The notes beneath the pieces were generated by a model. That model was not told the DNA's origin. It made no database searches and saw nothing but the letters and a program-made list of their open reading frames with translations. Shown in pieces: positions 1 to 49,415 of a DNA stretch of 49,415 nucleotides (the first letter of the stretch is position 1; each line of letters opens with the position of its first letter). Source of the DNA: Terriglobales bacterium (GTDB taxonomy: Bacteria > Acidobacteriota > Terriglobia > Terriglobales > Acidobacteriaceae); contig JAATEV010000090.1 in the NCBI GenBank assembly GCA_015655585.1, forward strand, positions 1 to 49,415, in the 5' to 3' direction. A program made the translations under genes and the position numbers.

Positions 1-499
1 CCGGGCCCGCCCCGAAGAGGTCCTCGAAGGCATCGAAGCCGGAGCCGACGACTACCTCGCCAAGCCCTTCGACCTGAACATCCTCCTAGTCCGCATCAAG
101 TCCCTCCTGCGCCGCACCGCCTGGCAAACCGCAGCCGCCAGCGACCACGTTCCACCCACCACGGAACCACCCGCCACCCAGCCAAATCACCGCGACGAAT
201 ACGCCTTCAACCACCGCACCATCCGCTTCGACGCACTCGAACTAATAGCCCCCAACCGCACCACCCACCTGACCCTCATGGAGGCCGACCTCCTCCGCTA
301 TCTAACTGAAAGAGAAGGACGTATAGTCTCCCGCAAAGACATCCTCGAACAAGTCTGGCGCGTCCACGAGGACACCGACACCCGAGCCATAGACAACTTT
401 ATAGTCCGCCTCCGCCGCTACATAGAAGACGACCCAGCCAACCCCCAGCACTTAGTAACCGTCCGAGGCATAGGCTACCGCTTCATAGCCAACCCATAG
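1..499 (+). CDS. Response regulator, OmpR/PhoB type (C-terminal part)
   Basis: The gene enters from the left edge in the frame starting at base 2, so the start and the phosphoacceptor Asp are missing. The visible part begins in the last third of a receiver domain, with the conserved segment GADDYLAKPFD, whose Lys is the invariant receiver lysine. A linker of about 45 residues rich in Ala, Pro and Thr follows, then a winged-helix DNA-binding domain with the family signature LTLMEADLLRYL, a recognition-helix region near RAIDNFIVRLRRYIEDD and the C-terminal hairpin TVRGIGYRFIA. It would be a DNA-binding transcription factor activated by a sensor kinase. No kinase gene lies in the window, and the gene ends just before a convergent hairpin shared with guaA. 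The target genes cannot be told. Confidence 0.93.
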   Translation, partial: RARPEEVLEGIEAGADDYLAKPFDLNILLVRIKSLLRRTAWQTAAASDHVPPTTEPPATQPNHRDEYAFNHRTIRFDALELIAPNRTTHLTLMEADLLRYLTEREGRIVSRKDILEQVWRVHEDTDTRAIDNFIVRLRRYIEDDPANPQHLVTVRGIGYRFIANP

Positions 500-571
500 C
501 CATTTACCAGCCAAGCAACGCGAGGCCCCAAGCATCTCGCCCTACCCAGACCGGTATACACGCCACGAAGT

Positions 572-594
572 GGCCGCCCGCCGCGCAGGCGGCC
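572..594. terminator. GC-rich hairpin between convergent genes
   Basis: A perfect 7-bp inverted repeat, GGCCGCC and GGCGGCC around a 9-nt loop, lies between the convergent 3' ends of the response regulator and guaA. There is no T-run on either side, so it may be a weak bidirectional terminator or a dispersed palindrome rather than a classical intrinsic terminator. Confidence 0.4.
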
Positions 595-614
595 CGTCCG
601 GCAGGACTAAATCT

Positions 615-2174
615 TCATTCCCACTCAATCGTTCCCGGCGGCTTCGAAGTAATGTCATACACCACCCGATTAATCCCCCGAACTTCGCTGACAATCCTGC
701 TCGAAATGATCCGAAGCACCTCGTAAGGCAGTGGAGCCCAGTCCGCCGTCATGCCGTCCTCGCTCTCAACCGCCCGAATCGCGCAAGTATTCGCATACGT
801 CCGCTGGTCCCCCATCACGCCCACCGACTTCACCGGCAGCAGCACCGCAAAGCTCTGCCACACCTTCCGGTACAGCCCGGCCTTTTTAATTTCATCCACA
901 ACGATCTGGTCGGCCTCCTGCAAGATCGCCACCCGCTCCGCCGTCACCTCACCCAGAATCCTCACCGCCAGCCCCGGCCCCGGGAACGGCTGCCGGTCGA
1001 TGATCTCATCCGGCATCCCCAGGTCCCGCCCAATCCGCCGCACCTCATCTTTGAACAGGTCCCGCAGCGGCTCAATCAGCTTCAGCTTCATGTCCTCCGG
1101 CAACCCGCCCACATTATGGTGACTCTTGATCGTATGGCTCGGTCCATGCACGCTGCTCGACTCAATCACATCCGGATACAGCGTCCCCTGCACCAGCCAC
1201 GCAACCTCCGCGCCCGAGCTCTTCTCCGCCCGAAAAATCTTCGAAGACTCATCATCAAACACGGCGATAAACTCGTTCCCAATCACCTTCCGCTTCGTCT
1301 CCGGATCGGTCACGCCCGCCAGCTTCGTCAGAAACCTTTCGCTCGCATCCACCGCGACCACGTTGAGCCCCAACTGCTCGCGCATCGTCCGCTGTACCTT
1401 CTCGAACTCGTCCTTACGCAACACGCCATTGTTCACAAAGATGCAGGTCAGCCGGTCCCCAATCGCCTTCGCCACCAGCACCGCCGCCACGCTCGAATCC
1501 ACGCCTCCGCTCAACCCGCAGATCGCGTGCCCGTCGCCCACCTGCGCCCGCACCCGCTCCACCGTCGACTGAATAAAATGTTCCGGCGTCCAGTCCTGCT
1601 TCGCCCCGCAGATCTCCAGGCAGAAGTTCCTCAGCAGCTCCATTCCCTGCCGCGTATGCGCCACCTCCGGATGGAACTGCACCGCCCACATCCGCCGCGC
1701 CTCGTTCGCAATCCCCGCAACGGCATTCGCGGTCTTCGCCGTCAGGCCAAAACCCTCCGGCAGCGTCTCCGCATGGTCGCCATGCGACATCCACACATCC
1801 AGCGTTCCCGGCAGCCCCTGAAACAGCGGAGTCTCTGCCACCACCGTCACCTCGGCGTGTCCATACTCCCGCGCCGCCGCCGGAGCCACCTTGCCCCCCA
1901 GGTTATGCACCATGAACTGCAATCCATAGCAGATTCCCAGCACCGGAGCGCCCAACTCCAGCACGCCCTTGTCCGCCGCCGGAGCGTCCGCATCATAAAC
2001 CGAGCTAGGGCCGCCCGAAAGAATAATCCCCTTCGGATTCAGCGCCTTCACCTTCTCCAGCGCAACCGTGCATGGCAGCACAACCGAAAACACATTGAAC
2101 TCGCGGATACGCCGAGCGATCAACTGCGTATACTGCGACCCAAAATCCAGAATGACAATCGTTGAGGTTTCCAC
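615..2174 (-). CDS. guaA: GMP synthase, glutamine-hydrolysing
   Basis: It converts XMP, ATP and glutamine to GMP in the cytoplasm, the last step of guanine nucleotide synthesis. The 519-residue length is normal for the single-chain enzyme. The class I glutamine amidotransferase domain shows [11 protein letters not shown], the nucleophile Cys at about 82 in GICYGLQFM, and the His/Glu pair at 168/170 in FHPEV. The ATP-pyrophosphatase domain has the PP-loop SGGVDSS at about 222-228, and the C-terminal dimerisation domain ends KPPGTIEWE, a conserved terminus. It is the last gene of a minus-strand run nfo - leuS - membrane protein - small protein - guaA, about 40 bases after its predecessor, so it is probably at least partly cotranscribed with them. 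Confidence 0.98.
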
Positions 2175-2215
2175 CTATCCAGTGTAACCGCGGCTGCCGG
2201 CCCAGGTCTTCGTTT

Positions 2216-2392
2216 TCAGTTCCAGTGCGAGCGTTTCCGCCGGGCCTCTTCCACACCGTTCATCACGCCAATACCCAGCAGAATCACAGCCATCGCCAGA
2301 ATGTACCCTTCCGGAATATGGCTCCGATGAGCCAGATAAGAGACCACGGCAATCACCGCAAGATATCCAACCCCATAAAGTGCAAGAGACAT
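2216..2392 (-). CDS. Small membrane protein, function unknown
   Basis: This 58-residue protein begins MSLALYGVG and has two hydrophobic segments, roughly residues 3-20 and 28-45, followed by a basic, charged tail EEARRKRSHWN. I chose the internal ATG at 2392 because GGGAGG lies at an ideal distance upstream; an ATG at 2425 would add 11 residues with no better ribosome site. It sits between a larger membrane protein and guaA in the same direction with short gaps. I recognise no family. The tight spacing and clear Shine-Dalgarno support a real gene. Confidence 0.6.
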   Translation of the reverse strand: MSLALYGVGYLAVIAVVSYLAHRSHIPEGYILAMAVILLGIGVMNGVEEARRKRSHWN

Positions 2393-2449
2393 GGCAATCC
2401 TCCCAACCAGACAGTAGGGCCCCATTCCCGATATGAGGAAGAATGCTCC

Positions 2450-3400
2450 TTAAACCTGAGGAAAACTCCCATCGCCTTCAAAAGTTTTCCAAAGCTCCAG
2501 GTAAGCCACCTGCCGAGCCACATGGAAAAAATCCGAAGCGACAAAGTAAAGCACCGTAACAAACGCCCACCACACCCGAAGAAACTCAGCCGTCGTCACG
2601 CTCTCAAACGGCAGCGGAGTCGCCGAGAAGACCATTGCCAGCACAATCAGCGCGATCTTCACGATCCCCATCACCAGGTTGATCTCCACCAGCTTCGACT
2701 TCAGCTCCCCCACCCGGAACGCCGCCCGCAAACTCCCCACCACTCCCAGCCCCCGCAGCATCGAGAGCAGCGGAGCCACCGACAACGCCCAGCTCACCAC
2801 CGCCCACGCCATAAAAAATCCCAGCGTCCCCACCACCGCCATCGCAAAGTATCCCACCAAGTTCGGCTCCCCGCCCGCAGCCATCGGAGACGTCACCATC
2901 CACTCCGCCGCCCCCTCCATCCCGCGAAACCACAGCGCAAAACACGCCAGCAACGCCGCCACCCGCAGCAACTGCAACACCATCAGCGTTCCCAGCCGAA
3001 CACGCAGATTCCCATCCACCCGCCGCATCACCGCCGCCCGTCCCACCGACGACATCACGACCCACACCAACACCATCAGCGGCCCCAGCCACAACGCCAC
3101 CCGCATCACCGCAGGCAGCAGCACATCCAGAGCCTTCGCCAGCGCAGCCGCCGACCCCATCGGATCGAACATCGACACCCGCTGCAACGCCCCCCAATCC
3201 ACCGGAGTCGCCCGGACAATCCCCTCCCACTCAAACCACAGCACCACCAGCGCCGGAATCCCAAACACCCAGCGCCAAAGCACCTCCAGAGCCGTAAGCC
3301 AGGGCCGCGCCCACATCCACGAGAGCGTGTACACAAACGACTGCGTACCCCGCACCCGTGGCGTACCCGCTCCCTGCGCGCCCTGCCCGATTGCGTCCAC
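2450..3400 (-). CDS. Multi-pass membrane protein, function unknown
   Basis: The 316-residue protein has about five or six predicted membrane segments (for example around ALEVLWRWVFGIPALVVLW, VMRVALWLGPLMVLVWVV, LLRVAALLACFALWF, MAVVGTLGFFMAWAVVSWAL and VMGIVKIALIVLAMVF). It resembles the hypothetical integral membrane proteins often found beside tRNA-synthetase or GTPase genes in Acidobacteriota; no catalytic motif is visible. The start is GTG, overlapping the leuS stop by one base (TAGTG), so translation is probably coupled to leuS. It is followed after 57 bases by a small membrane protein gene. Function cannot be assigned. Confidence 0.8.
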   Translation of the reverse strand: MDAIGQGAQGAGTPRVRGTQSFVYTLSWMWARPWLTALEVLWRWVFGIPALVVLWFEWEGIVRATPVDWGALQRVSMFDPMGSAAALAKALDVLLPAVMRVALWLGPLMVLVWVVMSSVGRAAVMRRVDGNLRVRLGTLMVLQLLRVAALLACFALWFRGMEGAAEWMVTSPMAAGGEPNLVGYFAMAVVGTLGFFMAWAVVSWALSVAPLLSMLRGLGVVGSLRAAFRVGELKSKLVEINLVMGIVKIALIVLAMVFSATPLPFESVTTAEFLRVWWAFVTVLYFVASDFFHVARQVAYLELWKTFEGDGSFPQV

Positions 3401-5988
3401 TACCGCACCACAAAGTTCACAAGCTTGCCCGGAACCACAATCACCTTCACGATGTTCTTCCCTTCCAGACGAGTCGCAACCTTCTCATCCGCCAACGCCG
3501 CGGCCTTCACCGCAGCCTCGTCGCTCTCCGCCGGAACCTTCACCACGTTCGCCAGCTTGCCGTTCACCTGCACCGGAATCTCAATCTCATTCTCCCGTGC
3601 AAGCTCCGCGTTCGCCTCCGGCCACGCCGTGCGAAACACCACGCCCTCGCCACCCATCACCTGCCAAAGCTCCGCCGCAAGAAACGGAGCAAACGGAGCC
3701 AGCAGCAGCGTCAACCCGCGAAACACCTCGCGAATCGCGCCGTCCGAAACCTCGCCCGCGTCCATCGCGGCCTCGTGCGCCGCAATCTCGTTCACCAGAA
3801 TCATGATCGAAGAGATTGACGTATTGAAGTGCCACCGCCCATCGAAGTCCTGCGTAATCTTCGCAATCGTCTGGTGCAGCTTCCGCAGCAACGCCTGCCC
3901 CGCGGCCGACTCAGCCTTGTCCTGCGTCTCTGCAACGGCCGTCCCCGCTGCGCCAAACTTCATCACCAGCCGATGCACCCTGCTCAAAAACTTGCTGATT
4001 CCGCCAACACCCTCTTCCAGCCACTCCAGATCGCGATCCGGAGGAGCCGCAAACAGCGCATACATCCTCGTAGCATCCGCGCCATACCGAGCGATCATGT
4101 CATCCGGAGAAACCACGTTCCCCTTAGACTTCGACATCTTCGAGCCGTCCTTAATCACCATGCCCTGCGTAAACAACCGCTCCGCAGGCTCATCGTTCTT
4201 AATCAGGCCCAGGTCCCGCATCACCTTCGTCCAGAACCGCGAATAGATCAGGTGCAGAATCGCGTGCTCCACGCCGCCAATGTACTGGTCAATCGGGAAC
4301 CAGTAGTTCGCCTTGTCCGAATCAAACGGCGCATCCGAGTTCTTAGCATCCGTATACCGATAGAAGTACCAGCTCGAATCGACGAACGTATCCATCGTGT
4401 CCGTCTCCCTCCGCGCCTTCCCTCCGCACTTCGGACAAGTCACATTCACAAACTCCGCCACCCGTCCCAGCGGCGACCCGTTCGTCTGCGTAATGTCCAC
4501 GTTCTCCGGCAGCAGAATCGGCAACTCGCTCTCTGGCACCGGCAGCGGCTCATCCGGCGAGCAGTTATCGCAATACACCATAGGAATCGGCGTACCCCAA
4601 TACCGCTGGCGGCTCACGCCCCAGTCCTTCAGCCGATATGTAACCGTAGCCGTGCCAAAACCCTTCTCCTTCGCAAACGCGGCCATCTTGGCCTGCGCCG
4701 CAACGCACCCCAGCCCGTTCCACTCGCCCGAGCCCGTCAGAACGGCCTCTTCTTCCGCCGTATAAGGAAGCTCCGAGCCCTCCGCATTTGTGCCCGAAGC
4801 AGGCACAATCACGCGCCGCACCTCCAGCCCATACTTCTGCGCGAACTCAAAGTCCCGCTCATCATGCGCGGGCACGCTCATAATCGCGCCCGTCCCATAG
4901 TCGGCCAGAATGTAATTCGCCACCCAGATCGGCACGCGCTCGCCATTGAACGGATTCACCGCAAACCGGCCCGTATTCACTCCATGCTTTTCAATCGCGC
5001 CCAGCGCATCCGTCTCCTTGGCCTTCTGCTGCTCGGCCAGAAGACCTTCGATCTGCACCCTCAGCGCATCGTCCTCCAGAGCAAACGCCTTGGACACCGG
5101 ATGCTCCGGAGCCAACTGCACCGACGTAGCCCCAAAGATCGTATCCACCCGCGTAGTGAACACCGTAATCTTCGCAGCATCCCCCACAGCAGCTTCAACT
5201 GCAAAATCAACCAAAGTCCCTTCGCTCCGGCCAATCCAGTTCCGCTGCATCGTCCGGACCTTCTCCGGCCAGCCCTCCAGCTTGTCCAGCCCCGCCAGCA
5301 GCTCGTCCCCATACTGCGTAATCCGGAAAAACCACTGCGTCAGGTCGCGCTGCTCAACGATCGTGTCCTCGTGCCGCCAGCAGCACCCGCCAATCACCTG
5401 CTCATTGGCCAGCACCGTAGCGCACTCCGGACACCAGTTCACCTTGCTCTTCTTCCGGAACGCCAACCCCTTCTCGAACATCTTCAGGAAGAACCACTGG
5501 TTCCACCGATAGTACTCCGGCAGGCAGGTCGTCACCTCGTTCGCCCAGTCGTAGCTCAACCCCATCCGCCGCATCTGTGTCTTCATCGCGGCGATGTTCT
5601 TCAGCGTCCACTCCTTAGGCGGAGTCTGGTTCTTCAGCGCAGCATTCTCCGCCGGCAGCCCAAACGCGTCCCACCCCATCGGATGCAGCACGTTATACCC
5701 ACGCATCCACATGTACCGCGCCAGCGCATCGCCAATCGAGTAGTTCCGCACATGCCCCATGTGCAACTGCCCGCTAGGATACGGCAGCATCTCCAGGCAG
5801 TAATACTTCGGCTTCCCGGTCTCATGCCCCTCCGCCGCATATAGCGACGCGTCCGCATCCCAAACCGCCTGCCACCTCGGCTCAATCTCCGCCGGATTAT
5901 ACCGCTGCCCCTGGCTTCCCTCACCCGCAGCGTTGCCATTCACTCCCGCGGTCTTCCCGCCCTGTTCCTTCGCGCCAATCTCTTGCAT
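3400..5988 (-). CDS. leuS: Leucyl-tRNA synthetase
   Basis: A class I synthetase that charges tRNA-Leu in the cytoplasm. The ATP-binding HIGH motif appears as HMGHVRN near the N-terminus and the KMSKS loop is intact in DGSKMSKSKGN. The CP1 editing domain includes TTRVDTIFGAT, and Cys pairs of the zinc-binding inserts are visible (CPEC and CCW in one, CDNC with CPKC in the other). The anticodon-binding and C-terminal domains are complete. I placed the start at ATG 5988 (MQEIGAKEQ), about 862 residues; a GTG at 6018 would add ten residues. The N-terminus has an extra 30-residue Gly/Ala-rich stretch before the conserved YNPAEIEPRWQ. It starts about 45 bases after nfo and overlaps the next gene by one base. 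Confidence 0.97.
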   Translation of the reverse strand: MQEIGAKEQGGKTAGVNGNAAGEGSQGQRYNPAEIEPRWQAVWDADASLYAAEGHETGKPKYYCLEMLPYPSGQLHMGHVRNYSIGDALARYMWMRGYNVLHPMGWDAFGLPAENAALKNQTPPKEWTLKNIAAMKTQMRRMGLSYDWANEVTTCLPEYYRWNQWFFLKMFEKGLAFRKKSKVNWCPECATVLANEQVIGGCCWRHEDTIVEQRDLTQWFFRITQYGDELLAGLDKLEGWPEKVRTMQRNWIGRSEGTLVDFAVEAAVGDAAKITVFTTRVDTIFGATSVQLAPEHPVSKAFALEDDALRVQIEGLLAEQQKAKETDALGAIEKHGVNTGRFAVNPFNGERVPIWVANYILADYGTGAIMSVPAHDERDFEFAQKYGLEVRRVIVPASGTNAEGSELPYTAEEEAVLTGSGEWNGLGCVAAQAKMAAFAKEKGFGTATVTYRLKDWGVSRQRYWGTPIPMVYCDNCSPDEPLPVPESELPILLPENVDITQTNGSPLGRVAEFVNVTCPKCGGKARRETDTMDTFVDSSWYFYRYTDAKNSDAPFDSDKANYWFPIDQYIGGVEHAILHLIYSRFWTKVMRDLGLIKNDEPAERLFTQGMVIKDGSKMSKSKGNVVSPDDMIARYGADATRMYALFAAPPDRDLEWLEEGVGGISKFLSRVHRLVMKFGAAGTAVAETQDKAESAAGQALLRKLHQTIAKITQDFDGRWHFNTSISSIMILVNEIAAHEAAMDAGEVSDGAIREVFRGLTLLLAPFAPFLAAELWQVMGGEGVVFRTAWPEANAELARENEIEIPVQVNGKLANVVKVPAESDEAAVKAAALADEKVATRLEGKNIVKVIVVPGKLVNFVVR

Positions 5989-6032
5989 ATCTTTCGATTG
6001 TACCGCCGCAAAGACCACCGCAGTTCAGCCAA

Positions 6033-6914
6033 TTACCCAGCCGCCAGCGTCCGCAACACCCCCACATTCCGCGCCTCATCCCCCGGAGCGTCCACCGGTG
6101 TCTCCGCAATAAACGCCGCATGGGCAAACCGCTCATCATGCAGCAGCCGCCGAAACGCCTCCGCTCCAATCGTCCCCTCGCCGATATGCTCATGCCGGTC
6201 CAGCTTCGACCCCATCGCCGCCTTGGCATCGTTGCAGTGCCACACCCGCACCGCCTCGAACCCAACCGTATCCTTCACCAGCATCATCGTCTCCGCATAC
6301 CCATCCGCCGACACAATGTCATACCCCGCCACATGCACATGGCACGTATCCAGACACACCGCCACCGGCGCGCACGACCGCAATTTCTCCACCAACTCAG
6401 CCACCTGTTCCAGCTTTCCACCCAGCGAAAACTCCGCCCCAGCCGTATTCTCAATCAGAATCCTGAAGCCCTTCGCCGCCGCGCTCTGGGTAAAATCGAT
6501 CCCGTCAATCGCCTTCTCAATCGACTCCGCCGCCAGCCGCAGTCCCTCCTCACGCGTCAACCCCTTCCAACTCCCCGGATGCAGCACCAGGAACTCCGCC
6601 CCCAGAGCCAGCGCCCGCTCCACCTCGCCGCGAAACGCCGCCGTAGAGTTCGCCCTCACGCTCTCCGTCTGGCTGCAAAGATTAATTAAATAACTCGCAT
6701 GAACAGCCACCGGCCCCACATCATGCTTCTTCCGTAGCTCCAGCATCTTCTCCGCATCGGCCGCCTTCACCGGCGAAGCCTTCCACATCCGCGGACTCGC
6801 CGAAAAGATCTGGAACGTATTCGCCCCCGCATCCACCGCCCGGTTCACCGCCGTCCATACTCCACCCGCCGTACCAACATGCACACCAATTCGCTTCTTC
6901 GCCGCATTTACCAT
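6033..6914 (-). CDS. nfo: Deoxyribonuclease IV (AP endonuclease)
   Basis: It cleaves DNA 5' to abasic sites in base excision repair, using a three-metal zinc centre in a TIM barrel. The 293-residue protein carries the family pattern: IGVHVGTAGGV at the N-terminus, ANTFQIF, VHASYLINLCS, LVLHPGS, ILIENTAGAE, VCLDTCHVHVAGYDI, HCNDAKAAMGSKLDRHEHIGEGTIG and the final FIAETP. The metal ligands His, Glu and Asp within these motifs are all present. It heads the minus-strand run that continues with leuS. The region upstream of its ATG at 6914 faces the divergent gene at 7063, so a promoter should lie in 6915-7060. Confidence 0.97.
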   Translation of the reverse strand: MVNAAKKRIGVHVGTAGGVWTAVNRAVDAGANTFQIFSASPRMWKASPVKAADAEKMLELRKKHDVGPVAVHASYLINLCSQTESVRANSTAAFRGEVERALALGAEFLVLHPGSWKGLTREEGLRLAAESIEKAIDGIDFTQSAAAKGFRILIENTAGAEFSLGGKLEQVAELVEKLRSCAPVAVCLDTCHVHVAGYDIVSADGYAETMMLVKDTVGFEAVRVWHCNDAKAAMGSKLDRHEHIGEGTIGAEAFRRLLHDERFAHAAFIAETPVDAPGDEARNVGVLRTLAAG

Positions 6915-7062
6915 CCTTCAAGCCTAAACCCACCTCTTCCCGCCACCCAAATGGACGCGTATGTCCCACTTCGGGACACAGGGTTTGCAGAACGCATCCG
7001 CAGGCTTCCACTCGCAGAAACCATGCCGCACCCTCCCATACAATGATTCATAGGATCGCCAG

Positions 7063-7503
7063 ATGCCCACCCAGCAAAATTTTAAAAACCACACCCGCTA
7101 CGACCCCCTCTTCCACTACGTCATCTTTCCTCTGCTTTTCATCAATTTCGTCTTCTCCATCTACGCCACCATCCACAACTGGCCCAATGCCCGCCACCTG
7201 AACGCCTGGTGGATCGTCATGTCCATCGTCGTCCTCCTCCTGGCAATCCGCTCCCGCTCCACAGCTCTCAAGACACAGGATCGCATCATCCGCCTCGAAG
7301 AGCGCCTCCGCCTCACCGCGCTCCTCCCGCCCGCCGAGCACGACAACATCCGCAGACTCACCGTCCCCCAGCTCGTAGCCCTCCGCTTCGCCTCCGACGA
7401 AGAGCTCCCCTCGCTCTTCCGCAAGGCCCTCACCGACAACCTCTCCCCCAAAGACATCAAGAAAGCCATCGACAACTGGCGCCCCGACCACCACCGCGTC
7501 TAG
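7063..7503 (+). CDS. DUF6526-like small membrane protein
   Basis: A 146-residue protein with two membrane helices near residues 18-36 (LFHYVIFPLLFINFVFSIY) and 48-62 (WWIVMSIVVLLLAI), followed by a charged cytoplasmic helix DRIIRLEERLRL and a C-terminal region with LTVPQLVALRFASDEEL. The order of hydrophobic pair, RLEERLR and LVALRFASD matches the family I know as DUF6526, whose function is unknown. It diverges from nfo and is convergent with the reductase at 7561-8190. Confidence 0.75.
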   Translation: MPTQQNFKNHTRYDPLFHYVIFPLLFINFVFSIYATIHNWPNARHLNAWWIVMSIVVLLLAIRSRSTALKTQDRIIRLEERLRLTALLPPAEHDNIRRLTVPQLVALRFASDEELPSLFRKALTDNLSPKDIKKAIDNWRPDHHRV

Positions 7504-7510
7504 CCTCCGC

Positions 7511-7541
7511 AAAAAAGAAAAAAGGCGGCCCTCAGGCCGCC
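7511..7541 (-). terminator. Intrinsic terminator of the 7561-8190 gene
   Basis: A perfect 7-bp stem (GGCGGCC, loop TGAG, GGCCGCC on the minus strand) is followed on that strand by TTTTTTCTTTTTT. It is a textbook rho-independent terminator for the minus-strand reductase. The stem can also work for the plus-strand gene ending at 7503, but with no T-run on that side. Confidence 0.9.
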
Positions 7542-7560
7542 TCCCTCACCACTTCAGCTA

Positions 7561-8190
7561 TCAATATCCAACCGAGAACGAAGCCCGCTCATGCTGCGGC
7601 TTCTCGATCTCGTCCACCAGGGCAATCGCATAATCCGCAAACGAGATCCTGCTCTCGCCCTTCGCATCCGCAACCAGCTCCTTCATGCCCAGCCGGAACG
7701 TTCCCGTCCTCTCGCCCTGCACAAAGAACGCCGCCGGGCTCAGGTAAGTCCAGTTGATGTCCGAGCCGCGCAGAATCCCCAGCGCCTTCTCATGCGAAGT
7801 AGCAATCGGCAGATACTCCGCCGGAAGATAACCCGACTTGATCAGCGTCACTCCCGGAGCCACCTCCAGCAGCCCTGCGCCGCCAACCACCAGCAGACGC
7901 GGCTCGCCAGCCTTCTTCACCGCGGCAATCTGCCGCTCCGTCACGCCCAGCAGAGCGTCCGTGTCCCCGGCAGGCGGAGCATACGCACTCACCACCGCAT
8001 CCGAGCCCTTGATGATCTCCGCCGTCTTGTCCACATTCGAGAGATCGTCCACCACAGCCGTCACTTCCGGCATACCTTCCAGCGAGTCCACCTTGCGAGC
8101 CACCGCCGTCACCTTATGCCCACGCGCCAGCAGCTCCTTTACAATCTCTTTTCCCGAATTTCCCGTAGCTCCATACACAACAACGTTCAT
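7561..8190 (-). CDS. NAD(P)-binding atypical short-chain reductase (YwnB/NmrA-like)
   Basis: A 209-residue Rossmann-fold protein beginning MNVVVYGATGNSGKEIVKEL, where GATGNSG is the dinucleotide-binding loop. LLVVGGAGLL follows mid-protein, as in the YwnB/NmrA-like atypical SDR group of NADPH-binding flavin reductase or quinone-sensor-like proteins. The start at 8190 is supported by AGGAG upstream of the ATG; the longer reading from 8226 lacks this. The specific substrate cannot be told. The gene is alone, bounded by strong terminators on both sides. Confidence 0.88.
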   Translation of the reverse strand: MNVVVYGATGNSGKEIVKELLARGHKVTAVARKVDSLEGMPEVTAVVDDLSNVDKTAEIIKGSDAVVSAYAPPAGDTDALLGVTERQIAAVKKAGEPRLLVVGGAGLLEVAPGVTLIKSGYLPAEYLPIATSHEKALGILRGSDINWTYLSPAAFFVQGERTGTFRLGMKELVADAKGESRISFADYAIALVDEIEKPQHERASFSVGY

Positions 8191-8242
8191 CGTCCATCTC
8201 CTCGAAAGCGAATTAAACCCAGCCAACCCGGCAGTTAAACAG

Positions 8243-8270
8243 ATGCGGCCCGACCGCAGTCGGACCGCAT
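8243..8270 (-). terminator. Hairpin terminator after the CysJ-like gene
   Basis: ATGCGG-x-CCGAC and GTCGG-x-CCGCAT form an 11-pair stem with one mismatch and a CGCA loop. It lies 35 bases past the stop of the minus-strand reductase gene ending at 8305. Only a short T-rich stretch follows. Confidence 0.65.
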
Positions 8271-8304
8271 TAATTTACAACACCTGTCGTCTAGCGATTT
8301 TGAA

Positions 8305-9480
8305 CTAGTAAGTATCTCTCTGGTACCGCTTCTGCTTCTTCATATTCTCCAGATACTCATTTGCATGATCCAGAGTTCCGTTCGAGCCCTTCGCAATCGC
8401 ATCCAGCAGAGCCAACTCTACGTCCTTGGCCATACGCGTGGCATCGCCGCACACATAGAAGTACGCGCCGCGCTCCAGCCACTCATAGAGCTCCGCAGCC
8501 TTCTCCTGCATCCGGTCCTGCACATAGATCTTCTTCGCCTGGTCGCGCGAGAACGCCGTATCCAGCCGAGTCAGCACGCCGTCTTTGTGCATCGCCTGAA
8601 ACTCATCCTTGTACAGATAGTCCAGTGCCTCGCGCTGCTCGCCGAAGAACAGCCAGTTATCGCCCGACTGCCCCGTAGCCTGCCGCTCCTCCAGAAACGC
8701 CCGGAACGGCGCAATGCCCGTTCCCGGCCCGATCATGATCACCGGGGCCGACGTATCCTCCGGCAGCCGGAAGTTCTGGTTCGCGTGCAAAAAGATCGGC
8801 ATCGTCGCGCCCACCGGAGCCCGCTCACCCAGGTGTCCGCTCGCCACACCCTGCCGGTCGCGCCCGTGCGACTCATACCGCACCACGCGCACCGTCGTCT
8901 GCACATTGTCCTGGTGCATCTTCTGGCTCGAAGCGATCGAGTACATCCGCGGAGCCAGACGCTGCAAGACCGTAAAGAGCTGCTGCGGCGCCGTCACCAC
9001 ACCCGGAAAGTCCTTCACCAGGTCGATGAACTCACGACCCCAGCAATACTCCTCGGCCCGCGCCTTGTTGTCCGGCCCGGTCATTGCCTTCAGACCATCA
9101 ATCTGCGGAGCCAGCTTGGAGTACTGGTTCACGCTTCCGCGCGACAACGCGCCAATCATCAACCGCGTCCGAACCGCTTCTTCCAGGCTGATCTCGACCT
9201 TGTAGTGGTCCAGAACCCGCTCATCACCCTTGAACCCAAGCGTGGCAATCAGCTCATCCACCACAGGGCGCCGGTTCTCCGGCAGAATGCCGACCGCATC
9301 GCCGGGGCTATACTCCATCCCCTCTTCCAGCGACAACTCAATATGCCGGGTCTCCTTCTCAGAGCCCTCACCCGTCAACAGCTCGTTGACCCGTACCGTC
9401 GATGTATATGGATTATTGCGTGTGTATTTCGATGCGTGCGTCGTCAAGTTTTTCGCTTCCTGCTCCAAAACTTCAGTCAT
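8305..9480 (-). CDS. CysJ-like sulfite reductase flavoprotein, FAD/NADPH module only
   Basis: This 391-residue protein corresponds to the C-terminal half of sulfite reductase alpha/cytochrome P450 reductase. It has a connecting/FAD domain (SPGDAVGILPENR at about 58-70, RMYSIAS at about 178-184, GVASGHL at about 211-217) and an NADPH domain (GPGTGIAPFRAFLEER from about 251, FFGEQRE, YVCGDATRMAKDV), ending in an aromatic Tyr as usual. No flavodoxin FMN domain is present, so it must pass electrons to a separate partner. The open frame continues upstream to 11184, but that is antisense to ggt. The true ATG at 9480 starts MTEVLEQEA. No haemoprotein subunit lies nearby, so sulfite as final acceptor is not shown. 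Confidence 0.88.
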   Translation of the reverse strand: MTEVLEQEAKNLTTHASKYTRNNPYTSTVRVNELLTGEGSEKETRHIELSLEEGMEYSPGDAVGILPENRRPVVDELIATLGFKGDERVLDHYKVEISLEEAVRTRLMIGALSRGSVNQYSKLAPQIDGLKAMTGPDNKARAEEYCWGREFIDLVKDFPGVVTAPQQLFTVLQRLAPRMYSIASSQKMHQDNVQTTVRVVRYESHGRDRQGVASGHLGERAPVGATMPIFLHANQNFRLPEDTSAPVIMIGPGTGIAPFRAFLEERQATGQSGDNWLFFGEQREALDYLYKDEFQAMHKDGVLTRLDTAFSRDQAKKIYVQDRMQEKAAELYEWLERGAYFYVCGDATRMAKDVELALLDAIAKGSNGTLDHANEYLENMKKQKRYQRDTY

Positions 9481-9636
9481 CTTTATATGGTAAAAGGTTA
9501 ACCCCCTGCCCGCAAAGCGTCCCCATCCTAAAAAAACGCCGCCGCCGAAAATCACACTCATTCTCTTTAACCTCATCCGCCCAAAATCCTGTTTAATGAA
9601 AATTCTTCCGAATTTAATTCCTCCAAAGGAAATGGC

Positions 9637-11328
9637 ATGAAAGTTCTCGCTCTTCTCGCTGCATTCCTTCTCGCGGCCCCGTCCGCAGTCTTCGGGCAGT
9701 TCGAATCGGTGCCCGGCCAGGGACGCTCCATGGTCGTCACCAAATATGGAATCGTCGCCGCGCCGCAGTTCCTCGCCGCGCAGGCCGGTGCGCACATCCT
9801 CGAAGAGGGAGGCAACGCAGTCGATGCCGCCATCGCCGCCAACTCCGTCATGGGCGTGGTCCAGCCCTACGTCAACGGCATGGGAGGAGACCTCTTCGCC
9901 ATCTACTACGAGGCCAAAACCGGCAAGCTCTACGGCCTCAACTCCAGCGGCTGGACCCCCAAGGCCCTCACCATCGATTACCTGAAGGCCCACAACATTA
10001 CCGAGATCGACTCCATCGGCGTCCACACCATCGACGTTCCCGGAGCCGTCGCCGGATGGTATGCCCTGCGCAACCGCTTCGGCAACCTTCCCCTCCAGCA
10101 GAGCCTCGCCCCAGCCATCTTTTACGCCGAAAACGGCTTCCCCCTGGCCGAGCGCAACGCCCGCTACTGGGTCGCCAAAAAGCTCCTCCAGCAGCCCGGC
10201 TACCAGCAGACCTACCTGCCCGGCGGCGTAGCTCCCAAGCTCGGCGACACCTTCAAAAACCCCGCACTGGCCAACTCGCTCCGCCAGGTAGCCGAGCACG
10301 GCAGGGACGCCTTTTACGACGGCCCCATGACCAAAACGATGGTCGATTTCCTTCACGCCCAGGGCGGCACCCACACCCTCGAAGACTTCAAGGACTTCCA
10401 GCCCGAGTGGGTCGAACCCGTCTCCACCACCTATCGCGGCTGGACCGTCTACGAGCTTCCGCCCAACGGTCAGGGCGTCGCCGCCCTCTCCATGCTGAAC
10501 ATCATGGAGCTCTTTCCCATGGGCCAGTACGGCCACAACTCCGTGGACGCCCTCCACCTCATGATCGAGGCCAAGAAGCTGGCCTACGCCGACATGTACC
10601 ACTACGTTGGCGACCCTCGCTTCACTGCCGTCCCGGTCAAGGAGATGATCTCCAAGGATCTCGCCAAAGAGCGCGCCAAGCTCATCCAGATGGATAAGGC
10701 CGCCTGCCAGGTCGTCCCCTCCAAAATCGCCCAGGCGCTCAACGCCCACGGCAACACCACCATCTACCTCTCCACCATCGACAAAGACGGCAACATCGTC
10801 TCTCTCATCCAGAGCAACTTCTCCGGCTACGGCACCGGCATGGTCGCGCCCGGCCTCGGCTTCTCCTTCCACAACCGCGGAGCCGGATTCCAGCTCACCC
10901 CCGGCCTGCCGAACTCCCTCGCCGGACACAAGCGTCCGCTCCACACCATCATCCCCGCCTTCATGGAAAAGGGAGATATCCATATCGGCTTCGGCATCAT
11001 GGGCGGCTGGAACCAGGCGCAGGCTCACGCACAGTTCGTAGCCAACGTAGTCGATTACGGCATGAACCCGCAGGCCGCGCTCGAACAGCCTCGCTTCACC
11101 AAGGGCACCTTCGACGGCTGCGACGTCCAGATGGAGGAGACCGTCCCCGCATCCATCCGCGCCGATCTGGCCAAGCGCGGCCACCAGATCGAAACCCTGG
11201 AGCCGTTCTCCTTCACCGTAGGCCAGGGCGAAGCCGTAGTACGCGACAGCAAACGCAACGTCAACTTCGCCGGAGCCGACCCGCGCTCCGACGGAGCGGC
11301 CATCCCACAGGGCCCCGGCACCAAATAA
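9637..11328 (+). CDS. ggt: Gamma-glutamyltransferase, secreted
   Basis: It hydrolyses or transfers the gamma-glutamyl group of glutathione and related compounds in the periplasm. The 563-residue precursor starts with a signal peptide (MKVLALLAAFLLAAPSAVFG). The N-terminal nucleophile hydrolase pattern is clear: GGNAVDAAIA, NGMGGDLFAI, and the autoprocessing and catalytic site HGNTT with the nucleophile Thr at about 374, followed by STIDKDGNIVS. The later motifs (GYGTGMV and PRFTKGTFDG) are present. Instead of the usual Thr-Thr-His-Tyr the start of the small subunit reads TTIY. A perfect hairpin follows the stop. It diverges from the CysJ-like gene with 156 bases between starts. Confidence 0.95.
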   Translation: MKVLALLAAFLLAAPSAVFGQFESVPGQGRSMVVTKYGIVAAPQFLAAQAGAHILEEGGNAVDAAIAANSVMGVVQPYVNGMGGDLFAIYYEAKTGKLYGLNSSGWTPKALTIDYLKAHNITEIDSIGVHTIDVPGAVAGWYALRNRFGNLPLQQSLAPAIFYAENGFPLAERNARYWVAKKLLQQPGYQQTYLPGGVAPKLGDTFKNPALANSLRQVAEHGRDAFYDGPMTKTMVDFLHAQGGTHTLEDFKDFQPEWVEPVSTTYRGWTVYELPPNGQGVAALSMLNIMELFPMGQYGHNSVDALHLMIEAKKLAYADMYHYVGDPRFTAVPVKEMISKDLAKERAKLIQMDKAACQVVPSKIAQALNAHGNTTIYLSTIDKDGNIVSLIQSNFSGYGTGMVAPGLGFSFHNRGAGFQLTPGLPNSLAGHKRPLHTIIPAFMEKGDIHIGFGIMGGWNQAQAHAQFVANVVDYGMNPQAALEQPRFTKGTFDGCDVQMEETVPASIRADLAKRGHQIETLEPFSFTVGQGEAVVRDSKRNVNFAGADPRSDGAAIPQGPGTK

Positions 11329-11334
11329 ACCCAG

Positions 11335-11358
11335 GCCGGACTTCTCCCGAAGTCCGGC
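11335..11358 (+). terminator. Hairpin terminator after ggt
   Basis: A perfect 10-bp stem (GCCGGACTTC, loop TCCC, GAAGTCCGGC) starts 6 bases after the ggt stop. The T-run is poor (ATCCCCCTCTCATTTCTT). It separates ggt from the hydroxyacid cluster. Confidence 0.75.
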
Positions 11359-11393
11359 ATCCCCCTCTCATTTCTTCGTCACAAAAAATTGCA

Positions 11394-11423
11394 TTGACCT
11401 TGGTCTGATCGTCAGACTAGGAT
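11394..11423 (+). promoter_or_regulatory. Promoter P1 with operator between -35 and -10
   Basis: A -35 box TTGACC (11394-11399) and a -10 box TAGGAT (11418-11423) are separated by 18 bases. The spacer holds a perfect palindrome GTCTGA-TCG-TCAGAC at 11403-11417 that touches the -10 box. The same arrangement recurs at 13709-13738. This is the layout of a repressor-controlled promoter. The likely repressor is the FadR-family protein at 18746-19558. It drives the TIM-barrel gene at 11496 and perhaps the cupin. Confidence 0.8.
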
Positions 11424-11495
11424 TCAGCGACCGAATAAATTTTCCATTGCCCGCGATATCATCTGGCAAACGAATCAACTTAGGGAGAAAGAAGA

Positions 11496-13076
11496 ATGAG
11501 CGAAATAACTCCGGGCTTTAAAGAAAGCTCGCGTCGTAGCTTTCTAAAAGGCATCACCGCAACCCCTGCCATGGCCCTTGCCTCTGGAGAAGGCCTCCTC
11601 GCTCAAGCAGCCCGCCCGGCGGCCGGCAATGCAGCGCCCGCTGCCCGGCGCAACCCGGATGCTCCCGCGCCCTTCCCTCCTCCGGGAAAGAAGTTCATCG
11701 CCATGCAGATCGGCGCCCGCTCCTTCGTAGACGAAGGCGTAGATAAGTGTCTCGACACGCTTCGGGAAAAAGGCGGCGTCAACGTCCTCATGGCCACCGT
11801 CTTCACCTACGGAACCGGCCTCGCTGGCCGTCAGGTTCGCAGCGAGCCTCTCCCCGACCACGGCGTTCAGGAGTACGACCGCGTCCACGGCGGCAGCTAC
11901 GCCAAGGTTCATCCCGAGTTCTACAACAACTCGCCCGTCAAGGACATCCGCGCCCCCGAGCTCGGCAACTTCGACATCCTCGCCGATGTCATCCCCGCGG
12001 CCAAGGCCAAGGGAATGCAGACCTACGCTCTCTTCGAAGAGGCCTACAACCCAAGCCTCACGCCGAACTTCGAGACCGTCTGCGAGGTAGACCTTTACGG
12101 CAAGCTTGGCCGCAATACCTGCTTCAACAATCCCAACGCCCGCGCCTTCCTCTCCGCCATGGTCTCCGACTGGGTGACCAACAACGATATCGACGGCCTC
12201 ATGTGGGAGTCCGAGCGTCAGGGTCCTCTCAACAGCACCCTCGGCGCGCACTTCGGCGCTGTCAGCGCCCGCCGCTCCAGCATCTGCTGCTTCTGCGAGC
12301 ACTGCATCCGCAAGGCAAAGGAGGTCGGCATCGACGGCCGGCGCGCCCGCGAGGGATACATCGCGCTCGATCACTGGGTCAGCCGCACTCTCAGCGGTCC
12401 CCGCGTCGCCGACGGCACCTTCATCAGCCTCTGGCGCGTCTTCCTGGAGTACCCCGAGCTACTCGCATGGGAGCGCTTCTGGTACACCAGCCAGGAGGAG
12501 GCATACGGCCTCATCTACGGCACGGCAAAGGCCATCAAGCCCCGCATTCAGGTCGGCTGGCACATCATGCACCTCGTCGCGATGAGCCCCTTCTACGCCG
12601 CGGACACCAACTACTCCAGGCTCGTCCACGTCTCCGACTACATCAAGCCTTCGCCCTATAACAACTGTGGTGGCCCACGCTTCGCGCAGTACATCCGCAA
12701 CGTCCAGTCCACCATCTTCCGCGACATGACGCCCGAACAGGTGCTCGACATGCACTACAAGTTCCTCGGCCTGCAGAACGAGCCCACGCTCGACAAGCTG
12801 CCCACCAGCGGCCTCTCCGGAGCCTCCGTCGGTGTCGAGACCGCGCGCGCCATCGCCGATGTCGAAGGACAGATCCCCATCTATCCCGGCATCGACATCG
12901 ACATCCCCACCGGCCTTCAGGAGAAGCGCACGCAACCCTCCGACGTAAAGGCCGCAACCCTCGCAGCCTTCAAGGCCGGAGCCCCCGGCGTCGTTCTCTC
13001 CCGCAAATACGCCGAGATGAAGCTGACCAACATCGCAGGAGCAGGCGAGGCCCTCAAGGAACTCGGCTACTACTAA
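11496..13076 (+). CDS. Tat-exported TIM-barrel-like (glycoside hydrolase-like) protein, paralog 1
   Basis: A 526-residue protein with a twin-arginine signal (SSRRSFLKG, residues 11-19). The mature part resembles uncharacterised glycoside-hydrolase-like TIM barrels: TCFNNPNARAF at about 208-218, DIDGLMWESER at about 231-241 with Glu240 as candidate acid, the Cys cluster CCFCEHC at 264-270, LYGTAKAIKP, and IYPGIDIDIPT near the C-terminus. The same landmarks occur in order in the protein at 17157-18698, so the two are paralogs. The start is supported by AGGGAG upstream. It is controlled by P1 and followed by an intercistronic hairpin and a cupin gene. The substrate is unknown, and hydrolase activity is inferred from fold-level resemblance only. 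Confidence 0.85.
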   Translation: MSEITPGFKESSRRSFLKGITATPAMALASGEGLLAQAARPAAGNAAPAARRNPDAPAPFPPPGKKFIAMQIGARSFVDEGVDKCLDTLREKGGVNVLMATVFTYGTGLAGRQVRSEPLPDHGVQEYDRVHGGSYAKVHPEFYNNSPVKDIRAPELGNFDILADVIPAAKAKGMQTYALFEEAYNPSLTPNFETVCEVDLYGKLGRNTCFNNPNARAFLSAMVSDWVTNNDIDGLMWESERQGPLNSTLGAHFGAVSARRSSICCFCEHCIRKAKEVGIDGRRAREGYIALDHWVSRTLSGPRVADGTFISLWRVFLEYPELLAWERFWYTSQEEAYGLIYGTAKAIKPRIQVGWHIMHLVAMSPFYAADTNYSRLVHVSDYIKPSPYNNCGGPRFAQYIRNVQSTIFRDMTPEQVLDMHYKFLGLQNEPTLDKLPTSGLSGASVGVETARAIADVEGQIPIYPGIDIDIPTGLQEKRTQPSDVKAATLAAFKAGAPGVVLSRKYAEMKLTNIAGAGEALKELGYY

Positions 13077-13105
13077 ACTCCGCGAACCAATCCGCATCCA
13101 CAACC

Positions 13106-13140
13106 CGCCCGGCCTGCATCCACAAGCTGCAAGCCGGGCG
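13106..13140 (+). terminator. Intercistronic hairpin between TIM-barrel gene 1 and cupin
   Basis: An 8-bp perfect stem (CGCCCGGC and GCCGGGCG) encloses a 19-nt loop. No real T-run follows (TTCTATCAAC), so partial attenuation or 3'-end protection of the upstream message is as likely as full termination. Confidence 0.5.
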
Positions 13141-13180
13141 TTCTATCAACTCCCCCGGAAAACAACGGAGAACAATTCTG

Positions 13181-13603
13181 ATGATCGCTCAACTCATCGT
13201 CCTCGCCGCCATGATGTCGCCACAAGCCCCCAGCGCCCCTCAGGGATTCGTCCTGTGGCCAAAGGGTGTTCCTCCCGGCGGCATCACCGAGAAGGCTCCC
13301 TTCAGCAACCACGTCCTCTCTATCTCGCATCGCGATAAAGACGGACTCGTCGAGGTTCATGACAAGTTCGTAGACCTCATGGTCATCCAGTCCGGTGAGG
13401 CAACGCTTGTCGTCGGCGGAACCGTCGTCGAGCCCGCCACCACCGAGCCCGGCGAGATCCGTGGCAAATCCATTCAAGGCGGCATCACCCGCAAGCTTCA
13501 GCCCGGCGATGTCATCCGCATTCCCGCAAAAACTCCGCATCAGTTCTTCATTCCCGCTGGCGGACAGATCACCTATGTTCTGGTCAAAGTCGCCGCAGAA
13601 TAA
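13181..13603 (+). CDS. Secreted cupin-domain protein
   Basis: A 140-residue protein with a short hydrophobic N-terminus (MIAQLIVLAAMM) that looks like an export signal, followed by a single cupin barrel. The two cupin motifs are recognisable: VEVHDKFVDLMVIQSGEATLVVGG around residues 58-80, and PGDVIRIPAKTPHQF around 108-122. His60 and His120 are candidate metal ligands. Small cupins of this type include sugar isomerases and ligand-binding proteins, and which applies here cannot be told. It lies between two operator-controlled promoters, immediately after the TIM-barrel gene, and probably belongs to the same regulon. Confidence 0.85.
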   Translation: MIAQLIVLAAMMSPQAPSAPQGFVLWPKGVPPGGITEKAPFSNHVLSISHRDKDGLVEVHDKFVDLMVIQSGEATLVVGGTVVEPATTEPGEIRGKSIQGGITRKLQPGDVIRIPAKTPHQFFIPAGGQITYVLVKVAAE

Positions 13604-13673
13604 GAAACGATTAAGAAACAAATTGGTTGACCACTCTTTTCCTCCCCGGTCTCACTAAACCCCTGCCCCTCCG

Positions 13674-13689
13674 ATGTATTCGCATACAT
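13674..13689. promoter_or_regulatory. Palindrome upstream of promoter P2, possible activator site
   Basis: ATGTAT-TCGC-ATACAT is a perfect 6-bp inverted repeat centred about 63 bases before the predicted transcription start of P2. That is a typical position for a class I activator. No other copy was noticed near P1 or P3. The regulator is unknown. Confidence 0.4.
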
Positions 13690-13708
13690 TGCTCCAAGAT
13701 ATTTTCCG

Positions 13709-13738
13709 TTGACTTTGGTCTGACAATATGACTACTAT
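13709..13738 (+). promoter_or_regulatory. Promoter P2 with operator between -35 and -10
   Basis: TTGACT (13709-13714) and TACTAT (13733-13738) have an 18-base spacer carrying GTCTGA-CAA-TATGAC at 13718-13732, an imperfect version of the P1 palindrome in exactly the same register. It would drive the TonB-dependent receptor and the second TIM-barrel gene, with a leader of about 95 bases before the receptor ATG. Confidence 0.75.
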
Positions 13739-13839
13739 GCCCCCCATCACACTATCTGAGCGTTGAGTGGTTGCAGTAGTTCAGGTATGTCCGGAATTGC
13801 GTTGCAAAGCGATCTCATCTCCAACCAGGGAGCACGCAC

Positions 13840-16800
13840 ATGCGTACCTACAAACCGTCAGTATTCCTCCTTTTGATTCTTCTCCTGTTCTCTACCAGCC
13901 ACGCTGTCTATGCACAGGCCGTGGCAAACGCCGAGATCCACGGCACAGTTCAGGACAGCACCGGGGCTGTCGTCCCTGGCGCACAGGTGAAAGCGACCCA
14001 GACCGAAACCGGCTACACGCAGACAACGGTCAGCAGCGCCGACGGAATCTACAGCCTCCCCAACCTCCCGGTAGGCCCCTACAAGCTCGACATCTCCGCG
14101 CCGAGCTTCAAAGGCTACACCCAGTCCGGCATCGTCCTGCAGGTCGGCAATAACGTCCAGATCGCCGTCTCGCTCGAAATCGGCAACGTATCGGAGCACG
14201 TCGATGTCCGCGCCGACGCCGCCATGGTCCAGACCCAGGACACCTCCGTCTCCCAGGTCATCGACCAGCGCCGCATCGTCGATCTCCCGCTCAACGGACG
14301 CCAGGCCACCGACCTCATCCTCCTCTCCGGTGGCGCGGCGCAACCGCCGAACTCCACCCGCGTCATCACCACGCACGACTATCCATCCGCCGTAGGTGTA
14401 TCCGTCGCCGGAGGCCAGATCAACGGCAACAACTACCTGCTCGACGGCACCGACCACAACGACTCGCACTCGAACGTCAACATGCCGTTCCCCTTCCCTG
14501 ATGCCCTTCAGGAGTTCAGCGTTCAGACCAGCGGCATCTCGGCACGCTTCGGCCTCCACCCCGGCTCCGTGGTCAACGTCGTCACCAAGTCCGGCACGAA
14601 CAGCATCCACGGCAGCCTCTTCGAGTTCGTCCGTAACGGCGCCTTCAACGCTCGCAACTACTTCGCTACCGCGCAGGACAGCCTGCACCGCAATCAATTC
14701 GGCGGCACCGTCGGCCTCCCCATCCGGCACGACAAGCTCTTCCTCTTCGGCGGCTTTCAGGCCACGCGCGAGCGCACCGCACCGCCGCAGACCATCTCTT
14801 ACGTCCCCACGCAGGCTGCTCTCAATGGCGACTTCAGCGCTCTTGAAAGCGCAGCATGTCAGTCCAGCGGAAAAGCCAAACAGCTCACTGGACCTTTCTC
14901 GAACAACAAGGTCGACAAGTCGGCCTTCAACAGCCCCGCGCTCAACCTGCTCAAGCTCGTCCCGGTCTCTTCCGATCCCTGCGGAAAGATCACCTACGCT
15001 ATCCCGAATCCAAACAACGAGAACCAGTTCATCAGCCGTGTCGATTGGGCGCAAAGCTCGAAAAATACCATCTTCGGCCGCTACTTCATTGACGATTATT
15101 CGAACCCTGCTTTTTATACCAATAGCCTCCTGACTACGACACGTTCCGGTCTCTATCAGCGCGCACAAACTGTCGCACTCGGTGACCAGTACTCCTTCAC
15201 CCCAACCTTCCTCAACTCCGTCCATGTCGGCTTCGTAAGGCTCGCTGTCAACCGCCACCAGCCCTCCGGTATGCCCAGCCCCACAACGCTTGGCGTCAAC
15301 ATGTACAACTCCACCACGGACTTCACCGACCTCTCCATATCCAGCCACTTCTCCGTAGGCGGCGGCTCCAACGCTCCCGCAAGCTTCATTCGGAACCAAT
15401 GGCAGGTCGCCGACGACATCGACTGGATCATCGGTCGTCATCACCTCAGCATCGGCGGCGAATTCATCACCGGCCAGATGGACGAAAACAATTTGCAATA
15501 CGCCAACGGCGAATTCGCCTTCGATGGCTCGGCCACCGGCGACGCACTCGCCGACTTCATGCTCGGTAATGTGCATTCGGTCATCGATTCCAACGTGGCT
15601 CGCGTAGACCTTCGCCAGAAATACATCGGCGCATACATCGAAGACAGCTTCCAGATAACCCCTCGCTTCAACGTCCACGCCGGAGTCCGCTGGGAGCCTT
15701 TCCTGCCCGAGCACGATGCGCTCGCCCGTGGCAACCACTTCGACCTGGCCTCCTTCATCGCTGGCAAGAAGACCTCCCTCTACAACAACGCACCTCCAGG
15801 ACTCTTCTTCTACGGCGACCAGGGCATCCCCAAGTCCTATGCCAACGGCAACTGGCACGACTTCGCCCCGCGCATCGGATTTGCCTGGGACCCTTACGGC
15901 GACGGCAAGCAGAGCTTCCGTGGCTCCTACGGCATCTTCTTCGATCAGCCTGAATCCTTCATGATCCGCGACTTCGGCATCTCCGCTCCCTGGGGCAACG
16001 CCATCACCTTGACCGCGCCTCCAGGAGGCTTTTCAAACCCGGTCGCCGGTTACACCTTCCCCACCCCGATTCCGCCCGTTGCCACCGCCATATTCCCCAC
16101 TCAGGGCACCTACATCAACATGCCCCTCAGCCTGCATCATCCTTATATGCAGCAGTATGGTCTGAGCTTTGAGAAGCAGGCGATGTCTAACTGGCTCTTC
16201 GCCATCGACTACATCGGCAACCGCGCCACCCACATGCGCTCCGGCACCGAGCAGAACCCCGCCGTCTACGTGCCCGGCGCTTCAACGACAGCGAATACAG
16301 CCACACGCCGCACCCTCTATCGCCTCAACCCGGCCGCAGGCCAATACTATTCCGCGATCACCCTTATGGATGATGGCGTCAACACCTTCTACAACGGTCT
16401 CCGCGCCAAGGTGGAACATCGTTTCGCAAATCACTTCACGCTTCTCTCCGTCTACACCTGGTCCAAGTGCCTTCAGACCGCCGAGCCTCTAGGCAACCGT
16501 CTCTCCGGCAACAACGAGTCCAACCCCTACAACAACCGCGCCGACTATGGCCCCTGCGACTACGACCTCCGTCACAACTGGACGAACTCCGTCGTTCTCG
16601 AAGGCCCCAAGTTCAAAAACCTTCTCCTCAACGAAACCGCCGGCGGCTGGCAGTTAGCCTTCCTTGCCAACCTCCATACCGGCTTCCCCTACAGCCTCAC
16701 CACCGGCACCGACGCATCGCTCTCTGCTGTAGGTCTCGATCGCCCTGACGTCGTAGCCAACGTCAACCCCTACATTCGCAACAAGACGACCCACGTCTGG

Positions 16801-17082
16801 ACCAATCCAGCCGCCTTCGTTGCAAACGCACCGGGAACGTTTGGAACGACCCACTACAATTCCATGATCGCTCCTGCATACATCGACTTCGATGCCACCC
16901 TCATGAAGAGCTTCCACATCACCGAGCGTCAGCACTTCGACTTCCGGGCGGAGTTCTTCAACGTCTTCAACCACACCAACTTTTCGGCGCCCGTCAGCAA
17001 CCGCAACTCTGCAGCCTTCGGCGTCATTCAGTCGTCCAACCCGGCCAGAATTATCCAGCTTGCCGGAAAATATATCTTCTAG
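13840..17082 (+). CDS. TonB-dependent receptor, Oar-like with carboxypeptidase-regulatory-like domain
   Basis: A 1080-residue outer-membrane receptor. The signal peptide spans about residues 1-26 (LLLILLLFSTSHAVYAQA). A carboxypeptidase-regulatory-like beta-sandwich covers about 30-115 (GTVQDSTGAVVPGAQV, GIYSLPNLPVGPYKLDI). A plug domain follows (DLPLNGRQATDLI, GNNYLLDGTDHND, VQTSGISARFG, VVNVVTKSGTN), then a long beta barrel ending in the aromatic terminus LAGKYIF, which fits outer-membrane insertion. Such receptors import or bind large substrates using TonB energy. It is driven by P2 and followed by a hairpin and TIM-barrel gene 2. Its place in the cluster suggests that it handles the substrate or product of the exported enzymes. 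Confidence 0.93.
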   Translation: MRTYKPSVFLLLILLLFSTSHAVYAQAVANAEIHGTVQDSTGAVVPGAQVKATQTETGYTQTTVSSADGIYSLPNLPVGPYKLDISAPSFKGYTQSGIVLQVGNNVQIAVSLEIGNVSEHVDVRADAAMVQTQDTSVSQVIDQRRIVDLPLNGRQATDLILLSGGAAQPPNSTRVITTHDYPSAVGVSVAGGQINGNNYLLDGTDHNDSHSNVNMPFPFPDALQEFSVQTSGISARFGLHPGSVVNVVTKSGTNSIHGSLFEFVRNGAFNARNYFATAQDSLHRNQFGGTVGLPIRHDKLFLFGGFQATRERTAPPQTISYVPTQAALNGDFSALESAACQSSGKAKQLTGPFSNNKVDKSAFNSPALNLLKLVPVSSDPCGKITYAIPNPNNENQFISRVDWAQSSKNTIFGRYFIDDYSNPAFYTNSLLTTTRSGLYQRAQTVALGDQYSFTPTFLNSVHVGFVRLAVNRHQPSGMPSPTTLGVNMYNSTTDFTDLSISSHFSVGGGSNAPASFIRNQWQVADDIDWIIGRHHLSIGGEFITGQMDENNLQYANGEFAFDGSATGDALADFMLGNVHSVIDSNVARVDLRQKYIGAYIEDSFQITPRFNVHAGVRWEPFLPEHDALARGNHFDLASFIAGKKTSLYNNAPPGLFFYGDQGIPKSYANGNWHDFAPRIGFAWDPYGDGKQSFRGSYGIFFDQPESFMIRDFGISAPWGNAITLTAPPGGFSNPVAGYTFPTPIPPVATAIFPTQGTYINMPLSLHHPYMQQYGLSFEKQAMSNWLFAIDYIGNRATHMRSGTEQNPAVYVPGASTTANTATRRTLYRLNPAAGQYYSAITLMDDGVNTFYNGLRAKVEHRFANHFTLLSVYTWSKCLQTAEPLGNRLSGNNESNPYNNRADYGPCDYDLRHNWTNSVVLEGPKFKNLLLNETAGGWQLAFLANLHTGFPYSLTTGTDASLSAVGLDRPDVVANVNPYIRNKTTHVWTNPAAFVANAPGTFGTTHYNSMIAPAYIDFDATLMKSFHITERQHFDFRAEFFNVFNHTNFSAPVSNRNSAAFGVIQSSNPARIIQLAGKYIF

Positions 17083-17103
17083 TTCGATTACAACCAGGAA
17101 GGG

Positions 17104-17126
17104 GCCTCGCTTCTATCAAGCGAGGC
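17104..17126 (+). other. Intercistronic stem-loop between receptor and TIM-barrel gene 2
   Basis: A perfect 9-bp stem (GCCTCGCTT, loop CTATC, AAGCGAGGC) lies 21 bases after the receptor stop and 30 bases before the next start. It has no T-run, so it may protect or process the message and set different levels of the two products, rather than terminate. Confidence 0.6.
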
Positions 17127-17156
17127 TCATCCAATCTTTTAAGGGGATGAAGACAG

Positions 17157-18698
17157 ATGAGTGTGGAATTTAATCGGAGAAAATTCGTACAGCTTTTAGG
17201 CGCTCTATCCGCAGAACTCGGCTTCGCCGCAAAGACCCCGGCAGCCGCGCAGGAGCCAACCCACTACAGGTCTGAAGAAATCTCTGGCCCCCACACCTCT
17301 ACCGTCAATCGCAAGAACGTCGTCGGCATCCAGGTAAAGCCCTTCGCCTGGAACGACGAAGGCATCGACAAGCTCCTCGACACCCTGCAGGAAAAAGGCA
17401 ATGTCAACACCGTCTTCGTCTACACCTACGACTACGATCCCAACCGCACCACCCAGGGCGGCCCCATCCCCCTCCCCGACCACGGCAAATACGGCCCCAC
17501 CGGCAAGCTCCGCACCGGCGGCGCCTTCTACGACTACGATCAGAAATATTTCCGTGGCACCTCCCTCAAAGACTTCCGCTCCCCCGATGAGCCCGGCTTT
17601 AACGTCATCACCGCCGTCTCTCCCAAGATGAAGGCCCGCAAGATGGACTTCTTCGCCTGGGACTACAACAACGCCTTCCCCGTCATGATGCAGAGCATCC
17701 CCGGCTACACCGAGGTCGCCGAGATCGACGTCTACGGCCGCCGCACCTCCAGCGCCTGCTTCAACCATCCCGACTACCAGGCCCATCTCACCGGCAAAAT
17801 CGAGTCCTACCTCTCGCAGTACCCCAACGAGGTCGATGGCATCATGTGGGGCTGCGAGCGCATGGGCCCCATCGACAACATGATCGGCGGCGGCTGGGCC
17901 ACCACCGGCATCTCCTGCTTCTGCTCCTTCTGCACCGCCAAGGCGCGCACCCGCGGCATCTCCGTTGACCGCGCCAAGCTCGGCTTCACCCAGCTCGACA
18001 AGCTCTTCCACGCCGCAGCCCAGCATCAGCGCCCATCCGACGGCTTCTTTGTCACCTTCCTCCGCATCCTCTTCCAGTACCCCGAAGTCCTGAGCTGGAA
18101 CATGCTCTGGAACGACAGTTACCACGAGGTCCGCGCCAGCCTCTACGGCACCGCAAAGGCCATCGCTCCGCAGAAGCCCTTCGGCTTCCACATCGTGCAG
18201 AACATCACCTTCAGCCCCTTCTACAGCGCCGTAGACGACTACTCCAAGGTCGCCGCCTACTCTGACTTCCTCAAGATCGCCTGCTACAACAACGCCGGTG
18301 GCCCACGCATGTCTCACTTCATCGATCGCCTCTGCTCCAGCATCTTCGCCGATGCCACCCCCGAGGACGTTCAGCCTTTCTACTACAAGATCATGGGCTA
18401 TGAACAACCACCTCTCAAGCAGATCTTCACCAACGGACTCACCCCCCAGTACGTCACCCACGAGACCAAACGGGCCATCGCTGGAACCGGCGGCAACGTC
18501 CAGATCTATCCCGGTATCGACATCGACGTCCCCACCTCCAAGGGTGAAAAACACACCACGCCCGACGATGTTAGCGCCGCCACCCAGGCCGCCTTCAGCG
18601 CCGGGGCGAACGGCGTCGTCCTCTCTCGCGAATACCACGAGATGTGGCTCGCCAACCTGTCCGCCGCAGGGGAGACCACAAGAAAAATCTTCGGATAA
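17157..18698 (+). CDS. Exported TIM-barrel-like (glycoside hydrolase-like) protein, paralog 2
   Basis: A 513-residue paralog of the protein at 11496-13076. It starts with a twin-arginine-type signal (FNRRKFVQLLGAL) and an Ala-rich cleavage region ending near AAAQ. Matching landmarks are DEGIDKLLDTL (68-78), PLPDHG (105-110), ACFNHPDYQAH, DGIMWGCERMGP with Glu234 aligned to Glu240 of paralog 1, the Cys cluster CFCSFC (254-259), YGTAKAI, IYPGIDIDVPTS and GANGVVLSREY. It has no operator of its own and probably shares P2 with the receptor. A 15-bp terminator stem follows. The function is unknown; a periplasmic hydrolase or lyase acting on the imported compound is the natural guess. Confidence 0.85.
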   Translation: MSVEFNRRKFVQLLGALSAELGFAAKTPAAAQEPTHYRSEEISGPHTSTVNRKNVVGIQVKPFAWNDEGIDKLLDTLQEKGNVNTVFVYTYDYDPNRTTQGGPIPLPDHGKYGPTGKLRTGGAFYDYDQKYFRGTSLKDFRSPDEPGFNVITAVSPKMKARKMDFFAWDYNNAFPVMMQSIPGYTEVAEIDVYGRRTSSACFNHPDYQAHLTGKIESYLSQYPNEVDGIMWGCERMGPIDNMIGGGWATTGISCFCSFCTAKARTRGISVDRAKLGFTQLDKLFHAAAQHQRPSDGFFVTFLRILFQYPEVLSWNMLWNDSYHEVRASLYGTAKAIAPQKPFGFHIVQNITFSPFYSAVDDYSKVAAYSDFLKIACYNNAGGPRMSHFIDRLCSSIFADATPEDVQPFYYKIMGYEQPPLKQIFTNGLTPQYVTHETKRAIAGTGGNVQIYPGIDIDVPTSKGEKHTTPDDVSAATQAAFSAGANGVVLSREYHEMWLANLSAAGETTRKIFG

Positions 18699-18720
18699 CG
18701 AAACGTGTTCTCCGCTAACA

Positions 18721-18756
18721 CAATCGCCTGATTCGACCCACCGAATCAGGCGATTG
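18721..18756. terminator. Bidirectional terminator overlapping the fadR-like stop codon
   Basis: A perfect 15-bp inverted repeat (CAATCGCCTGATTCG and CGAATCAGGCGATTG, 6-nt loop) is followed on the plus strand by CTTTTGC. Its right arm contains the stop codon and the last three codons of the minus-strand regulator. It ends the plus-strand receptor/TIM-barrel transcript and probably the convergent permease/regulator transcript too. Confidence 0.85.
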
Positions 18757-19558
18757 CTTTTGCGGCCTTCTTGCGCGGACTTAGCGTCTTCAGCCCCTTG
18801 CTTCCAATCGCGTGCTTCTCTTCTCCCAGCGAATCCGTATACCTCTTCAGCGCCGACTTCAGGTGACTCTGCATCGCAGCGCTGGCAACATCAGGATCTC
18901 TCCGCTTGATGGCATTCCAGATCGCAATATGCTCCTTCAGCGTCAGGGGCATCGCATTCGGCAGCAGCAGAACCTTCTGGAGCGTCTTCTCCAACTGTCC
19001 ACGAATCATCGCGACCAGGTCGTAGATCAAAAAGTTCTTTGAGATCGTTGCCATGGTGATGTGAAACTCCAGATCGAGAGCGGCAAACTTCTTCTCATCG
19101 TTCAGAACCGACTCCATCTTCTTGATCACAAGTTCCAGCTTGGCCAGGTCTTCCTCGCTTCCTCGAAGCGCGACGCTGGCCGCCGTCACTCCTTCCAGAG
19201 CAATACGCACCTGCATCAGGTCTTCGATATCGTGCTGCTCGGTGATGATCCGCCATTCGACGATCTTGCCCAGAAACTTCCCGCCGTTCATCGCGACCGA
19301 AGTTCCCTCGCCCACCCTCGCCGTCAACACGCCCACAATGCTCAGGCAGCGCAGCGCCTCACGCAACGAAGACCGCCCTGCATTGAAGTTCTTGCACAAC
19401 TCCCGTTCCGACGGAAGCCGCTGGCCCGGCTTCAGATCGCCATTCGCGATCAAAGCCAGGATCTGTTCTACAATCTCGTCGCTGATGGATGTCTTGGCAA
19501 TGGGCCGTATCTTCGATTTAATGCCCGGAACACGGGATACCTGGGGCTTCTTTGGCAT
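18746..19558 (-). CDS. GntR-family transcriptional regulator, FadR subfamily (FCD domain)
   Basis: A 270-residue DNA-binding protein. A winged helix occupies about residues 22-92 (LKPGQRLPSERELC, GRSSLREALRCLSIVGVL), and an FCD ligand-binding domain covers about 112-240. The likely metal-binding residues Asp162, His166, His210 and His232 are present, as in FCD proteins that sense small hydroxy or keto acids (LldR/PdhR/GlcC type). A basic tail (SPRKKAAKAIA) ends the protein. It lies 124 bases after the permease in the same direction, so the two likely form an operon. It is the best candidate to bind the three GTCTGA-N3-TCAGAC operators in the cluster. The inducer is inferred to be a 2-hydroxyacid. 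Confidence 0.92.
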   Translation of the reverse strand: MPKKPQVSRVPGIKSKIRPIAKTSISDEIVEQILALIANGDLKPGQRLPSERELCKNFNAGRSSLREALRCLSIVGVLTARVGEGTSVAMNGGKFLGKIVEWRIITEQHDIEDLMQVRIALEGVTAASVALRGSEEDLAKLELVIKKMESVLNDEKKFAALDLEFHITMATISKNFLIYDLVAMIRGQLEKTLQKVLLLPNAMPLTLKEHIAIWNAIKRRDPDVASAAMQSHLKSALKRYTDSLGEEKHAIGSKGLKTLSPRKKAAKAIA

Positions 19559-19682
19559 TCGATTCGTTTACCTCGCAAATCAAATCTCAAGATACACGAA
19601 AACCAGCAACTTACCGCAGGATTTAGACCTCTCGACACCCTGCGGAATTCCCGTTTCAACTCGATGGCAAGACACCGAGCCT

Positions 19683-21395
19683 CTAATGAAGCACCAGCTT
19701 CGTCAGCGATGGCGAGTAGACCAGAATCGAAACCAGCACGCCCACCAGGCACGCAAGCACGAAGCTGTGGATGAAGACAAAACGCAGGATGCTGCCTTCG
19801 CTCCCATACGCATTGGTCGCCGTGCTCGCCACAACCACGCTCTGCGGAGCGACCATCTTCCCCATCACGCCGCCACCCGAGTTGGCCGCCGCCATAATAA
19901 AAGGCGAGATCCCCAGTTGCTGCGCCGTAAACTTCTGCAAACTCCCGAAGAGCACGTTCGAAGACGTATCCGATCCCGTCGAAGCCGTCCCCAGCCATCC
20001 CACCAGCGTGCCAAAGAACGGATAGATCGGCCCCGTCCTCGCAAACGCAAGCCCCATCGTCGCATCCAGCCCGCAAAAGCGCGTGATGTATCCAACCGCC
20101 ATCAGCGCCGCAATCGTAATCATCGTGTAGCGCGTCGAAACGATCGTATGCAGAAATACCTTGAAGATCTCCCCCGGCTTCAGACCCATCGCCAGCGCGG
20201 CAATCAGCGCCGCCACCAGGATTCCCGTTCCCGTAGCCGAAAGCCAGTTGAAGGTAAAGACCGCGGCCTCCGCCGTAGGCACCGGTACTACCGGCGGCAC
20301 GCGGAAGACCACATGGTCCAACCCCTGCACTGGAATCTTCAGCGTGCTCAACGAATCGATCCACGCCGTAAACTTCGGAGTCCCCCATATCGCCACGCAG
20401 AGCGTCAGAATCGCCCACGGCATCGCCGCCTTCATCACCACATCCGCATGATGCCTGCTCGTCGAGCGCGGCAGATGCGTCACATCTTCCCTCGCGGCAT
20501 TCAAAATTCTCTTCGGTTTCCAAACCCGCAGAAACAGCACAAACACCACCATGCTGATTACCGCCGCGCTGATGTCCACCAGCCACGGCCCATGAAAAGT
20601 AGCGATCAGCAGTTGCGTAGAGCCAAACGTAACTCCCGCCACCAGAATGGCCGGCCATATCTCGATCATGGCCTTATATCCCGCATAAGCCCAGATCAGC
20701 CAGAACGGCACCATGACGCAGAACGGAGTCAGTAGAGCCGCAATCACGTGCGTCAGCACCAGCGTATCCAGCCCCGTAACCCCGGCCAGCGCAATCACCG
20801 GCGTCCCCAGCGCCCCAAACGCCACCGGAGCCGTATTCGCCAGCAGCGCCAGCCCGGCCGCCTCCAGCGGCACAAACCCCAGCCCCAGCAGAATCGTCCC
20901 GCACACCGCCACCGGAGTCCCGAATCCAGAGGCTCCCTCAAAGAACGCGCCGAAGATGAATGCAATCAGCAGCAACTGAAGACGGCTGTCTTCAGTCACC
21001 CCCACCAGGCACTCCTGCAGCAGGTTGAACCGTCCCGCCTTCACCGTCAACTGGTACATGAAGATGACGGGAAACACGATCCAGAAGATCGGAAACAGCC
21101 CATACCCCGCGCCGAAGACGCTCGAAAGCAGCGCCAGATGCGTCGGCATGTGGAAGACCATCGTCGCCACCACAAACGCCACCGCCAGCGCGGCAATCGC
21201 CGCAAGGTGCGCCTTGATCTTGAACCCCACCAGGGCAACCAGCAGGACCAGCAGAGGCAACGCCGCCCAGAAGCTTGAGAGCAGCCAGTGATGCGCCGGG
21301 TCGTATCCCTGTAACCAGGAACTACTCGCACTCACCGGCCCGTCCAGAAAAATTGCCAGAAATCGTGTGGAAGCTGCGATGTTTGGAATATCCAT
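19683..21395 (-). CDS. L-lactate permease family transporter (LctP)
   Basis: An integral membrane carrier of about 570 residues with a dozen or more membrane segments. Family landmarks are FPVIFMYQLTVKAGRF, FIFGAFFEGASGFGTPVAV, LLANTAPVAFGALGTPVI, PFFGTLVGWLGTASTGSDTSSN, and the C-terminal GGVMGKMVAPQSVVVA. Relatives import lactate or glycolate with protons. I favour ATG 21395; a TTG at 21416 would add seven residues, and neither has a good ribosome site. It diverges from the LarA-like gene, shares the operator-bearing intergenic region with it, and precedes the fadR-like gene. The neighbouring racemase suggests a 2-hydroxyacid substrate, not necessarily lactate. Confidence 0.93.
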   Translation of the reverse strand: MDIPNIAASTRFLAIFLDGPVSASSSWLQGYDPAHHWLLSSFWAALPLLVLLVALVGFKIKAHLAAIAALAVAFVVATMVFHMPTHLALLSSVFGAGYGLFPIFWIVFPVIFMYQLTVKAGRFNLLQECLVGVTEDSRLQLLLIAFIFGAFFEGASGFGTPVAVCGTILLGLGFVPLEAAGLALLANTAPVAFGALGTPVIALAGVTGLDTLVLTHVIAALLTPFCVMVPFWLIWAYAGYKAMIEIWPAILVAGVTFGSTQLLIATFHGPWLVDISAAVISMVVFVLFLRVWKPKRILNAAREDVTHLPRSTSRHHADVVMKAAMPWAILTLCVAIWGTPKFTAWIDSLSTLKIPVQGLDHVVFRVPPVVPVPTAEAAVFTFNWLSATGTGILVAALIAALAMGLKPGEIFKVFLHTIVSTRYTMITIAALMAVGYITRFCGLDATMGLAFARTGPIYPFFGTLVGWLGTASTGSDTSSNVLFGSLQKFTAQQLGISPFIMAAANSGGGVMGKMVAPQSVVVASTATNAYGSEGSILRFVFIHSFVLACLVGVLVSILVYSPSLTKLVLH

Positions 21396-21435
21396 GATTA
21401 GATAGAGATCGAACAACGTTCATTCGAGTGCGGCC

Positions 21436-21465
21436 ATTATCATCGCGGAATGACACAGATGTAAA
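21436..21465 (-). promoter_or_regulatory. Promoter of the permease-regulator operon
   Basis: On the minus strand TTTACA (21460-21465) and GATAAT (21436-21441) are 18 bases apart, placing a start about 35 bases before ATG 21395. The P3 operator lies immediately upstream at 21477-21491, just before the -35 box, so one bound regulator could affect both divergent promoters. Confidence 0.6.
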
Positions 21466-21472
21466 TAGTTAT

Positions 21473-21501
21473 TTTGGTCTGATGATCTGACAAACTATAA
21501 T
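21473..21501 (+). promoter_or_regulatory. Promoter P3 and operator for the LarA-like gene
   Basis: A perfect -10 box TATAAT (21496-21501) is preceded at 17 bases by a weak -35, TTTGGT (21473-21478). GTCTGA-TGA-TCTGAC at 21477-21491 matches the operators of P1 and P2. TTGGTCTGA is identical in all three. The site overlaps the -35 and spacer, consistent with repression. Confidence 0.72.
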
Positions 21502-21563
21502 CATCGTGAGAGGAACGTTAAATCACGCTTCCTCAAACCAGTCCGTGCTGCCAGGAGGGACAG

Positions 21564-22838
21564 ATGAAAGAGGCAAACTTTGCGTTCGGCAAACACGGCA
21601 TTCGCCTTTCTCTGCCTGAAGAATACCAATACGAGCTTGTAGAAAGCCGCACCGCTGCGGCTCTGCTGAATCCCGTCCAGGCGCTCAATCACGCGCTCGA
21701 CAACCCCATCGCCGGTCCGCCGCTCTCCGTGCTGGCCCAGGGTAAAAAGACCGCGGCCATCGCCGTCTGCGATATCACGCGCCCTGCCCCGAACTCCACC
21801 ACGCTCCCTCCGCTCCTCAGCCGCCTGCACCAGTCCGGCATCCCCGTCGAAGGCATCACCATCCTCATCGCAACCGGCCTGCACCGTGGCGCCACCGACG
21901 ATGAGATCCGGGCAATCGTAGGCGACGAGATCGCCAGCACCTACCGCGTCCTCAACCACGATGCGCGTTCGCGCGCCGACCAGCGCCACCTCGGCAGCAC
22001 CCGCCGCGGCACCCCCATCTACATCGATGAGCGCTTCATGGCCGCCGATCTCCACATCACCCTCGGCTTCATCGAGCAGCACCTCATGCTCGGCTTCTCC
22101 GGCGGCCGCAAGCTCGTCGCCCCCGGCGTCGCCGGGCAGGACACCATCAAAGTCATCCACTCGCCAAAATTCATGCGCGAGCCCATGGCCACCGAAGGCT
22201 CCTTCGAAGAGAATCCCCTCCACGACGAGCTCGTCGAGATCGCCTCCATCGCGCGCCACGACTTCATGCTCGACGTCACCCTCACCCAGGACCGCCGCAT
22301 CTCCGGCGTCTTCGCCGGCTCTCCCGTCGAAGCTCACGCCGCTGGCGTCAACTTTCTTCGCCAGACCTCGCTTGAAAAGCTCACCGGCCTCGCCGACGCC
22401 GTCATCACCAGCTCCGCCGGTCACCCCCTCGACCTCACCTTCTACCAGATGGTCAAAGGCATCACCGCCGCGCAGCACATCACCAAACCCGGCGGCAGAA
22501 TCCTCATCATCGGCGAGTGCCCCGAGGGCATCGGCTCCCCCGAGTTCGCCGAAAAGCTCGAAGCCTTCACCGGCCACCAGCAGTACCTCGACGAGATCCA
22601 GAACCAGCCCGTCATCATCGACCAGTGGCAGCTCGAAAAACTGGCCCTCGTGGGCCTCGAAAACAAGCTCTTCTTCTTCGCCCCCGGAGTCACCAAAAAA
22701 CAGGTAGGTGCACTGGCCGAAACCACCTACTTCGACCTGAACGAAGCTATCCACGCCACCCTGCAAGACCTGCCTCCCGGCTCCCGCGTAGCCTTAGTCC
22801 CCGACGGCCCCTACGCCTTCGCCCGCGTAACCCCGTAA
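21564..22838 (+). CDS. LarA-family nickel-pincer 2-hydroxyacid racemase
   Basis: A 424-residue protein, the same length as lactate racemase LarA. Residues known to matter in LarA are conserved at nearly the same numbers: Asp70 and Arg73 (DITRP), His107 (TGLHRGAT), His173 (EQHLMLGFSGG), Lys183 (GGRKLVAPG, the residue that binds the pincer cofactor), His199, and Gln295/Lys298 (YQMVKG). The family racemises or epimerises 2-hydroxyacids by hydride transfer through a nickel-pincer nucleotide. Lactate is only one possible substrate. The cofactor genes larB, larC and larE are not in the window. It diverges from the permease and is controlled by P3. AGGAGG precedes the start. Confidence 0.9.
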   Translation: MKEANFAFGKHGIRLSLPEEYQYELVESRTAAALLNPVQALNHALDNPIAGPPLSVLAQGKKTAAIAVCDITRPAPNSTTLPPLLSRLHQSGIPVEGITILIATGLHRGATDDEIRAIVGDEIASTYRVLNHDARSRADQRHLGSTRRGTPIYIDERFMAADLHITLGFIEQHLMLGFSGGRKLVAPGVAGQDTIKVIHSPKFMREPMATEGSFEENPLHDELVEIASIARHDFMLDVTLTQDRRISGVFAGSPVEAHAAGVNFLRQTSLEKLTGLADAVITSSAGHPLDLTFYQMVKGITAAQHITKPGGRILIIGECPEGIGSPEFAEKLEAFTGHQQYLDEIQNQPVIIDQWQLEKLALVGLENKLFFFAPGVTKKQVGALAETTYFDLNEAIHATLQDLPPGSRVALVPDGPYAFARVTP

Positions 22839-22891
22839 CCACCCATCCGCCTCCACGCTCCCACCCACACAAAATCTACGCACCACCATGC

Positions 22892-22927
22892 AAAAAAACG
22901 AACTGTGCGCGATGAAGAAATGCGCAC
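22892..22927 (-). terminator. Intrinsic terminator of tRNA-Asn
   Basis: On the minus strand GTGCGC, an 11-nt loop and GCGCAC are followed by AGTTCGTTTTTTT. It lies 38 bases past the tRNA 3' end. Confidence 0.75.
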
Positions 22928-22964
22928 CTTCACATGAAAAAATAATTTTTAGATGGGGGGATAT

Positions 22965-23040
<76 letters not shown>

Positions 23041-23079
23041 TGTGTTTGTTTCGCGGGGGACTCACGCGTCGCTTTATTA

Positions 23080-23108
23080 GTTATAACAAAAGCCTTCGAG
23101 AGGGTCAA
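23080..23108 (-). promoter_or_regulatory. Promoter of tRNA-Asn
   Basis: On the minus strand TTGACC (23103-23108) and TATAAC (23080-23085) have a 17-base spacer. This is near consensus and starts about 33 bases upstream of the mature tRNA 5' end. Confidence 0.8.
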
Positions 23109-23191
23109 AGGCCCACCCTGCATTCTTTACTAACAGCCACAAAAAACCGGCGGTATCATGGCGAGGACATCCAGTAACGAAGAGGTCTCTC

Positions 23192-23773
23192 ATGCAGCCA
23201 CGCATCTCCCGCCTCAAACGCGACGAAGTTCTCCCCAGCAGCCTCGCCATCTATGACCGCTATCTGCGCGACCGCGGCAACGTGCCCAACATGTTCCGCA
23301 CCATGGCTCACCGCCCCGAGATCTTCGAAACCATCATCGCCCACATGGAGGCCGTGCTCAACACCGGCACTCTCCCCAAGTCCCTCAAAGAGCTCGTCAT
23401 CGTCCGCACCTCGCAGCTCAACCGCACGCCCTACTGCCTCGCCTCGCACACCACCATCGCACGCAAGCTCGGCTGGACGGACGTCCAGATCGACGCCCTG
23501 CACAACGCCGCCTCCAGCGACCAGTTCACCGCCCGCGAGAAGGCCGCCATCCACCTCGCCGAGGTCATGACGCTGAACGCCCACGGATACACCGAGGCCG
23601 AATTCGCTCACCTCCGCAGCTTCTACAGCGAGGGCGAGGTCGTCGAACTCATGGCCGCCATCGGCCTCTTCAACTACTTCAACCGCTTCAACGATCTTCT
23701 CCAGATGGAGCCTACCCAGCCCGCCTCCGCCGAAGAGCTGGCCGAAGCAGGCGTCACCCCCGCAGCCGTCTAG
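23192..23773 (+). CDS. Carboxymuconolactone decarboxylase/AhpD-like protein
   Basis: A 193-residue helical protein of the CMD/AhpD superfamily, with LKELVIVRTSQLNRTPYCLASHT as the signature region (residues 66-88). The usual Cys-x-x-Cys-x-x-x-His active site is altered: the first Cys is Thr79, while Cys82 and His86 remain. The redox disulfide of AhpD cannot form, which points to a CMD-type rather than peroxiredoxin-reductase role. Later segments (SSDQFTAREKAAIHLAEVMT and IGLFNYFNRFND) fit the peroxidase-related subgroup. AGAGG precedes the ATG. It stands alone and is convergent with the CAP gene, three bases from its stop. Confidence 0.85.
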   Translation: MQPRISRLKRDEVLPSSLAIYDRYLRDRGNVPNMFRTMAHRPEIFETIIAHMEAVLNTGTLPKSLKELVIVRTSQLNRTPYCLASHTTIARKLGWTDVQIDALHNAASSDQFTAREKAAIHLAEVMTLNAHGYTEAEFAHLRSFYSEGEVVELMAAIGLFNYFNRFNDLLQMEPTQPASAEELAEAGVTPAAV

Positions 23774-23775
23774 CC

Positions 23776-24597
23776 TTAAGGAAACAGCAGAACCGCAATG
23801 CTATATGCCGTGAACGGGCCTGTGCCGCTCCCCGCGCAGGCCCCCACCGCAGCCAGATGATACTTTCCGGAACGGATATGCGTCTTCAGCTCCGCCGGAA
23901 TATCGTTCAGACTCGCCGACGTATAACGCATCACGAACCACGGCCGCTTCGCCCCCGCATACCCTGAAGACATCGCGCAGGTCGCCCGCGCAGCCTTCGC
24001 ATCGTCTGTACCTGCATCGACGACCTGCATCCCCGCCTGCGCCAGCAGCAGGGCAATTTGTTGCTCCTGCTGATCCAGCGTCAGGCTTGTGGTGGTGCGG
24101 GCAAAGTCTTCTACTGCATAAAGTTGTCCATCCCTATTAGCAATCGCAATTCCCATCGAATCTACAGCAGGATCGAGCAGGTTGGCGCGGTGGCCGGGCG
24201 AATTCATCCACAGCGTATGCATCGTAATCGCGCTCGACGCCTCGCCTACGTTTTCGGTAATGCGGCTGAAGTGCGCGCCAGCATTGGAGCCGCGTTCAGC
24301 GAGCTCGGGCTCGTTTTCGAACTGGTGGGAGATGCCGTTGTGGCTGGCCATCTCGCGAGCGTGTCTGGCTGCTGTGCGCGTCAGCGCGGCGTCGAGACGA
24401 AGCGGTGGAAGTCCTCGGCTGGCGCGCTCCTGGTTGGCCGCGGAGAGCAGATACTGCTCGGCCACCGTGAGAGATTGTTCCGGACCGGCTGCCGCACAGG
24501 CGGAACCTCCTGCAAACGATAGAAAACACGCGGCTAAAAGGGTCCTTCTCCAGAAAGTTGGAGCGGAGCCGCGTGGCGAGGATGGATCAACAGGCAT
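23776..24597 (-). CDS. Secreted CAP-domain (SCP/PR-1-like) protein
   Basis: A 273-residue protein with an N-terminal signal (RRTLLAACFLSFAGGSACA). The CAP domain runs from about 45 to 165: LLSAANQERASRGLPPLRLDAAL, ARHAREMASHNGISHQF, ITENVGEASS and MNSPGHRANLLDPAVDSMGIA. The His and Glu residues of the CAP cavity are present. The remaining 100 residues form an unrecognised C-terminal region containing two Cys. CAP proteins are secreted, and bacterial functions are mostly unknown. It lies downstream of the polysaccharide pair in the same direction, but after a 254-base gap. Confidence 0.88.
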   Translation of the reverse strand: MPVDPSSPRGSAPTFWRRTLLAACFLSFAGGSACAAAGPEQSLTVAEQYLLSAANQERASRGLPPLRLDAALTRTAARHAREMASHNGISHQFENEPELAERGSNAGAHFSRITENVGEASSAITMHTLWMNSPGHRANLLDPAVDSMGIAIANRDGQLYAVEDFARTTTSLTLDQQEQQIALLLAQAGMQVVDAGTDDAKAARATCAMSSGYAGAKRPWFVMRYTSASLNDIPAELKTHIRSGKYHLAAVGACAGSGTGPFTAYSIAVLLFP

Positions 24598-24851
24598 GGC
24601 ACTCTTTCCCCGCTCCTCGCGGCAGGCGAGGAGGGATTTTCAGCATGGAACGACGTTTTGGCAGAAAAACCTCTTACGGCAGGAAAGAGTGGTTTTTACA
24701 GGGGGTTTGGCAAATTTCCCTGCTCTGGGACGCGGTAAATTGCTGGTGGCTTGTGGTTCTTAACACGTCCGGATGCGGTCGCTTGCGGACCATTTTTTCG
24801 TCATCCGAAATTACGCCACCTCTTCGAACTTTATTTTCACAGCAGCCAGCC

Positions 24852-25637
24852 TCAGCTCTTCAGAACCGGAAGCTGGCTGCGGTTGCGAAGCATCAGGGCC
24901 AGCAGCTTGCGCGCCTCCCAGTAGCGGGGAACGTAGCGCTTTGGCTCCGACAGCGACCGGAACAGCCATCCCAGGTAGAACTTGTCGGCCCATACCGGGA
25001 TATGCACCTGATCGCCGCTGAGAAACGCAATCGCCGCGCCGATGCAATGAATTGCAGGCTGATACTTCAAGTTACGCTTCAGGTAAAGCCCAAGCCGTTC
25101 CTGCGTTCCCCCGCCAATCGTCACCACGATATGCTGAGGCCGCAGCCGCTCAAGCTGTTCGAGCAGAGCCGGATCGGAGATCGACCCGCCCCCGTAGAAC
25201 GGGGCCATGTAGATGTTCTCCGCCGGAATCTGGATTCCCTGCTCCGCCAGCCAGTCCAGATTGCGCTTTGCGCTTGCCGGGCTTGCCATGATCCAGAGCG
25301 TGTTGCCCGGCTGCCGGACGTCCGGCTCGTGCAGCAGCTCGCGCAGGTATTCCAGCCCGGAGAGCCGCCGGATCGGCTGCGATTGCAGCCGGTTCCAGAT
25401 CAGCACCATAAAGGCCGAATCCGTGATGGCCAGATCGGCGTTCAGCAACGACTCACGATAGTCCGCGTTCCGGTCCAGGTCCTTCAGGGCCGGGGCTGCC
25501 GGAACTACCAGCAGGCCGCCCTTGCGCATAATCGCAATGGCGGCCCTGGCCGATCCATCGAAGAAATCGATCCCCAGGATGCGGTGGTACGATCCGGACT
25601 CTGTCGTGGTGGCCCTTCCGTCAGGTAGGGTCGCCAT
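24852..25637 (-). CDS. WecG/TagA/CpsF family glycosyltransferase (GT26)
   Basis: A 261-residue cytoplasmic or membrane-associated glycosyltransferase that adds an aminosugar or related residue to a lipid-linked acceptor in surface polysaccharide synthesis. Family motifs include GGLLVVPAAPALKDL, LLNADLAITDS, RRLSGLEYL, the segment IVVTIGGGTQERLG and the C-terminal basic region EPKRYVPRYW. An odd point is the first of these, which reads PAAPALKDLDRN where many relatives have an Asn-rich loop. The start ATG is three bases after the stop of the epimerase gene, so the two are translated from one message. Confidence 0.85.
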   Translation of the reverse strand: MATLPDGRATTTESGSYHRILGIDFFDGSARAAIAIMRKGGLLVVPAAPALKDLDRNADYRESLLNADLAITDSAFMVLIWNRLQSQPIRRLSGLEYLRELLHEPDVRQPGNTLWIMASPASAKRNLDWLAEQGIQIPAENIYMAPFYGGGSISDPALLEQLERLRPQHIVVTIGGGTQERLGLYLKRNLKYQPAIHCIGAAIAFLSGDQVHIPVWADKFYLGWLFRSLSEPKRYVPRYWEARKLLALMLRNRSQLPVLKS

Positions 25638-25640
25638 GGC

Positions 25641-26630
25641 CTATTTACTGGCCCCGACCAGCATCTCGCTTTCGATCCAGGCGTAGGTCTTCGCAAGCCC
25701 GTCGCGCAGCTTGATCGAAGGCGCCCAGTTCAGCTTCTCCTGAATCAGGGTGTTGTCGCTGTTGCGTCCGTTCACGCCCTTGGGCGCGCTCAGGTTGTAC
25801 TTGCGCTCCAGCTTGATGCCAGCGATATCCTCAGCGATATCGACGAGCTGGTTGATCGTCACCAGCTCATCCGAGCCCAGGTTCAGCGGCTCCAGAATAT
25901 CGCTCTCGGCGATCATCTGGGTGCCTTTGGTGCAGTCGTCGATGTACATGAACGAGCGGGTCTGCTTGCCGTCGCCCCAGATCTCGATCTCGTGCTTGCC
26001 CGACTGCTTGGCCTCGATGACCTTGCGGCAGACAGCGGCGGGAGCCTTCTCGCGGCCACCGGTCCACGTGCCCAGCGGACCATAGACGTTGTGATAGCGG
26101 GCGACACGCGCCTCAAGACCGTAGTCCTCTTCAAAGTGGCGACACATGCGCTCGCTGAAGAGCTTCTCCCAGCCGTAGCCGTCCTCGGGCAGCGCCGGAT
26201 ACGCATCCGACTCCTTCAGGGCTACGACGTCGGGGTTCGTTTGCTTCTCGCCGTTGTAGACGCAGGCCGAGGAGGAGTAAAAGAACCGCTCCACGCCCTT
26301 GTCGCGAGCCGCCATCAGCATGTGCGTGTTGGTCAGCACGCTGAGCATACACAGCGCCTTGTTGTTCTCGATAAAGCCCATGCCGCCCATATCCGCGGCG
26401 AGCTGAAAGATTACGTTCGCGCCTTCTGCCGCCGTCAGACAGTTGTCCTTGTCCTTCAGGTCGAGCGGAAGACTCTCGACGTCCTTCGAGACCTGGTACC
26501 ACTCATCCAAGGGTTTGATATCGACAGCGCGGATTACATCTACACCGTTGTCGAGCAGGCTTTGCACAAGATGGCCGCCGATAAATCCGCCGGCGCCACA
26601 AACTACAGCTTTCTGGCCTTTGAGCTTCAT
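25641..26630 (-). CDS. GDP-mannose 3,5-epimerase-like NAD-dependent epimerase
   Basis: A 329-residue extended SDR. The N-terminal GAGGFIGGH loop binds NAD. It resembles plant GDP-mannose 3,5-epimerase more than ordinary UDP-sugar epimerases: LAADMGGMGFIENN, SSSACVYNGEKQ with Cys123, Tyr152-x3-Lys156, GTWTGGREKAPAAVCRK with Lys195, FMYIDDCTKG and GVNGRNSDNTLI with LNWAP. The plant enzyme converts GDP-D-mannose to GDP-L-galactose and GDP-L-gulose. Here the product probably feeds a surface polysaccharide through the glycosyltransferase encoded 3 bases downstream. ATG 26630 was chosen over TTG 26666 because AAAGGAG precedes it and the Rossmann motif then starts normally. Confidence 0.85.
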   Translation of the reverse strand: MKLKGQKAVVCGAGGFIGGHLVQSLLDNGVDVIRAVDIKPLDEWYQVSKDVESLPLDLKDKDNCLTAAEGANVIFQLAADMGGMGFIENNKALCMLSVLTNTHMLMAARDKGVERFFYSSSACVYNGEKQTNPDVVALKESDAYPALPEDGYGWEKLFSERMCRHFEEDYGLEARVARYHNVYGPLGTWTGGREKAPAAVCRKVIEAKQSGKHEIEIWGDGKQTRSFMYIDDCTKGTQMIAESDILEPLNLGSDELVTINQLVDIAEDIAGIKLERKYNLSAPKGVNGRNSDNTLIQEKLNWAPSIKLRDGLAKTYAWIESEMLVGASK

Positions 26631-26880
26631 AGGGGGAGGGGCTCCTTTAGGTCGTTGTTCCTTCAATTTAAATCAATTGTAGAAAAATACGGTAATCCCA
26701 CGTTCGTGCAGGGGAGGCTTCACAACTCTGACTTTGAGTATATCCGAGGCTCGCAGAAGGAAAAATCATGCGGATTTGAATTTATGTAACTACAGGAATA
26801 ATCATCCGATCAACAAACCTGCTTGACGAACCTGTACATCCAGCCTCCATGCGGGCGGCAATGCGATAAGGTGGATGACA

Positions 26881-27696
26881 ATGTTCGTCTTCAGAAAATC
26901 CCTGCGTGGCCTGACACAGAACCTTCTGCTCGCCGCAGCCATCTTGCAGACCGGGTACGCGAAGGCCGCGCCCGTGGCCGGATACAAGGTCGTAGGACAG
27001 TTCCCTCATTCGACCGCCAACTACACCGAAGGCCTCTTCTACCTGAGCGGCCTCTTCTACGAGGGCACCGGCATGGAAGGCCGCTCCGCCGTGATGGCTA
27101 TTGAGCCCGCGACCGGCAAGGTGATGCAGCGGCTCGACCTGCCCGCGAAGTACTTCGGCGAAGGAATCGTGGACTGGGGCCCGAACCTCTACCAGTGGAC
27201 GTGGCAGTCGCATGTCTGCTTCGTCTATGACCGCTTCACGCTGCGCCCCGTGAAGCAGTTCACGTACAGCGGCGAGGGCTGGGGCATGACCCATGACGCG
27301 AAGTCCATCATCACCAGCGACGGCACCGCCACGCTGCGCTTCCGCAATCCCTCAACGTTCCAGGAGACGCGGCACATCGTGGTAAAAGACGGCACGCGGG
27401 AGATTCATAACCTCAACGAGCTCGAATACATCAAAGGCGAAATCTACGCCAACGTCTGGCATCAGGACAGGATCGCGCGCATCTCACCCGCTGATGGCCA
27501 CGTGATCGCGTGGATCGACCTGAGCGGCCTTCTGCCCGACACCGAGAAGATCGACGAAGAGTCCGTGCTGAACGGCATCGCCTACGACGCGCAGCATGAC
27601 CGCCTGTTTGTCACCGGCAAGCAGTGGCCTACGATCTTTGAGATCAAGATCACGCCGCCGCGTACCCCTTCCGCCACCACGTCTTCCACCATGTAG
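26881..27696 (+). CDS. Glutaminyl-peptide cyclotransferase (plant-type QC)
   Basis: A secreted protein of about 271 residues with a signal segment (LTQNLLLAAAILQTGYAKA). The five-bladed propeller-like body has the family landmarks FPHSTANYTEGLFYL, LFYEGTGMEGRS, YFGEGIVDWGPNLYQWTWQ, GEGWGMTHDAKSIITSDGTA, LNELEYIKGEIYANVWHQDRIARI, and the C-terminal VLNGIAYDAQHDRLFVTGKQWP. The enzyme turns N-terminal glutamine into pyroglutamate. ATG 26881 gives six bases between AAGGTGG and the start; ATG 26875 would be too close. The next gene, an oligopeptide-type permease, begins one base after its stop. Confidence 0.92.
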   Translation: MFVFRKSLRGLTQNLLLAAAILQTGYAKAAPVAGYKVVGQFPHSTANYTEGLFYLSGLFYEGTGMEGRSAVMAIEPATGKVMQRLDLPAKYFGEGIVDWGPNLYQWTWQSHVCFVYDRFTLRPVKQFTYSGEGWGMTHDAKSIITSDGTATLRFRNPSTFQETRHIVVKDGTREIHNLNELEYIKGEIYANVWHQDRIARISPADGHVIAWIDLSGLLPDTEKIDEESVLNGIAYDAQHDRLFVTGKQWPTIFEIKITPPRTPSATTSSTM

Positions 27697-27697
27697 G

Positions 27698-28576
27698 ATG
27701 AGAGCCGTGGAGACCGCATCTTCAACGACCACCGCCACTATCACTGCAACGATCAGGCAGCAGCCGCTGGCCGCGCTGGGCATCGCGCTGCTCGCGGTCT
27801 TCTGCCTGTGCGCCGTCTTCGCGCCGTGGCTCGCCCCGCAGGACCCCGCGCAGCTCGATCTTCATGCGCGGTTGCTGGGGCCGTCGGCGTCGCACTGGTT
27901 CGGCACCGACGAGCTGGGCCGCGACATCCTTTCGCGTGTGCTGTACGGCGCGAGGATCTCGCTTGTCGTCGCCGTCAGCGTGGTGGGCCTGTCGCTCGCT
28001 CTTGGGCTTGCCGCCGGAATGATCGCGGGCTTCTACGGCGGGGTGGCCGACACCATCATCAACATCTACGTGACCAACGCCTTCCTCGCGTTGCCGGGAA
28101 TCCTACTGGCCATCGCCTTCGTCGCCTTCATGGGACCGGGGCTGGGCAACGTCATTCTTGCGCTGGCGATCTCGGGCTGGGTTGGATATGCGCGGCTCGT
28201 GCGCGGTCAGGTGATGGCCATAAAGGAGCGCGAGTTCGTGGAGGCCGCGCGGGCGCTGGGCGCGAGCGACCTCCGCATCATGGGCCGACATGTGCTGCCG
28301 AACATCCTGCAACCGCTGATCGTGCAGGCCGCCATCGGCATGGCAGGAGCGGTGCTGGCCGAGGCGACACTCAGCTTCCTCGGACTCGGCGTGCCGCCTC
28401 CCGCTGCGAGCTGGGGTTCGATGCTGAACGATGCGCGCTCGCACCTGTTCGACTCGCCCCACATGGTCTTCTTCCCCGCGGTGGCCGTGATGCTCACGGT
28501 GCTCGCCTTCAACTTCATCGGCGACGCACTGCGCGACTACCTCGACCCCCGCACCCGCATCAGCGCCGGCTTATAA
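27698..28576 (+). CDS. ABC transporter permease, DppC/OppC type
   Basis: A 292-residue inner-membrane permease. A first membrane helix (QPLAALGIALLAVFCLCAVFAPWLA) is followed by HWFGTDELGRDILSRVLYGARISL, a hallmark of DppC/OppC, and by the cytoplasmic EAA loop (EAARALGASDLRIMGRHVLPNI) that contacts the ATPase. Other membrane helices continue to the end. Such subunits import peptides or other small solutes with a DppB partner, two ATPases and a binding protein, none adjacent on this strand. The DppB-like gene lies about 3.3 kb away on the other strand. The start is one base after the cyclotransferase stop, so translation is probably coupled. Confidence 0.93.
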   Translation: MRAVETASSTTTATITATIRQQPLAALGIALLAVFCLCAVFAPWLAPQDPAQLDLHARLLGPSASHWFGTDELGRDILSRVLYGARISLVVAVSVVGLSLALGLAAGMIAGFYGGVADTIINIYVTNAFLALPGILLAIAFVAFMGPGLGNVILALAISGWVGYARLVRGQVMAIKEREFVEAARALGASDLRIMGRHVLPNILQPLIVQAAIGMAGAVLAEATLSFLGLGVPPPAASWGSMLNDARSHLFDSPHMVFFPAVAVMLTVLAFNFIGDALRDYLDPRTRISAGL

Positions 28577-28581
28577 CCGGT

Positions 28582-29523
28582 CTACTGCCCGGTCGTCTTT
28601 GCGGGCTGGTCTCCGGGACGATGCCCACGAGGCTCGGCCTCCTTGGCGTAGTACACATCCATCGGGATGTGGTGGTCGGGGTAGACCTTCGCCAGAATCG
28701 CATTCAGCCGCGGATCGTACTTGGCCATGTCTTCCGGTGTGGCGATGCGCGTATTGCCGTCGTAGTAGACGATGTTCGAGTAGAACCAGAACTGCGTGCC
28801 CTCGGCCCAGTACTCGGCCTCGGTGTTCGCGCCGTAGCTGTTCTTCCACAGGCCGGTGTCCTTGGCGTGCTTGTACGCGTCCAGAATCTCCTGGTAGAGC
28901 GCGGGGTCGGCGTTCTTGATGCCCGTGCCCATGATGCCGTGAGAGAACTCATGCACGAAGATGTTCTCGCCGAAGTAGCGCGTCCCCGGATATCCGAGCA
29001 GGTTCTCCTCCGCGCACGATGTGGGGTTGCCTCCCATGCCGCGAGCGCGGCTGTTCCAGTACTGCGCGTCGGTCATCGCGGCGATGCGGTCGTAGTGCTC
29101 GCGTTCGCCGTCGGTCAGGCGGCGGTCGGTCAGCGCGGGCTTCTTCCAGTTGCGATGCTCCGGCAGGTCCATCGTGCCTTCGGAGAGGGCCATCACCTCC
29201 ACCTTCATCCCCTTGGCGATCATCGCGTCGCGGATATCCACGCGCTTCGAGAGCATGTGAATCACGATGTCGCGAGCCACCAGCAACGCCGAATCGGGAA
29301 CCTTCTCCGAGCTGAGGACCGGAATCCCCAGCGCGTCGGCGTACTTCTTGTAGAAGGGATCGACGCTCAACGTACTCGGCAGCGCCGTAACATTCGCAGT
29401 CATATAGTTCGAGATGAGCGGCGTCTTGTCCGTGGGAGCCGGAGCGGCGGTCTGTTGCGCCGAGGCGGAGAGGAAGGCGGAGGCGATCAAGCCAAGCAGA
29501 GCGGCGGAGCGGGAACAGTTCAT
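28582..29523 (-). CDS. Secreted HExxH metalloprotease-like protein
   Basis: A 313-residue protein with a signal peptide (residues 1-22, ending SASA). HEFSH at 191-195 gives the zincin HExxH motif. EAEYWAEGTQFWF at about 235-247 supplies a candidate third zinc ligand, Glu237 or Glu241, about 40 residues later. Upstream segments such as VEVMALSEGTMDLPEHRNW and ARGMGGNPTSCAEENLL resemble hypothetical secreted zincins of soil bacteria, but I do not recognise a named peptidase family. It is convergent with the DppC-like gene. Zinc peptidase activity is inferred from motifs only. Confidence 0.7.
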   Translation of the reverse strand: MNCSRSAALLGLIASAFLSASAQQTAAPAPTDKTPLISNYMTANVTALPSTLSVDPFYKKYADALGIPVLSSEKVPDSALLVARDIVIHMLSKRVDIRDAMIAKGMKVEVMALSEGTMDLPEHRNWKKPALTDRRLTDGEREHYDRIAAMTDAQYWNSRARGMGGNPTSCAEENLLGYPGTRYFGENIFVHEFSHGIMGTGIKNADPALYQEILDAYKHAKDTGLWKNSYGANTEAEYWAEGTQFWFYSNIVYYDGNTRIATPEDMAKYDPRLNAILAKVYPDHHIPMDVYYAKEAEPRGHRPGDQPAKTTGQ

Positions 29524-29670
29524 ACGAGTGACCTTCCTGAAGCTTCTCCATACACCGGAGAGCGCGAATGACGTTGAAGTTTGTATGCGTGATTGTATCG
29601 AGCTTCGCGCTGGAATGGAAAACCCTCATCCACCACGCGGATCATTTATGCTTGGGCCTGAAGAAATCCT

Positions 29671-29751
29671 TGTTTTGAAAGGGAGGGGCTTCAGCCCCGC
29701 CGTAAGCCAGCATCCATAGAATGCGGCTTTAGCCGCCGAGGGAACCTTCCC
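29671..29751. repeat. Dispersed double-hairpin element, copy 1
   Basis: About 80 bases with two palindromes: GGGGCTTCAGCCCC, and GCGGCTTTAGCCGC about 24 bases further on. TTTGAAAGGG precedes it and GAGGGAA follows. It matches 38801-38882 in order and spacing. It sits in the leader upstream of the phosphodiesterase gene at 29780. Such elements look like REP-type or mobile non-coding palindromes. Confidence 0.75.
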
Positions 29752-29779
29752 GATTCAAACATCATTTACGGAGAACCCC

Positions 29780-30238
29780 ATGCGAATCGGCGTCATCTCG
29801 GACACTCACGGACTTCTGCGCCCGCAGGCTCTTGACGCACTTCACGGAGTCGAACACATCCTGCACGCCGGAGACGTCGGCAACATCGAAATCCTCGACG
29901 CCCTCCGTCAGATCGCGCCCGTCACCGCCATCCGCGGCAACATCGACCTCCACGGCCCCTGCGCCGAGCTACTCTCCACCGACGTAGTCGAGCTAAACGG
30001 CAAACTCTTCTACCTCGTCCACTCCATCCACGATCTAGACATCAACCCCGCCGCCGCAGGCGTAGCGATGGTCATCAGCGGCCACTCGCACCGCCCCTCC
30101 ATCGAGACAAAAAACAACGTCATCTACCTAAACCCCGGCTCCGCAGGCCCACGAAGGTTCTCACTACCCGTAACCATAGCATTTGTAACCGTAGAAGACA
30201 CCATTGAGGCCAGCATCTTCGAGCTACCACTCGAATAA
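29780..30238 (+). CDS. Metallophosphoesterase, YfcE/MJ0936 family
   Basis: A 152-residue phosphodiesterase-like protein with the full two-metal signature: Asp8 and His10 in DTHG, Asp32 in GDVGN, Asn54 in RGNID, His81, and His102 with His104 in SGHSH. Relatives hydrolyse phosphodiester model substrates; the natural substrate is unknown. The start has GGAGA upstream. The gene is monocistronic and preceded by the double-hairpin repeat. Confidence 0.92.
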   Translation: MRIGVISDTHGLLRPQALDALHGVEHILHAGDVGNIEILDALRQIAPVTAIRGNIDLHGPCAELLSTDVVELNGKLFYLVHSIHDLDINPAAAGVAMVISGHSHRPSIETKNNVIYLNPGSAGPRRFSLPVTIAFVTVEDTIEASIFELPLE

Positions 30239-30363
30239 TCCGTAATGGGTCAGTCTGACTACACAGGTCCAGTAGCAATTCTTCAGGAGTCACGATAGCT
30301 TCCCACAAGCCGACTTCTCGATACTAATCGTAGTTTCTGAAAGCTTTGTTTTTTGAGCACAAC

Positions 30364-31002
30364 TCATTGGGGCGTCGTCTCTAACTGTGGCTGTCCACTT
30401 GCATCCACTCCAAACGATTTGACGGCTTTCAGAATCTTGCCAGCGTCATGGGTTCCCAGACCTGGAAGGACGCGCTCTGACCGTCCTCCTGCTTTAAAGC
30501 GAAGGCCGTAGACAGCGCGTCCTTTTGCTGTCGCGACGGATCGATACTTCAATTCTGTAACCTCGTGGAGCGAATAGGATCGAGTCCGCCAGTCCTTATT
30601 GTGGATGTCTAACCAGCGCACTTTCGAGATTGTCAGCGTTGAGCAATCACAGTAAAAGATTTCGTCCGATGGATATGCCATCACGACATAGCGCCAGCTG
30701 ACGAGAACCACCAAAGCCGAACAACCGAGGAGTATGAGCAATGGAACGATGAAACCTGAGGAGTTGACTGGGTATGTTGCGAAGTCATGCCACATGGCTG
30801 GTTCGCCGTGTTTTCCATTGGCAAATACCATCAGGCAAAGCATCGCCATCCAAAACGTCACGAAAAAGGCAGCCCAATAGAACCTTCCGCGTGGCGATTT
30901 TCTCGATGCATTCAAACGGACATTCACCGATTGGCTGGTGACCTCAATTTCAAACTCCTTTTGATTGAGTCGCTCTCTGCTTCCATTTAGCCACAAACCC
31001 AA
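30364..31002 (-). CDS. Membrane protein with PH-like C-terminal domain, function unknown
   Basis: A 212-residue protein with two membrane helices (about residues 43-61 and 83-104). A C-terminal domain follows with IFYCDCSTLTISKVRWLDIHNKDW, LHEVTELKYRS and YGLRFKAGGRSERVLPGLGTHDAGKIL, which reads like a bacterial PH-like membrane-associated fold. Its base composition is clearly lower in GC than its neighbours, and the flanks (30239-30363 and 31003-31199) are AT-richer too and hold no gene. That suggests recent acquisition or weak constraint. No partner gene is nearby. The annotation is limited to topology. Confidence 0.65.
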   Translation of the reverse strand: MGLWLNGSRERLNQKEFEIEVTSQSVNVRLNASRKSPRGRFYWAAFFVTFWMAMLCLMVFANGKHGEPAMWHDFATYPVNSSGFIVPLLILLGCSALVVLVSWRYVVMAYPSDEIFYCDCSTLTISKVRWLDIHNKDWRTRSYSLHEVTELKYRSVATAKGRAVYGLRFKAGGRSERVLPGLGTHDAGKILKAVKSFGVDASGQPQLETTPQ

Positions 31003-31199
31003 AGTAACGCTCCTGCAATTCGTTCGTATCTGCGAGTATGAGTTTAGATCTATTTCGGATGCGGAAAGAACTTTCTAGTAAAGTTGTATTTTTCGGAAAC
31101 AACGACGCATTAGTCCTTATAAACACCCTTCCCGTCATTCCACCCAACTTTTATTGACAAATCCAAGCCAGCAGCTTCACCCCCACCACCACCAAAAGA

Positions 31200-31862
31200 T
31201 CACTTAGCATCGAACCGCACCGAATCCAGAATCTTCTGCATCCGCTCGCGCACCGCGTCCAGTTCGCCTTCGGTGATATCCCGCACGCCGCTCACATCGC
31301 CTCCGCAGAAGCTATTGATCACCGAATCGAAGCGGTAGCAGGTCCGGCCGCGGTGCGCCGTATAAATCTCGTCCCGCGACTCCGTGCAGATCTTCCCATG
31401 CTCGTCGTAGCCATGCGTAAACGTCGTCCCGCCGATCTTCGCCGTCGAGACCGCACGCGGAGCCTTGGCCGCAGCCTGCGCCGCGCACTGCGGAGCCGTC
31501 GCCTTCGCGTCCGCGCTGAAGTAAAACAGCGCCCCACTGAACGTAGATTGTGGATGCGGATTGAAGCTGATGTTCGCCACCGCGCGAAGCTGCGCGCCCT
31601 CCGCCGCCGTGGGAGCGTCCAGATGAAACGTGCTCACCTCGCCGTCCCTGCGCGTCAGATTCCACGCCGCAGGCACCGTAAACGTAACGCCGTAGCGAGC
31701 ATCGTGAAACAGCCGCGACGGCGGCGAAGCAGGATCAGGAGCCGTATGGTTGCGAAGTACAGGAGGAACAACCTTCGGCGCATCACTCGCCTGTGCATGG
31801 GCCGCAATCGTCAGCATCCCCAAAAACATTCCGTTGCGGAACATCCGCACAGCAACTCTCAT
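31200..31862 (-). CDS. Secreted protein, function unknown
   Basis: A 220-residue protein with an N-terminal signal (MFRNGMFLGMLTIAAHAQA) and a body with RLFHDARYGVTFTVPAAWNL, typical of small extracytoplasmic proteins that present a folded beta-domain. Four Cys (in PQCAA, KICTES, RTCYRF and NSFCGG) could form disulfides. The open frame continues upstream into the permease gene, but ATG 31862 with GAAGGGAAGC before it is the better start. It lies 11 bases after the DppB-like stop and so belongs to that operon. Confidence 0.75.
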   Translation of the reverse strand: MRVAVRMFRNGMFLGMLTIAAHAQASDAPKVVPPVLRNHTAPDPASPPSRLFHDARYGVTFTVPAAWNLTRRDGEVSTFHLDAPTAAEGAQLRAVANISFNPHPQSTFSGALFYFSADAKATAPQCAAQAAAKAPRAVSTAKIGGTTFTHGYDEHGKICTESRDEIYTAHRGRTCYRFDSVINSFCGGDVSGVRDITEGELDAVRERMQKILDSVRFDAK

Positions 31863-31873
31863 GCTTCCCTTCT

Positions 31874-32821
31874 CTACCGGCGCATCCGCGGATTCGCAAC
31901 CGTATAGGCAACGTCCGTCAGCAGATTCACCGCCACATACGTCAGCCCAACCGCCAGAATCGAGCCCTGCACAAGAGCATAGTCGCGGTTCGAGATCGCC
32001 GACAACGTAAGCCGCCCGATGCCCGGCCAACTGAAGATCGTCTCCGTCACAATCGCCCCGGCCAGCAGGCTGCCGAACTGCAACCCCACCACCGTCAGCA
32101 CCGGAACCAGCGCGTTCCGCAGCGCATGGCGATACACCACCGCGCTCTCCGTAAGCCCCTTCGCCCGCGCCGTGCGAATGTAATCCTGACTCAGCTCCTC
32201 CAGCATCGCCGTCCGCACCATGCGCGTAAGAATCGCCGCCAGCGAGAGCCCCAGCGTAATGGCAGGCAGAACGAGATGCAGCAGAAAGCTCCCCACGCCG
32301 CCCGTGCCCGCGCCCGAGACCGGCAGCCAGCCCAGCCCAATCGAAAAGATCAGGATCAGAATCGGCCCCAGCGCAAAGTTCGGGAACGACAGCCCCATCA
32401 GCGACAGCACGCCCAGCGTGCGGTCCTGCCAGCGATTGCGATGCAGCGCCGACCACACCCCCGAAGGCACCGAGATCAGAATCCCGATCACGAGCGCCGC
32501 CGCCGTCAGCGCCAGCGTATACGGATACCGCTCCAGCACCAGGTTCCGCACCGAATCATGCAGACGCAGCGACTGCCCGAGGTCCGCATGGAGGATCCCT
32601 CGCCAGTAATGCGCGTACTGCTCGGCCAGCGGAGCGTCTAACCCATACGCGTGCCGCAGCGCGTCCATATCCGCCGCCGTGGCGCCCTCGCCCAGCATCT
32701 GTGCAATCGGGTCGCCCGGCACCAGATGAATCAGCAGAAACACCACCGACACCACCACCCACAACACCGGCAGCGTAACCAGAATGCGCCGCACCGGCCT
32801 CCACACCGCCGCCGCGCTCAT
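31874..32821 (-). CDS. ABC transporter permease, DppB/OppB type
   Basis: A 315-residue inner-membrane permease. The N-terminus (RILVTLPVLWVVVSVVFLLIHLVPGDP) and the segments GLDAPLAEQYAHYWRGILHADLGQS, LVLERYPYTLALTA and the EAA loop YIRTARAKGLTESAVVYRHALRNALVP are characteristic of DppB/OppB, as is the C-terminal ETIFSWPGIGRL. It would pair with a DppC-type subunit. The nearest one, at 27698-28576, is on the opposite strand. The start overlaps the stop of the CNNM gene by four bases (ATGA), so translation is coupled to it. Confidence 0.93.
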   Translation of the reverse strand: MSAAAVWRPVRRILVTLPVLWVVVSVVFLLIHLVPGDPIAQMLGEGATAADMDALRHAYGLDAPLAEQYAHYWRGILHADLGQSLRLHDSVRNLVLERYPYTLALTAAALVIGILISVPSGVWSALHRNRWQDRTLGVLSLMGLSFPNFALGPILILIFSIGLGWLPVSGAGTGGVGSFLLHLVLPAITLGLSLAAILTRMVRTAMLEELSQDYIRTARAKGLTESAVVYRHALRNALVPVLTVVGLQFGSLLAGAIVTETIFSWPGIGRLTLSAISNRDYALVQGSILAVGLTYVAVNLLTDVAYTVANPRMRR

Positions 32822-34230
32822 GCCCCGGCTTCCGAATCTGTGGCCGCAGCGCGCGCATCCGCCGCAGCGGACTCCGCCGTCTGCATCGTCTCCACATTCA
32901 CGCGGCTGATGCGCCGCCCCGACATCTCCGCCACCGTGTAGCGGCGGCCATCGAACGCAAAGCTCTCGCCCGCCGCCGGAATATGCCCCATGTGCGCCAG
33001 CAGAAATCCCGCCAGCGTCTCCACCCCGGTCTCCCGCGGAAACGTCCAGTGCAACTGCGTACCAAGATCGCGCAGCGTCGTGCTTCCATCCAGCGACATC
33101 ACCCCCGCCGCACTCAGCAGCGACGACTGCGGCGGAGCGATATCGAACTCATCATCCAGCTCGCCGACGATCTGCTCCAGCGCGTCCTCCGACGTCACCA
33201 GCCCCACCGTCGATCCGAACTCATCCACCACAATCGCAATATGCCGCCGCCGCTCCTGGAACTCCTGCAACAGCTCCACCGCCAGCTTCGTCTCCGGCAC
33301 CACCAGAATCTCGTGCATCACCTGCCGCAGCGTCAGCCCGGAGCTTCCCTTGCTCCCCAGCGACAACGCCACGCCGCGAAAGTGCATCAGCCGCGAGATG
33401 TCCTTCGAGTACACCACGCCGATAATGTGCTCCGGCCCCGCCGCCGGATCGTACACCGGTACGCGCGAGTGCTGTTCATCGATGATCCGCGCCGAGGCCT
33501 GCTCCACCGGGATCGACGCAGGCAGCGAGAAGATCTTTCCGCGCGGCGTCATGATCTCCCGCACCGTCACATGGTTCAGCTCAATGGCGCGATGAATGAT
33601 CTCTTCCTGAAACATCGGCAGCAGCCCCATGCGCCGCGTCGCCGTAGCGATCAGCTTCAGCTCCTCCGGCGAGTGGACCGCGCCCTCGCCCCGCAGCGGC
33701 GCACGGAAGAGCCGCAGCACCACCGAGGCCGAAGCGTTCATCAGATTCACGACCGGCCGCGTGATGCGGATGAACACGTCCATCGGGCCGGCCACCGCCA
33801 GCGCAATCCGCTCCGTCCGCTGCAACGCCAGCGACTTCGGCACAAGTTCGCCCAGCAGCACCTCAAAGTAAGTAATCAGCGAGAACGCAATCACCACGGC
33901 CAGCGAGTGAGCATACACCGCCGCGTGCGGAGGCAGCTCATGCAGCATCTTCTCGGCCATGCCAAGAAGAATCTCCGCCACGGCAGGCTCGCCCACCCAC
34001 CCCAGCGCCAGACCCGCCACGGTAACGCCAAGCTGCACCGCGGGCAGAAACTCATCGATCGTATGCTTCAGCTTCAGCGCGGTACGCGCCCCCGGCCGCC
34101 CCAGCGCAATCAACTGCTGAATACGCGTCTCACGCACGCTGACCAGAGCAAACTCGGCAGCGACAAAGAAGCTGGTAGCCAGAATAAAAAAGGCCACCAT
34201 AATCACGCGAAAGAGCACCCATTCGAGCAT
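32818..34230 (-). CDS. CNNM/CorC-type transporter (hemolysin family protein)
   Basis: A 470-residue membrane protein. The DUF21 transmembrane domain (about 1-185) contains FFVAAEFALVSVRETRIQQL, GVTVAGLALGWVGEPAV and LLGELVPKSLAL. Two CBS motifs follow (VREIMTPRGKIFSLP and VVPETKLAVELLQEF, with VVDEFGSTVGLVTSEDALEQIVGE). A CorC/HlyC C-terminal domain (YTVAEMSGRRISRV) and an Ala-rich tail end it. The family is implicated in divalent cation, mainly magnesium, efflux. It starts a three-gene operon with the permease and the secreted protein. A long inverted repeat lies upstream. Confidence 0.93.
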   Translation of the reverse strand: MLEWVLFRVIMVAFFILATSFFVAAEFALVSVRETRIQQLIALGRPGARTALKLKHTIDEFLPAVQLGVTVAGLALGWVGEPAVAEILLGMAEKMLHELPPHAAVYAHSLAVVIAFSLITYFEVLLGELVPKSLALQRTERIALAVAGPMDVFIRITRPVVNLMNASASVVLRLFRAPLRGEGAVHSPEELKLIATATRRMGLLPMFQEEIIHRAIELNHVTVREIMTPRGKIFSLPASIPVEQASARIIDEQHSRVPVYDPAAGPEHIIGVVYSKDISRLMHFRGVALSLGSKGSSGLTLRQVMHEILVVPETKLAVELLQEFQERRRHIAIVVDEFGSTVGLVTSEDALEQIVGELDDEFDIAPPQSSLLSAAGVMSLDGSTTLRDLGTQLHWTFPRETGVETLAGFLLAHMGHIPAAGESFAFDGRRYTVAEMSGRRISRVNVETMQTAESAAADARAAATDSEAGA

Positions 34231-34260
34231 TGATGCTTGAGTTTAGCAGGATGAGAAAAC

Positions 34261-34431
34261 GACGTAACGGTGATCAAAGGGATAAAGGCTGATAAAAGAG
34301 ATTTAGAGACAAAAACAAAACCAGATTTAAAGACAAAGACAATAGCTGAATGATAGGCAACTGAATTTAGTAGCGTTTTGTTTTTTAAATCAGCTTTTAT
34401 CAGCCTTTATCCCATTGATCACCGTTACGCC
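34261..34431. repeat. Long inverted repeat with 44-46-bp arms
   Basis: The left arm (34261-34305) and right arm (34386-34431) are reverse complements apart from a few mismatches and a 1-base gap. They share GTAACGGTGATCAA, GGGATAAAGGCTGATAAAAG and GATTTA. The arms enclose an A-rich, gene-free loop of about 80 bases. It lies between the CNNM gene (start 34230) and the trxA terminator. It is too large for an ordinary terminator and looks like a MITE-type element or a structured RNA. Confidence 0.8.
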
Positions 34432-34435
34432 TTTT

Positions 34436-34473
34436 TAAAAAGTTCAGCCCGGCCGAGAACTCTCAGGCCGGGC
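34436..34473 (-). terminator. Intrinsic terminator of trxA
   Basis: On the minus strand GCCCGGCC, an 11-nt loop and GGCCGGGC are followed by TGAACTTTTTTA. It lies 23 bases after the trxA stop. Confidence 0.85.
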
Positions 34474-34495
34474 CGACACTATAACTCTTAGCAGC

Positions 34496-34828
34496 TTACG
34501 CGAGCACCTTCAGGACAGACTTATCGATCGTGTCCTTGGGGACGAAGCCGACGATCTGCTCGGCGACCTTGCCGCCCTTGAAAATCAGCAGCGCCGGGAT
34601 GCCGCGGATGCCGTAGCGCATCGGCGTCGCGGTGTTCGAATCGACGTCCATCTTCATCACCTTCAGCTTGCCATGATAGGCATTCGCGACCTCATCGACC
34701 ACGGGAGCGAGAGCGCGGCAAGGACCGCACCAGGCGGCCCAGAAATCGACCAGTACGGGCTCCGCCGACTGGAGAACGTCCTTCTCGAAATTTGCATCGT
34801 TTACTTCTGTCACAAACTGTCCTGCCAT
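34496..34828 (-). CDS. trxA: Thioredoxin
   Basis: A 110-residue thioredoxin. FWAAWCGPCRAL carries the active-site Cys34/Cys37, and RYGIRGIPALLIFKGGKVAEQIVGF the cis-proline loop. It reduces disulfides in the cytoplasm with thioredoxin reductase, whose gene is not in the window. ATG 34828 was chosen because GGAGGGAG lies just upstream; a reading from 34855 adds nine non-conserved residues. It is a single-gene unit with its own terminator. A 9-bp stem-loop at 34888-34914 lies in its upstream region. Confidence 0.97.
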   Translation of the reverse strand: MAGQFVTEVNDANFEKDVLQSAEPVLVDFWAAWCGPCRALAPVVDEVANAYHGKLKVMKMDVDSNTATPMRYGIRGIPALLIFKGGKVAEQIVGFVPKDTIDKSVLKVLA

Positions 34829-34887
34829 GTAACTCCCTCCAGGAGTGCTCTGCACCTTGTTCTCGCACCCATGCGGTGCAGCGCAGT

Positions 34888-34914
34888 CCTCTCAATAATA
34901 GATGCATTGAGAGG
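34888..34914. other. Stem-loop upstream of trxA
   Basis: A perfect 9-bp inverted repeat (CCTCTCAAT and ATTGAGAGG, 9-nt loop) lies about 60 bases before the trxA start. It could be an operator or a 5'-leader structure. I see no convincing -35/-10 pair around it. Confidence 0.4.
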
Positions 34915-35171
34915 CAAGTAGTTTCAAGCCGTTAAACAGGTGCTTAAAGAGGAAACGCCCGGACCTCTGTAAAGAGGTCAACGGGCGGCGTAGCAGCCCT
35001 CCCCAGAACTGCCCACCCAAACAAGATACGAAGAATTTCGCTCAAGGTAAAGAAATCTTAAGTAACACTCTATTAAAGTTACTTTATTGCCACAGGCGGT
35101 ACCTAACCGGCTGACCCGCCTCAACTTGGATCACCTGCTCCAAAACCGCGCCAATACTGGCTGAATTCCAC
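34915..35171. other. Gene-free stretch between trxA and thrB, with thrB terminator-like hairpin
   Basis: The 343-base gap 34829-35171 has no gene. A hairpin at 34956-34987 (CGCCCG-GACCTC, loop TGTAAA, GAGGTC-AA-CGGGCG) followed on the minus strand by TTTCCTCTTT is probably the thrB terminator, although it lies about 185 bases past the stop. The rest (about 34990-35170) is AT-richer, and I see nothing in it. Confidence 0.55.
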
Positions 35172-36089
35172 TTAGAGCTGTGTGGCGCCCGCAACAATCG
35201 AGGTCTCGATCACCTCCAGCGAGTCGTCCCCCGCCGCCTCGCGCATCATCCCCGGCACCGCGTTCGCCGCCTCCGGGGCGGCGATTACCAGCACCGACGG
35301 CCCTGCGCCGCTCAACGCCACGCCCAGAATCCCCGGCTCCTTCGTCAGCGGCAGCAGCAGCGGCAGCAGAGGACAGGCCTCCATCCGGTACGGCTGGTGA
35401 ATCCGGTCCTGCATCGCCACACGCAGCAGGTCGCCGCGTTTCTGTGCAAAGGCCGCCACCAGCAACGCCGTGGCCTGAACATTCGCCACTGCGTCCGCCC
35501 GCGTGTAGTGCGCCGGAAGCATCGCCCGCGCCTTCGCCGTCGAAAGGCTCGCCGAAGGCAGCCCAAGGAACAAACTCCAGTTGAGGTCTTCCCCAAAAGT
35601 CGCTGTAAACAAATCGTTTCCGGACATGGCCGAGACCGTCATCCCGCCTAGAAAGCAGGCCGCCACGTTGTCCGGATGCCCTTCGCGCCGCGACGCCTCC
35701 GCGGTCATCTGCTCCCGCGTCCAGCCCAGCCCGCCGAAGTGGTTCGCCAGCATCACGCCCGCCGCCAGAGCCGCCGCGCTCGAGCCGCAGCCCATCCCCA
35801 GCGGAATCTCGTTCACCAGCCGCAGATGCAGCCGCGGAGCCAGCTTTCCTTCGTTCGCCAGCACGTCCACATAGGTCGTCAGGATCAGGTTCTCTTCCAC
35901 CCGCCCACAGGCATCGGCGTTCCGTCCCGAGGCGTCGATCGCAAACGAGTCCGCCACCGTGGCGTCGATGGTCAGGTAAAGTCCCATCGCCAGCCCCAGC
36001 GCGTCGAACCCCGGCCCCAGGTTCGCCGAGGTGGCCGGAAGCCGAAGCCGCACCGGCCCTGCTGTTGCATCCTGATTCAACGCGCTCAT
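35172..36089 (-). CDS. thrB: Homoserine kinase
   Basis: A 305-residue GHMP-family kinase that phosphorylates homoserine in threonine synthesis. The N-terminal LPATSANLGPGFDALGLA, the ATP loop IPLGMGCGSSAAALAAG, the GHPDNVAACFLGG segment and the C-terminal GVALSGAGPSVL all match. Its start overlaps the thrC stop by four bases (ATGA), so the two enzymes, which act in succession (thrB then thrC), are translated together although gene order is reversed. A terminator-like hairpin lies downstream at 34956-34987. Confidence 0.97.
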   Translation of the reverse strand: MSALNQDATAGPVRLRLPATSANLGPGFDALGLAMGLYLTIDATVADSFAIDASGRNADACGRVEENLILTTYVDVLANEGKLAPRLHLRLVNEIPLGMGCGSSAAALAAGVMLANHFGGLGWTREQMTAEASRREGHPDNVAACFLGGMTVSAMSGNDLFTATFGEDLNWSLFLGLPSASLSTAKARAMLPAHYTRADAVANVQATALLVAAFAQKRGDLLRVAMQDRIHQPYRMEACPLLPLLLPLTKEPGILGVALSGAGPSVLVIAAPEAANAVPGMMREAAGDDSLEVIETSIVAGATQL

Positions 36090-37471
36090 ACCGGTTGCGG
36101 CAGGCTCATGTGAGCTTCCAGCGTCCGCAGAACCACGTCCGGCTCCGCATCCAGCACAATCGGCGGCTTCCGCAGCGCCGCATGGCGCGCCACATCCTCC
36201 GGCGAGAGCTGCGCCCGCTCCTCATCCGTAAACAGCGCATCGCGGTGGTAGTCGATGGTGTATTGCGAGTCCTTCAGGGTGTGCCCCGTCAGAATCAGCA
36301 CAGCCCGCTCCTCCCGCTGCACCTTGCCCAGCTTCACCAGCTTCTTCAGCCCGGCCAGCGTCACCGCCGACGCAGGTTCGCAGCCCACGCCCTCGGCCCC
36401 GATCTCCGCCTTGGCCAGCGCGATCTCCTGCTCGGAGACCTGCTCGCACCAGCCGCCCAGATCGTCGATCGTCACTGCCGCCTTGCGCCACGACGCCGGA
36501 TTTCCGATCCGGATCGCCGTAGCCCGCGTCTCCGCCGTCATCGGCTTCATCACGCGGTTCGAGTCGATAAACCACCGATACAGCGGGTTCGCGCCCTCGG
36601 CCTGAATGATGCTCACCTTCGGCCGCCGCGGAATCAGCCCTAGCTGATACATCTCCGTAAAGCCCTTGCCCAGCGCAGCCGAGTTCGCCAGATTTCCGCC
36701 CGGAACGATGATGTGCTCCGGCACCTGCCAGTCGAGCTGCTCCACAATCTCGAACGCCGGGGTCTTCTGCCCCTCCAGCCGGTACGGGTTCACCGAGTTC
36801 AGCAGATAGATCGGGAACTGCTTCACCAGCTCGCCCAGAATCCGCACGCAGCCATCGAAGTCCGTCTTCAACTGAATTGTCAGCGAGCCGTAGTCCATCG
36901 ACTGCGACAGCTTGCCCCACGCAATCTTCCCCTCGGGAATAAACACGATGCTCCGCAGCCCCGCCCGGGCCGCATAAGCCGCCATCGCCGCCGAGGTATT
37001 CCCCGTCGAAGCGCACGCGACCCACTCAAACCCGCGCTGCTTCGCCACCGACAGCGCCGTCGTCATGCCCGTATCCTTGAACGAACCCGTGGGGTTCATC
37101 CCCTGGTGCTTGGCCAGCAGCCAGTCGATCCCCGCGACCTTCGCGCACCGCGGCAGGTCGTACAGCGGAGTGTTCCCCTCGCGCAACGTCACTGCCTGGT
37201 TGAAATCGTCCAGAATCGGCAGCAGATCGCGGAACCGCCACACCCCCGACTGGTCAATCGCCATCGTCGAGGTCCGCCGCTCCTGCCACAGCCAGCGCAG
37301 CGCGCTCGGATTCGGCAGGTTCGCCGTGGTGTCCTTCGTGACCGAGGTCCACGGATAAATCACTTCATACAAACCATTGCACAGCGGACAACGGAAGTTA
37401 CTGGTGGCCTCATCACGTGAGATCACCGTCGCGCACTCAGTGCACCGAAGCTGATGGGAAGCAGTGTTCAT
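36086..37471 (-). CDS. thrC: Threonine synthase
   Basis: A 461-residue PLP enzyme that makes threonine from O-phosphohomoserine. The N-terminus has a zinc-ribbon-like pair of Cys motifs (CTEC and CPLC). The catalytic lysine lies in NPTGSFKDTGM, and CASTGNTSAAMAAYAARAG, IPEGKIAWGKL and VPGGNLANSAALGKG complete the fold. ATG 37471 with AGAAGAG upstream is chosen; the frame stays open to 37597 without a good site. It is the longer, archaeal/plant-like zinc-ribbon form often seen outside Enterobacteria. Homoserine dehydrogenase is not in the window. Confidence 0.96.
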   Translation of the reverse strand: MNTASHQLRCTECATVISRDEATSNFRCPLCNGLYEVIYPWTSVTKDTTANLPNPSALRWLWQERRTSTMAIDQSGVWRFRDLLPILDDFNQAVTLREGNTPLYDLPRCAKVAGIDWLLAKHQGMNPTGSFKDTGMTTALSVAKQRGFEWVACASTGNTSAAMAAYAARAGLRSIVFIPEGKIAWGKLSQSMDYGSLTIQLKTDFDGCVRILGELVKQFPIYLLNSVNPYRLEGQKTPAFEIVEQLDWQVPEHIIVPGGNLANSAALGKGFTEMYQLGLIPRRPKVSIIQAEGANPLYRWFIDSNRVMKPMTAETRATAIRIGNPASWRKAAVTIDDLGGWCEQVSEQEIALAKAEIGAEGVGCEPASAVTLAGLKKLVKLGKVQREERAVLILTGHTLKDSQYTIDYHRDALFTDEERAQLSPEDVARHAALRKPPIVLDAEPDVVLRTLEAHMSLPQPV

Positions 37472-37568
37472 AGTCTCTTCTAGCCTACCGTAAAGTAAGC
37501 GTTCTCGTCTGCCATCGCCCGCGACCAGCCCACATCTTCGTTTCCAGCCCAGCCACAAACACGGGTGC

Positions 37569-37594
37569 CCCATGTCCGGATCTTCGGACATGGG
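37569..37594. repeat. Palindrome between murB and thrC
   Basis: A perfect 10-bp stem (CCCATGTCCG, loop GATCTT, CGGACATGGG) with no T-run stands in the 185-base gap between the two genes. It may serve as the murB terminator or be a dispersed palindrome. Confidence 0.5.
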
Positions 37595-37656
37595 CATTCG
37601 CGCAAAACGCGAACCGCCTTCCAGTTGTTGCAGTTGCTCTTCCTAAGCCTGAACCC

Positions 37657-38748
37657 CTAAAACCCCAGCCCCACCGGCTCCTGCTCCAGCTCAATCCCGA
37701 ACATCGCCTTCACCCGGCGCTGAATCGCATTCCGCAGGGCCACCATCTCCGCCGCCGTGGCATGGCCGCGATTAATAAACGCCAGCGTATGCCGCGACGA
37801 GATCCCCACCTCACCCATCTCGAATCCCTTGAAGAACCGAGCCTGCTCCAGCAGCCACGCCGCCGGAAGCTTCACCATGTCCTCGCCCTCCGGCCAGTGC
37901 GGAATCCGCTCCGCCGGAATAATCAGCGTGGCCACAATCCTGTCCAGCGCGGCCTTCGGAACCACCGGGTTCTTGAAGAACGACCCCGCGCTCCGCCCAT
38001 CCGGCCCACCCTGCCCCGCCAGCATCCCTTTGGCCTCGCGGATCGACCGCACCGCATCATAAACCTCCCGCAGCGAAGGCTTCTCCCCGGCCTCCAGCCG
38101 AGCGGAAAAATGGTTCTTCAAATCCGCATACCGCAGAGCAGGCTCGCCTCCCGGCCTCAGCCTGTACGTCACCGAAGTGACAACGTACTGCCCCCGGGCT
38201 TCCGAATTGAACACGCTCCGCCGATACCCAAACCCGCAGGCCGCGCGATCCAGCTCCACGAACTCCCCGGCCACCATATCGTAGGCACGCACCCGGACGA
38301 TCGTCTCGGATACCTCCTGCCCATACGCCCCCACATTCTGCACCGGAGTCCCGCCTACATCGCCCGGAATCCCCGCCAGACACTCCACCCCGGCAAATCC
38401 CCGGTCCACAGCATACCGAACGAACCCATCCCAACTCTCGCCCGCACCCGCCTCCACCAGCACCATCTCGCCGTCGGACCGCTCCCGTATCGAGAACCGA
38501 ACCGCCACCCGCATCACCAGCCCGTCGAACCCCGAATCGCTCACCAGCACATTGCTTCCGCCGCCCAGCACAAACAGCGGCATCCCATGCTTCTTAGCAA
38601 ACCCAGCCACCGCCGCCACCTCGTCCTCGGTAGAAACCTCGGCAAACAGCCGAGCCGGACCACCAATCTGGAGGGTCGTATACCGAGCCAGCGAGACAAA
38701 CTCTTTCAGTTCAGGAACAGAATGGAGCACCGCTTGAGAGTACAACAT
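37657..38748 (-). CDS. murB: UDP-N-acetylenolpyruvoylglucosamine reductase
   Basis: A 363-residue FAD enzyme that reduces UDP-GlcNAc-enolpyruvate to UDP-MurNAc in peptidoglycan synthesis. The N-terminal YTTLQIGGPARLF, the FAD loop LGGGSNVLVSDSGFDG, GVECLAGIPGDVGGTPVQNVGAYGQE and the Tyr-loop FGYRRSVFN (type I) are present. SAGSFFKNPVV holds the catalytic Ser, and the end (HTLAFINRGHATAAEMV) fits. The stretch between 37595 and 37657 holds no gene. It is probably monocistronic; the double-hairpin repeat copy 2 lies just upstream. Confidence 0.97.
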   Translation of the reverse strand: MLYSQAVLHSVPELKEFVSLARYTTLQIGGPARLFAEVSTEDEVAAVAGFAKKHGMPLFVLGGGSNVLVSDSGFDGLVMRVAVRFSIRERSDGEMVLVEAGAGESWDGFVRYAVDRGFAGVECLAGIPGDVGGTPVQNVGAYGQEVSETIVRVRAYDMVAGEFVELDRAACGFGYRRSVFNSEARGQYVVTSVTYRLRPGGEPALRYADLKNHFSARLEAGEKPSLREVYDAVRSIREAKGMLAGQGGPDGRSAGSFFKNPVVPKAALDRIVATLIIPAERIPHWPEGEDMVKLPAAWLLEQARFFKGFEMGEVGISSRHTLAFINRGHATAAEMVALRNAIQRRVKAMFGIELEQEPVGLGF

Positions 38749-38800
38749 TCACACCACGGCTGGCAGGATCAGAGAAGATACTCCCGGCATTGCAAGCTCA

Positions 38801-38883
38801 TTGCTTTGAAAGGGCGGGGCTTCAGCCCCGCCGTAAACACTCGGAACATTCAAGCGGCTTCAGCCGCTGAGGGAGTATTCCCA
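38801..38883. repeat. Dispersed double-hairpin element, copy 2
   Basis: It is similar to 29671-29751: TTTGAAAGGG, then GGGGCTTCAGCCCC, a 20-base spacer with CCGTAA, then GCGGCTTCAGCCGC and GAGGGA. Outside it, ATACTCCC (38779-38786) is inverted as GGGAGTAT (38871-38878), so this copy also has a long-range stem. It lies between the divergent... murB start side (38748) and the 3' end of the TIGR03435 gene (38937). Confidence 0.75.
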
Positions 38884-38936
38884 ACGGCAATCCCGCTCAT
38901 TCCACTCCGAGTCTTTCTGCTGAAGTCCCAGCAAAA

Positions 38937-39767
38937 CTAGTTCTCCGAAGGCTGCCCCAGCTTATCTATCACCAGCATCTCCATCGGTATCTTCGCCTTC
39001 GTCAACGTCATGTCGAGCCGCGTCCTCAGAGCCTCCGGCAGACCAACGCCATCCGCCGGAATGGACGTGTCGTCATACCACGACAAGCTGATATCGAACG
39101 TCCCCGACAACCCCGTCTTATCCACCACCGGCGACTTCAAAGACATCTCCAGCCGCCGCGCCAGCACCGAAAGCGGGACGTTGTTCATCGCCACATGATA
39201 GGCGCCAGCCGCACCCGAGCCATCTTCCCGCACCGACGTGCCCGCATCATAGGGCTTCAACCCCGGATGGTTCGCATCCGTCAAAGGCTTCGCCAAAGTC
39301 AGTTCGTAAACCGTTCCCGGAACAGACTCCGTATGTGTCATCAAACCAAACCGCGCAGCCAGCAGCTTCTGTACCATCAGACGTATCTGGGCCGTCTGCC
39401 TCTGCCTGTCGCCTTCCTTCGCCTCAGAGGCGGCCAGAGTCTCATCCATCACAGCCGTAATATCGAACCGCTTCTCGTTCGTCCATCCATCCCCGCCGCG
39501 AACACGAGTAGGCTGAAGATCATACGCATACTCCACCAGTTGCCGTGCTGTAATCCCCACAATCGAAAGCCTTCCGGGAGAGGTCCTCACCCAAAACCCC
39601 ATGGCCGTTGCGGAGGTGGGTCTGATCGAAGCCGCCGCAAAACCCTGCTCCTGCCCCGCACCGCCTGAATGTGCGGGCAAACTACCAGCCAGGAGCACCA
39701 GAAAGAACGCAAACAACACCGGCCAGCGCAAAATCATAAAGAACCTCTCAGAAACAACCCGCCGCAT
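38937..39767 (-). CDS. TIGR03435 family protein
   Basis: A 276-residue secreted or membrane-anchored protein (N-terminal hydrophobic segment WPVLFAFFLVLLAGSLPAHS) of a family known mainly from Acidobacteriota, where it occurs in many copies. Landmarks are FAAASIRPT, GRLSIVGITARQLVEYAYDL, RFDITAVMDE, LMVQKLLAARFGLMTHTE, YELTLAKP and TGLSGTFDISLSWYDD. The function is not known. It stands alone, reading away from the repeat-rich gap 39768-40551. Its upstream region contains the TTGC-rich sequence described there. Confidence 0.88.
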   Translation of the reverse strand: MRRVVSERFFMILRWPVLFAFFLVLLAGSLPAHSGGAGQEQGFAAASIRPTSATAMGFWVRTSPGRLSIVGITARQLVEYAYDLQPTRVRGGDGWTNEKRFDITAVMDETLAASEAKEGDRQRQTAQIRLMVQKLLAARFGLMTHTESVPGTVYELTLAKPLTDANHPGLKPYDAGTSVREDGSGAAGAYHVAMNNVPLSVLARRLEMSLKSPVVDKTGLSGTFDISLSWYDDTSIPADGVGLPEALRTRLDMTLTKAKIPMEMLVIDKLGQPSEN

Positions 39768-40551
39768 CCTCCGGCAGGCAACGCATTCAACCTATTCCAA
39801 AGCAACAAAGAAACACCACTCCACAAAACCACGAAAGCCCCCGCTGCTGTTGTCGTCATCGTCATTGTTGCCTTTGGGTTTGACGCCGCCCGTTTTGGTT
39901 TGTCATTCCCGAAGGGAATCTGCGTTTGCTGTTGCTTGCTCTTGCCATTGTCTGTTGTTGCCGTTGCTTGTTTTTGCCGTCATCCTGAGCGAAGCGAAGG
40001 ACCCCCGCAGTTGTTTTTGCCGTTGCCGTTGCTTTTGCCCTTGCACTTGCACTTGCACTTGCACTTGCACTTGCTTTTGAGATAGGGCCGGGCTTCAGCC
40101 CGGCCGCAAAAAAACCGTCGCGAAGCGACCTACCGCTCTGCCGAAGGCCGTCGCGTAGCCCGAAGGGCGAAGCGACTGAATCATTGCCGTTGCTTTTGTT
40201 CTTGCTGTTGTCTTTACCTTTCATCCCGCATTTGCCTTTAAATCGCCTTTGTTTCAAATCCGTTTTTATCCGCGAAAATCCGCGGTCGTCCTCTTAAAAA
40301 TCCCCTCGTATCAGTCTTTAAAAATCCTTTTGATCCCCGTTACGCCGTTAAACCCTTGACACCCCTGATAACCTTTAATCAGGAGAGCCTCCCAGCCAGC
40401 CAACAAAAGCCGCGCCGGAAGTCCAAGCCTATCTCCCATCTTTTGAAGACTTTGCACACTTTCGCCGGGGGTGGGGGCAGGCACATCGCAAAACGCAGTA
40501 GAATCGTTGAAACAGGGCGCGGCCTTCACCCGCTGCCCACGGAGAGTGCAA
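39768..40551. repeat. Gene-free, repeat-rich 780-base stretch
   Basis: No gene is supported here. From about 39840 to 40215 the plus strand is dominated by TTGC/TTGCCG/TTGTT runs of roughly six-base period. TTGCAC is repeated five times without error at 40041-40070. Embedded elements are a CCTGAGCGAAGCGAAGGAC segment (39983-40001), a hairpin GGCCGGGC-TTCA-GCCCGGCC (40086-40105) and smaller GTCGCGAAGCGAC-like palindromes. At 40310-40346 lies a diverged relative of the 34386-34431 arm. The last 150 bases hold the leader of the bacilliredoxin gene. Confidence 0.7.
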
Positions 40552-40977
40552 ATGTATCCAGAGATTATGGTGATCCCGATGCGCGAGGAGCTCACCCGCG
40601 CCGGAATATCCGAGGCCCGTACCGCCAGCGAAGTCGATGCCGCCCTCGCCCAACCCGGAACGACGATGGTCATTGTGAACTCCATCTGCGGCTGCGCCGC
40701 CGGAAAGATGCGTCCCGGCGTCCGTCTCGCCATGCAGCACGGCGCCAAGCCCGACCACGCCGTCACCGTCTTCGCCGGTCAGGACCGCGAAGCCACCGAG
40801 AAGGCACGCGGCTACTTCGGCGGCCATCCCCCCACCTCGCCCGCCATCGCCATCCTGCGCGACGGCCAGCTCATCTATCTCATGCAGCGCTCCGCCATCG
40901 AGACCTCGACCGCTCCCGCCATCGCGCAGGAGCTCACCCGGGCCTTCGACACCTACTGCGCCCCCACCACCGCCTAA
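40552..40977 (+). CDS. Bacilliredoxin, BrxA/BrxB (YphP) family
   Basis: A 141-residue thioredoxin-like protein with the family CGC motif at 46-48 (NSICGCAAGKMRPG) rather than CxxC. It removes bacillithiol or related mixed disulfides from proteins in the families studied. MYPEIMVIPMREEL and PDHAVTVFAGQDREATEKARGYF are typical. The long reading starting at 40471 adds non-family residues; ATG 40552 with GGAGAG upstream is preferred. A perfect 20-bp hairpin ends the transcript. Whether this organism makes bacillithiol cannot be told from the window. Confidence 0.9.
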   Translation: MYPEIMVIPMREELTRAGISEARTASEVDAALAQPGTTMVIVNSICGCAAGKMRPGVRLAMQHGAKPDHAVTVFAGQDREATEKARGYFGGHPPTSPAIAILRDGQLIYLMQRSAIETSTAPAIAQELTRAFDTYCAPTTA

Positions 40978-40992
40978 AAAAATCAGCAATCA

Positions 40993-41037
40993 AAACAAAG
41001 TCAGGCCGGAGAGCAATTCTCCGGCCTGACTTTGTTT
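40993..41037. terminator. Perfect 20-bp stem terminator after the bacilliredoxin gene
   Basis: The arms 40993-41012 and 41018-41037 are exact reverse complements around a GCAAT loop, and T-rich on both outer ends (TTTGTTT on the plus side, TTTGTTTTGATTGC on the minus). It should terminate transcription from either side. Confidence 0.9.
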
Positions 41038-41072
41038 CTAATCCTCCAGCCGCCTCCGCCGATAGATCATCC

Positions 41073-42010
41073 ATGGTCATCCCGCAGCAGCAAGAGGCCG
41101 AGCCGATCACAGGCGCCAGCCCCGCCAGCCACCGCCTCCGCACCCGCATCGAGCGCATCGCCCCGCACTTCCGCACCGCCCTCATCACCGGCGAACCCGG
41201 CACCGGCAAGCTCCTCGCCGCCCGCACCCTCCACCGCCTCAGCCCCGGCTCCACCGGCCCCTTCCTGCACCACCACGCCGCCTCCATCACGCCGCTCGAC
41301 ATGGCCCAGCCCATCCGCAGCGCCCAGGGCGGTACCCTTTATTTAGAAAAGATCGAAGCCATGCCGCTTCCGCTCCAGACGCAGCTTCTCCGCTTCCTCG
41401 AATGGCAGGAGAACCAGCCGCAGCGGCTCCGCGTCCTCTCCTCCACCAGCGCGGACCTCCGCTCGCTCGTCCTCTCTCGCACCTTCCTGCCCGAGCTTCA
41501 CCAGCGTCTGGCCGCCATTGAGATCGCACTCCCTCCCCTGCGCGAGCGCCGCGAAGACATCCCCGAATTGTCTCGGCATCTGCTCCAGCGCGCCGCGCAG
41601 CATCAGGGCAAACTCGCCTCCGCCATCGCGCCCGACGCCATGCAGCAACTCCAGTCCCACAACTGGCCCAACAACATCCGAGAGCTGGCCGAGACCCTCC
41701 ATCAAGCCGTCAACACTGCCAAACCACCACCCTCACAACAGATGACCTTCCCGCATCCACACGACCGGCGCAGCCCGAGCTCCCCGCCAGCGAGCGACTC
41801 GACGACATAGTAGAAGCCCACGTCCTGCGCGTCCTGAGCCGCTGCGCGGGCAACAAGCTACGCACCGCCGCAACACTCGGCATCAGCCGCTCCACGCTCT
41901 ACCGCATCCTCGAGACCCGAAGCTTCACAGAAACCCGGGCCTTCACACAACCCCAACCCTTCTCCGCCCCGCCCAAGCCCCGGCAAAGCATCACCGCGGC
42001 CGCGCTGTAG
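41073..42010 (+). pseudogene. AAA+/Fis-type transcription regulator, degenerate and frameshifted
   Basis: The first frame (41073-41810) encodes a short NtrC-like AAA+ domain: Walker A GEPGTGKLLAA, Walker B position GGTLYLEKIEAM, the arginine-finger/sensor stretch [26 protein letters not shown], and [13 protein letters not shown]. The Fis helix-turn-helix is in another frame ending at 42010, reading [33 protein letters not shown] and a tail. One base missing near 41720-41735 would restore a single frame of about 312 residues (adding one A after AAA gives [12 protein letters not shown]). The domain lacks the ELFG and GAFTGA segments, and Walker B DE is changed to EK, so sigma-54 activation is unlikely. 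No receiver domain precedes it. It may be a true pseudogene, an assembly error, or a programmed frameshift. Confidence 0.75.
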
Positions 42011-43643
42011 ACGCCGGTTGCAGCATCTGCGCCACCCTCCCCGCAAGCTGCTGCGCCCGCGCCGAATCCCCTTCCCTCGTATAGACCGCCATCAACCCGC
42101 TCACCGCCGGAAGGTTCAGCGGGTCCAGCTCCAGCGCCCGCTCCAGATGCCTCTGCGCCAGCTCCATCTTCCCGGCGGCGCTGTAAGCCTGCGCGAGGTT
42201 CGTCTCCTGCGAGGACGACGAAACATCCAACTGCACCGCTCTCTCAAACGCCAGCGCCGCCTCTCCATACTGACGCCCCATCAGCAGAGCGTTCCCCATC
42301 ACGCCGAACAGCTCGCTGTCGTCCGGAAACTGCTCCTGCACCTCCGTCAACGCACGATACCCCGCCACAATGTCCTTCCCCGATCCCCGCTCGATCCCCA
42401 CCTCCACCGACGCAATCCCCAGGTTCCTCTTCCGCAGCTCCGGAGCAGGCTCCCGCCACGCCGCAATCTCCGGGGCCTTCGGCATCTCGCTCTCCACCTC
42501 CGCCGTCCGTCGTATGCGATGGTCGGTGAACACACTGTGCCCGCCGTCCTTAGCATCACGCTTCGGCATGTGGCAGCCAATGCAGTTGCTAGTCATAGAT
42601 GGATGAGCCGGATGCGTCGGCGCGAACCGCGTCTTCGCATGGCACAGCAGACACCGCTCGCGATAGTACGCCACCGGCTCCGCGGGCTCGTCATGCGGAT
42701 CATGGCAGCTCCCGCACCACAGCTTTCCTCCGCTGTTCCTCGCGCACATACTCAGCGCAAGCTGCTCCGCATGGCTGATCACCTTGAACTGACCCTCCGT
42801 CCCCGTCGGAGCCACATTGCGATAGATCGTCAGCACACTCTCCAGAGCATCCCCCGCCTTGAAGTCCGTGAGCTTCTTCCCCGGATTCACCACCCGAGCC
42901 ACCCCAATCAGGTGGCACTGCTCGCACACACTGTCCCGCGCCGCCGGAGCCAGCCTCGCCGGACTCACAATGTTCTCCATCTTCGGGTTCGCCAGATGCG
43001 CCTCCACCGGCCCATGGCAGCGGTCGCATCCAATAGATAGATGCGGAAAGGCATTCGCCCCATACGCATTCACCGTTCCCGCAATGTAGCTGTTCGACCC
43101 CGCATGACAGAAGACGCATCCCTCCGTCACCGCGCGGGTAAAGTCCGGGTCCGCCTTGCCCTCAAATTCCGGAGCCAGATCATACGCGCTGCGGCTCCTG
43201 TAGTAAGCCACCGGCGACTGGAATAGATGCCCACCCAAATCCATCAGGTATCCGCTCGCATGTGTGCCTGAACCGATTACATAATCCACCCGGAAGCTCT
43301 GCGTCGCTCCGTGGCTCTCCAGCCGCTGCACCGCGCCCGCCGCCGTATTCTCCATCCGAATCGTCGTTCCCGGCACGCTCACCACGCCCGCGGGCTCATC
43401 TCCACCCAGCCGCATCGAGCGGGCCATCTTCGACCGCTCATACCCGTCCACCGCTTCGGCATGACATTTCCTGCATCCCGTAGGATCGTTCGCCACAGGC
43501 TTCTTCGCCGTCGCCGCCACGCGTCCCGAAGCAGACTGACCCGCACTCGCCGCAACCACCAGCAACGTCAGCCCCACTCCCCAGCACAACACCGCGCAAA
43601 GCCTGACGTATCGGAGACCCATGCCAAATATGGCAATCATCAT
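41991..43643 (-). CDS. Multiheme c-type cytochrome with TPR domain
   Basis: A 550-residue secreted protein. An N-terminal signal/anchor ([21 protein letters not shown]) is followed by seven CxxCH haem-binding motifs: CRKCH, CVFCH, CDRCH, CEQCH, CGSCH, CLLCH and CIGCH. The C-terminal third has TPR repeats ([57 protein letters not shown]). The pattern resembles the cytochrome-c554/nrfA-like multiheme proteins with TPRs common in Acidobacteriota, suggesting periplasmic electron transfer in a complex. The two ATGs at the start (43643 and 43640) are equivalent. It overlaps the convergent regulator remnant by 20 bases. Confidence 0.9.
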
Positions 43644-43946
43644 AGCGCAGCCACCCCAACACCCAGCGTCTCCAGCAGAATCACCCCACAGATCGGTGAC
43701 TCCAGAATGGATTCCAAAATGGGAAAACTAAATCGTCAAATAAAACTCGACATTCCCAGCCTTCCATGTTTATGTCTTATTCATACGCCACTGCTATCAA
43801 CGAATCATGCTCAACGCATAGGTATGGGTCTGTCTGGAATTTGCTTTCAGCACGTCCATCAACACTTTAACGGTATTCCGTCTGAAGAGCGTTCGGAGTA
43901 CCGGGGAGCCTCTGACTTGTCTATTCTCCGACGCACCGGGCATCGC
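43644..43946. other. Intergenic region between cytochrome and NHL protein genes
   Basis: The 303 bases between the divergent starts at 43643 and 43947 are AT-richer than the genes. An in-frame reading upstream of 43947 continues but lacks a signal peptide at its beginning, so I do not extend the gene. No tRNA, riboswitch or clear palindrome was seen; promoters for both genes must lie here. Confidence 0.5.
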
Positions 43947-46499
43947 ATGACGTCTTTCTCTTCCCTAGTTGCCATCTTCTTCGCCTTCGGGACGGCATCC
44001 GCGCAGACCGCGCCGCAGCTCCTTCCCTACACCGTCACCACCATCGCCGGCGGGGCCGCATCGAGCCCGGCCAAGGGAACCGTTTGCCCCAGCGGCCACA
44101 CCGCCACCGACGACTTCGGCGACGGCTGCCTCGCCACCGAGGTCGCCCTGACCATCCCGCGCTTCGTCACCCAGGACAAGCAGGGCAACATCTTCTTCTC
44201 CGACACCGGCACCACCGGCTCGTCCTCCAAGGGCAACAAGCTCATCCGCCGCATCGACGCCGCCACCGGCGTCATCACCGCCATCGCCGGAGGAGCCGCC
44301 TCGAATCCCGCCAAGGGAGCCTCCTGCGGCAGCCCCTCCGTCTCCACCGACGCCATCGGCGACGGCTGCCTCTCCTCCTCCATCGCGCTGAACCAGCCCC
44401 ACGGCCTCGCCTTCGCTCCCAACGGCGACCTCTACTTCGCCGAGAACGGCACCGATACCATCCGTAAGATCGCCGCGACAGGCGGGCTCATTCAGGGGCC
44501 GGGCGTCGTCACGCTAGTCGCCGGAAACCCCACCGCATACGGCTACGCGACCAATGTCTACAGCGGCGGCACTCTGACCACTCCGATCAACGCGGCCACG
44601 CAAAGCTATCTCAACTTCCCCTCCGGCATCACCTTCGACCAGCAGGGCAATCTCTACATCGCTGACGAAGGCAACAACGCGGTAGAAGTCATCAACCTCA
44701 CCTCCGCCACCGAGACCATCATGGGTCTCCAGATTCCCGTCGGAACTATCGCAAAACTCGTCGGCTATGGCACCGGCACCGAATGCACGAACTTCGTCAA
44801 CACCGGCAATCGCGGCGGATGCAAGACCGGCCTCTTCACCAGCGGCCATCCGGCTCAGACCTCCAATATCCGCGCAGACTACGACGTCGCCGTCGATACC
44901 ACGGGCAATCTCTACTTCACCAACGAGTACTACAACAACGTCGGCATGGTCAGTCCGTCCGGAATTCTAACTAACTACGCAGGCATCCAAAATACTCCGG
45001 GCAAAGTACTGACGCGTGGCATCGCAACCTCTACTGCCATCGGCAGCGACTTCAATCTCGCGCTCGATTCCAACTCCAACCTCTATATCTCCGATTCGAG
45101 CGCAGGTGTCATCTGGCGTGTCGACGCCGTGGGCAACCAGATGTACGTTATCGCAGGCGGCGCGACCACGCCCTGCGCCGGAACCATCGGAGACGGCTGC
45201 CCCGCCACGGAGGCACTGCTCTCCGGGAAGGGCATCGGCTCCTTCGCCACCACCAACGTTCCCGGCGTCGCCGGACTTCATGTCGATCCCGCAGGCAACC
45301 TGCTCGTCACCGACGCTCTGCCCGGCGGCATCGCCTCCAACCGCATCCGCAAGATCTCCAACGGAACCCAGTTCGGCACCGTCAACGGCTCCAAGCCGAC
45401 CCAGAACTTAGACGTTCACTTCGGCATAGGCGACGGCCCCGGAGCCAACACCTACACGCTCACCAGCGGAGCCTCCAACTTCGTCCTCGGCGCGGCCGCC
45501 TGCACGCTCAACTCCGACCAGACGCAGGACTGCATCCTGCCCGTGCAGGCCACCCCGACAGTTCCCGGAGCCTTTACCTCCACCCTCGTCATCAACAGCG
45601 CCAAGGGCCTGCAATCGGCTCCCATCGTGCTCTCCGGCGAGTACACTCCCGTCGCTGGCCCCTCGCACACAACGCTCGCCGTCAGTTCCACCAACGGCTG
45701 CGCCGGAACCACCATCGCCGTCGGCTCGCAGGTCGTCAGCACCGCCACTGCCGCCGGCAACGGCGGAACCCCCACCGGCACCGTCACCTTCTACAACGGC
45801 AGCACGCAGATCGGAACCCCGCAGACGCTGAACTCCGCAGGACAAGCATCCATCACCACGTCCTTCACCTCACCCGGCTCCGAGTCCATCACCGCCGTCT
45901 ACAACAGCGATCCCTTCTTCCTCACCTCCACCTCGCCCGCCTCGACCCTCACCGTCGCGGCCCCGTCGTTCTCCACCTCGGTGAACTCGGCGCAGCAGAA
46001 CACCATCGCCGCCGGGCAGTCGGCACTCTACAGCATCCTGCTCACCGGCAACGTCTACGCGGGCAACATCACCTTCTCGTGCAGCGGCCTCCCGGCGAAC
46101 AGCTCCTGCATCTTCAATCCCACCACCGTCACCGAGTCCGGCTGCACCAACACCCAGACCGTCGCCCTGACCATCCAGACCGCGCAGGCCACCCCGGTCA
46201 AGCAGAGCTCCTTCGCGATGGCTCCCTTCGGACAGGGCCCCTGGTCGGCGCTCGGCATCCTGCCCGGCCTGGCCACAGCGTTCGCGGTCATGCTTCGCCG
46301 CCGCAAGAGTTCCTCGATGAAGTACGGACAAGTCTGGCTCGCCGCCGCGCTGCTATTCGCCGCCCTCGGAGTCTCCGCCTGCGGCAACGGCACCCAGAGC
46401 ACCCCCGGCACTCCGGCAGGCACCTCCACGGTCACGGTCACAGCGTCCGACTCCGGCGGCAACAAAATTCCGCTCAGCCTCACGCTCGTCGTCCACTAA
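43947..46499 (+). CDS. Secreted NHL-repeat and Ig-like surface protein
   Basis: An 850-residue protein. Its signal peptide is TSFSSLVAIFFAFGTASA. At least five NHL beta-propeller blades follow, with FDQQGNLYIADEGNNAVEVI-like motifs and repeated TIAGGAAS and GDGCLA/GDGCPAT insertions. Next comes an unassigned segment (about 480-560), then a bacterial Ig-like repeat (TTLAVSSTNGCAGTTIAVGS, GTPTGTVTFYNGSTQIGTPQTLNSAG) and a Cys-bearing domain (ITFSCSGLPANSSCIFNPTTVT). The C-terminus has two hydrophobic helices split by RRRKSSSMK and ends in an Acidobacteriota-type Thr/Ser-rich beta module after ACGNGTQSTPGTPAGTSTVTVTA. It is probably anchored at the cell surface. The downstream receptor starts 92 bases later. 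Confidence 0.85.
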   Translation: MTSFSSLVAIFFAFGTASAQTAPQLLPYTVTTIAGGAASSPAKGTVCPSGHTATDDFGDGCLATEVALTIPRFVTQDKQGNIFFSDTGTTGSSSKGNKLIRRIDAATGVITAIAGGAASNPAKGASCGSPSVSTDAIGDGCLSSSIALNQPHGLAFAPNGDLYFAENGTDTIRKIAATGGLIQGPGVVTLVAGNPTAYGYATNVYSGGTLTTPINAATQSYLNFPSGITFDQQGNLYIADEGNNAVEVINLTSATETIMGLQIPVGTIAKLVGYGTGTECTNFVNTGNRGGCKTGLFTSGHPAQTSNIRADYDVAVDTTGNLYFTNEYYNNVGMVSPSGILTNYAGIQNTPGKVLTRGIATSTAIGSDFNLALDSNSNLYISDSSAGVIWRVDAVGNQMYVIAGGATTPCAGTIGDGCPATEALLSGKGIGSFATTNVPGVAGLHVDPAGNLLVTDALPGGIASNRIRKISNGTQFGTVNGSKPTQNLDVHFGIGDGPGANTYTLTSGASNFVLGAAACTLNSDQTQDCILPVQATPTVPGAFTSTLVINSAKGLQSAPIVLSGEYTPVAGPSHTTLAVSSTNGCAGTTIAVGSQVVSTATAAGNGGTPTGTVTFYNGSTQIGTPQTLNSAGQASITTSFTSPGSESITAVYNSDPFFLTSTSPASTLTVAAPSFSTSVNSAQQNTIAAGQSALYSILLTGNVYAGNITFSCSGLPANSSCIFNPTTVTESGCTNTQTVALTIQTAQATPVKQSSFAMAPFGQGPWSALGILPGLATAFAVMLRRRKSSSMKYGQVWLAAALLFAALGVSACGNGTQSTPGTPAGTSTVTVTASDSGGNKIPLSLTLVVH

Positions 46500-46591
46500 G
46501 GCAATGGCGGACGACGCTCGCGCCAGCGAGTTCGTCCGCAGAAATTCCGTAGCCGCGGCTGCTACGTGTAAGGGTTCTTTTCAGGAGATTC

Positions 46592-49415
46592 ATGATGTTG
46601 CGTAAATTCGCTCTTCTTCTCTCGACCTCTGTTGTCCTCGGCCCCATCGTCGGCGTCAATCCGGCGGTCTACGCGCAGTCCGCCGCCACCGGAGCCATCG
46701 GCGGCACCATCGCCGATCAGGCCGGAGCCATCGTCTCCAGCGCGTCCGTGACCGCCGTCAACACCGCCACCGGTGCGACCCGCACCGCCACCACCACCGA
46801 CGCCGGTCTCTACCGCTTCCCTGAGCTCGAACCCGGCACCTACACCGTCACCGTCACGGCCAGCGGATTCGAGACCTACCGCTCCCTCAATGTCTTAGTC
46901 TCAGTCGGTGGTTTCACCGACATCTCCCCCAAACTGACCGTCGGCAACGTCACCCAGTCCGTCGAAGTCACCGACGAGCCACCCGCTCTCCACATCGACT
47001 CGCCCGAGGTCTCCAGCGTCATCGACCAGCACCAGATCGACAACCTCCCCATCAACGGCCGCCGCTGGTCCAGCTTCGCCCTCCTCACCCCCGGCGTCGT
47101 CTCCAACGGCGACGGCTTCGGCCTCCTCAGCTTCCGCGGCATCAGCTACCTGCTCAACAACAATCAGGTCGATGGAGCCGACGACAATCAGGCCTACTTC
47201 TCCGAGGCTCGCGGACGCACCCGCGCCGCCTACTCCATCTCGCAGTCCGCCGTGCAGGAGTTCCAGGTCAACACCTCCAACTACTCCGCCGAGTACGGAC
47301 GCTCCGCCGGAGGAGTCATCAACACCATCACCAAGAGCGGCAGCAACCGCTTCCACGGCGAGCTCTTCTTCTACGACCGCGACAACAACCTCGGCGGCGC
47401 GGTCAATCCCTACACCCTCCTCACCGTGCAGAACTCCGCCGGGAACTACGTCTCCCAGCCCTACAACCCCAAGGACTGGCGCAAGCAGTGGGGCTTCGGC
47501 ATCGGCGGCCCCCTCATCCACGACAAGCTCTTCTGGTTCTACTCCTACGATCAGCAGAAGCGGAACTTCCCCGGCACCGCCCGCGCCTCGGACCCCGCCG
47601 ACACCTTCGCCCCGGCCAACTCCGTCCTGCCCGCCAACGAGACCTGCAACGCCGCAACCGGCACCCTCACCTACAACGGCGTCAGCCAGGGCTCCGGCAC
47701 CAGCAACCGTCCCGGCGCGCCCTGGGGAGGAGACTGGGAGGCCTGCCAGCTCGCCGCAGCCGCTGGCACCAGCTATCAGTCCGCAGCCGCCTACTACGGA
47801 CAGGGTCTCAACATCATGAGCACCTTCCTCGGCACCGTCCCCCGCACCGGCGATCAGGTCATCAACTTCCCCAAGCTCGACTGGCAGATCAACGACCGCA
47901 ACCACCTCGCGCTCGAATACAGCCGCTTCCGCTGGGATTCGCCCGCAGGCGTCCAGACCCAGGCCTCGAACTTCTACGGCCGCGCCTCCTTCGGCAACGA
48001 CTACGTCAAAGAGGACTTCGGCGTCGCCCGCCTCACCACCATCCTCAACGACCACCTCGTCAACAACTTCACCTTCCAGTATGGTCGCGACCTCGAAACC
48101 GAGACCTCGCAGACTCCCCTTCCCAACGAGCTTCCTCTCACCGGCAACATCTTCAACCGTCCCCCCGAGGTTGAGATCGGCTACGAGTACGACACCGACG
48201 GCTTCAGCATCGGCAAGTCCTCGATCCTCGAACGCCGCGCCCTCCCCGACGAGCGCCGCCTTCAGGCTCTCGACACCATCTCCTGGATTCACGGCAAGCA
48301 CGAGACCAAGTTCGGCCTCGACTACAACCACGTCTCCGACTACATCAGCAACCTCTACGACGAGAACGGCGACTACGAAGAGGACTACTCCTGGGAGTTC
48401 ATCGGCGACTACCTCCACGCCGCTCTCGGCCTCGGCGGCTCCTCCTACGCCTCCAACAACGGCGGCGGCTCCTACTACGGGTTCAGCCAGGGCTTCGGAA
48501 CCTCCTCGGCACTAATCGCCACCAACGAGTATGCAGGCTTCGCCACCGATAACTGGCGCATCACCCCGCGCCTCACCCTCACCCTCGGCCTGCGCTACGA
48601 GTACCAGTACGTCCCGCCAAACCCCACCCCCAACACCGGCAATCCCGGCATCGGCGACACCACCGGCGTTCCCCAGACCCTCAACCGTCCCGACGACCGC
48701 AACAACATCGGCCCCCGCGTAGGCTTCTCCTACAACCTCTACGGCGACGGCAAGACCGTCCTCCGCGGCGGATACGGCATGTACTACGGCCGCGTCCCCA
48801 ACGCCAACATCCTCCAGACCTATCTGGAGTCCGGGTCGCCCAACGCCCAGATCTACTTCTCCAGCCTCTACACCCCCAAGAACTGCGGTCCCGGCTCCAC
48901 CTACAAGGACTCGAACGGCAACGACGTAACCCTCCCGTCCTTCCCCGCCATCTTCACCAGTGCCTCGCAGATCTACAACTGCCAGCGCGCCCAGGGAGTC
49001 CAGCCCACCTCCACCGTGGCCTTCCTCGACTCCCACCTCCAGAACCCGCAGGTCCACGAGTTCGATCTCGCGCTCGAACAGAACCTCGGCGGCAACACCA
49101 CCCTCTCGTTCACCTACATGGCCTCGCTCGCGCGGCAGCTCGACAGCTCCATCGACACCAACGCCAGCATCACCGGCAACTCCACCATCAGCTACACCGT
49201 CAACAACAGCACCTCGGCCTCCGCTCCCCTGCCCGGCGCTTACGTCACCCTTCCCCACGGAGGCAAGAAGCCTCCTCTGCCCGACGGCTTCGTCTACACC
49301 ACCACCCTCTACAACGGCACCCGGCCCAACTCCCTCTACGGCCAGATGCTCGACATCGCCAGCAACGTCAACTCCAGCTACAACGCCCTCGCCGTGCAGT
49401 TGAACCGCCGTTATA
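46592..49415 (+). CDS. TonB-dependent receptor, Oar-like (right end cut)
   Basis: The gene runs off the right edge after 941 visible residues; the barrel terminus is missing. TCAGGAG lies just before the double start ATGATG. A signal peptide (FALLLSTSVVLGPIVGVNPAVYAQ) precedes a carboxypeptidase-regulatory-like domain (GGTIADQAGAIVSSASVTAVN, GLYRFPELEPGTYTVTVTA). The plug shows NLPINGRRWSSFALLTPGVV, LLNNNQVDGADDNQ, QEFQVNTSNYSAEYGRSAGGVINTITKSGSN. The barrel strands that follow are rich in NN, YY and FGRD repeats. It follows the NHL/Ig protein in the same direction, so the two may form one surface-associated transcription unit. No operator of the hydroxyacid cluster type was seen upstream. 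Confidence 0.93.
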   Translation, partial: MMLRKFALLLSTSVVLGPIVGVNPAVYAQSAATGAIGGTIADQAGAIVSSASVTAVNTATGATRTATTTDAGLYRFPELEPGTYTVTVTASGFETYRSLNVLVSVGGFTDISPKLTVGNVTQSVEVTDEPPALHIDSPEVSSVIDQHQIDNLPINGRRWSSFALLTPGVVSNGDGFGLLSFRGISYLLNNNQVDGADDNQAYFSEARGRTRAAYSISQSAVQEFQVNTSNYSAEYGRSAGGVINTITKSGSNRFHGELFFYDRDNNLGGAVNPYTLLTVQNSAGNYVSQPYNPKDWRKQWGFGIGGPLIHDKLFWFYSYDQQKRNFPGTARASDPADTFAPANSVLPANETCNAATGTLTYNGVSQGSGTSNRPGAPWGGDWEACQLAAAAGTSYQSAAAYYGQGLNIMSTFLGTVPRTGDQVINFPKLDWQINDRNHLALEYSRFRWDSPAGVQTQASNFYGRASFGNDYVKEDFGVARLTTILNDHLVNNFTFQYGRDLETETSQTPLPNELPLTGNIFNRPPEVEIGYEYDTDGFSIGKSSILERRALPDERRLQALDTISWIHGKHETKFGLDYNHVSDYISNLYDENGDYEEDYSWEFIGDYLHAALGLGGSSYASNNGGGSYYGFSQGFGTSSALIATNEYAGFATDNWRITPRLTLTLGLRYEYQYVPPNPTPNTGNPGIGDTTGVPQTLNRPDDRNNIGPRVGFSYNLYGDGKTVLRGGYGMYYGRVPNANILQTYLESGSPNAQIYFSSLYTPKNCGPGSTYKDSNGNDVTLPSFPAIFTSASQIYNCQRAQGVQPTSTVAFLDSHLQNPQVHEFDLALEQNLGGNTTLSFTYMASLARQLDSSIDTNASITGNSTISYTVNNSTSASAPLPGAYVTLPHGGKKPPLPDGFVYTTTLYNGTRPNSLYGQMLDIASNVNSSYNALAVQLNRRY

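Follow-up and report, generated by a model that had tools for sequence, protein, structure and literature searches.

The window, a stretch of 49,415 nucleotides from a Terriglobales bacterium, contains a gene cluster with three control regions. On the plus strand, HypA (11496..13076; 526 aa, with a weak Tat-signal match and no Pfam match over the cut-off) is probably joined in one operon, across a gap of 104 nt, with a gene for a cupin-like protein (13181..13603; Cupin_2, 25.1 bits, under the cut-off of 27.2). A TonB-dependent-receptor-like outer membrane protein (13840..17082, plus strand; CarboxypepD_reg and OMP_b-brl_4) and HypB (17157..18698, plus strand), recognized by sequence comparison as a HypA paralogue with 39% identity, probably form a second operon with a gap of 74 nt. 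On the minus strand, the gene for an FCD/GntR regulator of the FadR subfamily (18746..19558) is preceded, across 124 nt, by an LctP-family permease gene (19683..21416; TIGR00795, 477.7 bits, cut-off 341). The plus-strand gene at 21564..22838 encodes a homologue of the LarA-family (nickel-pincer nucleotide) 2-hydroxyacid racemases, as judged from its LarA-superfamily Pfam domains (Lar_N, 192.6 bits, over cut-off); it lies below the lactate racemase cut-off (NF033504, 369.3 bits vs 460). Relatives of HypA match the glycosyl-hydrolase-like families GHL10/GHL6 weakly, and GHL10 is matched by three of five HypA/HypB family members (best E 2.9e-5), the HypA of the window not being among them. The predicted HypA fold had a mean pLDDT of 33 and was unusable, and Cwp19, the sole PDB profile match (E 0.23), was set aside as a relative of HypA/B.

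The sequence TGGTCTGANNNNNNGACNA is matched exactly at 11401-11419, 13716-13734, and 21475-21493, whereas 100 shuffles of the window that kept its dinucleotide composition contained no match, which makes chance an unlikely source of the three exact sites, in line with the first-pass annotation, which had judged the register too exact for it. The relaxed pattern GTCTGANNNTMWGAC gives four strand-matches at three places in the window against 0.03 expected. With up to two mismatches the motif falls to chance level (11 occurrences in the window vs 7.9 expected, with 21 of 100 shuffles reaching 11), so the signal is confined to the exact sites. All three operator sequences stand at the positions first reported for them: GTCTGA-N3-TCAGAC is an exact dyad at site 1 only, with GTCTGA-CAA-TATGAC at site 2 and GTCTGA-TGA-TCTGAC at site 3. 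The TTGG said to precede each site does belong to a shared stretch, TTGGTCTGA, but its last G is the first G of GTCTGA.

Operator S1 (TGGTCTGATCGTCAGACTA, 11401..11419, plus strand) is the only exact 6-3-6 dyad and carries an exact TNGTNNNACNA on the minus strand. It is contained in promoter P1 (TTGACC-18-TAGGAT, 11394..11423, plus strand), which is indicated by the sequence, a consensus scan, and pattern matches. Operator S2 (TGGTCTGACAATATGACTA, 13716..13734, plus strand) has an exact TNGTNNNACNA and an extra half-site, and is contained in promoter P2 (TTGACT-18-TACTAT, 13709..13738, plus strand), which is indicated by the sequence and the consensus scan and has zero mismatches to the family consensus. 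In both, the operator lies between TTGAC and the -10 element with 18-nt spacing, and its end reaches into the -10 and contributes its TA, in line with the register and the contact with the -10 described at first pass. The plain consensus scan lists P1 and P2 among six promoters in the region, compared with 3.0 (sd 1.6) in shuffles, and this listing taken alone is weak. P3 differs from the other two, as had been implied: it is without TTGAC, and a perfect TATAAT (21496..21501, plus strand), read from the sequence as the presumed -10 of LarA, comes right after operator S3 (TGGTCTGATGATCTGACAA, 21475..21493, plus strand; one mismatch to TNGTNNNACNA). A weak -35, TTGGTC (21474-21479), lies within the operator, 16 nt from the -10, and P3 is absent from the consensus-scan list. 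S3 separates LarA from the divergently oriented LctP-regulator genes; just downstream of it on the minus strand, the same scan finds a promoter-like TTTACA-18-GATAAT (21436..21465, minus strand, 10/12) for the LctP-regulator genes.

Judged from aligned sites, the conserved operator is a FadR-type TNGTNNNACNA with an extra half-site rather than the 6-3-6 dyad originally proposed, since GTCTGA-N3-TCAGAC is exact at just 1 of 38 sites. Among these 38, which were picked with a matrix refined from eye-selected relatives' sites (so counts at positions 0-19 are not independent) and include seven from the own genome and some close relatives (L055/L167), TNGTNNNACNA is exact in 24, TNGTNNNAYNR is present at positions 1-11 in 33, and TGGT, the most conserved part, is kept within the spacer in 37-38. 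The extra side is also strong (G15 in 37, A16 in 31, C17 in 27, A19 in 32) and partly coincides with the -10, and conservation ends at the block edges. TGAC is in place at 27/38 sites, and the spacer is kept without it at 11/38, the sites having been picked by spacer.

The regulator is of the FadR/GntR type, as first annotated (PF00392, 64.8 bits, cut-off 27; PF07729, 89.4 bits, cut-off 24.3), and lies below the equivalog cut-offs for LldR (NF007741, 116.5/311 bits), PdhR (109.7/330), GlcC (NF007442, 86.2/301), and NanR (NF003011, 151.5 vs 260). Its residues D162, H166, H210, and H232, which we take to be the metal ligands of a metal-type FCD domain, are invariant in ten aligned regulators and align with the solved FCD proteins 2di3, NanR, and 6az6. 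In a tree of 27 regulators, 8 of 24 inner branches remain open, and no claim of horizontal transfer is drawn from its branching.

Further sites occur in the same genome: three exact and one near site on contigs C3, C11, and C20. The shared operator of the original proposal thus stands, but its restriction to one cluster does not, as these four additional sites lie on three other contigs. The six exact sites (three in the window, two upstream of receptor-like genes on C3 and C11, and one upstream of an FCD gene on C20) score 28-33 with the matrix, and the near site, C11:79098, is situated where the C11 FCD gene ends and has a TTGACA in register with it. One-mismatch matches are about as frequent as in controls (11 vs 11 in one scan, 14 vs 11 in another), and these (C11:15773 and others) were left out of the regulon with the exception of C11:79098. 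The genome is incomplete; of the six FCD genes detected in it, three are near sites, and none was found on C3, which carries a site. The C11 protein is a paralogue of the window regulator (58% identical, FCD/GntR) and shares its recognition-helix core, AGRSSLREAL; on C20, yet another FCD protein, the third, adjoins the same kind of site, so that a single regulator may not account for the regulon. The FCD genes on C81, C19, and C101 were rejected as site readers because their wHTH differ, the best score in the 14-16 kb read being 10.8. None of the listed site places includes the only glycerate kinase found in the genome (C43).

Conservation beyond this genome, a check proposed with the first-pass annotation, was assessed with a matrix built solely from the own genome's sites and run on the 470 bp preceding each orthologous regulator gene elsewhere. 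The 29 loci given were reduced to 24 distinct ones by removing the window and L010 (on which the matrix was trained), two duplicates, and one too-short stretch; L064 repeats L051, L166 repeats L052, L067 shares a contig with L178 and L179, and L057-L059 (regulators only 34% identical; best scores 12.4, 16.2, and 14.3) were excluded from later counts. The motif proved to be conserved: at 18/24 distinct loci no more than one shuffle in 200 reached the score, and at 20/24 no more than six did. TTGAC, which is outside the matrix, stands directly 5' of the site at 13 of 20. A site upstream of the regulator is missing at four of the 24 (L052, L062, L170, and L174); L052 and L174 have a nearby site elsewhere, L170 only a weak one (15.6), and L062 none at threshold. 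The window regulator likewise has no site directly before its gene, where 142/200 shuffles equalled the best score or exceeded it; autoregulation would need the LctP route. When entire 20-kb loci are scanned, the matrix does not discriminate: best scores at 74 far FCD loci from other phyla average 12.4 (sd 3.5, max 23.1), and a column-reversed control outscored the true matrix at 2 of 13 near loci (L054, L062).

When the best six candidates per genome were scored, at least 21 of 398 family genomes carried the regulator, 18 of the 21 having just one copy at E 1e-70. As a family-wide motif, the exact pattern of the window genome, TGGTCTGAYNNNNNGACTA, was too narrow (3/200 genomes), and the pattern was therefore relaxed using relatives' sites. 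The resulting promoter-operator pattern, drawn partly from carriers' own sites and hence with inflated carrier counts, was found in 12/21 carriers vs 1/377 other family genomes (reversed control, 0), and within the genus in 7/12 carriers vs 0/38 others. At places outside those read earlier, three of its four matches are in carriers (P 0.0006). The consensus, drawn from the same sites and likewise with inflated carrier counts, was found with up to three mismatches in 17/21 carriers (28 sites; reversed control, 0) and in 1/38 same-genus non-carriers; in previously unread places the figures are 4/21 and 1/38 (P 0.05). The postulated regulon link is thus borne out, in that the promoter-operator pattern tracks the regulator gene over the 398 genomes, the circularity-free part of this signal being smaller. 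Matches without a regulator orthologue occur in G112 (promoter-operator pattern), G357 (consensus), and G142 (exact pattern); the last carries a complete TTGACA-18-TACTAT cassette whose operator is exact, and no orthologue was found in its genome, which is 77% complete. By tblastn, an FCD relative is absent from the stretches read of G357 and G142 (11.8 kb). Since relatives with the regulator gene usually carry a site beside it, regulator and site can be paired with fair confidence.

The operator, its register, its distribution, and its link to the regulator clade are demonstrated at the level of sequence comparison. From these we infer, with a probability of about 0.75, that the window sites are operators of the regulator at 18746-19558, a predicted repressor that a small 2-hydroxyacid would release. 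A regulator dimer would bind TNGTNNNACNA and the adjacent half-site. At P1 and P2 the operator takes up the entire -35/-10 spacer, and at P3 it probably spans the -35 as well as the spacer; because of this placement, bound regulator would exclude RNA polymerase and act as a repressor. Targets would be HypA-cupin (P1), receptor-HypB (P2), LarA from S3, and probably the regulator's own LctP-regulator operon. The inducer (glycerate, glycolate, lactate, or a close relative) would enter through the receptor and permease and free the regulator.

The best-surviving alternative concerns which protein occupies the sites. The C11 paralogue probably reads the same operators, given its identity and shared helix core, and nothing evident distinguishes the sites near C11 from those in the window; the "functionally equivalent" GntR1 and GntR2 of C. 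glutamicum provide a precedent (PMC2230225). That this paralogue, alone or with the window regulator, is the main protein at the sites, the two being functionally equivalent, is a serious minority possibility, although linkage favours the local regulator, and the single gene in 18/21 carriers (best six candidates per genome scored) argues that one suffices there.

The class of effector is suggested from neighbouring genes alone, for which ORF calls were mechanical and each BLAST cluster took its family name from one or two of its members. Among 29 stretches, glycerate-kinase-like genes adjoin regulators in 11 and tartronate-semialdehyde-reductase-like genes in 8 (scores for both under NCBIfam equivalog cut-offs), LctP (lactate-permease-like) neighbours in 7, and malate synthase in 2, while LarA recurs in only 2 and HypA/B in 3. 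The hydroxyacid half of the label "2-hydroxyacid/glycan cluster" fits relatives' neighbourhoods, whereas for the glycan half the glycosyl-hydrolase-like matches of window proteins are weak. An inducer derived from glycan breakdown, such as a sugar or uronate, would suit the receptor genes (19/29 stretches), the GHL6/GH42M-like proteins (10/29), and the arabinofuranosidase-like proteins (3/29), and glycerate kinase and tartronate-semialdehyde reductase can serve sugar-acid breakdown; it appears rather unlikely, as LctP, malate synthase, and LarA have small hydroxy- or oxo-acid substrates and the D/H/H/H set suits a metal-bound acid.

Activation, or a dual role, is less plausible still. The end of S3 is 9 bp from the minus-strand TTTACA-18-GATAAT, upstream of that promoter, so the regulator could activate LctP while repressing LarA, and in C. 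glutamicum the placement of the GntR1/2 sites agrees with gntP and gnd being repressed and ptsG activated (PMC2230225); against this, P1, P2, and the 27/38 sites with TGAC have the operator occupying the spacer, which is where a repressor sits. A regulator-free class of strong sigma-70 promoters with a conserved spacer, to which the hexamers in the block and TGAC at 27/38 sites would conform, is very improbable and as a pure explanation is rejected, given that the spacer is the best conserved part and is kept at 11/38 sites without TGAC, and that the pattern follows the regulator gene and fits the FadR-subfamily consensus.

The proposed repression by an FCD regulator places the system among known kinds. 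Most members of the FadR subfamily, which includes glycolate, lactate, pyruvate, and galactonate regulators, recognize TKGT/ACMA boxes 3 nt apart (main text of PMC4494728, in which "Acidobacter" does not occur). As in this subfamily (LldR, GlcC, PdhR, DgoR), the window regulator combines a GntR winged helix with FCD, its putative operator contains TNGTNNNACNA, its neighbours concern small carboxylic acids, and site placement suits repression; unlike it, outer-membrane receptors and hydrolase-like proteins are among the predicted acidobacterial targets, and the operator forms an integral part of an 18-nt promoter spacer. GntR operators may have further half-sites 7-12 nt from the palindrome centre (PMC4494728, main text), and the acidobacterial extra box, at 10-11 nt, is similar; such boxes average about half the true half-site score there, whereas the acidobacterial extra side is strong. 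GntR1/GntR2 (PMC2230225) are likewise two paralogous FadR-type regulators with one operator type, a redundancy that is presumptive here, but their site positions vary between target promoters, whereas the acidobacterial register is nearly fixed. E. coli NanR, an FCD regulator among the closest to the window regulator by profile, binds three GGTATA direct repeats, with several dimers on closely spaced repeats (PMC8012715), in contrast to a palindrome with an offset half-site. By sequence criteria this is a new regulon of an already known kind of regulator; a search limited to open-licence PMC returned no paper that joins acidobacterial GntR regulators with TonB, FCD, or regulon, which is weak evidence of absence.

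More speculatively, one FCD clade and a nearly invariant 30-bp promoter might constitute a portable regulator-promoter cassette into which various catabolic genes are plugged. The clade is patchy in the family (at least 21/398 genomes, best six candidates per genome scored), and the operator fills the spacer and supplies part of the -10; the overlapping half-sites might be occupied by a pair of dimers or by one dimer plus an additional subunit, and the cargo would comprise receptors, glycerate kinase, tartronate-semialdehyde reductase, permease, malate synthase, and arabinofuranosidase. If true, some of the many acidobacterial outer-membrane receptors would be under dedicated one-component control. 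Matching a pattern against regulator presence over genomes offers a simple way of pairing orphan operators with regulators, and the tight register yields precise predictions for binding and promoter activity. A regulator-operator pair recognizable from sequence provides a handle on how outer-membrane receptors and the use of hydroxy-acids are switched in these soil bacteria.

At the level of sequence, the operator sites of this cluster, their promoter register, their conservation and their link to the window's FCD/GntR (FadR-subfamily) regulator (18746-19558, minus strand) can be regarded as established. The first-pass annotation had located all three sites correctly, and S1 (11401-11419), S2 (13716-13734) and S3 (21475-21493) are the only exact matches to TGGTCTGANNNNNNGACNA in the window, with none in 100 shuffles. 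As had also been proposed, P1 (TTGACC-18-TAGGAT, 11394-11423) and P2 (TTGACT-18-TACTAT, 13709-13738) share the same 18-nt spacing. In each, the spacer is filled by the operator, whose end forms the TA of the -10. Both promoters were also recovered by a plain consensus scan, which is weak by itself (6 listed vs 3.0 in shuffles). P3 lacks TTGAC, and its TATAAT begins 2 bp past the operator, which lies between LarA and the divergent LctP-regulator genes.

Downstream of P1 are HypA, which has no Pfam family, and a cupin-like protein, and P2 is followed by an outer-membrane protein resembling TonB receptors and by HypB, which is paralogous to HypA (39% identical); GHL10 (glycosyl-hydrolase-like) is matched weakly by three of five HypA/B family members. 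From P3, the plus strand encodes the LarA homologue, and the minus strand carries the LctP permease, 124 nt and then the regulator. The gamma-glutamyltranspeptidase gene ending upstream of P1 has no strong site in front of it; such a gene adjoins an operator-bearing locus twice, in the window (9637-11328) and on contig C20 of the same assembly (L011:6208-7974).

The same assembly (G000; 3.12 Mb, 122 contigs, 74.7% complete) contains six exact sites, including the three in the window and one each on contigs C3, C11 and C20. Receptor-like genes stand behind those on C3 and C11, and that on C20 lies in front of an FCD gene. A seventh site has one mismatch; also on C11, it lies where an FCD gene ends, ahead of an 895-aa gene, and keeps the register with a TTGACA. 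TTGAC-18-TAnnAT is present at five of the seven. In the cassette of the seventh site (TTGACA-18-TAGGAT, L010:9092-9121), the -35 overlaps the final bases of the paralogous FCD gene; the 895-aa protein behind it has no Pfam family, and its relatives occur in 4 of 29 stretches surveyed. Three of the six FCD genes found in the assembly are near sites (C39, the contig of the window, C11 and C20), and the best site score in the stretches read around the others (C81, C19 and C101) is 10.8. With the window regulator, the C11 protein shares 58% identity and the AGRSSLREAL of the recognition helix, and the C20 protein shares 29% identity. On C3, where no FCD gene was found, the receptor gene is preceded by a second, weaker site, TTGGTCTGACCATCGAATGA, 57 bp away from the strong one (both within L009:6201-6277), and prolyl-oligopeptidase-like and proline-racemase-like genes adjoin the two.

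The form of the operator was derived from 38 sites scoring 18 or more, in which only positions -6 to 19 and 23 (the final T of the -10) are informative, the flanks being near zero. TGAC occupies the -35 place in 27 sites, positions 1-11 read TNGTNNNACNA exactly in 24 and TNGTNNNAYNR in 33, and AYNA is present at positions 16-19 in 25. The strict 6-3-6 dyad is not the conserved form, being exact in a single site of the 38, S1. Judging from these features, the predicted operator is a FadR-subfamily operator with an extra half-site; for GntR regulators, such half-sites have been described 7-12 nt from the site centre (PMC4494728). A variant, TTGACACWAWTGGTCWGACCAACMTACCAT, at L049:11594-11613 and L054:9401-9420 has the outer half-site TACCA rather than GACTA and three extra bases after TTGACA, suggesting that the outer box tolerates TAC.

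With the single regulator as query, 12 of 200 family genomes matched at E 1e-40, and with a 10-member regulator profile 21 of 398 did so at E 1e-70 (the carriers). The cultivated Edaphobacter modestus DSM 18101 also carries the regulator, with a site at 9882-9901 of locus L065. A matrix built solely from the seven G000 sites was run over the 470 bp that surround and precede the start of each regulator, and every locus was compared with 200 shuffles. The loci comprised the neighbourhoods of regulators and five further named loci (a sixth acidobacterial one, L064, repeats L051), with L057-L059 (34%-identical regulators) dropped; of 29 loci, one was too short, and removal of the training loci (window and L010) and the duplicates L166 and L067 from the 28 scored left 24. 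In 18 of these 24 distinct loci, at most one of the 200 shuffles reached the best score found upstream of the orthologous regulator, and in two more 4 and 6 shuffles reached it. TTGAC, not part of the matrix, lies directly 5' of the site in 13 of the 20 loci with signal. In the remaining four (L052, L062, L170 and L174), the best upstream score is at chance level; good sites lie in other places close by in L052 and L174, a weak one precedes LctP in L170, and L062 has none at threshold. L062 belongs to Terracidiphilus MAG Chersky_484, where a regulator orthologue (L062:9986-10867) without a recognisable site adjoins a tartronate-semialdehyde-reductase-like gene; another orthologue in this MAG (L066) does have sites. 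The scan was informative when limited to upstream regions, whereas whole 20-kb loci discriminate poorly: best scores in 74 far FCD loci average 12.4 and reach 23.1, and at two of the 13 near loci a reversed control scored above the true matrix.

Of the 398 family genomes, 13 contain exact TTGACNNTGGTNNGAYNRTNNGA (none contains the reversed control), and 12 of these are among the 21 carriers, the exception being G112 (Fisher 1.3e-16); within the genus, the pattern is present in 7/12 carriers vs 0/38 non-carriers (7.9e-6). Relatedness is not accounted for in these values, and carrier loci had been read before the pattern was drawn up. Four matches lie in previously unread places, three of them in carriers (G320, G384 and G244; P 0.0006). 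With up to three mismatches, a longer consensus is found in 17/21 carriers (28 sites, control 0; no match in G348, G363, G056 and G194) and 1/38 same-genus non-carriers (G357), or, in unread places only, in 4/21 vs 1/38 (P 0.05). A site can be remote from the regulator gene, as in G320 (C1:724824, gene at 4107373). In G117, an exact site lacking TTGAC (L061:9627-9646) precedes a receptor-like gene, some 3 Mb away from the regulator gene of that genome. Counter-evidence comes from G142, a 77% complete genome in which the 10-member profile found no regulator orthologue and which has a full TTGACA-operator-TACTAT cassette (L060:9725-9744) 13 bp ahead of an ORF of 364 aa.

The regulator is assigned to the FadR/FCD subfamily by its domains and its operator; it falls in none of the named groups LldR, PdhR, GlcC and NanR, scoring under the cut-off of each. 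In open-licence PMC literature, nothing was found linking GntR, acidobacteria and TonB, FCD or regulon, a copper paper was what came up for acidobacterial regulons and operators, and no acidobacterial title appeared among the matches listed for GntR and hydroxy-acid. The LctP proteins nearest to that of the window among the stretches compared (58.5% and 55.9%; others about 40% or less) belong to L058:7450-10229 and L059:9721-12498, where the adjacent FCD regulator is less closely related (34%) and has a site of the CTTGTCTGA type close to its start.

BLAST-linked neighbouring genes were surveyed in 29 stretches (28 and the window), with names taken from representatives, and include receptor-like (19), glycerate-2-kinase-like (11), GHL6/GH42M-like (10), tartronate-semialdehyde-reductase-like (8), LctP (7), SSS transporter (6), malate synthase (2) and LarA (2) genes. 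Malate synthase exceeds its NCBIfam cut-off; glycerate kinase and tartronate-semialdehyde reductase exceed Pfam cut-offs only. Behind the 38 sites, with divergent sites scored for both sides, are FCD (16), receptor (11), kinase (4), reductase (4) and LctP (3) genes, most others being fewer. D162, H166, H210 and H232 of the FCD domain are kept in 10/10 regulators and align with the solved structure 2di3. From the neighbouring genes, the genes behind the sites and these residues, we infer that the regulator would act at these operators as a repressor and would probably be released by a small 2-hydroxyacid.
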